Source of the DNA: Chloroflexota bacterium
GTDB taxonomy: Bacteria > Chloroflexota > Limnocylindria > Limnocylindrales > CSP1-4
DNA: 43,249 bases
Direction of reading: 5' to 3'
Assembly (NCBI GenBank): GCA_016781485.1
Contig: JADDQH010000017.1
Coordinates: 1 to 43,249 of the forward strand
In this document: positions 1-43,249 of the stretch, piece after piece
Layout of the letters: every line of letters starts with the position of its first letter
Numbering within the stretch: the first letter of the stretch is position 1
The notes under the pieces: generated by a model
The model's database searches: none
Told to the model about the DNA's origin: nothing
Seen by the model: only the letters and a program-made list of their open reading frames with translations
Translations under genes and position numbers: made by a program

Positions 1-310
1 GTCCATCTGTCCCGCCCGTGCCCGTTGACCCACCTGCCGTCGCCCCCTGCCCGGTGCCGGTCGACGCCGCGCGATCATCCGGGGGCGTCGTGCCAGCACG
101 AGGGTTCGCGCGCTGTGAGGGCGTCCCCGGGGACGGTCGGCTCGCTCGCCCGCTCGCCTGCGGCTGAAGCGGGTCGCGGGGTCGGCGGGAGCGTTTGCTC
201 ACGGGATCCTCTCTACCAAGACGTGCTGTGCCGGAACGGCCGCGGGTGATGAGGGTACTGCTCCGCGCCGTGACGCGAGCGGCTTGTGCCCCGGTCGCTC
301 GCCGTCACGG
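1..310. other. No gene recognised
   Basis: No reading frame here has a credible start, a recognisable product or a consistent coding bias. The only structure I see is a perfect 12-bp palindrome GTCCCCGGGGAC at about 124-135, too short and without a T tract, so not called a terminator. It could be the 3' end of a feature outside the window. Confidence 0.4.
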
Positions 311-682
311 TCAGGGCTCGACGAACCACGCCCGAGCCGTCCGTTGCCTGAGCGAGATGAACAGGATGAGCGCAAGCGTGAGCGCGAATGCCGCGCCCGG
401 GATGCCGGCGAACTGGCCCAGCAGGACGATGAGCGGAAGCGTCAGGCTGGCGAGACCCAGCGACAACGCATACGCCGCCTGCTTCCGCTGGAGCACGAGC
501 GTGATCGTGAAGATCAGGTACGCGAGTAGCAGCATCCACAGGAGCCCGACGGGGGACACAGGAGCCTGAACGGCTTGATCGACGACCACCGGCAACGTGA
601 GGCCGAGCAGCAACAGCAGGGCGAAGGCGTACACGAGGAAGATGCGGACGCCGTTCGGCATCGCGCGCCAGGCGGCGAGCAT
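311..682 (-). CDS. Small four-helix membrane protein, unknown function
   Basis: The 123-residue product is almost entirely hydrophobic. Likely membrane helices lie near residues 12-32, 42-62, 68-86 and 90-110, with a short basic C-terminus rich in Arg. No family is recognised, and no catalytic or metal-binding residues stand out. The ATG is preceded on the minus strand by GAGAAT (689-694) with an extended TG element and a gap of 6 nt, so the transcript probably starts at or next to the ATG. It diverges from the methyltransferase-like gene at 766. Being a real gene is fairly secure because of the uninterrupted hydrophobic pattern; any function would be a guess. Confidence 0.65.
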   Translation of the reverse strand: MLAAWRAMPNGVRIFLVYAFALLLLLGLTLPVVVDQAVQAPVSPVGLLWMLLLAYLIFTITLVLQRKQAAYALSLGLASLTLPLIVLLGQFAGIPGAAFALTLALILFISLRQRTARAWFVEP

Positions 683-688
683 GAGGGG

Positions 689-694
689 ATTCTC
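689..694 (-). promoter_or_regulatory. -10 box (GAGAAT, extended TGn) for the 311-682 gene
   Basis: Read on the minus strand, TGT precedes GAGAAT, and the ATG at 682 follows after 6 nt. Position 1 deviates from TANNNT, but the TG extension compensates in known sigma-70 promoters. The implied transcript is leaderless. Confidence 0.4.
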
Positions 695-754
695 ACATGC
701 GCGCTCGCGCCCTCGATCCCGAGACGATCGCTCTACCAGTGCCGGTCTCGCCGC

Positions 755-760
755 TACACT
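755..760 (+). promoter_or_regulatory. -10 box TACACT, leaderless start of 766 gene
   Basis: TACACT is followed by 5 nt and the in-frame GTG at 766. No -35 hexamer is apparent. The position decides the start: the longer frame from 697 would begin upstream of this promoter. Confidence 0.5.
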
Positions 761-765
761 GGGCC

Positions 766-1395
766 GTGGCCGACTTCCCCCGCTACCTCCGGGATGCCGA
801 CCTCGAGGCAGGTCTGGCAGACGCGTTCGACCGGGAGGGGAAGATCCCTCGCGCCCTGGAGGCGATCGGGCCCGTCCACGACCGGCACCTCGTCCTGCTC
901 GACGGCTCGGGCGAGCTGCGCGCGTCGCAGCTCGAGGCGCTCGGCGCCCGTGTCGAGCGCCTGGCGGGGACGGACCTGACGCTGCTTCCGGCGGGCACTG
1001 CCGACGTCATCGTCTCCTTCTGGGCCGCGTTTCCCGGCGACTCGCCGGAGAGCGAGGAGCAGCTCCGGGAGGCGGATCGCGTCCTCGTACCGGGCGGGCG
1101 GTTGCTGGTAGTCCACGACTATGCGCGCGACGACGTCTCCCTGCTGCTCGGGGATGACCAGCGGGACCGCGAGCTGATCGCGTGGAGTGATCGGCGAGGA
1201 TGGTTCCTCCGTGCCGGGTTCAAGGTCCGCGTCCTCCACTGCTGGTGGACCTTCGAGTCGCTCGAGAGTGCGCGAGAGCTTCTCGAGGCAGCATTCGGTT
1301 CGAGGGGGGGACCCGTTGCCGCCGGGCTGCGCCGGCCGCGGCTGAGCCACAAGATCGCGGTGTACCACCGAACGATGGGCGGCGGCGGGAAGTGA
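766..1395 (+). CDS. Class I SAM methyltransferase-like protein
   Basis: The 209-residue protein ends its presumed Rossmann domain with the motif RVLVPGGRLLVVHDYARDD, typical of the late strands of class I methyltransferases. It continues with a Trp-rich stretch (CWWTFESLESARELL) seen in such enzymes. The usual glycine-rich SAM motif I is degenerate (LVLLDGSGELRAS), so SAM binding is uncertain and the protein may be a non-catalytic relative. The GTG at 766 is preferred over the upstream ATG at 697 because a -10 box sits 5 nt before it. It diverges from the small membrane protein at 311-682. The family-level call is moderate and the substrate is unknown. Confidence 0.6.
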   Translation: MADFPRYLRDADLEAGLADAFDREGKIPRALEAIGPVHDRHLVLLDGSGELRASQLEALGARVERLAGTDLTLLPAGTADVIVSFWAAFPGDSPESEEQLREADRVLVPGGRLLVVHDYARDDVSLLLGDDQRDRELIAWSDRRGWFLRAGFKVRVLHCWWTFESLESARELLEAAFGSRGGPVAAGLRRPRLSHKIAVYHRTMGGGGK

Positions 1396-1411
1396 CTCGA
1401 CGGTGACCTGC

Positions 1412-1417
1412 TAGGCT
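1412..1417 (+). promoter_or_regulatory. -10 box TAGGCT upstream of 1427 gene
   Basis: TAGGCT is followed by 9 nt and then ATG at 1427. The leader would be 0-3 nt. Confidence 0.45.
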
Positions 1418-1426
1418 GCGGCCGCG

Positions 1427-1879
1427 ATGACGAACCCGAGCGGCGGATACGAGCGCCGGCAGGAGCGATCGCGGCGCATCGCCCCGCGGGCCCAGCCATC
1501 CGGCGGCGTCGTCGCTGGCCCGATCCGGGACGTGGGGCGGGGAGGGCGCGCGCGCGAGCAGTCGCGTGTGCTCTCTCCCGTCCGGATCATGCTGTTCGTC
1601 GCGATCCTCGTGGCACTCGCGCTCATCGCCTACGCCGTGTTCATGGAGCGCGGCGGCGCTCAGATCCCCATCCTCACCGGCGGCCTGGCTCTGATGGGGC
1701 TCGCGCTGCTCGCGCTCAGCCTCTCCGCGGCAAGAGCGATCGTCGGGGCTGGTCGGGCAGGTTCCGGCGGGCGCGCGTTCGGCGCCGCGCTGTTCGGTGG
1801 CGTGTGCGCTCTCGGCGCCGCCGCGTCCCTCGCGAGCGCCGTCGCCTTCGGCCTGATCTGGAGCTCGCTGCGCTCCTGA
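1427..1879 (+). CDS. Small membrane protein with basic N-terminal tail
   Basis: The 150-residue protein has an Arg-rich, probably disordered cytoplasmic tail (residues 1-50). Three hydrophobic segments follow (about 52-72, 80-105, 115-145), rich in Gly and Ala. No conserved family or polar active-site residue is recognised. The -10 box at 1412-1417 sits directly upstream, implying a very short or absent leader. It lies just before tRNA-Glu on the same strand but is separated from it by that gene's own promoter. Existence is supported by the TM pattern and the promoter; function is unknown. Confidence 0.6.
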   Translation: MTNPSGGYERRQERSRRIAPRAQPSGGVVAGPIRDVGRGGRAREQSRVLSPVRIMLFVAILVALALIAYAVFMERGGAQIPILTGGLALMGLALLALSLSAARAIVGAGRAGSGGRAFGAALFGGVCALGAAASLASAVAFGLIWSSLRS

Positions 1880-1959
1880 CGGACGCTGCCCGGCCGAAGA
1901 CTCTTGCGAGTCCTCCGGGTGTTGCGCGCGTGTCCTCCGGATGCCACTGCTCCCGGTGC

Positions 1960-1965
1960 TAGACT
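1960..1965 (+). promoter_or_regulatory. -10 box TAGACT for tRNA-Glu
   Basis: TAGACT ends 9 nt before the mature tRNA 5' end at 1975. No convincing -35 hexamer. Confidence 0.45.
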
Positions 1966-1974
1966 CCCGCCCGC

Positions 1975-2047
1975 GCCCCCATCGTCTAGAGGCCTAGGAC
2001 GCCACCCTTTCAAGGTGGAGATCAGGGGTTCGAATCCCCTTGGGGGC
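1975..2047 (+). tRNA. tRNA-Glu (anticodon TTC)
   Basis: A full cloverleaf of 73 nt can be folded. The acceptor GCCCCCA pairs with TGGGGGC. The anticodon stem CCACC/GGTGG encloses loop CTTTCAA with anticodon TTC. The T-arm is AGGGG-TTCGAAT-CCCCT, and the D-arm region GTCTAGAGGCCTAGGAC is typical of tRNA-Glu. CCA is not encoded. No integrated element or repeat of its 3' end is seen immediately downstream. Confidence 0.97.
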
Positions 2048-2202
2048 ACTCATGCAGCCGCAAGATGCCCTCGCCCTAGTTGTCAGTGTTTGCTCTGCAC
2101 ACGACAGCCACATCGTTCCCGCGCCGACGTCCGTCGGCTGCGCGTCCAACCGGCCACATCGTTCCTCTTGGTTCCCGTGCGGAGGCGCCGAAGCTGCGCC
2201 GG

Positions 2203-2208
2203 TAGAAT
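2203..2208 (+). promoter_or_regulatory. -10 box TAGAAT, leaderless start of 2216 gene
   Basis: TAGAAT is followed by 7 nt and GTG at 2216. It overlaps the alternative ATG at 2207, which is therefore unlikely to be used. Confidence 0.5.
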
Positions 2209-2215
2209 GCGTGGC

Positions 2216-2593
2216 GTGGGAGCGAAGGCGTTTCGCGGCGGCGAGTACCTGGGCGTACGGATCCCGACGATCTTCGATGAGAACGATTCGATCCGATGCG
2301 AAGGGTGCGGCGGGCTCATCACCGAGGTGCCCTTCCGGATCTCGATCATGGACTTCGTTGCGGTCGAGGTCCCACCTTCGTGGGCGCGCGGCGCCCCCGT
2401 CAACCCCGGTCCGCACCAGTTCCACGCGGACCCCGAGTGCTTCCGCGGGTGGGCGAAGAGGAAGGGCTACTACCTCTGCCGGCTGTCCGACGTGCGCGAG
2501 ATCATGCGGCCGGTACCGCTGCCGGCGGAGGCGCCTCTGTGGGGTCTGTGCGACGGATTGCATCGCCAGTCGCACGAGTTCGTCCCCGCCTGA
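2216..2593 (+). CDS. Hypothetical protein with CxxC motif, possible zinc-binding
   Basis: The 125-residue protein carries C28-x2-C31 (CEGCGG) followed by a beta-rich stretch. A conserved-looking centre FHADPECFRGWAKRKGYY follows, with further Cys in YLCRL and GLCDGL. The spacing suggests a structural zinc site, but I do not recognise the family. The GTG at 2216 was chosen because the TAGAAT box ends 7 nt before it; the frame could be read from further upstream through the tRNA region, which is implausible. It stands alone between tRNA-Glu and the 2710 membrane protein. Confidence 0.55.
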   Translation: MGAKAFRGGEYLGVRIPTIFDENDSIRCEGCGGLITEVPFRISIMDFVAVEVPPSWARGAPVNPGPHQFHADPECFRGWAKRKGYYLCRLSDVREIMRPVPLPAEAPLWGLCDGLHRQSHEFVPA

Positions 2594-2709
2594 GCGCTAC
2601 CGCCCGAGCGGGGATCGGCCGCGATGCACCGACGCGACACAGACACTTCTGGCGACAACGCATCGAGAGAAGATGCCGCCACTGATCCGTCCCCGATGAA
2701 GCCCCTCCG

Positions 2710-3804
2710 ATGACGCTCCTTCCGGCCCTCACGGCGGTCCTCGCCTTCGTCTTCACCCTCGCCCTGCTCGACCAATGGCGGGAGCGGAGGCGCGGATACC
2801 AGCTCGTGTGGGCGATCGGGATGCTGTTCTTCGGGGTCGCATCCGCGGTCGAGGCGATCGCCGTCGGCGGTTGGAACGAAGCTCTCTATCGGACCTGGTA
2901 CCTGACGGGCGCCGTGTGGACAGCCGGATGGCTGGGCCTCGGGACGGCGTTCCTGCTGGCCCGGACCCGGTTCGGTTACGGGTTCGCGCTGTGCCTCTTC
3001 CTGGCGGGCCTGTTCACGTTCCTCACCCAACGCCGCTTCGACTACGAGGACGCCGGCGGCACCTCTGTCCTCTACTTCATCGCAGCCGCGATCCTCGCGC
3101 TCGCAGTCGCGATCGAGACGTACTTCCAGAACGAGCGATGGCCATACCTGGCGGCCTTTGCCGTCGTCGGCACGACGCTGCTGAGCATCATCCTCATGGT
3201 GACCACGACGCTACCTCCGCCCGGCTACGCCGTGGACGAGCGAACGGGAGTGCCGACGGCCACTCTGCTCCCGGGGAACCTGCGCCTGCTGACGCCGTTC
3301 ATGAATGTGACGGGCGCATTCGCGCTCGTCCTGGGGGCCCTCTTCTCGGCCTATGTCTTCATGCCCAAGCGCCGAGTCCTCGCATATTCCCTCGACCCCT
3401 CGCAGCCCGGCGATCAGTTCCTGTTCAACCTGTTCATCTCGCCCATCGCGATCAGCGTCAACTTCATCGCGTCGTTGCCGGCCGCCCTCCGTGCGCTCGT
3501 GACGGGGCGACTTCACAGCCGCGTCCCGGCCACGCTGCTGATCGCGGTCGGCGCGTTCATCCCCGCGGTCACGGACACGCTCACCCGTTTCGAGTCGACC
3601 CAGTTCGCGCACCTCGGCCGGTTCCTGGGCGTCGTGTTGCTGTTCGTCGGCTTCCTCGTCTCTGTCGAGGTGTTCCGGGAGATCCGCATCCCCTTCACCG
3701 GTGTCGTCGTCAAGGGCGGACGACGCGAGCGAGGGGTGGACCCGGACGTGGGTAAAGCGGACGCTGAACCGGCGGGAGCACCGGCGGCTTCACCTGGCGG
3801 CTGA
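2710..3804 (+). CDS. Polytopic membrane protein, unknown function
   Basis: The 364-residue protein shows about ten hydrophobic segments, roughly at residues 4-22, 31-53, 65-85, 88-106, 118-137, 144-168, 193-216, 245-270, 277-295 and 305-325. A polar Gly/Pro/Ala-rich tail follows. A loop near residue 220-245 (KRRVLAYSLDPSQPGDQF) is the longest soluble part. It resembles uncharacterised multi-helix proteins common in Chloroflexota genomes, but no transporter signature is visible. No TANNNT box lies at the start; tiny frames just upstream (2673-2713) end on its ATG. The next gene, an EamA transporter, begins 39 nt downstream on the same strand, so co-transcription is likely. Confidence 0.7.
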   Translation: MTLLPALTAVLAFVFTLALLDQWRERRRGYQLVWAIGMLFFGVASAVEAIAVGGWNEALYRTWYLTGAVWTAGWLGLGTAFLLARTRFGYGFALCLFLAGLFTFLTQRRFDYEDAGGTSVLYFIAAAILALAVAIETYFQNERWPYLAAFAVVGTTLLSIILMVTTTLPPPGYAVDERTGVPTATLLPGNLRLLTPFMNVTGAFALVLGALFSAYVFMPKRRVLAYSLDPSQPGDQFLFNLFISPIAISVNFIASLPAALRALVTGRLHSRVPATLLIAVGAFIPAVTDTLTRFESTQFAHLGRFLGVVLLFVGFLVSVEVFREIRIPFTGVVVKGGRRERGVDPDVGKADAEPAGAPAASPGG

Positions 3805-3843
3805 GGGGCGTCGGGACGCGCATCGGGCGGCTAGGCGCGCGGC

Positions 3844-4797
3844 GTGAGCCCAAGGATCGCGGGCACGGTTCTCGTGGTGCTCGCTGCCGGTCTCTTCGGG
3901 ACCCTCTCGATCGTCTCGCGGAACTCGGCAGCGCTCGGTCTCGGAACGCTCGCCTTCGTCGCGTGGCGATCGGGTCTCGCGGCACTGGCGATGGCGGGCG
4001 GGCTGCGCATCGCGGCGGCCACGGGCCGCGCAACACTGGTGCCCGTCGGATCGATCAGGGGCAGGGCCCGAGCTGCCTTCCTCATCGCGACGCTCTGCCT
4101 GACACTCGTCAACCTTGCGATCTTCGCCGCCTTCCAGCGGATAACGGTCGCCCTCGCTCTCATCATCTTCTACTCCTACCCGGCCGTCGTGACGCTGGCC
4201 TCGGTGCGCGTGCATGCGGAGCCGCTCGACCGGTCGAGAGCGGTCGCCCTTGCCCTCGCGTCGGTCGGGCTGCTGCTCGTCGTTCTCGCGCCGTCGATGC
4301 AGGCGGGTGGGCTGGGCATCGAGCCGGTCGGCATCGGTCTCGCTGCTCTCGCCGCGCTCTCGCAGGCCGTCTACGTCCTCGTCAGCGTTCGCGGCTATGC
4401 GAGCGTGCCCTCGACGCAGGCCGTCGCTCTCCTGTTGTCGGGATCCGCGGTCATCTACGTGATCCTGCTCTTCGTCCTCGGCGGCCTCGGCGAATTACTG
4501 CAGCCGTTCCGGCAGCCGCTGCTCTGGCCGTGGGTGCTCGCGGCCTCCATCCCGGGCGCAGCGATCTCTACCACGGCGCTCCTCGCCGGTATCCGGGCGC
4601 TCGGCCCGAGCCGGGCATCCATCCTCATGACACTCGAGCCGGTCATCGGCGCCGCACTCGCGGCGGTGTTCCTCGGCGAGCGCCCGCTGCCGCTGCAGCT
4701 CGTCGGGGGAGCCGCCGTGCTCGCTGCCGCAGTCGTGCTCCAGTTGCCGGCCCCGGCGTCGCGGGAGCCGCCAGGCGGCGTACGCCAGCCGACGTGA
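3844..4797 (+). CDS. EamA/DMT-family transporter
   Basis: The 317-residue protein has the ten-helix layout of the drug/metabolite transporter superfamily, made of two EamA repeats of about 140 residues. The second repeat carries the characteristic segment SRASILMTLEPVIGAALAAV followed by FLGERPL and a final helix. Such proteins export amino acids, nucleobase derivatives or other small metabolites; the substrate cannot be told from sequence. The GTG start at 3844 sits directly before the first helix. It follows the 2710 membrane protein at short distance and precedes galU, which has its own promoter. Confidence 0.85.
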   Translation: MSPRIAGTVLVVLAAGLFGTLSIVSRNSAALGLGTLAFVAWRSGLAALAMAGGLRIAAATGRATLVPVGSIRGRARAAFLIATLCLTLVNLAIFAAFQRITVALALIIFYSYPAVVTLASVRVHAEPLDRSRAVALALASVGLLLVVLAPSMQAGGLGIEPVGIGLAALAALSQAVYVLVSVRGYASVPSTQAVALLLSGSAVIYVILLFVLGGLGELLQPFRQPLLWPWVLAASIPGAAISTTALLAGIRALGPSRASILMTLEPVIGAALAAVFLGERPLPLQLVGGAAVLAAAVVLQLPAPASREPPGGVRQPT

Positions 4798-4820
4798 GGC
4801 TCCTGCTCCCGGTGCCCGGC

Positions 4821-4826
4821 TATACT
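4821..4826 (+). promoter_or_regulatory. -10 box TATACT for galU
   Basis: TATACT is the best -10 match between the EamA gene and galU. The implied leader is about 58 nt and contains a GAGG Shine-Dalgarno 4 nt before the galU ATG. No clear -35 hexamer. Confidence 0.5.
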
Positions 4827-4891
4827 CCCCTCGGCCCGCCGGCGCCTCAGTGCTCGCGCCGCGCCCGCCGGATCGACGCTAACGAGGTTCG

Positions 4892-5773
4892 ATGCGCGTC
4901 CGAAAAGCCGTCTTCCCGGCAGCCGGTTGGGGAACCCGATTCCTCCCCGCGACCAAGGCGCAGCCGAAGGAGATGCTGCCGCTCGTCGACAAACCCGTCA
5001 TCCAGTACGCGGTCGAGGAAGCGGTCGCAGCGGGGATCGACCAGGTCATCATCGTCACGAGCAGTCAGAAGCGCGCGATCGAGGACCACTTCGATCTCTC
5101 GTTCGAGCTGGAGCACCTTCTCGAGTCGAAGGGCGACATCGAGATGCTCCGCCGGGTCCGCCACATCAGCGATCTGGCGCAGATCAGCTACGTGCGCCAG
5201 AAGGAGCAGCTCGGGCTCGGGCACGCGGTGTTGATGGCCAAGGATCTGGTCGGACACGAGCCGTTCGCCGTCATCCTGTCGGACGATGTGGTCGCCGCAG
5301 ACCAGCCGTGCATCGGGCAGCTCGTCGAGGCATACCGCGAGACGCACGCGTCCGCCGTCGCGGTGATGGAGGTCCCGAGGGAGGAGACCCGCCGGTACGG
5401 CGTCGTCGACGTGGAACCGCCGCCGAACGGCGTCGGGGACGGCAGGTTGTTCCGGGTGAAAGGCCTGGTGGAAAAGCCGGATCCAGCCGACGCGCCGAGC
5501 AACCTGGCGATCATCGGCCGCTACGTGCTCACACCCAAGATCTTCGAGAAGCTCGAACAGACCCCGAGGGGGGCGGGCGGCGAGATCCAGCTGACCGACG
5601 CGATCGAGGCGCTGATGGCCGAGCAGGATGTCTACGCGTACGCGTTCGAGGGCGTCCGTTACGACGCCGGGACGACGATGGGGTGGCTCAAGGCCTCCGT
5701 GGAGCTCGCGCTGGAGCGGCCCGATGTCGGGCCGGAGTTCCGGCGCTACCTCGCGACCCTTGACCTCTGCTGA
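4892..5773 (+). CDS. galU: UTP--glucose-1-phosphate uridylyltransferase
   Basis: Makes UDP-glucose from UTP and glucose-1-phosphate for polysaccharide and glycolipid synthesis; cytoplasmic. The 293-residue length is normal for GalU. The N-terminal nucleotide-binding signature is complete (AAGWGTRFLPATKAQPKEML, residues 10-29). Later blocks KEQLGLGHAVL, ILSDD, VEKP and GGEIQLTDAI match the family. The ATG at 4892 has a GAGG ribosome site 4 nt upstream. It sits alone between an EamA transporter and the PASTA kinase. GalU enzymes have been reported as targets of mycobacterial-type Ser/Thr kinases in some species, but nothing here shows such a link. Confidence 0.96.
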   Translation: MRVRKAVFPAAGWGTRFLPATKAQPKEMLPLVDKPVIQYAVEEAVAAGIDQVIIVTSSQKRAIEDHFDLSFELEHLLESKGDIEMLRRVRHISDLAQISYVRQKEQLGLGHAVLMAKDLVGHEPFAVILSDDVVAADQPCIGQLVEAYRETHASAVAVMEVPREETRRYGVVDVEPPPNGVGDGRLFRVKGLVEKPDPADAPSNLAIIGRYVLTPKIFEKLEQTPRGAGGEIQLTDAIEALMAEQDVYAYAFEGVRYDAGTTMGWLKASVELALERPDVGPEFRRYLATLDLC

Positions 5774-5885
5774 TCCTTCGGCGGCCCCTCTGTCGCGATA
5801 CCACCCCAGGGTGACCCGCCGCACGGAGCGCCTCGAGACGACGCACGCGGCGGTCCCGCCTTGCGCCGGGGCGGAGCGGTAGGGG

Positions 5886-7805
5886 ATGGCTGAGCTCGGG
5901 AGCGTCCTGGGCGGGCGGTACCGGTTACAGGAGCTGCTCGGCGAGGGCGGGATGGCGACCATCTACCGTGCCCACGACGCCCAGCTGGGACGCGATGTCG
6001 CGGTCAAGATCATGCGGTCGGAGTTCGGCCGCGACCCCGCGTTCGTCGCGCGGTTCCGCCAGGAGGCTCAGGCGGTCGCGCAGCTCGCCCACCCGAACGT
6101 CATCAACGTCTACGACTACGGGACGGACGAAGCCGGCCCGTTCATCGTCATGGAGCTCGTCGAGGGTCAGGACCTCTCGTCGATCCTCGCCGAGCGCGGC
6201 GCGCTCTCGGCGCGTGCCGCCGCACTCATCGCCCAGCAGGTCGCGGACGGACTGGAAGCGGCGCACCAGCGCGGGATCGTCCACCGCGACGTGAAGCCGT
6301 CAAACGTCCTCATCGCGGAGGGCGGCCGGGTGAAGGTGGTCGACTTCGGCATCGCGCGCGCGTTCTCCGAGGCCGAGCTGACGCTACCGGGCACGACGCT
6401 GGGGAGCGTCCATTACTTCAGCCCGGAGCAGGCCCGGGGCGAGGCGGTAACGCCCGCGTCAGACGTGTACTCGCTCGGCTTGATGTTGTTCGAGATGCTG
6501 ACGGGGCAGCGTGCCTGGAAGGGCGATTCGGCGGCGGCGGTCGCGGTGGCGAGGCTGGGCGGCGAGGCTCCAGCCCCCTCGACCCTTCGTGCCGACGTGC
6601 CGCCGGCCCTCGACGCCATCGTCCGCAAGTCGCTGGCCCGCGACCCGCAGCTCCGCTTCCGCTCGGGCGGCGCCATGTCCGCCGCGCTCGGCCGCTTCCT
6701 CGCCGACCCGAACGCTCCGGCGTTCGTCGCGGGCGCCGTCCCCGACCTGACTCGGACCGTCGTCGGCGCGCCACCTCCGCCACTCGCCGGGGGGATGGCG
6801 GCCGGTAGGACGCTCGCCGCCGGGACGCCCGTCGTCGCTCGACCTCCCTACGCCGATCGGGGGGTGGGCGTGGGGACGCGGCGAAGCGTGGTCGAGGCAG
6901 AGGAACCGCAGCGGTCCGGGAGCGGAGGGTGGTTGACGGCATTGCTCGGGCTCGTCGCGCTCCTCGCGGTGGCCGGAGTGCTGGTGTTCGTGCTCCTGAG
7001 CGGGAACCGTGGTGCGGCCCGCGCGACCCCGGCCCCACCGGCACAGGTGACCGTCCCTTCGTTCGAGAACCTCACGCTGGACGCAGCAGAACGGGTGGCC
7101 GAGGGGCTCGGCCTCACGCTCGTCGTCGGGGGGAGAGACGAGCGTGACGACCTCCCCGAGAACACGGTCCTGAGCCAGCGGCCGGGAGCGAACACCCTGG
7201 TCCCACCCGCGAGCGAAGTCATCGTGACCATCTCGACGCGCAGCGAGACCGTCGCCGTCCCGGCACTCGTGCGCCTGACCCAGGGGGAGGCGATCAACAG
7301 GCTGGTCGAGAGCGAGCTCAGGGTCGGTGAGATCGACGAGGAGTTCAACGCGGAGATCGAGGCCGGGCGCGTCGTCAGGAGCGACCCGCGGACGGGCGTT
7401 GACGTCAGGCGAGGTTCTCCAGTGAACCTCGTCCTGTCGCGCGGTCCCAAGCCCACGCCGACCCCGACCCCCACGCCGACGCCGACCCCCACGCCGACCC
7501 CGACCCCCACGCCCACGCCGACGCCGACCCCCACCCCGACGCCTTCGCCTTCGCCCACCCCGACGCCCACGCCGACCGTCACGCCCGTCCCCGAGGCAGC
7601 GGTCGGCGACTATGGCTGCCTGACGCTCGTCGAGGCGCAGGAGGAGATCGAGGCAGACGGGTTCGTGCTCGGGGAGGTGACACCGCCCGGCGCGCCACAG
7701 GACTGGGTCGTCATCGACCAGCGGCCGCGGCGCGGATCGATGCGTCCCGAGGGGACGGAGATCGACCTCACGCTGGACGACCCGACCCTCGCACTGTGCC
7801 CCTGA
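5886..7805 (+). CDS. PASTA-domain Ser/Thr protein kinase (PknB/Stk type)
   Basis: A 639-residue membrane kinase that probably senses cell-wall fragments. The kinase domain (about 10-270) has GEGGMATIY (19-27), catalytic Lys41, HRDVKPSN with Asp135, DFG with Asp153 and an activation loop rich in Thr (TLPGTTLGS). One membrane helix follows near 350-373 ([19 protein letters not shown]). Outside are two PASTA repeats (about 388-452 and 453-519), a striking Thr-Pro tract (about 521-567) and a third PASTA-like unit (about 570-637). The Thr-Pro spacer between PASTA units is unusual. Its stop lies 5 nt before the thioredoxin ATG. Kinase identity is secure; the ligand and targets are inferred. Confidence 0.95.
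7450..7580 (+). repeat. CCGACN/CCCACG-type microsatellite coding (Thr-Pro)n
   Basis: About 130 bp of hexanucleotide-like repeats (ACG/ACC CCG/CCC) code for alternating Thr and Pro, interrupted by two Ser-Pro pairs near 7545-7556. The repeat lies inside the kinase gene, between the second and third PASTA units. Its length is a multiple of codon pairs, so slippage by whole units would keep the frame. On the opposite strand it creates a long spurious Gly-Val frame. Confidence 0.9.
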
Positions 7806-7810
7806 AGGCG

Positions 7811-8134
7811 ATGCGCGACGCGATCGAAGTGACGGATGCGACGTTCGGGGACGAGGTGCTCGAGGCAGACCTCCCGGTGCTCGTCGATTTCTGGGCTCCC
7901 TGGTGCGGCCCGTGCCGCCTCGTCAGCCCCGTAGTGGAAGAGCTCGGGCGCGAGTTGTCGGGCTCGCTCCGCGTCGCGAAGCTGAACATCGATGACAACA
8001 TCGGGACGGCCAGCGAGTACCGGATTTTCTCCATCCCCACCCTCGTCCTGTTCAAGGGAGGCCGAGAGGTCGAGCGAGTCGTCGGCTTCCACCGAAAGCC
8101 CGCCCTGGCCGCGAGGATCGCCCGGCACCTCTAG
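7811..8134 (+). CDS. trxA: Thioredoxin
   Basis: A 107-residue classical thioredoxin, the cytoplasmic dithiol reductant. The active site WCGPC lies in FWAPWCGPCRLVSP (about residues 29-42). The cis-Pro loop SIPTLVLFKGG and the C-terminal helix are present. The ATG at 7811 gives the usual N-terminus (IEVTDATF); a GTG at 7796, overlapping the kinase stop, is the alternative. Placement right behind a Ser/Thr kinase suggests co-transcription, with no functional link shown. Confidence 0.95.
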   Translation: MRDAIEVTDATFGDEVLEADLPVLVDFWAPWCGPCRLVSPVVEELGRELSGSLRVAKLNIDDNIGTASEYRIFSIPTLVLFKGGREVERVVGFHRKPALAARIARHL

Positions 8135-8143
8135 CCTAGCAGA

Positions 8144-8149
8144 TACACT
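8144..8149 (+). promoter_or_regulatory. -10 box TACACT, leaderless start of 8157 gene
   Basis: TACACT, then 7 nt, then ATG at 8157. No Shine-Dalgarno is available in between, so a leaderless mRNA is expected. Confidence 0.55.
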
Positions 8150-8156
8150 GCTGCCG

Positions 8157-8393
8157 ATGCCCACCGTCCGTTGCCCGCACTGCGGGACCGCGCAGTCCGA
8201 GGCGGTCCGATGCTGGATGTGCCGCCGCGCCTTCACCAGCTGCGCAAGCTGCCTCCACTTCCGGCGTGCCGTCGCCGGTCCCTCCGGGTACTGCGGGCTT
8301 GACGCGCGCCGACGGCCGCTGCGTGGCGACGAGGTGCGGCCGTGCTGGCGCGCCGCGGACGAGCCGATCGTCGCGAACGGTCTGTTCGACTAG
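8157..8393 (+). CDS. Small zinc-ribbon protein
   Basis: The 78-residue protein has three CxxC knuckles: C6-x2-C9 (CPHCG), C19-x2-C22 (CWMC) and CASC near 29-32. Single Cys follow in GYCGLD and RPCWR. The pattern fits two treble-clef or ribbon zinc sites. No DNA-binding or enzyme domain is attached. The ATG has a -10 box ending 7 nt upstream, so the gene is probably expressed separately from thioredoxin as a leaderless transcript. Function unknown; a chaperone or nucleic-acid adaptor role is possible. Confidence 0.65.
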   Translation: MPTVRCPHCGTAQSEAVRCWMCRRAFTSCASCLHFRRAVAGPSGYCGLDARRRPLRGDEVRPCWRAADEPIVANGLFD

Positions 8394-8464
8394 CGCGAGC
8401 GGAGTGCGCGCCCCGAGGCCGACGAGGGGGGTCGGAGGCCGTGGACGCCGGGCGTCTCGCGTGT

Positions 8465-9667
8465 CTACTCGATCGTCAAGTGCGCGATCTGCTGCACGCT
8501 CTCACCGTCCGGGAGGACCACGCGGACGGTCACCAGCCCTTCTCCCGGCAGCGCGCCTTCCTTCGGGATCGTCACATGCGCCCAAACGGCACGCCCGTTC
8601 CTCGTTGTGGTCTCGAACGTCGACGTGGGGAGGCCCGGTGGCGACAGGCTGAAAGTGACCGCTCCGCCGTTCACGGCGCTGCCTCGGCGGTCGCTCACGC
8701 TGACCGTGATGGAGACCGGCGCCGGTAACTCCGAGCGCGCGAACACCGACCTCGACAGCGTCAGTCGGGCGACGAGGTCACTCTGCCGGTGCACCACGTC
8801 GACTCGTTTCTCCATCGTGTTGCCGGCGGCGTCACCAGCCCGGATCTTCAGCGAGTTCGGGCCGGGGTCAAGGGCGACCTCGACGGCGAACGAGGCGTCT
8901 TCGGCCGCGACCGTCACCGCGGAAACTCCGGTCGTGGCGTTATCGACGGTGATACGAGCTCCGCTCTCGGCCTTCCCGCGGACGACCACGCGCTCCCCGG
9001 TCACCGGCTCGCCCTGCTTGGGGACCTCGACTGTCAGTGGCGGCGGCGTGCCGTCGAACAGGATCTCGATCTCTTCGGACATCCCGCTCTTTACGCCGGG
9101 CCCCTCTATCGACGCAGCGATCCGGCTGCGGCCCTCGGGCACGGGGACGCCCGCGATCGCGAACGACGTGCTCTCGGGCACGTTGCGTTCCCTGGCCAGC
9201 TGACCGTTGACGTAGACGCGGAGATAGAAGCCGTCAGCTCCTGCAACGCCCGGCGGCAGCCTCCCTCGGAGCTCCCATCCGGACGCCCGGAGCACGTCGG
9301 TCGCCGGCCGTTCCAGCAGCGGAGGATCGACCTGCCTACTCAGATCGACAGGAGCTCGCCCGCCCGTCACTCGTCCGATCAGCGTCCCCAGGGCACCGCC
9401 CGCCCTCTCGGATCCCCTCGCGAGTGCGTCCGCTGCCGCCACCGCCAACGCGCCAGCAAATACGAACACGACCAGCAGCGCGAATGCGCGGCCGAGTCGG
9501 AGGAGGAACTTCCAACGCGACATCGAGCGGGCCTCTGCCGACCGCCCGCCCTGCGACCGTGGAAGGGGTTGAGGCCGAGTCCGTCCGGTGTCCGCGCGAC
9601 GGCTCGACCGCCTGGGGCTCACCATCGTGAGCCGCGGCCGTGCGGCTCGGCGGGGAGAGTCTGCCAT
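8465..9667 (-). CDS. Membrane-anchored extracellular protein with Ig-like domains
   Basis: About 400 residues. The first about 48 are Arg/Pro/Ser-rich and probably cytoplasmic. A signal-anchor (WKFLLRLGRAFALLVVFVFA...) follows, then an extracellular part with at least two Ig-like beta sandwiches: PPPLTVEVPKQGEPVTGERV through DAAGNTMEKRVDVVH resembles the glucodextranase-B/Big type. The C-terminal unit (VSVSDRRGSAVNGGAVTFSL...) looks like an invasin/Big_1 domain. Adhesion or envelope scaffolding is a reasonable inference. The ATG at 9667 has GAGAAT with a TG extension 8 nt upstream; the ATG at 9523, with AGAGG 8 nt upstream, is a serious alternative start. The gene converges with the zinc-ribbon gene. 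Confidence 0.7.
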   Translation of the reverse strand: MADSPRRAARPRLTMVSPRRSSRRADTGRTRPQPLPRSQGGRSAEARSMSRWKFLLRLGRAFALLVVFVFAGALAVAAADALARGSERAGGALGTLIGRVTGGRAPVDLSRQVDPPLLERPATDVLRASGWELRGRLPPGVAGADGFYLRVYVNGQLARERNVPESTSFAIAGVPVPEGRSRIAASIEGPGVKSGMSEEIEILFDGTPPPLTVEVPKQGEPVTGERVVVRGKAESGARITVDNATTGVSAVTVAAEDASFAVEVALDPGPNSLKIRAGDAAGNTMEKRVDVVHRQSDLVARLTLSRSVFARSELPAPVSITVSVSDRRGSAVNGGAVTFSLSPPGLPTSTFETTTRNGRAVWAHVTIPKEGALPGEGLVTVRVVLPDGESVQQIAHLTIE

Positions 9668-9675
9668 CGTCCGCG

Positions 9676-9681
9676 ATTCTC
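9676..9681 (-). promoter_or_regulatory. -10 box (GAGAAT, extended TGn) for the Ig-like protein gene
   Basis: Minus-strand TGC-GAGAAT ends 8 nt before the ATG at 9667. It is the same hexamer and TG extension as before the gene at 682, which supports both. Confidence 0.35.
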
Positions 9682-9749
9682 GCACGCCCGTTCCAATCCA
9701 TTCGTGCGAGTCACACTCTTTCCCCGCGCGACGCCGGCTCTGAGCGGTG

Positions 9750-9755
9750 TAGGCT
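9750..9755 (+). promoter_or_regulatory. -10 box TAGGCT for the folate operon
   Basis: TAGGCT followed by 8 nt and an ATG (9764) that opens a 12-codon mini-ORF. It is the only good -10 match upstream of the 9799-14308 gene run. Confidence 0.5.
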
Positions 9756-9763
9756 AGGTGGGA

Positions 9764-9802
9764 ATGCAACTCCTCCCACTCCCTGCCCAGGAGTCCGTGT
9801 GA
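9764..9802 (+). CDS. Leader mini-ORF MQLLPLPAQESV, overlaps next start
   Basis: Twelve codons beginning 8 nt after the -10 box, so translation could start on a leaderless message. The stop TGA (9800-9802) overlaps the GTG start of the next gene (9799-9801) as GTGA. It also contains that gene's AGGAG ribosome site. This arrangement suggests translational coupling or attenuation rather than a functional peptide. Too short for coding statistics; the call rests on geometry alone. Confidence 0.4.
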   Translation: MQLLPLPAQESV

Positions 9803-10215
9803 GTAGCCGCGAGCGCAAGCCGGAGCCCACGGCGGCTCGCGGGGGGCTGCTCGCCGGAGGGCGTCCACGCCCGCCGGCTCCACCTGCAGGACCGATCTCG
9901 CGTGTCGCGGCGCGAACTCCGGCGCGGGTCCCGCCGGCAGCGCCGCTCGCTCCACCACCCGGTCCCAGGACGCCGTTCGGCATCCCGAACCTCCGCCGGA
10001 ACGTCTGCCCGCACTTCTACCTGACGAGTGCGCGTGGACCGATATCGATCCAGGCACCGCATGTGCTCAAGGCGCTCATGCGCCACCAAACGAGCGTTTC
10101 GCGGTGCCAGCTCCGCGGGGGCGTCCACCTCGAGCAGGGGTACGTCTCGGATATCTGCCTCTCGTCGCGCTTCAACCAGTGCGTCTTCTATGAGGACGAG
10201 CTGACCGGACGCTGA
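9799..10215 (+). CDS. Hypothetical protein with C-terminal Cys-pattern domain
   Basis: The 138-residue protein has a Pro/Ala/Arg-rich low-complexity first half. A compact C-terminal domain (about 70-138) follows, with four Cys: CPHFYL, SRCQLRG, DICLSS and NQCVFYED. The order C...C...CL-x5-C-x-F recalls the domain starting CPYLGL and ending CxxxxYxxCxxF that recurs in Chloroflexota regulatory and LysM proteins, where it has no known function. The GTG at 9799 has AGGAG 5 nt upstream. It ends 2 nt before the folC GTG, so it heads the folate operon. Confidence 0.55.
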   Translation: MSSRERKPEPTAARGGLLAGGRPRPPAPPAGPISRVAARTPARVPPAAPLAPPPGPRTPFGIPNLRRNVCPHFYLTSARGPISIQAPHVLKALMRHQTSVSRCQLRGGVHLEQGYVSDICLSSRFNQCVFYEDELTGR

Positions 10216-10217
10216 CC

Positions 10218-11633
10218 GTGACCGAGTACCACCGCGCGCTGGCGGCGCTGCAGGAGCGCGGTAGGTTCGGCGTACGCCTTGGCCTCGGGCGGACCCGAGC
10301 TCTCCTCCGAGAGCTCGGCGATCCTCATCTCGGGTTGCGCGGCGCACTCGTGGGCGGGACGAACGGCAAGGGGAGCGTTCAGGCGATCGTCGCCGCCATC
10401 GTCCGTCGCGCGGGATACCGGGTCGGGCAGACGCCGAAGCCGCACCTGGTCAGCTACCGCGAGCGGATGACGATCGACGGAGAGCCGATCGCGCCCGAGC
10501 AGTTCGCCGACCTCATCCACGAGGTCGCGCGATGCGCCGATCGCGTCGCGCGTCGCCTCGGCCCACCGACCGAGTTCGAGCTCCTCACGGCGGCGGAGTT
10601 CGCGTGGTTCGCGAGGTCCGGCGTCGACGTCGGCGTCGTAGAGGTGGGGATGGGTGGGCGCCTCGACGCGACGAACACCTGGGACGGCGGCGTTGCGGCC
10701 ATCACGAACGTGGACTGGGACCACATGGACCGGCTGGGCGGGACGCTTGCGGCGATCGCCCGCGAGAAGGCGCACATCATCAAGCGCGGCGACAGGGCGG
10801 TCACGGGCGCCACGGGCCCAGGGCTCGACGTCATCCGGCGACGAGCCCGGCGGATGGGAGTGCCGCTCGACGAGGTGACGCCGCTGCGCGTCGAGGCGAT
10901 GGACCGCGGCGGCCTATGGCTGCAGGACGAATGGCTCGGTCGCGTCCGACTCGGGCTCCGCGGGCGGCACCAGGCGCTGAACGCCGTCGTCGCGCTCGGC
11001 GTGGTACGAGCGCTCGTCGACGCCGGGATCCTCCGGGTCGCGGACCAGGCGATCGTCGACGGGCTGGCCGGTGCGCGTTGGCCGGGGCGCCTGGAGCTGC
11101 TAGCGCTGACGGGTGACGGCGAGGCCCGCGCCTCGTCCCCCGCCGATCCTGATCCTGCAGCGCCGGACATCCTGCTCGACGGCGCTCACAACGTCGCGGG
11201 CGTGGAGGCACTCGTTGCAGCGATCGACGAGCTCACGCCTCGGCTGTCCCATGGTCGGCCCACCCTCCTGCTCGCTCTGATGCGTGACAAGGAGGTGCGC
11301 TCCATCGTGGAGCGGCTAGTTCGATCTCCCTCCCTCGCCGACGCTCACGTCGTCACGACGTCCGTGGTAGCCGAGCGCGCGCTCCCGGCCGAGGACCTTG
11401 CCGCGGTGTGGCGCGCGGGTCGTGGCGCAGACAGGAACTCCGTCGTCGTCCCGCTCGAGCCGGTTGCCGCAGCTCTCGACCGGGCGCTCGACCTGACCCT
11501 GCGCGAGCGCGGACCACTCATCGTCGCCGGGTCGCTGTACCTTGTCGGCGAGGTGCGCGCCCGGCTGCTCGACGATCCCAGCACCCGCGACCCCGCGGAT
11601 CAGGAGCCGGGCTCGACAGTGCCGCCGCTGTAG
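10218..11633 (+). CDS. folC: Folylpolyglutamate synthase / dihydrofolate synthase
   Basis: Adds glutamate to dihydropteroate and to folates with ATP; cytoplasmic. The 471-residue length is normal to slightly long. Family signatures are clear: P-loop GGTNGKGS (46-53), the loop PKPHLVSYRERM, VEVGMGGRLDATN, the NVDWDHMDRLG and IAREKAHIIK blocks, and LLDGAHNVAG near residue 317. The GTG start lies 2 nt after the previous stop. It is followed by folP and folB in one operon, which confirms its pathway. Confidence 0.95.
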   Translation: MTEYHRALAALQERGRFGVRLGLGRTRALLRELGDPHLGLRGALVGGTNGKGSVQAIVAAIVRRAGYRVGQTPKPHLVSYRERMTIDGEPIAPEQFADLIHEVARCADRVARRLGPPTEFELLTAAEFAWFARSGVDVGVVEVGMGGRLDATNTWDGGVAAITNVDWDHMDRLGGTLAAIAREKAHIIKRGDRAVTGATGPGLDVIRRRARRMGVPLDEVTPLRVEAMDRGGLWLQDEWLGRVRLGLRGRHQALNAVVALGVVRALVDAGILRVADQAIVDGLAGARWPGRLELLALTGDGEARASSPADPDPAAPDILLDGAHNVAGVEALVAAIDELTPRLSHGRPTLLLALMRDKEVRSIVERLVRSPSLADAHVVTTSVVAERALPAEDLAAVWRAGRGADRNSVVVPLEPVAAALDRALDLTLRERGPLIVAGSLYLVGEVRARLLDDPSTRDPADQEPGSTVPPL

Positions 11634-11664
11634 CGGCCGCCGAGCGAAGGGAGGTACGAGCCGA

Positions 11665-12630
11665 GTGGACGCGACGCCATCCGTGGCGCTGCCCGAGAAC
11701 GCGGCCAGCGGGATCGTCGACAGACCTGCGCCGATGCGCGTCAGGCGCCGGGAGTTCGGGTGGGGGTCGCGGACGTTCCTGATGGGGATCGTGAACGTCA
11801 CGCCGGACTCGTTCAGCGGCGACGGGCTCCTCGCGACGGGTGGCCCGGACACGACGGGAGCGGCCGTCGCCCTCGCGCGGCGGATGTCGCAGGAGGGCGC
11901 GGACCTGCTCGACGTCGGCGGCGAGTCTTCCCGCCCCGGACATCGCGTCGTGGACGCCGACGAGGAGATGAGGCGCGTGCTCCCCGTCATCCGGGCGCTT
12001 CGCGACACCCTGCCGGAGATGCCGATCAGCATCGACACGACGAAGACGAGCGTCGCGGCCGCCGCGCTCGACGCAGGAGCCGACGTCATCAACGACATCT
12101 GGGGCGTCCGAGCGGACGCGGGCCTTCCACGTCTCGCCGCGGAGCGGGGCGTGCCACTCATCGTCATGCACAACAGGACCGAAGCGCGCTACCGGAACGT
12201 CCTCGCCGAGGTGCTCGCGGATCTGCAGCGCGCGCTCGACCGGGCGCTCGACTGCGGGGTGCCGTGGGACGCCTTGATCGTGGACCCCGGGATCGGGTTC
12301 GGGAAGACAGCGGAGCAGAACCTCGCGATCCTGCGCGACCTGGCGGCGTTCCGGGTCCTCGGCCGCCCCGTCCTCCTCGGCACGAGCCGGAAGTCGACCA
12401 TCGGGAAAGTCCTGGACCTGCCCGCGCCGGACCGGCTCGAGGGGACGCTCGCTACGACGGCTCTGGGCGTTGCCGCAGGTGCCGATATCCTCCGCGTACA
12501 TGACGTGGAGCCGAACAGGAGAGCTGCGCGCATGAGTGATGCGATCATCCGAGATGCGTGGCGGGAAGCTCCCGCCGCGCAGCCTGGACAGCCCGCGGGC
12601 GGCCATGCCCGACCGCAGGGACAGGGATGA
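11665..12630 (+). CDS. folP: Dihydropteroate synthase
   Basis: Joins p-aminobenzoate to the pterin pyrophosphate, the sulfonamide-sensitive step. In the 321-residue product the diagnostic motifs are MGIVNVTPDSFSGDG (about 35-49), DVGGESSRPGH, SIDTTKTSVA, INDIWG, IVMHN, DPGIGFGKTAEQN and LLGTSRKSTIG. The C-terminus runs about 30 residues past the last motif as a polar tail. The GTG at 11665 is chosen because GGGAGG lies 10 nt upstream; frames starting earlier overlap folC. Its stop overlaps the folB ATG (ATGA). Confidence 0.96.
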   Translation: MDATPSVALPENAASGIVDRPAPMRVRRREFGWGSRTFLMGIVNVTPDSFSGDGLLATGGPDTTGAAVALARRMSQEGADLLDVGGESSRPGHRVVDADEEMRRVLPVIRALRDTLPEMPISIDTTKTSVAAAALDAGADVINDIWGVRADAGLPRLAAERGVPLIVMHNRTEARYRNVLAEVLADLQRALDRALDCGVPWDALIVDPGIGFGKTAEQNLAILRDLAAFRVLGRPVLLGTSRKSTIGKVLDLPAPDRLEGTLATTALGVAAGADILRVHDVEPNRRAARMSDAIIRDAWREAPAAQPGQPAGGHARPQGQG

Positions 12631-12998
12631 GCGGCGATCGCATCCTGCTGCATGGGATGCGCTTCAGCGGACGCCACGGCACGAGCGAGGAGGAGCGGCG
12701 CTTCCCGCAGCCGTTCGAGGTCGACGTGGAGCTCTGGCTCGACCTCTCACGTTCCGGGCGCAGCGACCAGCTCTCCGACACGGTCGACTACTCCCGCGTG
12801 TTCGAGACGTGCCGCGCGATCATCGAGGGCAGGAGCTTCAACCTGCTGGAGGCGATCGCCGAGACGCTTGCAGCGGAGATCCTGTCATCGACCGACGTGG
12901 GAGAGGTAGGTGTCACGCTCCGCAAGCTGGAAGTGCCGGTACCCGGTGAGATCGCCCACTCGGGTGTCGACATCCGTCGTTCTCGCGCGGCAAGTTGA
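12627..12998 (+). CDS. folB: Dihydroneopterin aldolase
   Basis: Cleaves 7,8-dihydroneopterin to 6-hydroxymethyl-dihydropterin and glycolaldehyde. The 123-residue length is typical. Seen are RILLHGMRFSGRHGTSEEER at the N-terminus, the strand QPFEVDVELWLD, the DTVDYSRVFE segment, the FNLLEAIAETLA block with the catalytic-pocket Glu, and a terminal VTLRKLEVPV strand. The ATG overlaps the folP stop and its stop overlaps the ndh start (TGATG), implying coupled translation. No folK or folE is in the window. Confidence 0.93.
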   Translation: MSGDRILLHGMRFSGRHGTSEEERRFPQPFEVDVELWLDLSRSGRSDQLSDTVDYSRVFETCRAIIEGRSFNLLEAIAETLAAEILSSTDVGEVGVTLRKLEVPVPGEIAHSGVDIRRSRAAS

Positions 12999-14308
12999 TG
13001 TCCGACGGAACCGACCGGCCCCGAGTCGTCATCGTCGGAGGTGGCTTCGGCGGGCTGTACGCGGCGAAGGGGCTCGCTGACGCACCCGTTGCGGTCACCC
13101 TTATCGACCGGCGTAACTTCCACCTGTTCCAACCACTGCTCTACCAGGTCGCCACCGGCGCGATCGGAGCTGGCGACATGGCGACGCCGTTGCGGGCGAT
13201 CCTGAAGGACCAGGCGAACACCACGGTGCTGCTCGGCGAGGCACGGACGATCGACGCGGATCTCCGGACCGTGGAACTGACGGACGGCGGCTCGGTGCCG
13301 TACGACACGTTGATCGTTGCTACCGGCGCACACCACGACTACTTCGGGCACGACGACTGGGCGCCGCTCGCGCCGGGACTGAAGACCGTCGAGGACGCGA
13401 GCGAGATCCGCCGCAGGATCCTGCTCGCCTACGAAGCCGCCGAACGGGAGGCCGACGAGGAGGCGCGCGCGGCGTGGATGACATTCCTCGTGGTGGGGGG
13501 CGGGCCTACCGGTGTCGAACTGGCCGGTGCGCTGGGCGAGATCAGCCGCGAGACTCTCCCCCCGGAATTCCGCCGGATCAGCCCCGAGCGGGCCCGGATC
13601 GCGTTGCTCGAGGGGCTGGACCGGATCCTCCCGAGCTACCACCCCTCCCTTTCGCGCAAGGCGGCGCAGGAGCTGCAGCGGCGCGGCGTCGAGGTGCTGA
13701 CGGGCACGATGGTCACGGCCATCGACCAGGACGGGGCCACCGCGAAGCGGGGTGACGAGGAGCTGAGGATCGCGGCTCGCACGATCCTGTGGGCGGCAGG
13801 CGTCCGCGCGTCATCCTTCGGGCGGACGATCGGGGAGGTGACAGGGACGCCGCTCGACCGCGCCGGCAGAGTATCCGTCGAGCCCGACCTGACCATTCCC
13901 GGTCACCCCCAGATCTTCGTCATCGGGGACCTCGCCGCCCTCAAGGGCCCGGACGGGAAGCAACTGCCTGGCGTCGCCCCGGTCGCGATCCAGCAGGGCC
14001 GGCACGTGGCGAAAGTGATCCGGGCACGGCTGGAGGGGCGGTCAGGACGCCGTCGATTCCGCTATCGGAACAAGGGAAGCGTGGCGACGATCGGGCGCGG
14101 GGCGGGCGTCGCGGACCTGGGTTGGATCCGCCTGGACGGCGCCCTTGCCTGGCTCGCGTGGCTGTTCGTCCATCTGTGGTACCTGATCGGCTTCGAGAAC
14201 CGGGTCGTCGTGCTCACACAGTGGGCGTGGGACTTCTTCACCGCCGGCAGGGGGACTCGGCTCATCACCGGAGACCCGCTCCGCCCGACGCTCAAGCGCC
14301 CGCGCTGA
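12998..14308 (+). CDS. ndh: Type II NADH dehydrogenase (NDH-2)
   Basis: A 436-residue single-subunit NADH:quinone oxidoreductase, membrane-associated and non-proton-pumping. The FAD site is VVIVGGGFGGLYAAKGL (10-26), followed by the NFHLFQPLLYQVATG block diagnostic of NDH-2. The NADH site is LVVGGGPTGVELAGALGE and a second FAD contact is IFVIGDLAAL. The C-terminus LAWLFVHLWYLIGFENRV is the amphipathic membrane anchor. The ATG at 12998 shares bases with the folB stop; a TTG at 12995 is less likely. It ends the folate operon and converges with htrA. Confidence 0.93.
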   Translation: MSDGTDRPRVVIVGGGFGGLYAAKGLADAPVAVTLIDRRNFHLFQPLLYQVATGAIGAGDMATPLRAILKDQANTTVLLGEARTIDADLRTVELTDGGSVPYDTLIVATGAHHDYFGHDDWAPLAPGLKTVEDASEIRRRILLAYEAAEREADEEARAAWMTFLVVGGGPTGVELAGALGEISRETLPPEFRRISPERARIALLEGLDRILPSYHPSLSRKAAQELQRRGVEVLTGTMVTAIDQDGATAKRGDEELRIAARTILWAAGVRASSFGRTIGEVTGTPLDRAGRVSVEPDLTIPGHPQIFVIGDLAALKGPDGKQLPGVAPVAIQQGRHVAKVIRARLEGRSGRRRFRYRNKGSVATIGRGAGVADLGWIRLDGALAWLAWLFVHLWYLIGFENRVVVLTQWAWDFFTAGRGTRLITGDPLRPTLKRPR

Positions 14309-14365
14309 TCCCGCTATCCGTCGGCTTCAGGGGCTTCCCCGGGCCGCCCTCCGCGGTCTCGGTCT

Positions 14366-15925
14366 CTACTGCTCGGCCGGCCGCGTGGCCAACGTGATCG
14401 GCACCTCGATGGTCTTGCCACCCCGGAGAACGGTCAAGGTCAGCTGATCGCCAGGGCTGTGCTGCGTGAGCAGGAGGTCGAGCGGGTGTTGCGCGTCGAT
14501 CCGCTCGCCGTTGATCGCCATGATGATGTCTCCCGCGCGGATCCCGGCCCTGTCCGCCGGGCTGCGGGGCACGACGGGGGAGCCCGCCTGCTCGCCGACC
14601 TCGGCGGGAAAGCCGACCCAGACGCCGTAGTCGATGGGGAGCCGCTCCCGGACCTGCACGTTCGGGTCGATCGGCTCGTAGTTGATGCCGATGAACGGCC
14701 GGCTGAGCTTCTCGCCGGCCACCGCCTGCTCCATGATCGGGCGGGCGATGTTGATCGGGATGGCGAAGCCGATCCCCTGTGCTCCGCCCGCCACGGCGGT
14801 ATTCACGCCGATGACCCGCCCGCTGGAGTCGACGAGCGCGCCACCCGAGTTCCCGGGGTTGATGGGCGCGTCCGTCTGGATCAGGTTCCGCAGCGCCCTG
14901 CGTTGCCCGGTCTCCTGGTCCTGGACCGCGATCTGGCGGCCGAGGGCGCTGACCACACCGCTGGTGACGCTGTTGGTGAACGTGCCCAACGGGCTCCCGA
15001 TGGCGACGGCGAGCTGGCCGGGCTTGAGCCCCGACGAGTCACCGATCTCGGCCACGGGAAGGTTCTCGCCCTCGATCTTCACGATGGCCAGGTCCGTCAG
15101 GGTGTCGATCCCGTAGATGCGGCCGTCGAACCGGCGCCGGTCCTGCAGCTCCACACGCACGCGTTCGGCGCCCACCACCACGTGTCGGTTGGTCAGGATC
15201 CACCCCGCCGAGTCGTACAGGATCCCTGACCCCACACCGGTCGCCGGCAGCTCGAACGGCTCGGCACCCTGCGCTTGTCCGGTAGTGATCGTGACGATCG
15301 CAGGACTAGCGGCCGCGGCGGCCCGCGTGACGGCCGACTCCTCGTTGATCGTGACGGGTTGCGTGTCCCCGTTCGCCCCGGCGACGGCCGCCGGCTGTGC
15401 GCTCGGGGGAGCGATGGCTGCCGCGGGACGGGAGTCGTCACGGGACGTCTGGAGCGCGAGATATGTGCCGCCCGACGCCAGAGCAGCCGAGAGGAGCGAG
15501 ACGAGGAGCAATGGGAGGAGGCCCACCGACGAGCGTTTCCGCGTCTCCGGTGTCCCACGAGAGCCGGCCGCGTACGAGACCCCCTCGTCGCCTGGCCCCG
15601 GCTCCAACCACTTGCCGGGGGTCCCCGTCTGCCACTGCGACTGCTGCGCCCATCGCGGGCGCGCTTCCGGCGTCGGGCTATACGTGCTTTCCTGATACTC
15701 GTCGCCGCGAGGATAGCCGGGGCTTGACGCGGAGCCGTCGGAGGCATAGCCGCCCGACGTGTCGCGGAGGGTGTCGCCCGGAACGGGCGCGCGCTGCGTC
15801 CCCGTCGGGTAGGTCGTCGTCGGGCTGTCGTCGCGACCGCCCCCGCCGCTTCCTGCGGCGTTGGCGTCGGAACCGCGGTAGACGGTCAGGTCCTCTTCGC
15901 GGTCCGGGCGACCGTGATACGTCAT
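14366..15925 (-). CDS. HtrA/DegP-like serine protease with PDZ domain
   Basis: A 519-residue envelope quality-control protease. Residues 1-130 are a Gly/Ser/Pro-rich cytoplasmic region and one helix spans 134-158 (VGLLPLLLVSLLSAALASGG). The trypsin-like domain (about 200-410) has His248 (TNRHVV), Asp278 (LTDLAIVKI) and Ser360 (GNSGGALV). A C-terminal PDZ (about 425-515) includes RAGIRAGDIIMAINGERID. The first 4 nt overlap the upstream histidine kinase stop (ATGA), so it is the third gene of an RR-HK-protease operon, as in mycobacterial mprA-mprB-pepD. Its long charged N-terminal tail is a plausible kinase or partner site, which is inference. Confidence 0.93.
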   Translation of the reverse strand: MTYHGRPDREEDLTVYRGSDANAAGSGGGGRDDSPTTTYPTGTQRAPVPGDTLRDTSGGYASDGSASSPGYPRGDEYQESTYSPTPEARPRWAQQSQWQTGTPGKWLEPGPGDEGVSYAAGSRGTPETRKRSSVGLLPLLLVSLLSAALASGGTYLALQTSRDDSRPAAAIAPPSAQPAAVAGANGDTQPVTINEESAVTRAAAAASPAIVTITTGQAQGAEPFELPATGVGSGILYDSAGWILTNRHVVVGAERVRVELQDRRRFDGRIYGIDTLTDLAIVKIEGENLPVAEIGDSSGLKPGQLAVAIGSPLGTFTNSVTSGVVSALGRQIAVQDQETGQRRALRNLIQTDAPINPGNSGGALVDSSGRVIGVNTAVAGGAQGIGFAIPINIARPIMEQAVAGEKLSRPFIGINYEPIDPNVQVRERLPIDYGVWVGFPAEVGEQAGSPVVPRSPADRAGIRAGDIIMAINGERIDAQHPLDLLLTQHSPGDQLTLTVLRGGKTIEVPITLATRPAEQ

Positions 15926-17574
15926 CTAGTCGAAGCTCCTTGGATCGTTGCGTGCGTGTCGGCGGTCGGCTGGAGGGCGCCAGCCGGGGCGGGCATCGTT
16001 GCGGAGTCTGGCACGGTAGCGTTGAGAGCACCGTCGAGGCGGGGTGAAGAAACCGAAACGTCGCGCGGCAGCGTTACGACGACCTCGGTCCCGCTGCCCA
16101 GCTTGCTCTGGATCGTCACCCGTCCCCCGTGCATCTCGACGATCGACCGCACGATCGAGAGCCCAAGGCCGGACCCGCCGGCGCGCTCCTCGTGGGCTTG
16201 GGAGCCGCGGAAGAAGCGATCGAAGACGCGGGGCAGCTCCGCGGCGTCGATGCCCACGCCGGTGTCGCGGACCGACAGCTCGGCGCCCTCTGGCGTCTCC
16301 CTGAGATGGACCGCGACACGCCCCCCAGCTTCCGTGAACTTGATCGCGTTGCCGATCAGGTTCCCCAGGACCTGCCCCATCCGCGGTGGGTCGTGGGCGA
16401 GCCGGACGGGCTCCTCGGGGACGTCTGCAGCGAGCTCGATCCCCTTGCGCCGCGCGTTCGGCTCCGCCTGTTCGACCGCGTCCTCGACCACGACCCGCAG
16501 GTCGTCCGGGCGAAGGTCCAGGGCGACGAGCCCCGATTCGAGCTTTGACAGCTCGAGCAGGTTCGTCGCGAGCCAGTCCAGGCGCTCGATCTGCTGGCGG
16601 CTCGCCTGAAGGAACTCTTCGCGCGTGGCCGGATCCTTCGCGGCGCCCTCCTGGAGCAGCTCGGTGAATGTGCGGAGCGCTGCGATCGGCGTGCGCAGCT
16701 CGTGACTGACATCGGCGAGGAAGTCGCGGCTCCGATCCCGGTCGCGTCGGATGAGGGTCATCGACTCCTGGAGCCGTTCGGCCATCGCGTTGAACGCCGT
16801 GGCGAGCTCTGCGACCTCGGGAGCCGCGCCGCGGGATGCGGGGACGCGGGCATCGAGGTTTCCCTGGCCGAGTGCGCGTGCGGCCTCGGTCAGCCGGCGG
16901 ACCGGCGTCGTGAGCAGGTTCGCGAGGAGGATCGACGCAACCAGCGCGACGCCGAGCGCGAGGGCGCCCGTGAAGGCCATCACGCCGACGATCGTCTCGA
17001 GGGTCTGGACGCGGAAGCTGTAGGGGTTCGACAGCCGGACGGTGACGCGACGCCCGGGGGCGGCTGCGCCGGACTGGCTCCAGAAGCGGTCGAAGACGGT
17101 GAACGACCTCTCTCGGACGATGTTCTCGCGCTGCTGGCCAGGCGACTCCGGCGGTGCGGCCTGAACGATGAGCTCGTACCGGATGTCGTCGGGGGTCTTT
17201 GGACTGGACGCGATGCGAATGGCCACGTCTGCCTGCGCCACGCGGTCGGTCAGGTTCTTGACGAAGCCCGCCCGCTCGTCGCCGAGGGCCTTGAGGATCG
17301 CGCGTGATGCCGTGAGCGGCTTGGTCGGCTGGAGGATCGGCCGGATGGCGTCCGTTCCCTGGCTCTGTGCCGCGAGGATCTGCTGCGCGACCAGCGATGC
17401 CATGACTTCCGTGCGCCGGTCCAGCGAGGCCGTCTCCTGTTCAAGGAAGTAGGCGTCGAGCAGCCGCGGGAGCGCCGCGAGCACGAGTGCCAGCGCGATC
17501 GCGACGATCCCCGCGAAGGCGAGCACGAGCCTCGCTCGGAAGGAGCGGGGCAACAGCGGGAGTGTTCGGGCCAT
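15922..17574 (-). CDS. Sensor histidine kinase (HAMP-HisKA-HATPase)
   Basis: A 550-residue two-pass sensor. Helix 1 is at 17-38, an extracytoplasmic sensor of about 150 residues follows, and helix 2 is at about 195-220. The HAMP segment is at 220-272. HisKA has phosphoacceptor His291 in ADVSHELRTPIAAL. The ATPase domain has the N-box NLIGNAIKFTEAGG, DTGVGID and GGSGLGLSIV. Gene order and domain layout match MprB-like envelope-stress sensors that control an HtrA protease. The gap to the regulator is 79 nt with no obvious promoter. The C-terminal tail beyond the ATPase domain is low-complexity. Confidence 0.94.
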   Translation of the reverse strand: MARTLPLLPRSFRARLVLAFAGIVAIALALVLAALPRLLDAYFLEQETASLDRRTEVMASLVAQQILAAQSQGTDAIRPILQPTKPLTASRAILKALGDERAGFVKNLTDRVAQADVAIRIASSPKTPDDIRYELIVQAAPPESPGQQRENIVRERSFTVFDRFWSQSGAAAPGRRVTVRLSNPYSFRVQTLETIVGVMAFTGALALGVALVASILLANLLTTPVRRLTEAARALGQGNLDARVPASRGAAPEVAELATAFNAMAERLQESMTLIRRDRDRSRDFLADVSHELRTPIAALRTFTELLQEGAAKDPATREEFLQASRQQIERLDWLATNLLELSKLESGLVALDLRPDDLRVVVEDAVEQAEPNARRKGIELAADVPEEPVRLAHDPPRMGQVLGNLIGNAIKFTEAGGRVAVHLRETPEGAELSVRDTGVGIDAAELPRVFDRFFRGSQAHEERAGGSGLGLSIVRSIVEMHGGRVTIQSKLGSGTEVVVTLPRDVSVSSPRLDGALNATVPDSATMPAPAGALQPTADTHATIQGASTR

Positions 17575-17653
17575 TGCTTCAGTCCGGTTCGTGCGTTCGA
17601 GCGGCGCGGCGAGGGGGAGACGCCGTCAGAGAGACCCTCTGCCCGGCACCCTG

Positions 17654-18352
17654 CTACCGCTCGGCGAACGCGTAGCCCGCCCCGCGGACCGTCAGGATGA
17701 AGGCGGGGTCGGAGGGGTCGTCCTCCAGCTTCTCCCGCAGGTGGCTGACGTGGACGTTGATCGTCTTCTCGTCCTGGTCCAGCGCCTCGTAATCCCGGAT
17801 GAGCTCGAGCAGCTCCCGGCGCGAGTAGACGCGACCGGGTCGGGACGCCAGATGACGGAGGATCTCGAATTCGGTCGCGGTGAGGCTGATCCGTTGCTGC
17901 CCGCGCTGCACTCGTCGCCGCTCCAGGTCCACGACGAGGTCCCTGTGCCGGATCACGCGGCCGCCCACCGCGTCCGCGAGGTCGCCGTACGCGCGCCGGA
18001 GCAGCGCCTTGATGCGGCTCATCAGCTCGCGGAGTCCGAACGGCTTGGTGAGGTAGTCATCCGCGCCGAGCTCGAGCCCGATCACCTTGTCCACCTCCTC
18101 GTCGCGCGCCGTGAGCATCAGCACCGGCGCTTTGGAGCCGAGACCCCTGAGGCGTCGCAGTACCTCGAATCCGTCGATGCCGGGAAGTCGCACGTCGAGG
18201 ATCAGGAGGTCGGGCGCCTGCCGGCTGGCGAACTCGAGGCCCTCCTCGCCGCTCCGTGCGACGCTCACGCCGTACCCCTCCTGTTGGAGTGCGTACTGGA
18301 TGCCCCTCGCCACCGCGTACTCGTCCTCGACGACGAGGATCGTCGCTGCCAT
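17654..18352 (-). CDS. OmpR-family response regulator
   Basis: A 232-residue winged-helix regulator. The receiver domain has acidic pocket VVEDEY (7-12), phosphoacceptor Asp53 (LLILDVRLPGIDG), the switch Thr in LMLTARDEEVD and Lys103 (YLTKPFGLREL). The C-terminal domain has the OmpR signature LTATEFEILRHLASRPGRVYSRRELL and ends with KTINVHVSHLREKLE...VRGAGYAF. The ATG at 18352 was preferred to the one at 18370 because TACCAT (18362-18367) would be the -10 box for it. It heads the HK-HtrA operon and diverges from rplY, so the two share about 77 bp of control region. Confidence 0.94.
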   Translation of the reverse strand: MAATILVVEDEYAVARGIQYALQQEGYGVSVARSGEEGLEFASRQAPDLLILDVRLPGIDGFEVLRRLRGLGSKAPVLMLTARDEEVDKVIGLELGADDYLTKPFGLRELMSRIKALLRRAYGDLADAVGGRVIRHRDLVVDLERRRVQRGQQRISLTATEFEILRHLASRPGRVYSRRELLELIRDYEALDQDEKTINVHVSHLREKLEDDPSDPAFILTVRGAGYAFAER

Positions 18353-18361
18353 CGCCCCGGC

Positions 18362-18367
18362 ATGGTA
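18362..18367 (-). promoter_or_regulatory. -10 box TACCAT for the RR-HK-htrA operon
   Basis: TACCAT on the minus strand ends 9 nt before the ATG at 18352. The message would be leaderless or nearly so. It lies back to back with the rplY promoter. Confidence 0.4.
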
Positions 18368-18396
18368 CATCGGGGGATAGCGCCGGCCCGATTTGC

Positions 18397-18402
18397 TAGG
18401 AT
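18397..18402 (+). promoter_or_regulatory. -10 box TAGGAT for rplY
   Basis: TAGGAT upstream of rplY; the leader of about 20 nt contains GGAGG 9 nt before the GTG. A ten-codon frame MTPPDGGSLT begins inside the box and its TGA overlaps the rplY GTG. Confidence 0.45.
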
Positions 18403-18429
18403 GACGCCCCCCGACGGAGGTTCCTTGAC

Positions 18430-19092
18430 GTGATCCAACGCCCGCAACTCCCTGCCCAGCGCCGCCTCGTATCAGGCAAGGATGTCTCCCGGCTTCGCCG
18501 CGAAGGCCTTGTTCCCGCAGTCGTGTACGGCCACGGGGAGCCGTCGGAATCGATCCAGGTCGACGGCCGGGCGCTCGACCAGCTTCGTCGGACGGCCGGC
18601 AGGAACGCCATCGTCGACCTCCGCGTCGACGACGCGCGGCCGCGCCCCGTCCTCGTTCACGGCGTCCAGGAGCATCCCGTCAACCGCCGCGTCCTTCATG
18701 TGGACTTCTTCCTCGTGAACATGACGGAGGAGCTGACGGTGGACGTCCCGATCGCCATGACGGGGACGTCCGATGCCGCGGAGCGCCAGGGCGGGACGCT
18801 GCTTCACCTGCTCGACCAGGTGAAGGTTCGGGCGCTGCCAGCCGACCTTCCGCAGACGCTGGATCTCGACGTCACCCCGCTCGACTCGTTCGACGCGGTG
18901 CTCCACGTCCGGGACATCGCGCTCCCTCCTCGCGTGACGCTGCTGACGGATCCAGTCGAGCCGATCGCGCGCGTGACGCCGCCTCGCCTCGACCTGGAGC
19001 CGGTAACGGCTGAGCCGCCGGCCGAGGGCACGCCCGAGGTGGCAGCAGCCGTCGAAGAGACCGGAGATGGTTCGGAGGCGCCCGCGGGATAG
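18430..19092 (+). CDS. rplY: 50S ribosomal protein L25 (CTC form)
   Basis: Binds 5S rRNA in the large subunit. The 220-residue product is the long form. The L25 domain (about 8-95) has SGKDVSRLRREGLVPAVVYG and NRRVLHVDFFLVN. The C-terminal TL5/CTC beta domain (about 96-190) has TVDVPIAMTG, GGTLLHLLDQVKVRALPADLP and PVEPIARVTPPR. An acidic Pro/Glu/Ala tail ends it. The GTG start has GGAGG 9 nt upstream. It diverges from a stress-type response regulator, and CTC proteins are stress-linked in some bacteria, so joint control is conceivable but unproven. Confidence 0.95.
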   Translation: MIQRPQLPAQRRLVSGKDVSRLRREGLVPAVVYGHGEPSESIQVDGRALDQLRRTAGRNAIVDLRVDDARPRPVLVHGVQEHPVNRRVLHVDFFLVNMTEELTVDVPIAMTGTSDAAERQGGTLLHLLDQVKVRALPADLPQTLDLDVTPLDSFDAVLHVRDIALPPRVTLLTDPVEPIARVTPPRLDLEPVTAEPPAEGTPEVAAAVEETGDGSEAPAG

Positions 19093-19296
19093 CGGGATGT
19101 CTCGTCGCTATTCCCGGGCGGTCGCAGCCGCAGTGGAGGCTGGGCGTAGCGACGCGCCGAGCCCGTAGGGCGTGTCGTTCGCGAGCGCGACTGCGTCCCG
19201 CGTCCCGCCACGCTGTACGTCGCCTATCTTCCCGGGATGAGCCGTCGGTGGCGCGCCTGATCGCTGTCCATGATCGATCGAGTGGGTGTCGGGCCG

Positions 19297-19800
19297 TCAG
19301 CCGCCCAAGAGGTCGATCCCGCTGTCTGTCGCCGTGCCCAGCACGGCGTGGCCGATCAGTCCGCGCCAGTGCGTCTCCAGCGGGTAGGCATCGAACGGCG
19401 CGGCGAGCCCGAGCGCGCTGTTCGCGTACTCGTCGTTCACCGCCCAGAGCAGCAGGCCGTAGAGGAGGCCTCGCCCGGCGCGGACCAGTGGCACGCGATC
19501 GCGTAGCACGGCGTACACCGCGCCGGGAGCAACGCCCAGGCCGAAGTGGATCCCCTGCATGAGCATCGATCGCTGCGTCTCGTCGAGCGGCCTCCCGGAC
19601 ATCGTCTCGATCCGGTCGACGAGGTTCTCCACGGATCCCTTGCCGTTCGGGCGCGCGGCTTCCTCGCGCTGCTTCGTCTCCTGGGACTGGCCCTCGAGGA
19701 GACCGGTCGTCACGAGGTCCATCAGCCACGTCCCGACCGCGCCGGCAACGGCGCCCCGCGCCGCGTCCGCCAGCCACGAACCGCCTGCCGTCCGTCTCAC
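19297..19800 (-). CDS. Small membrane protein, YagU/DUF1440-like
   Basis: The 167-residue protein opens with a Gly/Ala helix (AARGAVAGAVGTWLMDLVTT). A polar middle follows with Glu/Lys/Gln (GQSQETKQREE), then helices around 82-105 and 110-130 and a final amphipathic stretch. The layout (Gly-rich first helix, GLGVAPGAVYAVLRDR, late His-Ala-x-x-Gly) resembles YagU/DUF1440-type and three other small membrane proteins in this window. The GTG at 19800 overlaps the stop of a 19-codon ORF with a strong ribosome site, so translation is probably coupled. Function unknown. Confidence 0.6.
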   Translation of the reverse strand: MRRTAGGSWLADAARGAVAGAVGTWLMDLVTTGLLEGQSQETKQREEAARPNGKGSVENLVDRIETMSGRPLDETQRSMLMQGIHFGLGVAPGAVYAVLRDRVPLVRAGRGLLYGLLLWAVNDEYANSALGLAAPFDAYPLETHWRGLIGHAVLGTATDSGIDLLGG

Positions 19801-19856
19801 AGCCAGGGCTCGCTGATCACATTGCCGCGGCGGTCGCGGCTTCCTCTGATCGCCAT
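19797..19856 (-). CDS. 19-residue ORF MAIRGSRDRRGNVISEPWL, coupled to the 19297 gene
   Basis: The ATG is preceded by a near-ideal Shine-Dalgarno (AAAGGGGAGG, 5 nt gap), the best in the window. The TGA overlaps the downstream GTG as GTGA. The peptide is hydrophilic with a C-terminal Trp-Leu. It may be a leader that delivers ribosomes to the membrane-protein gene, a real micro-protein, or the true N-terminus separated by a frameshift. Confidence 0.5.
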   Translation of the reverse strand: MAIRGSRDRRGNVISEPWL

Positions 19857-19984
19857 CGGATCCTCCCCTTTCGAGCCTTGACCCTACCTCGCCCGCGGCT
19901 CGATCGCCTTCACCTGGCCGCTGAGGACATCGACCCTGACCAGCGGACCCGCGGAACGATAGGGCGAGCCGGTGGTCGTGCTCG

Positions 19985-20620
19985 TCACTCCTTTAGCGCC
20001 TCGAGCGTGGAGTCAAGGAGGGCGTCGTCCGAGGCCGAGACGAGGTATACGGTAGCGCCGCGGCGGACGACTGCGGTCAGGAGTTCGCCTCTGGCGTTCC
20101 GCTCGTCAGTTCCGCGGGTAGTTCCCGCCACGGCTCGGGCCACGCGATCTACGTCGTTGCGACGGACCGTGACCGCCAGGATCGTCACTCGGCGTCCGTC
20201 ATGGGACGACCCTGCCGCCGAGATCACGACCGCCTCGTCCGCGTTACCGCGCCCGGCAGCGAGCACTGCCAGCACATCGGTCGCGTCCATGTTCCGTGAT
20301 CCTGAGAGCGCGGTGACACGCTCGAGATCGAGACGCGCGGCGTCGATGTGGATCCCATCGACGACCGTCGGCAAGACCGCCTCGACGGCCCCGGACCTCG
20401 AGGCTCCGCCACTGCTCGCGCTCGCCCCTGACAAGCCGGTGGACGAGCCGCCCGCCGACACCGTGAGGGTGCTGCTCGGCGTGTCGGAGTCGGTAAAGCG
20501 TTCGCCCGTTTCGGTCGGCTGAACGGCGGCCAGCAGGACGGCACCGACGAGTGTCAGCCCCCCAACGACGGCCAGGGCAAGTAGCGGGGCGGGCGGCCGT
20601 GTGCGCACGTCATCTTCCAT
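19985..20620 (-). CDS. Anchored extracytoplasmic protein, unknown function
   Basis: The 211-residue protein has a short cytoplasmic start (MEDDVRTRPP) and one membrane helix at about 10-32 (PLLALAVVGGLTLVGAVLLA). A Ser/Thr/Gly/Ala-rich linker (about 38-80) follows. The globular domain (about 82-211) is predicted alpha/beta (IHIDAARLDLERVTAL..., VTILAVTVRRNDVDRVARAV, GATVYLVSASDDALLDSTLEALKE). No Cys or catalytic motif is evident. It does not match a family I can name. It is downstream of the flavoprotein gene on the same strand, separated by 169 nt without a clear gene. Confidence 0.6.
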   Translation of the reverse strand: MEDDVRTRPPAPLLALAVVGGLTLVGAVLLAAVQPTETGERFTDSDTPSSTLTVSAGGSSTGLSGASASSGGASRSGAVEAVLPTVVDGIHIDAARLDLERVTALSGSRNMDATDVLAVLAAGRGNADEAVVISAAGSSHDGRRVTILAVTVRRNDVDRVARAVAGTTRGTDERNARGELLTAVVRRGATVYLVSASDDALLDSTLEALKE

Positions 20621-20789
20621 GACTAGGCGCGACCGCCGGACGGCTACCGGATGCGTACATCCACGCCCTCCCGCGAACGAGCCGACGATGCGGCCCCTGC
20701 TCCAGCACGGCAGAAGTGACCGGGCTGCCGAAGAACGGGTTCCTCGCCGACGTACGCCTCTTCCACGAGCCGGGCGTGGAGGGCATCGA

Positions 20790-22148
20790 CTACGCCTCCA
20801 GTTTCCGGGCTGCTTCGAGGAACAGGCCGCCCATCACGCGGGCTGTCGTCGGGAAGGCGTGGATCGTGTCTGCGAGGACTGCGAGCGGCGTCCGGAGCTT
20901 GATCGCGAGGACGGCTTCATGGATCGCCTCGCTCGCGCCCGGACCCGCGATGAACGCGCCGATCAGGACCTGCTCGCGGCGGTCGACGACGATGCTCACG
21001 TGCCCAGAAGCCTCTGCGACATATCCCTTCGCCGACGTCGCGAGGTCCGCTGTCTCCTCGAACGCGTCGTATCCCCGCTCCTGCCCCTGCTCGAGGCGAA
21101 GTCCGACGCCCGCGGTCTCCGGATCCGTATAGGTCGCACGGGGGATCGCGCGGTGATCGGGCCGGATGTCGTCGCCGAGCGCGATCCGAGCCGCGATCTC
21201 TCCCTGGTAGTGCGCGAGGTGCGTGTGCATCTCTGGTCCCGCCGCGTCGCCGACAACGAGCACGCCGTCCGCGACCCGCAGCTGCTCGTCGATGAGGGGC
21301 CGTCCGTCGCGGATCCGCGCCCCCACCGTTTCGAGGCCGAGATCAGCGATCGGCGCGGTCCTGCCGACGGCGAGGAGGACCTCATGCGCCTCGAGCGAGG
21401 CCCCGTCGGAGAGCTCGAGGCAGTGCGCGCCGTGGTGACCTCCGTGGGAGACGATCCGCTCGACCTGCGCGCGCTTCCTGATCTCCACACCATCGCTGCG
21501 GAGCGCCACCTCCAGCGCCTCTGAGTTCCGCGGGTGGTCGCGGTGGTTCAGTCGCTCGTTCCGGTCGACGATCGTGACCGGCACGTCGTAGCGGGCGTAG
21601 ACCTGAGCGAGCTCGACGGCGGTCGGGCCGCCGCCGAGGATGGCAAGGCTCCGTGGCAACTGCCGCGTGGCAGTCGCTTCGCGGTTGGTCCAGGGCGTGA
21701 TCGAGTCGAGGCCGGGGATGTCGGGGACAGTGGCGTTCGTCCCGACGGCGACGATGATCGTCTTCGCCTGGAGTGTCTCGCGCCTTCCATCCGAGTCGAC
21801 CGTGACACTCCCCGGCCCGGCGATACGCCCGGTTCCTCGGATGACCTTCGCCCCCGCATCCTCCAGGCTCCGGACGTGCCCACCGTCGTCCGGGAAGTCG
21901 ATTCCCTCCCGGTTGATCATGTAGTCCCGGAATGCGGACGCCTTGGCCCACGCGTAGTCCCCGCCTCCAGCATGGACGGCCGCGGCGTGGAGCAGCGCTT
22001 TGGACGGCATGCAGGCCCAGAAGGGGCATGACCCGCCGAACAGTTCGCGGTCGACGATCGCGACGCTCGCCCCGCGAGACCGCGCGAGCTGCGCAGCGGC
22101 TTCGCCTGCGGTTCCCGCGCCGATGATCACGATGTCGAACGTCTCCAT
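20790..22148 (-). CDS. Pyridine nucleotide-disulfide oxidoreductase (Lpd/MerA-like flavoprotein)
   Basis: A 452-residue FAD enzyme of the dihydrolipoamide dehydrogenase/mercuric reductase superfamily. Seen are IVIIGAGTAGEAAAQLARSR (6-25), redox pair C41-x4-C46 in GGSCPFWACMPSK, the NAD(P)H site AILGGGPTAVELAQVYARY, and FAD contact LVVGDAAG. A C-terminal dimerisation domain ends with IHAFPTTARVMGG, including the His proton acceptor region. The site CPFWAC instead of the usual CLNVGC and the missing MerA N-terminal metal domain and C-terminal Cys pair argue against true Lpd or MerA. The substrate is unknown. Confidence 0.85.
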   Translation of the reverse strand: METFDIVIIGAGTAGEAAAQLARSRGASVAIVDRELFGGSCPFWACMPSKALLHAAAVHAGGGDYAWAKASAFRDYMINREGIDFPDDGGHVRSLEDAGAKVIRGTGRIAGPGSVTVDSDGRRETLQAKTIIVAVGTNATVPDIPGLDSITPWTNREATATRQLPRSLAILGGGPTAVELAQVYARYDVPVTIVDRNERLNHRDHPRNSEALEVALRSDGVEIRKRAQVERIVSHGGHHGAHCLELSDGASLEAHEVLLAVGRTAPIADLGLETVGARIRDGRPLIDEQLRVADGVLVVGDAAGPEMHTHLAHYQGEIAARIALGDDIRPDHRAIPRATYTDPETAGVGLRLEQGQERGYDAFEETADLATSAKGYVAEASGHVSIVVDRREQVLIGAFIAGPGASEAIHEAVLAIKLRTPLAVLADTIHAFPTTARVMGGLFLEAARKLEA

Positions 22149-22399
22149 CCACTGCGCTCCATGGCTCGCTCCCGACTGTGCCGATCGTCGGCGCTCTCGG
22201 ACCGCCCGTCTGTATCCCGGGTCACGTTTCGAGCTTCGTCGTGAACTCGAGCGCGTTGGCGATCCGACGAGGCAGTGATCCCTCCGGACTCGAGCGCCAG
22301 AACACGACCTCCCGACGACTCGCAGGTGGTGGCATGCTGCAAACGCTGCGTGCCGGCGAGCACGCGCCCAGGTATCGGCTATGACGGGGAGACGGCGGC
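22149..22399. other. Intergenic, divergent; nothing recognised
   Basis: The 250 bp between the flavoprotein (minus) and the methyltransferase (plus) hold no frame I can support and no good TANNNT box at either start. GGGGAG lies about 10 nt before the GTG at 22400. Confidence 0.3.
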
Positions 22400-23227
22400 G
22401 TGGTGTCCCTACGGTCTCTTGTCCCGGCCATCCCCGATGGCGCCGCGGGACGGATCGCCAGCCTCTACTTCGAGGTCAGCTATCGGCTGCTTGCGGCTGC
22501 CGAAGGGCGCGAGTTCCTGCGAGCGTCAGCGGCTCCGGATGCACCAGCCGTCCACGGCTACTCGACGTTGCAGGATCTCGCGGCGCTCCTCGAGGCCCTC
22601 CACCCCTCGCCGGCCGACACTCTCATCGATCTCGGCTGCGGGATCGGGGAGGTTGCGATCGCGATGCACAGGCGGACCGGCTGCAGGGTGGTCGGGGTGG
22701 ACGCAGCGCCAAGCGCGATCGCGGAGGCGCGACGATCGGCGGCCGCGGACGGCGTGCACGCATCGGTGCGCTTCGAGGTGGCCGATCTCGCATCGCCGCC
22801 GGTCGGGGGGTCGGCCGCGTACGCGCTCGACTCGCTGATGTTCGTGCCGCGGCCGACGCAGGTGCTCGCGTCCGTGTCGCGGTCCCTGGAGCCGCCCGGC
22901 CGCGTCTTCGCCACGTTCGTCGATCACCGCGGTCTCGATCGCGACGGATTCGCTCGGTTCATCTCGGGCGCCGAGCTCGAACTGGAGCGACTCATCGACG
23001 TCACTGGCGCGCTCGGCCAGCGGAGCCGTGAGCGTGCGGCCGTGGCGAGGGGGCTGCTTCGAGCCCGACCGGCGTCGGCCGGGTCGCTCGGATTGCTGCT
23101 CGTGCTCGTCGAGGAAACGCTCTCGACATGGCTGATCAGGCGTCGTCGGCTGCGACGATGGCGGTTCACGGTGATCCGACCCGGTCGGGCCCGGCCTGAC
23201 CTGACCCGCCCCTCGACGGTTGCGTGA
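22400..23227 (+). CDS. Class I SAM-dependent methyltransferase
   Basis: In the 275-residue protein motif I is clear (TLIDLGCGIGEVAIAMH, residues 74-90). It is followed by the acidic end of strand 2 (VVGVDAAPSAIAEAR), FEVADLAS and DSLMFVPRPTQVL, where a methylation-type active-site loop is expected. The region RVFATFVDHRG matches strand 5. The C-terminal 60 residues are Arg-rich and Leu-rich, unlike typical family members. Start GTG 22400, with a second GTG next to it. Its stop (TGA 23225-23227) overlaps a GTG at 23224 in the next frame. Substrate unknown. Confidence 0.8.
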   Translation: MVSLRSLVPAIPDGAAGRIASLYFEVSYRLLAAAEGREFLRASAAPDAPAVHGYSTLQDLAALLEALHPSPADTLIDLGCGIGEVAIAMHRRTGCRVVGVDAAPSAIAEARRSAAADGVHASVRFEVADLASPPVGGSAAYALDSLMFVPRPTQVLASVSRSLEPPGRVFATFVDHRGLDRDGFARFISGAELELERLIDVTGALGQRSRERAAVARGLLRARPASAGSLGLLLVLVEETLSTWLIRRRRLRRWRFTVIRPGRARPDLTRPSTVA

Positions 23228-23257
23228 GCTCGCTTACGGCGATCGCGCGAGGACGGG

Positions 23258-23263
23258 TACCGT
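23258..23263 (+). promoter_or_regulatory. -10 box TACCGT, leaderless start of mini-ORF 23270
   Basis: TACCGT ends 6 nt before ATG 23270, the same geometry as the other leaderless starts in the window. Confidence 0.4.
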
Positions 23264-23269
23264 TCCGGC

Positions 23270-23314
23270 ATGCAAACCTCACCGTCGGCCACCGGCCCTC
23301 TGGATGGGCGATGA
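23270..23314 (+). CDS. Leader mini-ORF MQTSPSATGPLDGR, overlaps next start
   Basis: Fourteen codons beginning 6 nt after a TACCGT box. The stop TGA (23312-23314) overlaps the ATG of the SRPBCC gene (23311-23313) as ATGA. It has no Shine-Dalgarno of its own, as expected for a leaderless start. It matches the arrangement at 9764-9802 and supports ATG 23311 as the downstream start. Peptide function is doubtful. Confidence 0.4.
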   Translation: MQTSPSATGPLDGR

Positions 23315-23817
23315 GAGTCGTCACGATCGGTCCGGTGTCAACCAGCATCGCTGCGCCTCCTCAGCTCGTGTACCAGATGCTGTCCGCGATCGGACAGGGC
23401 GACGGACGCAATGGCGAGCGGGCCGAGGTGTTGCGGCGCAACGGCGACGAGCTCATCTGCGACTTCTGGACAAGGGTCAGTCTTCCTGGCGGCGTCGATC
23501 GGCTTGTCCGGACGCGCGAGCGCGTGATGCTCTGGCCGCCAGACAGGGTCGAGTACGAGCATCTCGATGGCCCGATCCGGGGACTGCGTGAATCGATCAC
23601 CGTCGCTCCCGAAGGGGGCGGTGGCACCCGGATGACCTACCTCGGGTCGTACGAGTCGCGCGGGATCGTCGATCACCTCCGAGTCCGTCTACTTGCCCGA
23701 CCTGCGATCACGCGCGTGATGCAGCACCACTTCGACCACGTCCGACACCGCGCGGAGGCTAGGGCCGCCCGAAGTCGCGTTTTTCGCCGCGATCCGTCGC
23801 TTACCCCGCCTCGATAG
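23311..23817 (+). CDS. SRPBCC (START/polyketide-cyclase fold) protein
   Basis: The 168-residue protein has the family layout: strand VSTSIAAPPQLVYQML at the N-terminus, the central strands ELICDFWTRVSLPGG and ERVMLWPPDRVEYEHLDGP, the turn GGGTRMTYLGSYESRG and a long C-terminal helix ITRVMQHHFDHVRHRAEAR. Members bind hydrophobic ligands such as lipids or polyketides. The usual wall-forming hydrophobic residues are present but the ligand is not inferable. The ATG at 23311 is preferred over a GTG at 23224 that would add 29 atypical residues, because a leader mini-ORF ends on it. It converges with the methyltransferase at 23904. Confidence 0.75.
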   Translation: MRVVTIGPVSTSIAAPPQLVYQMLSAIGQGDGRNGERAEVLRRNGDELICDFWTRVSLPGGVDRLVRTRERVMLWPPDRVEYEHLDGPIRGLRESITVAPEGGGGTRMTYLGSYESRGIVDHLRVRLLARPAITRVMQHHFDHVRHRAEARAARSRVFRRDPSLTPPR

Positions 23818-23851
23818 CCGAGATCTCCCCCGGCGCGCGGGATGCGGGGAT

Positions 23852-23899
23852 CCAGACGTCGCCGCCGTCGCTACGCGCTCGTTACCCGCCTGCGTCTGG
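23852..23899. terminator. Possible bidirectional hairpin between convergent genes
   Basis: CCAGACG (23852-23858) and CGTCTGG (23893-23899) are perfect inverted repeats with a GC-rich 34-nt loop between two convergent genes. There is no T tract, so an intrinsic terminator is only a possibility. Confidence 0.2.
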
Positions 23900-23903
23900 T
23901 CCC

Positions 23904-24707
23904 TCAGTCGGCACGGGCGACGACTGCGGAGTACCCCACGCGACCATCGCGCACGAGTCGCCGAGCTTCGTCGAAGACCGCCGCGACGCGACCCGGGTCG
24001 CCGAGTCGTGCGAGTCCGGGGCCGAAGTCACCGAGCTGGTCACTGCCAGCGTCGCGGGCGAGCGCCGCGAGCAGGGTGATGCGAGCCTCGACACGGTCGA
24101 TCAGGGCAGAGATGCTCGTGGTCTCGTCCCAAGCCCGAGCGACCGTGTACCCCGCCGAAACGACGAGCTCTTCGAGCTCGCCGGGGCGCCAGGCTTGTGA
24201 CAGGCACAGGACGCTCGCGAGCGGCTCGGGGGCCATGATCGCGTCGGTCGCCGTGACATCGCTGACGAGAAGGGTGCCGCCACTCGCGGTCACCCGCCGG
24301 ACCTCGTCCAGTGCACGTCGCTTGGAGGTCGTCGAGAGCACGCACTCGGCGACGACGCTGTCAAAGGTCCCGTCCGCGTACGGGAGGCGGAGCACCGACG
24401 CTTCGGTGAAGCGAATGGCGGCGCCGGCGTTCGCGGCCAGCGTGGTCGCCCGGCGTAACGCGGCGGCGCTCACATCGCATGCGTCCACCGTGAGGCCGAA
24501 CTCGAGCGCGGCAAGGCGGGCGCTTGTCCCCAAACCACATCCGGCGTCGAGCAGGTGGGCGCCCGGGGGCAGGCGCGCCTCGCCGAGGAGGCGACGGGTC
24601 GTCGCAAGTCCACCCGGGTGGAGTGACTGCCCCGCGATGAGTTCGACGAGCGGGTGGCCATACAGACCCGCGCAGCAAGCCTCGACGGCCGACGGCGCGA
24701 TGTCCAT
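23904..24707 (-). CDS. SAM methyltransferase (DVU_1556-like) coupled to a radical SAM enzyme
   Basis: The 267-residue protein has a distinctive N-terminus, YGHPLVELIAGQSLHPGGLA, close to the DVU_1556-type methyltransferases (consensus recalled from family knowledge). Motif I is HLLDAGCGLGTSARLAAL (51-68), strand 2 is VDACDVS, and the post-II loop FDSVVAECVLSTTSKRRAL has the Cys-Val-Leu-Ser of that group. Strand 5 is GGTLLVSDV. Its ATG shares bases with the radical SAM stop (TGATG), so both are made together, strongly implying a shared pathway. The methyl acceptor is unknown. Confidence 0.8.
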   Translation of the reverse strand: MDIAPSAVEACCAGLYGHPLVELIAGQSLHPGGLATTRRLLGEARLPPGAHLLDAGCGLGTSARLAALEFGLTVDACDVSAAALRRATTLAANAGAAIRFTEASVLRLPYADGTFDSVVAECVLSTTSKRRALDEVRRVTASGGTLLVSDVTATDAIMAPEPLASVLCLSQAWRPGELEELVVSAGYTVARAWDETTSISALIDRVEARITLLAALARDAGSDQLGDFGPGLARLGDPGRVAAVFDEARRLVRDGRVGYSAVVARAD

Positions 24708-26176
24708 CAGACGGCTGGGGGTGCAGGCGCGGCGGCGACGGCCGTGGCCACGGGAAGAGTCCGGCCGCGCCGGCGGGCGGCGAGCCTCGCCCTGGTCTCT
24801 TCTCGATAGCCCACCGTGTTGTAGGTGCAGAAGGGGATCATCCTTCCGTCATCCTGGAGGATGCCGATGCAGCACTTCATCGCCTTCTTGACGTCGAACG
24901 TCCACGGGTCGAGGAAGTCGCGCAGCTGGACCATGAAGACGCGGCGGGCGAGGTCGGTGAGCGCCGGCAGGTCGACGTCACACGCCACGCAGGCAAAGCG
25001 GTCAGCCGTGGGCTCGCCCGGCACCGACCCCGCGGACCAGAGGCCCTCGAGTGCGTGGAGGATGTCGCGGTCGATCGCCGGCAGCGAGCGGTTCGTGATG
25101 TAGTCGAGGTACTCATCGACGTCGAGCACGCGCGGGAGCGGGATCACGCCGCCGTCGTCGGACAGGTAGGCGTAGGTCACCGACGAGCAGGTCGGGAAGC
25201 AGCACGGGATCGGCACGAAGTCCGACGAGCGGAACGTCCCCGCCAGTTGCTCGTCGATCCGCCGGAGAACGTCGGGGATCGTCATCCGGCGGAGCGGATC
25301 GTGATCCGGGTGACGACCGGTGTGTGTCACCGGCTGGAACATCACGCCGCGAACCGCCGGGTGACGCAGGCCGAACTCGATGAGCGGGCCGACCTCATGC
25401 TCGTTGACGTCTCGCTCGACGGCGGCCACGAGCATCACGTGAAGGTCGGCCTCGGCCAGGCGATCGAGCGCGCGCAGCTTCGTCTCGAGCAGCGGCTCCC
25501 CACGGATCGTGCGGTATGTGTCGTCGGTCAGGCCATCGAACTGGAGGTAGATTAGCGGTCGCCGGGCCGCGAACTCGTCGAACCACGCGCCACCCTCGGC
25601 GATCCGGAGGCCATTCGTGTTGACCATCGTGAACCGGATGTCGCGGCTCTGGGCGGCATCGAGCATCGCGACGAGCTCCGGGTGGATCGTCGGTTCGCCG
25701 CCGGAGAACTGGACGACCTCCGGATGACCTTCGAGCTCGACGAACCGGTCGAGCATCGACTCGACCTCCGCGAGGGTGAGGTTGAAGCCTGCTCCGGCGC
25801 TGGCGAAGCAGACGGGGCAGTCCAGGTTGCACGCCGTGTTCACCTCGATGAGCGCGAGGCACGTGTGCTGGCGGTGCTCGGGGCAGAGCCCGCAGTCGAA
25901 CGGGCAGCCGCGCTCGACCTCCGTGGAGATGCGGACCGGCGCTTGCCCGGGCTTGTTGAACTTCGCCTGCTCGACGTACGCGCGTGCGTCGGCATAGATG
26001 AGCCCCTCGAACCAGCCGTGATCGGCGCACCGCTTCCGCAGGAACACCGCCTCGTTTCGGAGCAGCACCTGGGCATCGATCGCCCCGCGGCAGACCGGAC
26101 AGATCGACCGGGTGACCTCGTGAAGGATCTCTCCGTCAGGACGCGGCTCGGAAGGCCGGGTGCCGATCTCGGTCAT
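24707..26176 (-). CDS. Radical SAM enzyme, MJ0619/tetraether-synthase-like family
   Basis: The 489-residue protein begins with a Cys-rich region: C26-x2-C29, C50 in RCADHGWFEG, then GCPFDCGLCPEHRQHTC (C91, C95, C98, C106). The radical SAM cluster motif C116-x3-C120-x2-C123 (CNLDCPVC) follows, then the GGEPTIHPE loop, NTNG and QFDG. The C-terminal third has PIPCCFPTCSSVTYAY, FACVACD and KCCIGILQDDGRMIPFCTYN, giving several further cluster ligands. This full pattern is that of the MJ0619 family, whose archaeal member Tes joins lipid tails to make tetraethers. GGAGG lies 4 nt before ATG 26176. Lipid function is inference; family placement is firm. Confidence 0.85.
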   Translation of the reverse strand: MTEIGTRPSEPRPDGEILHEVTRSICPVCRGAIDAQVLLRNEAVFLRKRCADHGWFEGLIYADARAYVEQAKFNKPGQAPVRISTEVERGCPFDCGLCPEHRQHTCLALIEVNTACNLDCPVCFASAGAGFNLTLAEVESMLDRFVELEGHPEVVQFSGGEPTIHPELVAMLDAAQSRDIRFTMVNTNGLRIAEGGAWFDEFAARRPLIYLQFDGLTDDTYRTIRGEPLLETKLRALDRLAEADLHVMLVAAVERDVNEHEVGPLIEFGLRHPAVRGVMFQPVTHTGRHPDHDPLRRMTIPDVLRRIDEQLAGTFRSSDFVPIPCCFPTCSSVTYAYLSDDGGVIPLPRVLDVDEYLDYITNRSLPAIDRDILHALEGLWSAGSVPGEPTADRFACVACDVDLPALTDLARRVFMVQLRDFLDPWTFDVKKAMKCCIGILQDDGRMIPFCTYNTVGYREETRARLAARRRGRTLPVATAVAAAPAPPAV

Positions 26177-26220
26177 CACTCCTCCAGGGGTTCGCAGGTG
26201 CCCGCCAGCGTAGCGGTCGC

Positions 26221-26245
26221 AACGTCGCGGCGGCGTGACGACGTT
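26221..26245. promoter_or_regulatory. Inverted repeat AACGTCG-N11-CGACGTT, candidate operator
   Basis: A perfect 7-bp inverted repeat upstream of the radical SAM operon. A weak minus-strand -10 (TACGCT, about 26208-26213) lies just inside it, so a bound regulator would cover the promoter. No cognate regulator is adjacent. Confidence 0.3.
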
Positions 26246-26376
26246 ACAGCGCCGGCCGTCGCAGTCCCGGACACCACCGTCCTCGACACGGCCCGTACAT
26301 ATCGACAGCTCGAGACGTGCCCCGAGAAGCGGCCGAGGGTGGCCGGCAGGATGATGCAGGGGAGGAGGGCCCCGTA

Positions 26377-26419
26377 CGTAACGAACCTCACAGCCCGCGC
26401 GCACGCGACCGCCTACGTT
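26377..26419 (+). promoter_or_regulatory. CRP-like site (26377-26392) and -10 TACGTT (26414-26419)
   Basis: CGTAA-N6-TCACA matches 8 of 10 positions of TGTGA-N6-TCACA, with a perfect right half. Its centre (26384.5) is 41.5 bp from the GTG at 26426. The -10 box begins 12 bp before that GTG. This is class II activator geometry on a leaderless promoter, identical to that at 30394-30436. Confidence 0.55.
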
Positions 26420-26425
26420 CTGCGT

Positions 26426-27634
26426 GTGCTTCCGTCGCACCTCATGCCGGCCGTCGTCCTCGTCCTCGTCGTCGCCGCGGCCTGTCAGCCGTTCGCGGCC
26501 GGGGGCGGGCCGGCATCGACGCGCTCGCCGCTGAGCACCCCTGGTGACGCTGCCGCTGCACCGACTGCCGACGTCAGCCGACTCGACGTTTCGACGGCCG
26601 GGTGGAAGACGGACTTCGGGAAGGCGAGCGTGGACCTCGCGGAGTTCGCGAGCGGCGGTCCGCCTAAGGATGGGATCCCGCCGGTCGACGAACCACGATA
26701 CGAGTCGATCGACGCTGCACGTGGCTGGCTGGACGACCGATCGCCTGTCATCGCGCTCGTCGTCGACGGGAGCGCCCGCGCGTACCCGCTCGCGATCCTG
26801 ATCTGGCATGAGATCGTGAACGACTCCGTCGGCGGCAAGCCGGTCGTCGTTACCTTCTGCCCGCTCTGCAACACCGCGCTCGTGTTCGAGCGAACGCTCG
26901 ACGGAACCGCCTATGACTTCGGCACGACCGGGAACCTGCGGTTCAGCGACCTCGTGATGTACGACCGGCAGACCGAGAGCTGGTGGCAGCAGGCGACCGG
27001 CGAGGCGGTGGTCGGCCAGCTGACGGGCAAGCGGCTGACGTTCTTGCCGGCACAGATCGTCTCGCTTCACGACTTCGCGGTGGCCCACCCGGCGGGCGAC
27101 GTGCTCAGCCGGGAGACGGGGCATGCGCGCGACTACGGCCAGAACCCGTACCCCGGATACGACGCGGCCGGAGAACAGCCGTTCCTCTACGAGGGGGTGA
27201 TCGACGACCGCGTGGCGCCGAAGGAGCGGGTGGTGACGGTCATGCAGGGCGGCGACGCCGTCGCCTTCCCGTATCCAGAGCTCCGGAAGGTGGGGGTCGC
27301 GAGTGAGACGGTCGGTGGGCAGCCCGTCGTCGTGTTCTGGACGCCAGGGACTGCGTCGGCGCTCGACGCCGAGGCGGTGGATCTCGGGCGGGACGCGGGC
27401 GCAACGGGCGTCTTCCGGCCTGAGGTCGATGGTCGCCCGCTGTCGTTCCGGCGTCGAGCAGGGCCCGCCGCCGCGATCACGGATCAGGAGACCGGCTCCA
27501 CTTGGTCGGTGACCGGACGCGCGATCGAAGGCAGGCTGGCGGGCCAGCAGCTCGAGCCCGTCGTCCACGCTGACCACTTCTGGTTCGCCTGGGCTGCGTT
27601 CGCACCCGAGACGCGCGTCTGGACGGCGCCATGA
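26426..27634 (+). CDS. DUF3179-domain lipoprotein
   Basis: The 402-residue protein starts with a lipoprotein signal (VVLVLVVAAAC, lipid Cys20) and a Ser/Thr/Ala linker. The DUF3179 core runs about 85-400: HEIVNDSVGGKPVVVTFCPLC near 125, ALVFERTLDG, LRFSDLVMYDRQTESWW and QQATGEAVVGQLTGKRL. A C-terminal copy of the fold carries HADHFWFAWAAFAPET. The conserved Cys pair in FCPLCNT suggests a redox or metal role. The family has no firm function. The GTG at 26426 is preferred because of the promoter above. Its stop overlaps the TlpA-like ATG, so they form an operon with a thiol-redox protein. Confidence 0.85.
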   Translation: MLPSHLMPAVVLVLVVAAACQPFAAGGGPASTRSPLSTPGDAAAAPTADVSRLDVSTAGWKTDFGKASVDLAEFASGGPPKDGIPPVDEPRYESIDAARGWLDDRSPVIALVVDGSARAYPLAILIWHEIVNDSVGGKPVVVTFCPLCNTALVFERTLDGTAYDFGTTGNLRFSDLVMYDRQTESWWQQATGEAVVGQLTGKRLTFLPAQIVSLHDFAVAHPAGDVLSRETGHARDYGQNPYPGYDAAGEQPFLYEGVIDDRVAPKERVVTVMQGGDAVAFPYPELRKVGVASETVGGQPVVVFWTPGTASALDAEAVDLGRDAGATGVFRPEVDGRPLSFRRRAGPAAAITDQETGSTWSVTGRAIEGRLAGQQLEPVVHADHFWFAWAAFAPETRVWTAP

Positions 27635-28188
27635 CCCTCGCCGCGATCCTCGACGGACCCCGAAGAGCCCTCGTCTTCCTCGCTGCCTTTGCGTTGTTGC
27701 TCGCCGCATGTACCGGGGGCGCACTCGAGCCGTCGAGCCGCGATGCAGCCGCCGCATGGCGGACGTCGACGTTGACCGACGTCCGGACAGGTGCATCGTT
27801 CCGGGTCGCGGACCTGACGGGGAAGGTCGTCGCGATCGAGCCGATGGCGATCTGGTGCTCGAGTTGCGCTCTTCAGCAGAGGGAAGCCAGGGATGCCATC
27901 AGGGAGCTCCGGAGCGACGACCTGGTGTACATCAGCCTCGACGTCGACCCGGGAGAACAGGGATCCGCCCTCGCGGCCTACGCTGAGCGCGAAGGCTTCG
28001 AGTGGACGTTCGCGATCGCTCGGCCGGACGTGTCGCGCTCGCTGGCGGAAGAGTTCGGCGATCTGGTGCTCTCGCCTCCATCCACCCCGCTGATCGTCCT
28101 CGACCCGGAAGGACGGGTCGTCGTCGCGGACTTCGGGCACAAAGGCTCGAACGCGCTCGTAGCGACACTCGGGCAGTACCTCCCGTGA
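27631..28188 (+). CDS. TlpA/ResA-like thioredoxin lipoprotein
   Basis: The 185-residue lipoprotein has signal FLAAFALLLAAC with lipid Cys27. A thioredoxin fold of the TlpA/AhpC type follows: VADLTGKVVAIEPMAIWCSSC, active site W75-C76-x2-C79. A peroxiredoxin-like stretch LVYISLDVDP and the cis-Pro region PPSTPLIVLDPEGR come next. It should act outside the membrane, fed with electrons by a CcdA/DsbD protein; one is encoded 1.5 kb downstream. The ATG overlaps the DUF3179 stop (ATGA) and its own stop overlaps the next GTG. A role in reducing cytochrome apo-forms or repairing DUF3179-linked disulfides is inference. Confidence 0.85.
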   Translation: MTLAAILDGPRRALVFLAAFALLLAACTGGALEPSSRDAAAAWRTSTLTDVRTGASFRVADLTGKVVAIEPMAIWCSSCALQQREARDAIRELRSDDLVYISLDVDPGEQGSALAAYAEREGFEWTFAIARPDVSRSLAEEFGDLVLSPPSTPLIVLDPEGRVVVADFGHKGSNALVATLGQYLP

Positions 28189-28961
28189 CCGACGCAGCAC
28201 CTTGCGTTCCGTGTGTCGGCGTCGCCGCCGTCCCCGCGGTCACCGCACCGGAGATGGCCGAGATCGACCGGCTGGCGGTCGACGAGTTCGGGATCTCGCT
28301 GTCGCAGATGCTGGAGCAGGCAGGCTCGCACCTGGCGGAGGTCGCGCGACTCGAAGTCGACGGCGATCTGACGCACAAGCTGGTCGTCGTGGCTGTCGGC
28401 TCCGGGCACAACGGCGCCGGCGGGCTCGTCGCCGCCCGACACCTCGTGAACCGCGGCGCGTCCGTTCGCGTCATCCTGGCGCGCCCTGTCGCGCGCCTGG
28501 GCGCTGCCGCGCGTGATCAGGTCGCGACCCTCCTCGCGATGTCGGTGAGCTGTTGCGTGCCGGCGTACGACATGACGGACGAAGAACTGGAGGCGACGCT
28601 CGCAAGGGCAGATCTCATCGTGGACGCGCTCCTCGGCTACGGCGCCTCGGGCGCTCCGCGTGGCGAGGTCGAGCGAGAGATCGACTGGATCGTCCGGTCC
28701 GGCTCACGCGTCCTCAGCCTCGATGTGCCGTCGGGAGTCGATCCCGACACAGGTCAAGCCGCAGGAGCCGCCGTGACCGCCGACGCCACCGTCACCGTCG
28801 CGCTCCCGAAGCTCGGTCTGCTCTCGGGGGAAGGACGCGAGCGGAGCGGCCGGCTCTACCTTGCGGACATCGGGCTGCCCGCGGAGCTCTACCGACGCGT
28901 CGCGGTCGACGTCGACAGGGTGTTCTCGCGGGCGCGCATCGTGCGGATACAGTCCGAGTGA
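28185..28961 (+). CDS. nnrE: NAD(P)H-hydrate epimerase (YjeF N-domain)
   Basis: Epimerises damaged NAD(P)HX so that a dehydratase can repair it. The 258-residue product is the epimerase domain alone. Seen are APEMAEIDRLAVDEFGIS near 24-41, the phosphate loop VAVGSGHNGAGGLVAARHL, ADLIVDALLGYGASG and VLSLDVPSGVDPDTG, then TVALPKLGLLSGEGR. The usual NNGGDGL appears as HNGAGGL, a change within the binding loop that may affect cofactor contact. The partner dehydratase NnrD is not in the window. The GTG overlaps the TlpA stop (GTGA) and its stop touches the crp ATG (TGATG). Confidence 0.85.
   Translation: MTDAAPCVPCVGVAAVPAVTAPEMAEIDRLAVDEFGISLSQMLEQAGSHLAEVARLEVDGDLTHKLVVVAVGSGHNGAGGLVAARHLVNRGASVRVILARPVARLGAAARDQVATLLAMSVSCCVPAYDMTDEELEATLARADLIVDALLGYGASGAPRGEVEREIDWIVRSGSRVLSLDVPSGVDPDTGQAAGAAVTADATVTVALPKLGLLSGEGRERSGRLYLADIGLPAELYRRVAVDVDRVFSRARIVRIQSE
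28948..28953 (+). promoter_or_regulatory. -10 box TACAGT, leaderless start of the CRP-family gene
   Basis: TACAGT at the end of nnrE, then 7 nt, then ATG 28961. The regulator can thus be made both from the operon message and from its own promoter. Confidence 0.45.
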
Positions 28962-29686
28962 TGAACGTGGAGCAGCAACGCCGCTCGTTTTCAGAGAAGG
29001 TCGGCCTCCTTCGCGAACTGGAGTTGTTCGCGGGTCTCTCCCCCGACGACATCGATGCCATCGGGCACGCCACGACGATGACCCGCTGTTCGCGCGGAGA
29101 CGTCATCCTCTCGCCCGACGACGCGCCCGAGCGGATCCACATCCTCAAGAAGGGCAAGGTGCGTGTGTACCGGGTCACACCGGACGGGAAGCAGCTGACG
29201 CTCGACATCTACGACCGGGGCACCATCCTCGGTGATATGTCACTACTCGGTCAGGACCGCATCCAGGGCGCATACGCGGAAACCCTTGACGAGGCCGTCA
29301 TCTGCACGATCACGCCGGACGAGTTGCGCAGGCTCATCGAGCGGTACCCCATGATCGGGGTGAACGTCATCAACCATCTTTCGAGGCGTCTCCGGGAAGC
29401 CGAGCGCGAGCTCGAGGCGATGGCGTACCAGCGGGTCGGGCAGAGGCTCGCCCGCCGCCTCGTCGACCTGAGCCAGCGGTTCGGGGTCCAGACGGTCCGA
29501 GGCACGCTGATCCAGGCGCGGCTGACGCAGCAGGAGCTCGCCGAGATGATCGGCACGACGCGGGAGACGCTCGCGCACACGCTCACCGACTTCCGCCGCC
29601 GCGGACTCCTCGAGACCGCGAAGCACCATGTCGTCATCCGCGACGCTGAACGTCTCGCGGACGTGGCCGAGGGTGACGTCGACTGA
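28961..29686 (+). CDS. CRP/FNR-family transcriptional regulator
   Basis: The 241-residue protein has a cyclic-nucleotide-type effector domain (about 15-140; GDVILSPDDAPERIHILKKG, GTILGDMSLLGQ), a long dimer helix and a winged helix-turn-helix. The DNA-reading segment LTQQELAEMIGTTRETLAHTL has Arg-Glu at the positions that read GTGA in CRP. No FNR Cys cluster is present (only two isolated Cys), so it is not an iron-sulfur oxygen sensor. The Arg-type cAMP phosphate pocket is not obvious, so the effector is unknown. It sits inside the DUF3179-TlpA-NnrE run and probably acts on the two CRP-like sites nearby. Confidence 0.93.
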   Translation: MNVEQQRRSFSEKVGLLRELELFAGLSPDDIDAIGHATTMTRCSRGDVILSPDDAPERIHILKKGKVRVYRVTPDGKQLTLDIYDRGTILGDMSLLGQDRIQGAYAETLDEAVICTITPDELRRLIERYPMIGVNVINHLSRRLREAERELEAMAYQRVGQRLARRLVDLSQRFGVQTVRGTLIQARLTQQELAEMIGTTRETLAHTLTDFRRRGLLETAKHHVVIRDAERLADVAEGDVD

Positions 29687-29692
29687 CGGCGG

Positions 29693-30364
29693 ATGGAGAC
29701 ACTCATCCCGACGTTCCTCCTCGGCGTCGGCAGCGCAGCGAGTCCCTGTCTGCTCCCGCTCTACCCGGGTTTCATCGCCTATCTGGCAGGGAACAGAGGC
29801 GACGTCGAGCATCGGCGCAGCGCACCGCTGCTCGGCGGCGCGGTGCTGACAGGCGTACTGACGACCATGATCGCGCTGGCGGTCGTGCTCTCCGCCCTTG
29901 CCGTACCGCTCTCGCAGGTGCTCGCGGTGCTCGTCCCCGCGGTGGACGCGCTCCTCCTCGTCCTGGGCGCGCTTCTGATCACAGGGCGTAACCCCTTCGG
30001 CGGGCTGGCGGGTCGGTCCGTGCCGTTCGTCGCCCACCCGCTAGCGCAGGCGTACGTATACGGCGTGATGCTGGGACCGGTCGCGCTCCCTTGCGCCGGC
30101 CCGTTCATGATCGCGCTCCTCGCCATCTCGCTCGGCGTGACCGACGCCCTCGTGAGGATCGGCGGGTTCGTCGTTTATGGCCTGGGGTTCGGGCTGCCGC
30201 TGCTCGTGCTCTCGTTCGTCGCCGCGGCGCGGGCCCAGGCGATCGCGCGGTTCCTCGTCGAACACCATGCGCTGATCCTGAGAGCTGCCGGCGTCGTCCT
30301 CGTCGCGACCGCCGTCTACGACGTCGCTCTGAACTGGACGAACCTCGCGGGCTTCGCCGTCTAG
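29693..30364 (+). CDS. CcdA/DsbD-like thiol-disulfide transporter
   Basis: The 223-residue membrane protein has six helices. One conserved Cys lies near the start of helix 1 (C19, ASPCLLPLYPGF) and a second near the start of helix 4 (C134, LPCAGPF). These are the two Cys that pass electrons from cytoplasmic thioredoxin across the membrane in CcdA. The Pro-Cys setting and length match the family. It follows the CRP-family gene by 6 nt. The partner outside is probably the TlpA-like lipoprotein at 27631, and a cytoplasmic thioredoxin is encoded at 7811. Confidence 0.88.
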   Translation: METLIPTFLLGVGSAASPCLLPLYPGFIAYLAGNRGDVEHRRSAPLLGGAVLTGVLTTMIALAVVLSALAVPLSQVLAVLVPAVDALLLVLGALLITGRNPFGGLAGRSVPFVAHPLAQAYVYGVMLGPVALPCAGPFMIALLAISLGVTDALVRIGGFVVYGLGFGLPLLVLSFVAAARAQAIARFLVEHHALILRAAGVVLVATAVYDVALNWTNLAGFAV

Positions 30365-30393
30365 CCCCCCTCGTCGGGCGAAGCGCGACGCAG

Positions 30394-30436
30394 TGTGATG
30401 TGGGCCACAGCGTCAGGAGCGACTCACTCGTACGGT
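30394..30436 (+). promoter_or_regulatory. CRP-like site TGTGA-N6-CCACA (30394-30409) and -10 TACGGT (30431-30436)
   Basis: Nine of ten half-site positions match the CRP consensus. The centre (30401.5) is 41.5 bp from the ATG at 30443, and the -10 box begins 12 bp before the ATG. No -35 hexamer is evident, as expected for an activator-dependent class II promoter. Confidence 0.65.
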
Positions 30437-30442
30437 CGAGCC

Positions 30443-30721
30443 ATGAAGTACCTCACCAACCTCTTCGCCTCGTCCGGGGGCGAGTGCCGACACGTGCCCG
30501 CCGACACGCCGCAACCTCAGGCAGATCGATGCCAGGAGTGCGGTAGCCGCTTCAGCCTCCGGGTGTGCGCGACGTGCGGGCACGTTGGTTGCTGCGAGTC
30601 GCAGGCCGGAGATGCCCGCACTCACGCGCTCGGGGAGGGACATCCCGTCATCCGGTCGCTCCCGCTGACCCCGGGAGGCTTCACCTGGTGCTACGAGGAG
30701 CGGCGCTACGTCGCCGGCTGA
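30443..30721 (+). CDS. UBP-type zinc-finger protein
   Basis: The 92-residue protein is nearly all one ZnF-UBP domain. Ligands are visible as C14-x-H (ECRHV), RCQECGSRF, VCATCGHVGCCES and the two-His block THALGEGHPVIRS, ending with WCYEERRYV. Stand-alone bacterial UBP fingers are common in Actinomycetota and Chloroflexota. In eukaryotes the domain binds ubiquitin C-termini; the bacterial role is unknown. The leaderless ATG lies under a CRP-like site, so expression is predicted to follow the regulator at 28961. The next gene starts 60 nt downstream without a clear promoter. Confidence 0.88.
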   Translation: MKYLTNLFASSGGECRHVPADTPQPQADRCQECGSRFSLRVCATCGHVGCCESQAGDARTHALGEGHPVIRSLPLTPGGFTWCYEERRYVAG

Positions 30722-30781
30722 CGGGTGCGATCAGGGAAGGTCAAGGAGAGAGTCCCAGTCACGGATCGAAGGAGACACACG

Positions 30782-31324
30782 ATGACGAGCGTCGAGGTCG
30801 GACGACAGGGAGACGTCGCGGGGCAGGCACGACGAGGGTTGATAGGTGGGATCCTGGCCGGCATCGTGTTCGCGATGTTCGAGATGATCGCCGCTGTGGT
30901 CTTGATGGGCCCGCCAGCTTTCTTCATGCCGCTGAGGATGATCGGCGCGATCGTCCTGGGGCCAGCCGCGCTCGAGCCGGCGTATCCGCTGCCCGTCGCG
31001 GCAATGGTCGGGATGGGGCTCCACCTGATGAACTCGGCACTCTACGGAGCTGTGTTCGCGGTCGCGATCCTCGTCCTGCCGCGCGCGCTCAGGCAGACGC
31101 CTGGCGTCGTCTTGGCGGCGACCGCGTTCGGCGTGCTGCTGTGGCTCGTGAACTTCTTCGTCATCGCTCCCGTTGCCGGCTGGCGGTGGTTCCCGGAGGG
31201 CACGAACCACCTCGTCCAGTTCGTCGCGCACGCGTTCGCCTACGGCACGCTGCTCGGCGCGTACGTGGCGCGTCGGCCAGCAGAGGCAGAAGCTCGGGTC
31301 CAGGTCGCGTCTCCACCCCTCTAG
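30782..31324 (+). CDS. Four-helix membrane protein, unknown function
   Basis: The 180-residue protein has a polar start (about 1-18) and helices near 20-48 (LIGGILAGIVFAMFEMIAAVVLMG), 68-98, 100-125 and 140-165. His residues within helices (MGLHLMNSALYG, LVQFVAHAFAYG) recur at like positions in other small membrane proteins here, so a heme or metal role is thinkable but not shown. AGGAG lies 7 nt before the ATG. It probably shares the message of the UBP gene upstream. Looks like DUF6789-type proteins, but I am not certain of the family. Confidence 0.65.
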   Translation: MTSVEVGRQGDVAGQARRGLIGGILAGIVFAMFEMIAAVVLMGPPAFFMPLRMIGAIVLGPAALEPAYPLPVAAMVGMGLHLMNSALYGAVFAVAILVLPRALRQTPGVVLAATAFGVLLWLVNFFVIAPVAGWRWFPEGTNHLVQFVAHAFAYGTLLGAYVARRPAEAEARVQVASPPL

Positions 31325-31344
31325 GTTCGGCGGCGCCTGTGGGT

Positions 31345-32577
31345 TCAGCCCTCGAGATCTCGGAACTGTCGGATCAGCCCGCGGTACGCGTCGGCCACGG
31401 GCCGCTCCCGTCGGTCGAGGTCATAGAGTCCGATCGGGTTCACCATGTTGCGCTCGTCCGCGAGCGCAACGTCCCAGTCGACCTGGTCCGTCAGGCTGTA
31501 CCAGGTGAACCCGAGGACAGGCACGCCCTCGGACCGCATCAGCCAGACGTTCAGGAACTGACGCCACAACCATCTGGGAGCCTCGTCCTCGCCGCCCCCG
31601 ATGTTGTTGGTCTCGGTGTGCATGACCGGACGGTGGTACCGCTCGAAGTATCCCCGCGTGATTAGATACCACCCGTAGATGTCGCCAGCCGGCTGGACAT
31701 CCCCTCCGGACGTCACGATCTGTTCGTTGCGTCTGTAGAAGTCGTTGCCCATCACGATCCGGTCTCCGAGCCTGTGGTTCATGAACCACAGGTACTCATC
31801 GTCCCCGAGCCCGCAGCGCCGCAGGTAGTCGCGGATGTCCTCGCGGACCGGCCGTGAGTAGAGGAGGTCGAGCGACAGGAACCGCCGCTGGTTCTCGAAG
31901 TCCGCGACGCGGACACAGGCCTCGTCCTGAGCCCCCTGATGGAAGTACTCAGCACTCTCACTCTGGACGAACCAGGCGTCAGGGGTCTGCTCGAGGATGC
32001 ACTCGATCGCGAGCAGGTTCGCGCGGCAGAGGTGCTTGAGCGCGGTGACGAAGCCCTCTTCGCTGCGTAGCTGCTCGTTCCACATCCCGTACAGCCCGCT
32101 GAGCTTCGAGCACACGAAGATCTCGTTCACGGGAGTGTAGAGCCGGACCCACGGGTACCGCCGCGCGAACGCTCGCGCGAACTCCGCGAAGTGATATGGC
32201 CAGTCGGGGTTCTGGAAGTCGCCGATCCAGTCCGGCACGCCGAAGTGGCAGAGGTCGACGATCGGGGTGATCGTGAGCCGGCGCATCTCCGCGAACACCT
32301 CGTCCGAGAAGCTCCAGTCGTACGCGCCGGGGCCGACGTGCATCCGGTAGTAGGGCGGCCCGTAGCGGAGCGCCCTGATCCCGAGCTCAGCGACGAGGGC
32401 GAAGTCTTCGCGCCAGCGCTCGTAGTGGAAGCACTTCTCGAGCTCGTCGACCCGACGCCGCCTGCCGTCCCGCGCCGTGATGGTCGGGTAGCTGCACTCG
32501 ATGCCGGTCGCGAACAGGAACGGCTCGGGAAGGCCGATCTCCCTTGCGAACCGAAGCGAGTCGTCGTGAACGGTCAT
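31345..32577 (-). CDS. Glycoside hydrolase family 1-like protein
   Basis: A 410-residue (beta/alpha)8 enzyme of the GH1 type. Near the N-terminus ATGIECSYP and FHYERWREDFALVAELGIRALRYG match the beginning of beta-glucosidases. The acid/base Glu is E152 in LYTPVNEIF (variant of TxNEP) and the nucleophile is probably E322 in HTETNN (variant of xTENG). Both motifs are altered, so substrate range may differ from standard beta-glucosidases. The end, GFTWYSLTDQVDWDVAL, matches the family. The ATG overlaps the stop of the upstream membrane-protein gene (TGATG). No signal peptide, so it acts in the cytoplasm. Confidence 0.85.
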   Translation of the reverse strand: MTVHDDSLRFAREIGLPEPFLFATGIECSYPTITARDGRRRRVDELEKCFHYERWREDFALVAELGIRALRYGPPYYRMHVGPGAYDWSFSDEVFAEMRRLTITPIVDLCHFGVPDWIGDFQNPDWPYHFAEFARAFARRYPWVRLYTPVNEIFVCSKLSGLYGMWNEQLRSEEGFVTALKHLCRANLLAIECILEQTPDAWFVQSESAEYFHQGAQDEACVRVADFENQRRFLSLDLLYSRPVREDIRDYLRRCGLGDDEYLWFMNHRLGDRIVMGNDFYRRNEQIVTSGGDVQPAGDIYGWYLITRGYFERYHRPVMHTETNNIGGGEDEAPRWLWRQFLNVWLMRSEGVPVLGFTWYSLTDQVDWDVALADERNMVNPIGLYDLDRRERPVADAYRGLIRQFRDLEG

Positions 32578-33122
32578 CGTGAGGTAAGCGCCTGCAGCAC
32601 GGCGAAGGTCAGCGCGACGAGAGCGCCGTAAGAGAGGTGCCCGGCGAACACCATCAGCGCCACCCACGCCCGCTGACTGCGGACCGGGAGCATCAGGCGC
32701 ATCTTCGGCACCAGCCAGACCGGGCCGACGAGCCAGACGAGGACGCCGTACGCCGGGCCGAGCAGCAGGTTCGGGACGGTGACGCTGGCCTGCAGAAGTG
32801 CGTACGGCACGGCCCAGAAAGCCCCGTAGAGGAGATGCCACCCCATGCCGGCCCAAAGCTGCTGCTGGCGCGTCAGACTCACCCCGAAGAGACCGGTCGC
32901 GAGCTTCTGGACGAACGTCGCGGTCGCGCCGATGAAGTCGGGTGGGCTATCCGGGCCTTCGGCCAGGATGTCGGCAAGTGTCATCGCGGCGTGGCCTCGC
33001 TCGTGGCCGGGCTCGCGTCGCGGCAACGTCAGGCGACGGACGACGAGGATCATCAGGGTCAGGGCAAGCGCCCCGAGCGCGCCCGCCAGCGCTCCGTTCA
33101 GCGCGACCTCGAGTGGCGTCAC
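32574..33122 (-). CDS. Small membrane protein coupled to the GH1 gene
   Basis: The 182-residue protein has helix 1 at about 8-28 (ALAGALGALALTLMILVV), a polar section with His-Glu-Arg, then helices at about 85-110, 118-140 and 150-178. Features GMGWHLLYGAFWAVPYALL and FAGHLSYGALVALTF place His-x-x-Tyr-Gly in two helices, as in other small membrane proteins here. The GTG at 33122 has GAGG about 9 nt upstream. The stop overlaps the GH1 ATG. It follows marR by 40 nt, so the three are one operon. Function unknown. Confidence 0.65.
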   Translation of the reverse strand: MTPLEVALNGALAGALGALALTLMILVVRRLTLPRREPGHERGHAAMTLADILAEGPDSPPDFIGATATFVQKLATGLFGVSLTRQQQLWAGMGWHLLYGAFWAVPYALLQASVTVPNLLLGPAYGVLVWLVGPVWLVPKMRLMLPVRSQRAWVALMVFAGHLSYGALVALTFAVLQALTSR

Positions 33123-33162
33123 CGCTCTCGCCTCGCGGTCCGTCGGCGGATCACGACGGCCC

Positions 33163-33633
33163 TCAGCGATAACGCTCGAACGCCTGCGCGATCGCCTCCA
33201 GACCCTTCCGCAGGTCCGAAGGTAGAGGCTCGCGACGTTCGTGGAGGAGCGCGGCGATCGTTTCCTGCCGTCGAGTAAGCAGGTGGTCGCGGACACGGGC
33301 GCCGGCGGGGGTGAGTCGGACGAGCGTCGCTCGTCGATCGCGCTCGTCCCGCTCGGCGGCGACGAGCCCGCGCTGCTCGAGTCGGCGGCACAGCCGGCTC
33401 GCGGACGGGAGGGAAACGCCGATCCGCGCCGCGATATCCCCGACGCGTTTCCCCGTCTCGGCCTCACCCGCGATCAGCAGACACCGCCACTGCGCGAGCG
33501 TCAGATCGCCGTCCTGGCCCTCCTCGACGAGCAGCCGGGCCGTCATGCCGATCGCGCCGGTGATCAGCCGCTCGAGGGACCCGATGAGTCCCTGGTCCGT
33601 CGGGTCGCCTGCAGGATTCGCAACGGAAGACAT
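33163..33633 (-). CDS. MarR-family transcriptional regulator
   Basis: The 156-residue protein has the MarR wing-helix: LTLAQWRCLLIAGEAETGKRVGDIAARIGVSLPSASRLCRRLEQRGLVAAERDERDRR is read across about 48-105, with the Asp-x-Arg wing loop at ERDERDRRATLVRLT. Flanking helices form the dimer. The ATG at 33633 has TATCAT ending 8 nt before it. That box lies in the middle of a near-palindrome (33637-33650), so self-repression is likely. It heads the operon with the 32574 membrane protein and GH1, and faces the membrane-protein/SDR operon across about 90 bp. Confidence 0.92.
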   Translation of the reverse strand: MSSVANPAGDPTDQGLIGSLERLITGAIGMTARLLVEEGQDGDLTLAQWRCLLIAGEAETGKRVGDIAARIGVSLPSASRLCRRLEQRGLVAAERDERDRRATLVRLTPAGARVRDHLLTRRQETIAALLHERREPLPSDLRKGLEAIAQAFERYR

Positions 33634-33636
33634 TAG

Positions 33637-33665
33637 TTGTCATGATACAAGTGATGGCGTAAGCT
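33637..33665. promoter_or_regulatory. Overlapping divergent promoters with MarR operator
   Basis: Plus strand: TTGTCA (33637-33642), a 17-bp spacer, TAAGCT (33660-33665). Minus strand: TATCAT (33642-33647) before marR. The near-palindrome TTGTCATGATACAA (33637-33650) covers the plus -35 and the minus -10, so one bound dimer would silence both directions. Confidence 0.55.
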
Positions 33666-33726
33666 CGGGGTGAGAGAGCGAACCCGAGGTCCGGCAACGA
33701 CGCCGCCGACCAAGAAAGGAGTCGAC

Positions 33727-34212
33727 ATGTGGTGGAACATCGCCGCCGGGCTTGCGGCAGGTGCCTGTGGGAGCGCGGCCTTGAACATGGCGACTTACCT
33801 GGACATGTTGGTTCGCGGTCGCCCGGCGAGTGAGGTCCCCAGAAAGGTCGCGGCTTCCCTCACGGGCAGGGTCGCCACTGGTGTCGGATCACACAGGGCC
33901 GCAGGTGACGACGATACGAGGAACAACCGACTCGAAGGAGCCGGAGCGCTCCTGGGGTACGTGAACGGGCTGGGGATGGGCCTGCTGTATGGGGTCCTCG
34001 AGCCGCGCCTGCGCGACGTCCCTCGGCCCGTCGCCGCGAGCGTCGTCGGGGTCGCTGCCATGGCGGGGAGCGACTTGCCCTCCATCGCCTTGGGGGCGAC
34101 CGATCCCAGGACCTGGGGAGCCTCGGGATGGGTCGCTGACATCGGTCCACATCTCGCCTACGGGATCGTCGCCGTGGGGGCGTACGACCTCTTCCTCCGC
34201 GCTCACCGATAG
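33727..34212 (+). CDS. Small membrane protein, unknown function
   Basis: The 161-residue protein starts with a Gly/Ala helix (IAAGLAAGACGSAALNMATYLDML). A polar middle with Arg/Asp follows, then helices at about 75-95 (GLGMGLLYGVLEP), 100-122 and 135-157 ending HLAYGIVAVGAYDLFL. The block order resembles the 19297 protein. AAGGAG lies 6 nt before the ATG at 33727, and the promoter at 33637-33665 is 61 bp further up. The SDR gene begins 16 nt after its stop, so they share a message controlled by MarR. Function unknown. Confidence 0.65.
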   Translation: MWWNIAAGLAAGACGSAALNMATYLDMLVRGRPASEVPRKVAASLTGRVATGVGSHRAAGDDDTRNNRLEGAGALLGYVNGLGMGLLYGVLEPRLRDVPRPVAASVVGVAAMAGSDLPSIALGATDPRTWGASGWVADIGPHLAYGIVAVGAYDLFLRAHR

Positions 34213-34228
34213 CTCGAGGACCGGGAAG

Positions 34229-35245
34229 ATGAGAGAACGAACGCAAGCGCGTCATGTCGTCGTCATCACCGGAGCGTCCGCTGGGATCGGCCGCGCCACC
34301 GCTCGCCGGTTCGCAGGACGTGGCGCCGACATCGCCCTGCTCGCCCGCGGGGTCGACGGACTAGCGGCAGCGGAGCGCGAGATCCAGGAGATGGGCGGCC
34401 GGGCGAAGGCGATCGCAGTCGACGTTTCCGACGCGCAGGCGGTCGATGACGCGGCGGGACGCATCGAGGAGACGCTCGGGCCCATCGATGTCTGGGTGAA
34501 CAACGCCATGACGTCGGTCTTCGCGCCGGTCCGCGAGATGGAGGCTGACGAGTACCGGCGGGTGACCGAGGTCACGTACCTAGGCTACGTCCACGGCACG
34601 CTCTCCGCCCTGCGTCGGATGCTCCCGCGCGATCACGGCGTCATCGTCCAGGTCAGCTCTGCGCTCGCCTTCCGGAGCATCCCGCTCCAGTCCGCGTACT
34701 GCGGGGCGAAGCACGCCATCGTCGGCTTCACGGATTCGCTCCGCGCGGAGCTTGTGCACGAAGGGAGCGGCGTCCACGTGACCGCGGTCCACCTGCCAGG
34801 CGTGAACACGCCGCAGTTCCGCTGGGTGAGGAATAAGCTGCCACGCGAGGCGAAGCCGGTGGGTGCGATCTATCAGCCGGAGGTCGCCGCGGACGCGATC
34901 GTGTGGGCGGCGGAGCATCATCCACGGGAGCTGGAGGTCGGCGCTCCTGCGGCCGTCGCGATCCTCGGGCAGAAGCTCGCACCCGGGTTGATGGATCGGT
35001 ATCTGGCTCGGTCGGCATGGGAAGGGCAGATGACCGACGAGCCGCGAGACACGACCCGGCCCGATGATCTGTACGCTCCAGTGCCGGGAGACCACGGCGC
35101 ACACGGCGTATTCGAGGATCGATCGCGCGACTGGAGTGCCTACCTATGGGTGCAGACGCATCGGTGGACGATCCCTGCGGCAGCCGTGGCCGCCGGTATC
35201 CTTGCCGGCGCCGTGGCCGCTGTCCGGACGAGTCGGGAGTCGTAG
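34229..35245 (+). CDS. Short-chain dehydrogenase/reductase with C-terminal membrane tail
   Basis: The 338-residue protein has the classical SDR core in the first about 240 residues: cofactor loop TGASAGIG (14-21), VNNAM, catalytic Ser144, Tyr157 and Lys161 (YCGAK). The Gly-rich start and Arg pair in ARRFAGRG fit NADP use, which is inference. The C-terminal about 90 residues are outside the SDR fold. They run through DDLYAPVPGDHGAHGVFEDRSR to a single helix near 315-332 (IPAAAVAAGILAGAVAAV). That tail likely fixes the enzyme to the membrane near the small membrane protein made from the same operon. Substrate unknown. Confidence 0.88.
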   Translation: MRERTQARHVVVITGASAGIGRATARRFAGRGADIALLARGVDGLAAAEREIQEMGGRAKAIAVDVSDAQAVDDAAGRIEETLGPIDVWVNNAMTSVFAPVREMEADEYRRVTEVTYLGYVHGTLSALRRMLPRDHGVIVQVSSALAFRSIPLQSAYCGAKHAIVGFTDSLRAELVHEGSGVHVTAVHLPGVNTPQFRWVRNKLPREAKPVGAIYQPEVAADAIVWAAEHHPRELEVGAPAAVAILGQKLAPGLMDRYLARSAWEGQMTDEPRDTTRPDDLYAPVPGDHGAHGVFEDRSRDWSAYLWVQTHRWTIPAAAVAAGILAGAVAAVRTSRES

Positions 35246-35461
35246 GGATGACCGTGCCGCTTGGGACGGCGCTTCCACAAGGAGACGGGGACCGCTTTCG
35301 ATGCCGCTCCTGTCCAGGTAGCGAAGCGCTCCAGGTTGATACGCTCTCGGGTCTTGCGCCTGCTCTGACGATCCTCCATCGATGAGTGACTTGCCGCGCG
35401 CGCTGCCAGAACGGCTGCTGCGAGCATCACCGCTCCCGTTACTGGAGGCCGGGTCCGAGCT
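35246..35461 (+). other. Gap with two coupled small frames (35248-35385, 35382-35465)
   Basis: Between SDR and HAD genes a 45-codon frame (ATG 35248, 2 nt after the SDR stop; contains CRSC) ends on the ATG of a 27-codon frame (ATGA at 35382-35385). The latter's TGA overlaps the HAD GTG at 35462 (GTGA). Third-position GC is only moderate, so these may be leader-like frames or remains of a broken gene, not confident genes. Confidence 0.3.
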
Positions 35462-36136
35462 GTGAGGCGGGTCTGCGTCTTCGACGTCAACGAGACGCTC
35501 CTCGACCTGTCGGGGCTCGGTCCCGAGTTCGAGCGTGCGTTCGGGGACGCGTCGGTCCGGAACGAGTGGTTCGCGCAGATGATCCAGTCGGCACTTGTCG
35601 CGACGGTCACGGACGCGTACGTCCCGTTCGGCCAGATCGGCGGCGCGGCGCTCCGGATGGTCGCGGAGCGTCGAGGGGTCGAGCTGTCCGATGACGACCA
35701 GGGGCGGATCCTCCGCGGCATGCGACAGCTTCCGCCGCATCCCGAGGTCGGGCCGGCGCTCCGGCGGCTTCGCGACGCGGGCTTCCGGGCCGCGACACTC
35801 ACGAACTCCACCCAGGAGGTCGCCGAGGCACAGCTTGCGAACGCCGGGTTGACGGAACTGTTCGAGCGAGTGCTGTCCGCCGACTCGGTCCGACGACTCA
35901 AGCCCGCGCCCGAGCCCTATCGGATGGCCGCCGACCAGCTCGGCGTGCCTATCTCGGATGTCCGTCTGATCGCCGCGCACGCGTGGGACGTGGCCGGGGC
36001 GTTACGCGTGGGCGCTGCCGCCGCGTTCGTCGCGCGCCCCGGGAAGGTCCTCGACCCGCTCGTCGAACCGAAGCCGGACGTGGTCGGACGCGATCTGGCG
36101 GAGGTGGTCGAGAAGATCCTCGACCTGGAGCGCTAG
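35462..36136 (+). CDS. HAD hydrolase, haloacid dehalogenase type II-like
   Basis: The 224-residue HAD phosphatase-fold protein has nucleophile Asp8 in VCVFDVNETLLDL, motif II TLTNST (Ser/Thr), motif III Lys in RRLKPAPEPYRMAADQLG and motif IV AAHAWDVAGALRVGAAAAFVAR. The FDVNETL and AHxWD patterns are those of (S)-2-haloacid dehalogenases, but many such proteins act on phosphate esters, so the substrate is open. The GTG at 35462 overlaps a small upstream frame. Converges with the sulfatase-like gene; GGCTCG/CGAGCC hairpin between them. Confidence 0.85.
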   Translation: MRRVCVFDVNETLLDLSGLGPEFERAFGDASVRNEWFAQMIQSALVATVTDAYVPFGQIGGAALRMVAERRGVELSDDDQGRILRGMRQLPPHPEVGPALRRLRDAGFRAATLTNSTQEVAEAQLANAGLTELFERVLSADSVRRLKPAPEPYRMAADQLGVPISDVRLIAAHAWDVAGALRVGAAAAFVARPGKVLDPLVEPKPDVVGRDLAEVVEKILDLER

Positions 36137-36137
36137 A

Positions 36138-36154
36138 GGCTCGACACCCGAGCC
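36138..36154. terminator. Hairpin between convergent genes
   Basis: GGCTCG-ACACC-CGAGCC, a perfect 6-bp stem with 5-nt loop just after the HAD stop and 14 nt before the end of the opposite gene. No T tract follows. A bidirectional terminator is plausible. Confidence 0.35.
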
Positions 36155-36167
36155 CGAACGGGCGTTG

Positions 36168-37838
36168 CTAGTCGTCCGTGGGGTTCGGCTGCCGAGGCGG
36201 TCCCTGTGCGCGTCCCGACCGGAGCTCCTGGGTGATGTCCGTGAAGTCGTACAACGTCCGGCGGTGGAAGTCCTCCACGGATCCGAGGAGCACCGTAGGC
36301 CAGCCGTAGTTGCGGTCGGGTAGCAACGGCAGGTCGGCCCCGAAGTACCGACTGAACAGCAGTCGGAAGGTGTTGACCGGCGTGATCGTCGTGTACGGCG
36401 CCGGTTCTCCGGGGTCTGGCAGGTAGAACGCGTTGAGGATGCCATAGCGGATCCGCAGCGCCCTGCTACGGGTCGTCTTCGAGGCGTCCAGGTAGGGCCC
36501 CTCGTCCGACTGGAGCACGATGATCGGGCGGCGGTCCGGGGGGACGGCTAGCAGCCGATCGATCACCGCTCGGATGCGCGTGTTCGTGTACCGGAGTTGC
36601 TCCACTTGGAGGCGCGGATCCACAGCAGTCCGACCTTCATCCGGCGTGGTCGGTGAGCCATCCGCACGGAAGACGTATGGCTCGTGCGGCAGGAGGACGT
36701 GCGCGAACACGAACTTCGGGCCCGGCAGCGATGGCATCCGCTCGAGCTGCTCGAATTGGTACAGCGCGGCGTACCGGTGCGAGTCCAGGCCGCGCGGCCG
36801 CTCTTCATGGGCGCCGGCCGGAGCCTCGCCCGCCCGCTGTCGCCCGGTGAGCAGCGGCTCCATCGTGGAGTCGAGGAAGACGCTCGTGAATTCCGAGTGC
36901 TCCGCTACGTTGAGGTTCACGTCCGCTGCCTTGCTCGTCCGGCTCGGGTCCCACCATGAGCCGATGTGGAAGTAGCGGTGACCCTGGTGCTTGATGAACG
37001 ACGTCACCGCGTTCTCCTCCACCAGGTGGTGGGCGGGCCCGAAGTCACCGGTGCCCGCGTACCGCCGCGCGACATCGTCGAGGTACCCCAGGTTGAGTGT
37101 CGCCCCCAGCGAGAGCGGCGTACGCGGGTAGTTCGCGAGGCTGTCATCGGCGACGAAGAAGCCCCGCTCACGGAGCCACTCCGGGAGGTCGTTGTCGAAG
37201 CCGGACAGCAGTCGCAGGGCCTCCTCCGAGCCGTACCGGTCCAAGACGAGGTAATAGATGTCGCGCGTGGTCTGCGGTGTCCCGTCTGATGCAGCTGCGG
37301 GGGCGTTGGCGATGACCGGGATGCCGGCCCCGAGCCGTCGGGCTTCGGTGGGCAGGATCGAGGTGAGCGTCATGGCGACGAGCGCCACCGCGACGATGTT
37401 CAAGGCGGACGTCGCCGATGCCAGCCACCGCCGGCGGCGCCAGGCGACCAGCACCGCGCCGACGATCAGCGCGATCCACGCTGCGAGTTGGGCCGCATGC
37501 CCGACCCCGACCGGTTGGAGCAGACGGTCGACGTGCCCGAAGACGAGCACGGGGACGGTGATAGCCGTGACGATGATCGCCGCGCGACGCGCGTCACGGA
37601 GCACGACGGCGGCCGCCGCGAACACGATCAGCGCGACGGCAACGACCCGCACGAGCAGCGGCATCACGTCATCCGCGTACACCTGCGAGACGTTCGCCGA
37701 CCACAGGTAGAGGACGGGGTATGCCGCGAACAGAGGCGGATGGAATGGCACCGGCCGACCAAGTCGCAGCCGCGCGCGGCCCGGTGGGAGGCGCGGCCGT
37801 CGAAGAGGTCGACCGGGACGGCGCGAGGTCTCGGTCAC
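36168..37838 (-). CDS. LTA-synthase/sulfatase-like membrane protein
   Basis: The 556-residue protein starts with a basic Pro/Arg tail. Four or five helices follow in the first about 180 residues (AAYPVLYLWSANV, VVAVALIVFAAAAVVL, AAIIVTAITVPVLVFG, LAAWIALIVGAVLVAW, NIVAVALVAMTL). The extracytoplasmic domain resembles the alkaline-phosphatase/sulfatase fold: DIYYLVLDRYGSEEALRLL, FVFAHVLLPHEPYVF, PIIVLQSDEG. Such proteins transfer phosphoglycerol or phosphoethanolamine. The usual metal ligands are partly recognisable (Asp in LVLDRYG, His in LPHEP, Asp-Glu in QSDEG), but the nucleophile is not sure. The GTG at 37838 has AAGGA 6 nt upstream; a GTG at 37877 is less likely. Confidence 0.65.
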   Translation of the reverse strand: MTETSRRPGRPLRRPRLPPGRARLRLGRPVPFHPPLFAAYPVLYLWSANVSQVYADDVMPLLVRVVAVALIVFAAAAVVLRDARRAAIIVTAITVPVLVFGHVDRLLQPVGVGHAAQLAAWIALIVGAVLVAWRRRRWLASATSALNIVAVALVAMTLTSILPTEARRLGAGIPVIANAPAAASDGTPQTTRDIYYLVLDRYGSEEALRLLSGFDNDLPEWLRERGFFVADDSLANYPRTPLSLGATLNLGYLDDVARRYAGTGDFGPAHHLVEENAVTSFIKHQGHRYFHIGSWWDPSRTSKAADVNLNVAEHSEFTSVFLDSTMEPLLTGRQRAGEAPAGAHEERPRGLDSHRYAALYQFEQLERMPSLPGPKFVFAHVLLPHEPYVFRADGSPTTPDEGRTAVDPRLQVEQLRYTNTRIRAVIDRLLAVPPDRRPIIVLQSDEGPYLDASKTTRSRALRIRYGILNAFYLPDPGEPAPYTTITPVNTFRLLFSRYFGADLPLLPDRNYGWPTVLLGSVEDFHRRTLYDFTDITQELRSGRAQGPPRQPNPTDD

Positions 37839-38066
37839 GGGTCTTCCTTCTACCCTCGCGGATGCTCCTGCCGCCACGCCGATGTCGAGGCGATCATCTC
37901 ACCGAGTGCCACGTCGCCCGCCGCGGGCTCGCGATCGTGCGACCCGATGGACTCGCTGCTGCTCGTCGAGGTCGGCGGCGGCAAGGTGGTCCCGGCCGCC
38001 ACCTCGGCCGTCCAACCGAAAGGGAGTGACCTTCGGGTCATAACGTGGTGTGGCGGGAATGAGTAG
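37839..38066 (+). other. Intergenic; possible 39-codon frame at 37947-38066
   Basis: No recognisable gene. The frame from ATG 37947, reading MDSLLLVEVGGGKVVPAA, has strikingly GC-rich third positions. It ends at TAG right next to the tRNA-Thr fragment, but has no ribosome site or -10 box. It may be the 3' end of a gene lost by rearrangement. Confidence 0.25.
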
Positions 38067-38108
38067 AGCCGACGCTCGGATTCGAACCGAGGACCTGCTG
38101 TTTACGAA
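38067..38108 (-). other. Truncated tRNA-Thr(CGT): 3' half only, likely att remnant
   Basis: On the minus strand the segment reads as an anticodon loop TTCGTAA (CGT), 3' anticodon stem ACAGC, variable AGGTC, T-arm CTCGG-TTCGAAT-CCGAG and acceptor CGTCGGC. The expected 5' half (GCTGT stem, D-arm, GCCGACG acceptor) is absent: bases at 38109 onward do not pair. A break in the anticodon loop is typical of tyrosine-integrase sites. An element would lie toward higher coordinates, where the atypical genes are. Confidence 0.75.
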
Positions 38109-38475
38109 TCCGAAGGAGCTTCTGGCCAGATGCAGATTCAGTCTGACCTCCTCGCAGGCGGCCCAAACGGGAAAAGGTCCGTGCTCGTCGGCGGACGCCC
38201 GCCGGAGCCGGCGTGCTCGTCGGCCAGACGCCGCCGACTGGCCGCGTCTCCCCGCATCCCGGCGGCGCCTTCGTCACGAACGGCTTCGGGAGGTAGGGAT
38301 CAGCGTACGGGTCAGCGGACCGGGCGCGAGCTTGCAAATCCTCCGCCCGTTCTGGCGCGATTACCGCCTGACCGACCAGCAGAGCTAACTGGTGGTGGTC
38401 GCGGCGCCGCCGGTCCGCGCCGAACCTGGTCGGTCGGCAACTGGCGCCGCTCCTCCTGCTCGACCCACCTTGCTC
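38109..38475. other. Gene-free start of the island, with a 12-bp direct repeat
   Basis: No frame is supported. GTGCTCGTCGGC occurs at 38181-38192 and again at 38213-38224, 32 bp apart, followed each time by a related GACGCC stretch. It could be a small duplicated unit near the tRNA-derived junction. Confidence 0.3.
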
Positions 38476-38812
38476 ATGTCTCGAGCCGACCGCGACTCGG
38501 CCGAGCACTTGGCGGACGAGACCCTCGTCATCGTCGGCGCTGTAACGCTGGCCGCCGTACTGCTCGTCGTCTCGAAGCTCCATCGGCTCTCGCGCTCGAT
38601 GCTCAACTCCGCGGCGCTCATTGGACAGATTCACGAGGGAGGGGTGGGCGCTCGCGGCGCTCGACCTCAGCGCGTACACGACGCCGGACGGCGAGCGATG
38701 GCGAATGTCGTGGCGGCGTTTGCTTTCTCTGCCGCCGGCCGCCGTTCCCCCGGACCGCACTGCCGTCGTCGACTTAGAGCAGGCAATTGGCGCCCGTCCG
38801 GATTACTGTTGA
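38476..38812 (+). pseudogene. Disrupted N-terminal region of the S1 protease gene
   Basis: Two coding-like segments in different frames precede the protease domain. Frame from ATG 38476 carries a hydrophobic segment LVIVGAVTLAAVLLVV suited to a signal-anchor. Frame around 38621-38812 (TREGWALAALDLSAYTTPDG...) has GC-rich third positions and ends just after the protease frame opens at 38778. Each step shifts by +1. This looks like a secreted protease precursor broken by two frameshifts, real or from sequence error. Confidence 0.4.
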
Positions 38813-39431
38813 CGACGCTGCCGCTGAAGACGGCCACACATACGGAGGACACTGGCTGACGAGCTGCACGGCTGGCTTCACAGCCCAGCACTCCGCTGGT
38901 CAAGTGGGCGTCCTGACGGCCGCCCACTGCGACGACGCTCAGACCTACTACCAGACCTTGGACTTGACTTACCCGGTGACCTTCATCGCCGCGAGGCACG
39001 GCGACCGCCGCGATGTCCAGTGGCATACCACCTCGCATTATGAGTACCCTCAGTTCTACGACGGAGACTCCTACCGGACGGTGAGCTTCGGCATCTCACG
39101 CGCCAGCCAGTCTGTCGGCGACTTTGTGTGCCATCGCGGGAAGGCGACCAACTATAGCTGCGGGGAGCTCGTTTCGAAGACATACGTCCCGTCGTACGAG
39201 GGCGCTTGCCCGGGAGTCGACGAGTGCTATCCGGTGTGGATGAAGGTCAGCGGACCAAATCTCAAGTGCTTTCCTGGAGACAGCGGCGGGCCGTGGTTTT
39301 TCGGAACGCACGCGTTGGGAATCTACAAGGGTCAGGCGTCGACTGGCACTGATGCTGCAGGATGCGACTTTGCCTTCTACATGGCGATCGATTACATCGA
39401 TGGTCTCGACGTTGCGCTCTTGACGAATTGA
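38787..39431 (+). CDS. S1-family (streptogrisin-like) serine protease domain, no intact N-terminus
   Basis: The catalytic domain is complete: SCTAGFTAQ then GVLTAAHC with His47, Asp probably D76 (RRDVQWH), and Ser166 in CFPGDSGGPW. Cys pairs (27/48, 115/125, 141/147, 161 and a late one) suggest disulfides and secretion. The fold matches bacterial trypsin-like proteases of the streptogrisin/alpha-lytic group, which normally carry a signal peptide and pro-region. Here the frame opens at TTG 38787 after a stop at 38775, so signal and pro-region lie in other frames. Codons such as TTA, ATA and AGA are commoner than in neighbours, consistent with transfer. It overlaps the next gene by 4 nt (TTGA). 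Confidence 0.65.
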   Translation: MAPVRITVDDAAAEDGHTYGGHWLTSCTAGFTAQHSAGQVGVLTAAHCDDAQTYYQTLDLTYPVTFIAARHGDRRDVQWHTTSHYEYPQFYDGDSYRTVSFGISRASQSVGDFVCHRGKATNYSCGELVSKTYVPSYEGACPGVDECYPVWMKVSGPNLKCFPGDSGGPWFFGTHALGIYKGQASTGTDAAGCDFAFYMAIDYIDGLDVALLTN

Positions 39432-39859
39432 GCACAAGACGCGATTCCGCTGCTCTCTTAGTAGCGCTCGTCGCGATGCTCGCTACTTGCCAGGGGCAGC
39501 TCGACCCAAGCTCGAACGCGAGCGGCAGCTTGGTTCTTTACCGTGCGAGCAGAGGGAGCGACGGAGCGCTCCTGGAAGGGCGACTCGTCGCTGACGGCGA
39601 GTGCATATACATAGAGAACCAAGCGGGCTCGCGTTTTCTGGCGGCTTGGCCGCTGCCGGGTACCGCTTGGAATCCTGATCCGTTGGTAGTGTCGGTCAGT
39701 GGGGTGCGGCTGAGACCCGGCAGCGTCGCATTCTTTGCCGGCGGCGAGGTTCCGCTCAAGGGAAGTAGGATCGACTGGGTCCAGCCACCGCGCGCCGGAT
39801 GTGTGACAGAGAAAGCATGGTTGGTGCATACCGTGTACGACTCCGCGCGAAGCACGTAA
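39428..39859 (+). CDS. Putative lipoprotein, unknown function
   Basis: The 143-residue frame opens at TTG 39428, overlapping the protease stop. Its first residues form a lipoprotein-type signal (ALLVALVAMLATC, lipid Cys near 20). The rest is beta-rich (GRLVADGECIYIENQAGS, DPLVVSVSGVRLRPGSVAFF) and carries two further Cys (GECIY, AGCVTE). No family recognised. Third positions are less GC-rich than in the flanks, as for the protease. The coupled overlap suggests that the two were acquired together; an inhibitor or immunity partner of the protease is a speculation only. Confidence 0.5.
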   Translation: MSTRRDSAALLVALVAMLATCQGQLDPSSNASGSLVLYRASRGSDGALLEGRLVADGECIYIENQAGSRFLAAWPLPGTAWNPDPLVVSVSGVRLRPGSVAFFAGGEVPLKGSRIDWVQPPRAGCVTEKAWLVHTVYDSARST

Positions 39860-40261
39860 TCAACTCCCGTTGCGGCGCTGGCGCGGAGGACGGACGGAAC
39901 CGGGCACTCCAATCCCGCCGCCTACGGCGGCGGTCTCCGGCGCCGCGGCCGCCCCGCCTCATATGCGGACTACGAGTCCGGAAGCGTGTGCTCGTCGCCG
40001 GACGTCCCGTGTGATGTCGAGAGATGCAGCTCAGTGGCGATCCTCCACCTCGCGGGTCGCATGTCGCTAGCGAGCCGACCGCACTGTTCCTTTCCGTCTG
40101 CGGTCGGCACTTCACCCGTCACCGCTCGACGAGGACGTCCGGCTCGCCCTCGGGGCAGCTCCTCTCGTTCCTCTAGCTCGAGTGCGGCCGACCCACACCT
40201 AGCGGCAACCGTGCGATGCCGGTAAACCCCCTCCCGTCTGGTGCCTGATTGCCGCTGTCCG
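39860..40261. other. Gene-free end of the island, with a GC hairpin
   Basis: No frame is convincing on either strand. A perfect hairpin CCGCCG-CCTA-CGGCGG at 39915-39930 lies 55 bp after the lipoprotein stop and could end that transcript, though no T tract follows. No copy of the tRNA-Thr fragment is found here. Confidence 0.3.
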
Positions 40262-40654
40262 TCACCGGTCACCCCGGTGCCGTCGGGTTGAGCGGACGGC
40301 GCGGGGGAGCCGGTACGACAGCGGCGGGCCGGGGTAGGTGACCATGCCGTCCTCGACCGTGTGACTCAGGTCGATGCGCGTCCGCCCGTCCACCGCACTG
40401 GTCTGGTCCGTCGCACTCGTTGCTGCCCGCTTGTGCCGCTCGTGGATGATCCGCTTGTTGAGGATCCGGACCTCTGCCACCATCAAGAGCCTGAGGTCGC
40501 GGACGACGTGGGCGGCGAGCTCCTCGTCGGTGATGTCTTGGCTCTCGATGTCGAGCCGGAAGTCCTGGCCCTGGAGGCCGCCGCCATTCGAGAAGTCCAC
40601 CTCGAAGTCGAACTGGACACGGCATTCGTCCCCGGGGGTCGTCACCGTGGTCAC
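40262..40654 (-). CDS. Small conserved-looking protein fused to a truncated cyclase
   Basis: Residues 1-75 form one compact unit (ECRVQFDFEVDFSNGGGLQG... to ILNKRIIHERHKR), found as a separate small gene beside cyclases in related bacteria as I recall. After a Ser/Thr linker comes RIDLSHTVEDGMVTYPGPPL, the exact N-terminal signature of kynurenine-formamidase-type cyclases. It breaks off after about 30 residues in STRRHRGDR. The roughly 200 residues with the metal-binding HxGTHxD motif are missing, so the cyclase is dead. The break lies at the right end of the atypical 38.1-40.26 kb segment. GTG 40654 has GGAGG 6 nt upstream. Confidence 0.6.
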   Translation of the reverse strand: MTTVTTPGDECRVQFDFEVDFSNGGGLQGQDFRLDIESQDITDEELAAHVVRDLRLLMVAEVRILNKRIIHERHKRAATSATDQTSAVDGRTRIDLSHTVEDGMVTYPGPPLSYRLPRAVRSTRRHRGDR

Positions 40655-40773
40655 GGTCAACCTCCTTCAGTCATCTCGCGGGGCCACGCTCCGAGCTCCG
40701 CCGCTGGAGACCACGACTAGCGCGGCTTCACGCCGCTCCCGGTCCCGAGCGCGCCGGCTCCGCCGGAAGGCGG

Positions 40774-41208
40774 TCAGGGGCGGCAGAGCCGGCCGAGGAG
40801 ACCGATCAGCTCGGCCATGTCCTCGCCGCTGAGACGGGCCGAGATGGCCTCCTCGACGGCAGCCGTGAACGGCCGGTTGTTGCGCACGAAGGCGCGCCGC
40901 CCGTCCTTCGTGATGATGACGTTGGTCGTACGCCGATCCTCTCTGGGCGATTCGCGGCGCACCCATCCTCGTTCCTCGAGGCGATCGACGAGCCGGGTGG
41001 TGGCACTGCGGCTCAGGCCGAGTCGCTCCGCCAGCTCCGCCATCCGCAGCCGTCGCCCTGGCGGACTGCTCAGCTCGTACAGGCTTCCGTGCTCGAGCAC
41101 CGAGACACCGCGCTCCGCTTCCATCCGACGGCTCAGCTCCGCCAAGACGCGCGCGTGTGCGCGGTGCAGCGTCGCCCAGGTCTCCATCGTGCTCGGCGCA
41201 TCGGTCAC
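40774..41208 (-). CDS. MarR-family transcriptional regulator
   Basis: The 144-residue protein has the MarR winged helix: LRMAELAERLGLSRSATTRLVDRLEERGWVRRESPREDRR (about 50-90) and wing TTNVIITKDGRRAF. N- and C-terminal helices give the dimer. GTG 41208 was chosen because TACGAT (41218-41223) ends 9 nt before it; the frame can also start at 41265. It diverges from the cupin gene over a 9-bp inverted repeat that it probably binds. The disrupted cyclase gene downstream (40654) is 119 nt away on the same strand and may belong to the operon. Confidence 0.92.
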   Translation of the reverse strand: MTDAPSTMETWATLHRAHARVLAELSRRMEAERGVSVLEHGSLYELSSPPGRRLRMAELAERLGLSRSATTRLVDRLEERGWVRRESPREDRRTTNVIITKDGRRAFVRNNRPFTAAVEEAISARLSGEDMAELIGLLGRLCRP

Positions 41209-41217
41209 GTGGGCAAG

Positions 41218-41223
41218 ATCGTA
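41218..41223 (-). promoter_or_regulatory. -10 box TACGAT for the second marR gene
   Basis: Minus-strand TACGAT ends 9 nt before GTG 41208. It supports the shorter start. Confidence 0.4.
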
Positions 41224-41230
41224 GCAGGGG

Positions 41231-41285
41231 TTGACCGGATGTGTGCCTGCCGTATAGTTGCACACGCAATTCTACGGTGTGCAAC
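41231..41285 (+). promoter_or_regulatory. Cupin promoter (TTGACC-N16-TATAGT) with inverted-repeat operator
   Basis: TTGACC 41231-41236 and TATAGT 41253-41258 make the most classical sigma-70 promoter in the window. The perfect inverted repeat GTTGCACAC (41257-41265) / GTGTGCAAC (41277-41285), 11-bp spacer, covers the -10 end and the start site. A third partial half (GTGTGC, 41241-41246) lies in the spacer. The neighbouring MarR is the obvious binder. Confidence 0.65.
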
Positions 41286-41313
41286 AAGACTGGTATGGAA
41301 AGGAACGGGCTCG

Positions 41314-41775
41314 ATGACGACCATCGAACGCACTCAGCCCGACCGCGCGGCACCGCTGAAGCCGGGCGACCTCGACTGGCGGCCTCTTGATCCTGGCAAC
41401 CCGTCCGGCCCGCAGATGGCGGCACTGTGGGGCGACCCGACGAGCGGCCCCTACGGCGCTCTGCTGCGTGTGCCGGCGGGCTTCCAGTCGCCGATGCACC
41501 GGCACTCGAGCGACGAGCGCGTCGTCGTCATCACCGGGGCATCGATCCACTGGGTCGAGGGCGAGGATCCCGATGACGCGCCCACGATGCGCGCGGGGGA
41601 CTACATGCTGATGCCCGCGGGCGTCAACTACGTGAGCGCGGCCGCGGGCGACGAGGAGTGCGTGGAGTTCATCACGCAGGACGGCAGATTCGACTTCACG
41701 CTCGCCTCCTTCCCCGGTGGCACAGCGAGCGGAACTGACGGGACCGCTAGCAAGAACGGAGCTGGACCGAGATGA
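41314..41775 (+). CDS. Cupin-domain protein
   Basis: The 153-residue single-domain cupin has motif 1 GFQSPMHRHSSDERVVVITGASIHWVEG with His-x-His and Glu metal ligands. Motif 2 is GDYMLMPAGVNYVSAAAGDEECVEFI, in which the expected His is replaced by Asn-Tyr; the metal site may therefore be altered. The N-terminal strand DWRPLDPGNPSGPQMAALWGDP is like that of DUF4437-type cupins. AAGGA lies 10 nt before the ATG. The next gene overlaps its end (ATGA), so cupin and PPOX protein are made together under the MarR operator. Substrate unknown. Confidence 0.85.
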   Translation: MTTIERTQPDRAAPLKPGDLDWRPLDPGNPSGPQMAALWGDPTSGPYGALLRVPAGFQSPMHRHSSDERVVVITGASIHWVEGEDPDDAPTMRAGDYMLMPAGVNYVSAAAGDEECVEFITQDGRFDFTLASFPGGTASGTDGTASKNGAGPR

Positions 41776-42164
41776 GCGCATTCACCGACGCGGAGCGGGC
41801 GTACCTCCGCGAGATCCACCCGATGGCGCGGCTGGCGACGGTCGGACGCGACGGGACGCCCCACGTGATGCCGATCGGGATGTACCGGCTCGACGAGGGG
41901 ACCGATGCGATCGACACGCTGGGCCGCGACCTGACCACGACGAAGAAGTGGCGCGACGTGGTGCGCAACCGGCAGGCGGCGATCGTCATCGACGACGTGG
42001 TGCCGCCGTTCCGCCCGCGAGGCATCGAGGTGCGCGGCCGCGCAGAGGCGATCGACGGGCCCGAGCCGGTGATCCGGATCCACCCGGAGCGGATCGTGGC
42101 CTGGGGGCTGGACGACACCGGCTGGATGCGTAACGCCCGCGACGTCGAGCCGCGAAAGAGCTGA
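41772..42164 (+). CDS. PPOX-class (F420- or flavin-dependent) oxidoreductase
   Basis: The 130-residue split-barrel protein has RAYLREIHPMARLATVGRDGTPHVMPIGM (about 9-37), TLGRDLTTTKKWRDVVRNRQAAIVIDD and GIEVRGRAEAI, matching the PPOX-class F420-dependent enzyme family. The length fits a single-domain dimer. Lys-Lys in TTTKKW sits at the usual cofactor-phosphate site. Whether it uses F420 or FMN cannot be settled here. ATG overlaps the cupin stop. Ends 20 nt before the convergent methyltransferase. Confidence 0.87.
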   Translation: MSAFTDAERAYLREIHPMARLATVGRDGTPHVMPIGMYRLDEGTDAIDTLGRDLTTTKKWRDVVRNRQAAIVIDDVVPPFRPRGIEVRGRAEAIDGPEPVIRIHPERIVAWGLDDTGWMRNARDVEPRKS

Positions 42165-42183
42165 TGGGAGCGGCAGCCGGGGC

Positions 42184-43029
42184 TTATCGTCTCCGGACGG
42201 CCACGAGCATGTGCTGGCCGCCGTCGATCGCCCCGCTCTGAGCGCACGCTTCGAACTCCCAGTCGAGCACCACTCGCCAGTACTCCTCCGAGATCCGCTC
42301 CAGCGCCTCGTCGTGTCCCAGCGACAGATAGTTCGAGGCCGAGGCGGAGACGAGCTGGCACGGATGACGGGTCAGGAGCTCCCGAAGCGTCTCCCAGCGG
42401 TACAGGCGCATCGGTTGCCCGCCGCTCTGCTCGGCGTCGAGGTCGCCAGTCTCGTACGTCCTCTGGACGCGGTCTAGGCCGAGTCTCGCCGCCTCCTCCA
42501 GGATGCTCGGCAGGACAAAGCGCATCGAGCCGATGAGCGACATCACGCTCAGGAGCAGGTGGCCGCCTGGCTTAGCCACGCGCAGGAGCTCCGAGACGGC
42601 CTCGTCGGCGCGCTCGATCACGTAGCTGATGGCGCCGCCGTAGCAGACGGTGGCGTCGAAGAAGGGATCGGGGAATCGCCGCAGGTCGGTGATGTCGAGG
42701 ACGACACGCTCCTCCACGGCCGACTCGTAGCCGGCGGCCGACACCTTCGCCGCGTTCAGCTCGAGTTGCCGCGGCGAGATGTCGCCCACCGTGACCCGTG
42801 CCCCCAGCCTGCCGAGCTCGATCGTGAAGCGTCCGGGGCCGGCGCCTGCGTCGAGCACGCAATCGCGGGGACGGATGAAGCGCTCGAGATAGCGACGATG
42901 GATCTCCAGGGCGACTCGATCCGCGGGCCGCTGCTCCAGCCGCTCCCATTCCCGCAGGCCGCGGCTGACGAGTGTGACCTCGGGCTCCCAGTCCTGGTCC
43001 ACGATCGCGCGAATAACAGGCCGCGCCAA
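42184..43029 (-). CDS. Class I SAM-dependent methyltransferase
   Basis: The 281-residue protein has motif I CVLDAGAGPGRFTIELGRLG, acidic strand-2 end VTVGDISPRQLEL and VVLDITDLRRF. The catalytic-side loop is FDATVCYGGAISYVIERADEAVSELLRVAKPGGHLLLSV. The C-terminal part reads YRWETLRELLTRHPCQLVSASASNYLS, as in small-molecule or ubiquinone-type methyltransferases. The TTG at 43029 is the longest start; GTG 43002 is equally possible since neither has a good ribosome site. Upstream sequence turns AT-rich. Substrate unknown. Confidence 0.82.
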   Translation of the reverse strand: MARPVIRAIVDQDWEPEVTLVSRGLREWERLEQRPADRVALEIHRRYLERFIRPRDCVLDAGAGPGRFTIELGRLGARVTVGDISPRQLELNAAKVSAAGYESAVEERVVLDITDLRRFPDPFFDATVCYGGAISYVIERADEAVSELLRVAKPGGHLLLSVMSLIGSMRFVLPSILEEAARLGLDRVQRTYETGDLDAEQSGGQPMRLYRWETLRELLTRHPCQLVSASASNYLSLGHDEALERISEEYWRVVLDWEFEACAQSGAIDGGQHMLVAVRRR

Positions 43030-43203
43030 TAGGCGTGAGGAGTATGTGTATATGGGTAGATGAGTGAGACACAGGCAGTTTTAACCACCTGAAGAATTAA
43101 TGGAAGCACGCAGGGAGCGCCCGCGCGATGCAAGTCGACGACCCGCATCAGTTGTGGAAGAAGAAAAACTATCGTAGTGCCGGTTCGCTATTATGAAGGG
43201 CCG
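43030..43203. other. AT-rich intergenic stretch at a composition boundary
   Basis: Base composition drops clearly below that of the rest of the window (runs such as AAGAAGAAAAACTATC, TTTTAACCACC, GAATTAATGG). No gene is supported inside it. It may mark the promoter area of the edge gene or the edge of transferred DNA. Confidence 0.35.
43189..43194 (+). promoter_or_regulatory. -10 box TATTAT for the edge gene
   Basis: TATTAT ends 9 nt before ATG 43204. A GAAGGG ribosome-site-like run also lies in that gap. Confidence 0.45.
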
Positions 43204-43249
43204 ATGCGACCACTTCTTGTAGTTTTCGCCGGCGGCGCCAGCGGTCCCT
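43204..43249 (+). CDS. Partial gene at the window edge, starts MRPLLVVFAGGASGP
   Basis: Fifteen codons with a hydrophobic strand followed by a Gly-rich turn, as at the N-terminus of nucleotide-binding or Rossmann-like proteins. GAAGGG is 3 nt upstream and TATTAT precedes it. The product cannot be identified from this fragment. Confidence 0.45.
   Translation, partial: MRPLLVVFAGGASGP

Follow-up and report, generated by a model that had tools for sequence, protein, structure and literature searches.

An ArsM-like methyltransferase paired with a Tes-type radical SAM protein in an apparently undescribed branch of the Tes/TrsS family

A gene pair in Chloroflexota contig JADDQH010000017.1 (the window, the whole stretch of 43,249 nucleotides that was analysed) encodes a radical SAM protein (rSAM) of the Tes/TrsS family and a class I SAM methyltransferase, and appears to belong to a third branch of that family, of which no description was found in the literature searched. 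By the tests made, the rSAM is a member of the MJ0619-type superfamily, and the pair is not to be assigned to Tes, TrsS or ArsM. As a tentative explanation, we propose that the two proteins form an rSAM/ArsM-like module, which may make an alkylated thiolate- or metalloid-bound product.

Results

The TGA stop codon of the rSAM gene and the ATG of the methyltransferase gene share a 4-nt overlap (ATGA), in agreement with the preliminary description, which had also proposed a 489-residue protein with the full Tes-type cysteine layout; all Tes-type metal motifs were indeed found (Table 1). In Pfam, the rSAM matched the radical SAM (PF04055, 66.4 bits, gathering threshold 29.5) and HMPTM zinc-ribbon (PF23545, 52.5 bits, gathering threshold 27) domains, both over threshold. 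Among curated NCBIfam models, its top match was TrsS (NF045646, 358 bits, under the cut-off of 490), and it scored 318 bits with Tes (NF045702), under the cut-off of 450. The best curated model for the methyltransferase was DVU1556 (NF045667, 130 bits, under the cut-off of 155), and its score with ArsM (NF008823) was 52 bits at a cut-off of 263.

Table 1. Positions of the gene pair, its cysteine motifs and neighbouring features in the window.
Feature	Position	Strand	Remark
Radical SAM protein, 489 aa	24707..26176	minus	third clade of Tes/TrsS (MJ0619-type) family
Rubredoxin-type motif C26xxC29..C50xxH53	26018..26101	minus	Tes counterpart C9, C12, C33, H36 (PMC9433317)
N-terminal auxiliary cluster motif C91xxxC95xxC98..H101	25874..25906	minus	
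Radical SAM motif C116xxxC120xxC123	25808..25831	minus	
C325-C326 and C330	25187..25204	minus	clade-specific pair; C330 at C-terminal cluster ligand position
C396xxC399	24980..24991	minus	clade-specific; absent from Tes rows; 36/36 MT-type, 7/7 LgtA
C435-C436..C450	24827..24874	minus	C435 and C450 at ligand positions of the C-terminal cluster
Class I SAM methyltransferase, 267 aa	23904..24707	minus	DVU_1556-like, ArsM-type cysteines; ATG overlaps rSAM stop
Methyltransferase C11-C12	24672..24677	minus	aligns with N-terminal CC of ArsM; 53/54 each
Methyltransferase C122	24342..24344	minus	aligns with 'NCV' cysteine of ArsM; 54/54
Methyltransferase C168	24204..24206	minus	aligns with 'CIxGA' cysteine of ArsM; 54/54
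SRPBCC (Polyketide_cyc2) protein	23224..23817	plus	recurrent third partner; convergent with pair here
MerA/dihydrolipoamide-dehydrogenase-like flavoprotein	20790..22148	minus	under MerA cut-off; relatives directly upstream of pair elsewhere
7-bp inverted repeat, formerly proposed operator	26221..26245		not supported

In a 76-row maximum-likelihood tree, the window rSAM was placed inside a 43-row clade (support 99/96), separate from both the clade of archaeal and acidobacterial Tes (100/100) and that of TrsS (100/98), and an 87-row quick tree agreed in the placement of the Tes, TrsS and window groups; the rSAM trees left out Mss, the proven bacterial membrane-spanning lipid synthase. Judged by its scores and by this phylogeny, which had been put forward as a check, the window rSAM is not a Tes. 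A Euryarchaeota genome (G526) encodes a true Tes (623 bits) together with a member of the window clade and its methyltransferase.

Among 400 Chloroflexota genomes, a single Tes passed the cut-off (G472, L136); it lies on a 3.6-kb contig and is possibly contamination. A Tes-related protein of about 700 residues without the N-terminal cluster cysteines occurs in most Acidobacteriaceae genomes searched and in one Chloroflexota genome (L172-L180, L159, L100); it is a candidate for the iso-diabolic acid enzyme. A Planctomycetota/Myxococcota branch (L042, L047, L054) carries SDR and aminotransferase genes after the radical SAM gene and has tandem paralogues.

The closest PDB structure to the rSAM is Tes/GDGT-MAS (7tol, E=3e-79), which its AlphaFold model (pLDDT 86) matches along the whole length with a TM-score of 0.79-0.80 and 30% identity; over the alignment used, the rSAM is 27-32% identical to true Tes proteins. 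Read against the Tes ligands of PMC9433317, the Cys/His ligands of all four metal sites are present, with C330, C435 and C450 of the C-terminal cluster assigned by conservation and alignment. The position of Tes Met439, the labile fourth ligand, is Met in 9/9 Tes, 6/6 rows of a second acidobacterial group and 14/14 TrsS rows, and in 0/23 window-type rows, where it is mostly Gln, Arg, Lys or His. Tyr459 is kept throughout the Tes and second-acidobacterial rows and replaced in every window-type and TrsS row; the window rSAM has R419 and I439 at the two positions. As Tes M439A and Y459 variants stay active (PMC9433317), both positions are diagnostic clade markers and no proof of a different reaction. 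In the larger row set, C325, C396 and C399 are Cys in 36/36 rows of the methyltransferase-linked (MT) type and C326 in 34/36, and the LgtA rows (7/7; see below) have Cys at all four positions, so that they may form an extra or altered metal site. The hydrophobic fraction of the C-terminal helical region, used as a proxy for a lipid pocket, failed to separate the rSAM groups.

The methyltransferase carries the four ArsM-type cysteines, as seen in an alignment with seven ArsM proteins of Chloroflexota that each exceed the NF008823 cut-off, and in this respect it looks like a thiolate (ArsM-type) enzyme. TrsS-linked methyltransferases retain two of the four, C122 and C168, even though they stand beside molybdenum enzymes. 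As fold and profile of the window methyltransferase are nearer to RebM/AtmM-type enzymes than to ArsM, ArsM membership is not claimed; the window genome carries a separate, true ArsM.

The pairing, whose conservation had been put forward as a check, is indeed conserved: each of the 53 MT-type loci examined has the methyltransferase gene 3' of the rSAM gene and in the same orientation. Many of them show the 4-nt stop/start overlap, and in Dehalococcoidia an SRPBCC gene is found between the two. The pair occurs in Chloroflexota, Actinomycetes and a few Alphaproteobacteria, and the methyltransferase is present for 14/14 close Actinomycete members. Across 121 Chloroflexota genomes, the six best DVU1556-type matches (115-139 bits) came from six genomes with the rSAM, each adjoining it, and subsequent matches fell to a generic level.

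The methyltransferase is missing in the sister branches, namely in LgtA, a nested subclade of 7 rows (100/100), and in the outer branches, LgtB and Rhizobiales (5/5 Rhizobiales loci inspected). A divergent Lgt-like gene is instead mostly found directly upstream of the rSAM gene (Chloroflexota and Rhizobiales loci L066-L069, L090, L091, L093, L097, L101, L106 and L244-L248), or downstream of it in a Kiritimatiellota locus (L025). This paralogue scores 50-86 bits against an Lgt cut-off of 118.9, and in every Lgt-type Chloroflexota genome tested another Lgt, encoded elsewhere, scores higher; apparently, the Lgt-like and Tes-like proteins are a second, undescribed pair. It resembles the window pair in the rSAM family and, for LgtA, in the added cysteines, and differs in that the divergent Lgt paralogue replaces the methyltransferase. 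In Rhizobiales, the three C-terminal cluster cysteines of the Lgt-linked rSAM are changed to Ser, Ser and Asp/Glu in 11/11 aligned rows (L207-L216, L218), so the Lgt branches need not perform Tes chemistry.

The SRPBCC proteins near the pair, which have a lipid-transport-type fold, are homologous across three lineages, the Chloroflexota class of the window, Dehalococcoidia and Actinomycetes. MerA-like flavoproteins are often encoded directly upstream of, or near, the pair, and MerR, a weak MerT-like protein, CcdA and TlpA recur in Actinomycete loci. A true MerA gene lies 3-13 kb from the pair in five of the 11 MT-type genomes having it (G003, G022, G354, G507 and Bradyrhizobium G527, with HMA/ArsR neighbours), against 0.12 expected (Poisson about 2e-7, or about 8e-6 with two related genomes counted once), where the distance limit of 14 kb was chosen after seeing the data; the Bradyrhizobium locus is an island of MerT and a MerB-MerA fusion. 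Among 15 actinomycete and alphaproteobacterial genomes with the pair, taken as an independent set, a single true MerA was present, 2.3 Mb off. Mercury is therefore not obligatory, and the linkage was rejected as an indication of function and is given as context only. An arsenic operon was also rejected, as the 25 commonest families listed from 86 neighbour proteins included no arsenic pump or reductase (ArsB, Acr3 or ArsC).

Further genes recur around the pair. DUF3179, TlpA-like redoxin and stand-alone YjeF_N genes (window 26444-28188 and 28185-28961) are found near MT-type loci. Relatives of a small multi-pass membrane protein (30866-31324) lie near the pair in several Chloroflexota classes, and one of them (L198:13071-13544) gave no Pfam match. 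A second methyltransferase-domain gene (22400-23227) is conserved next to the module among close relatives (L002-L005, L137).

The operator that had been proposed upstream of the pair was not substantiated. The 7-bp palindrome exists, yet about 0.44 such matches are expected in the window at up to two mismatches, and it was not seen upstream in the nearest relatives, whose upstream DNA aligns poorly; the candidate was rejected. An Rfam search of positions 19000-31500 and a promoter/terminator scan returned nothing.

Discussion

The rSAM is like Tes/GDGT-MAS (MJ0619, 7TOL/7TOM) in its full-length fold, the rubredoxin site, the N- and C-terminal clusters and the radical SAM motifs, and differs from it in the replaced Met439 and Tyr459, the added C325, C326 and C396xxC399, and the partner methyltransferase. 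From this family the preliminary description had derived a possible action on lipid tails; its family assignment (Tes-type fold and cofactor motifs) and the coupling to a methyltransferase stand, while its lipid reading finds no support in this branch. An enzyme that couples or functionalises acyl or alkyl chains, with a methyltransferase acting on the chains or the head group, would accord with the predicted Tes-like fold across the full length, the lipid-transport-type SRPBCC neighbour, the activity of the Tes variants and the proposal of bacterial Tes homologues, Chloroflexota included, as brGDGT enzymes (PMC8941075, PMC11868695). It would also fit the sister branches in Chloroflexota, Rhizobiales and a Kiritimatiellota genome, most rows of which stand beside an Lgt-like gene of the diacylglyceryl transferase family, a partner that is the only hint of lipid. 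We nevertheless regard it as unlikely, given that the rSAM falls outside the Tes clade holding the acidobacterial homologues, that Met439 and Tyr459 are missing and a cysteine set is added, that archaeon G526 has a true Tes plus this pair, and that the three C-terminal cluster cysteines are gone from the Lgt-linked enzymes of Rhizobiales. The product of the pair is probably not a membrane-spanning lipid.

The nearest curated models are those of the TrsS (seleno)protein and the DVU_1556 methyltransferase, families that also co-occur; as in TrsS loci, the window methyltransferase adjoins a Tes/TrsS-type rSAM gene, and C122 and C168 are common to both methyltransferases. The pair might share the role that these have in sulfate reducers and clostridia, a cofactor or maturation step, freed here from the molybdenum-hydroxylase locus. 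This we consider quite unlikely: the gene order is reversed, the methyltransferase being upstream in most TrsS loci, its N-terminal CC is additional, both scores are under cut-off, Met439 is conserved in TrsS and not in the window clade, the clades are separate, and no Mop, XdhC, NTP transferase or C-GCAxxG-C-C gene lies near MT-type loci. A methylated small molecule that is neither a lipid nor metal-bearing (a natural product, quinone or thiol cofactor), with structural or redox-active cysteines, is suggested by the fold and profile of the methyltransferase, nearest to the natural-product O-/N-methyltransferases AtmM, RebM, MitM and TleD, and by thiol-redox neighbours (flavoprotein disulfide reductases, TlpA, CcdA, DsbA and glutaredoxin-TrxR); it does not seem likely either, as no further biosynthetic gene keeps a fixed place next to the pair and the methyltransferase cysteines match those of ArsM one for one.

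The explanation we tentatively prefer, an rSAM/ArsM-like module for an alkylated thiolate- or metalloid-bound product, is favoured by this match, the separate clade, the constant pairing, the homologous SRPBCC proteins and the mercury-related genes near some loci. Against it stand the RebM/AtmM-type fold and profile of the methyltransferase and its low ArsM score, the separate ArsM of the window genome, the C122 and C168 kept by TrsS-linked methyltransferases and the independent set in which mercury was not obligatory. Four conserved cysteines are required by most ArsM, which are known to pair with the radical SAM enzymes ArsS for arsenosugars and ArsL for arsinothricin (PMC8552651); these systems also combine an rSAM with a cysteine-bearing methyltransferase. 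They differ in that the window methyltransferase is no ArsM by score and in the arsenic genes, which are lacking from the commonest neighbour families listed; for ArsL, just three conserved cysteines are reported, probably for one cluster (PMC8552651). The window module would comprise two biosynthetic enzymes, often with the SRPBCC protein. The rSAM would generate a 5'-deoxyadenosyl radical and use it to abstract a hydrogen from an unactivated carbon. The substrate would be small or hydrophobic and might be presented by the SRPBCC protein. Sulfur, or a metal or metalloid held by thiolates, would capture the carbon radical in place of a second lipid tail. The methyltransferase would then methylate the thiolate- or metalloid-bound centre, with As, Hg, Se and S as candidate soft atoms, so that the pair would work like ArsS-ArsM or ArsL-ArsM, but with a Tes-type enzyme. 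In its boldest form, a Tes-type rSAM would bond an unactivated carbon to a metalloid (or a soft metal) and the ArsM-like partner would complete the alkylation; this is a long shot. If true, Chloroflexota and Actinomycetes would have a new route to organometal(loid) compounds, perhaps including arsenolipids.

Bacterial Tes homologues, among which Chloroflexota are prominent, were counted by BLAST at 30% identity (PMC11868695), and such counts are taken to indicate membrane-spanning lipids, which are in use as climate proxies. As the identity of the window rSAM to Tes is near this threshold, some of the counts may be enzymes with another job. The third clade also offers a handle on the function of TrsS, and its cultured hosts, Actinopolyspora and Bradyrhizobium erythrophlei, provide a testable system for radical chemistry combined with a thiolate methyltransferase.
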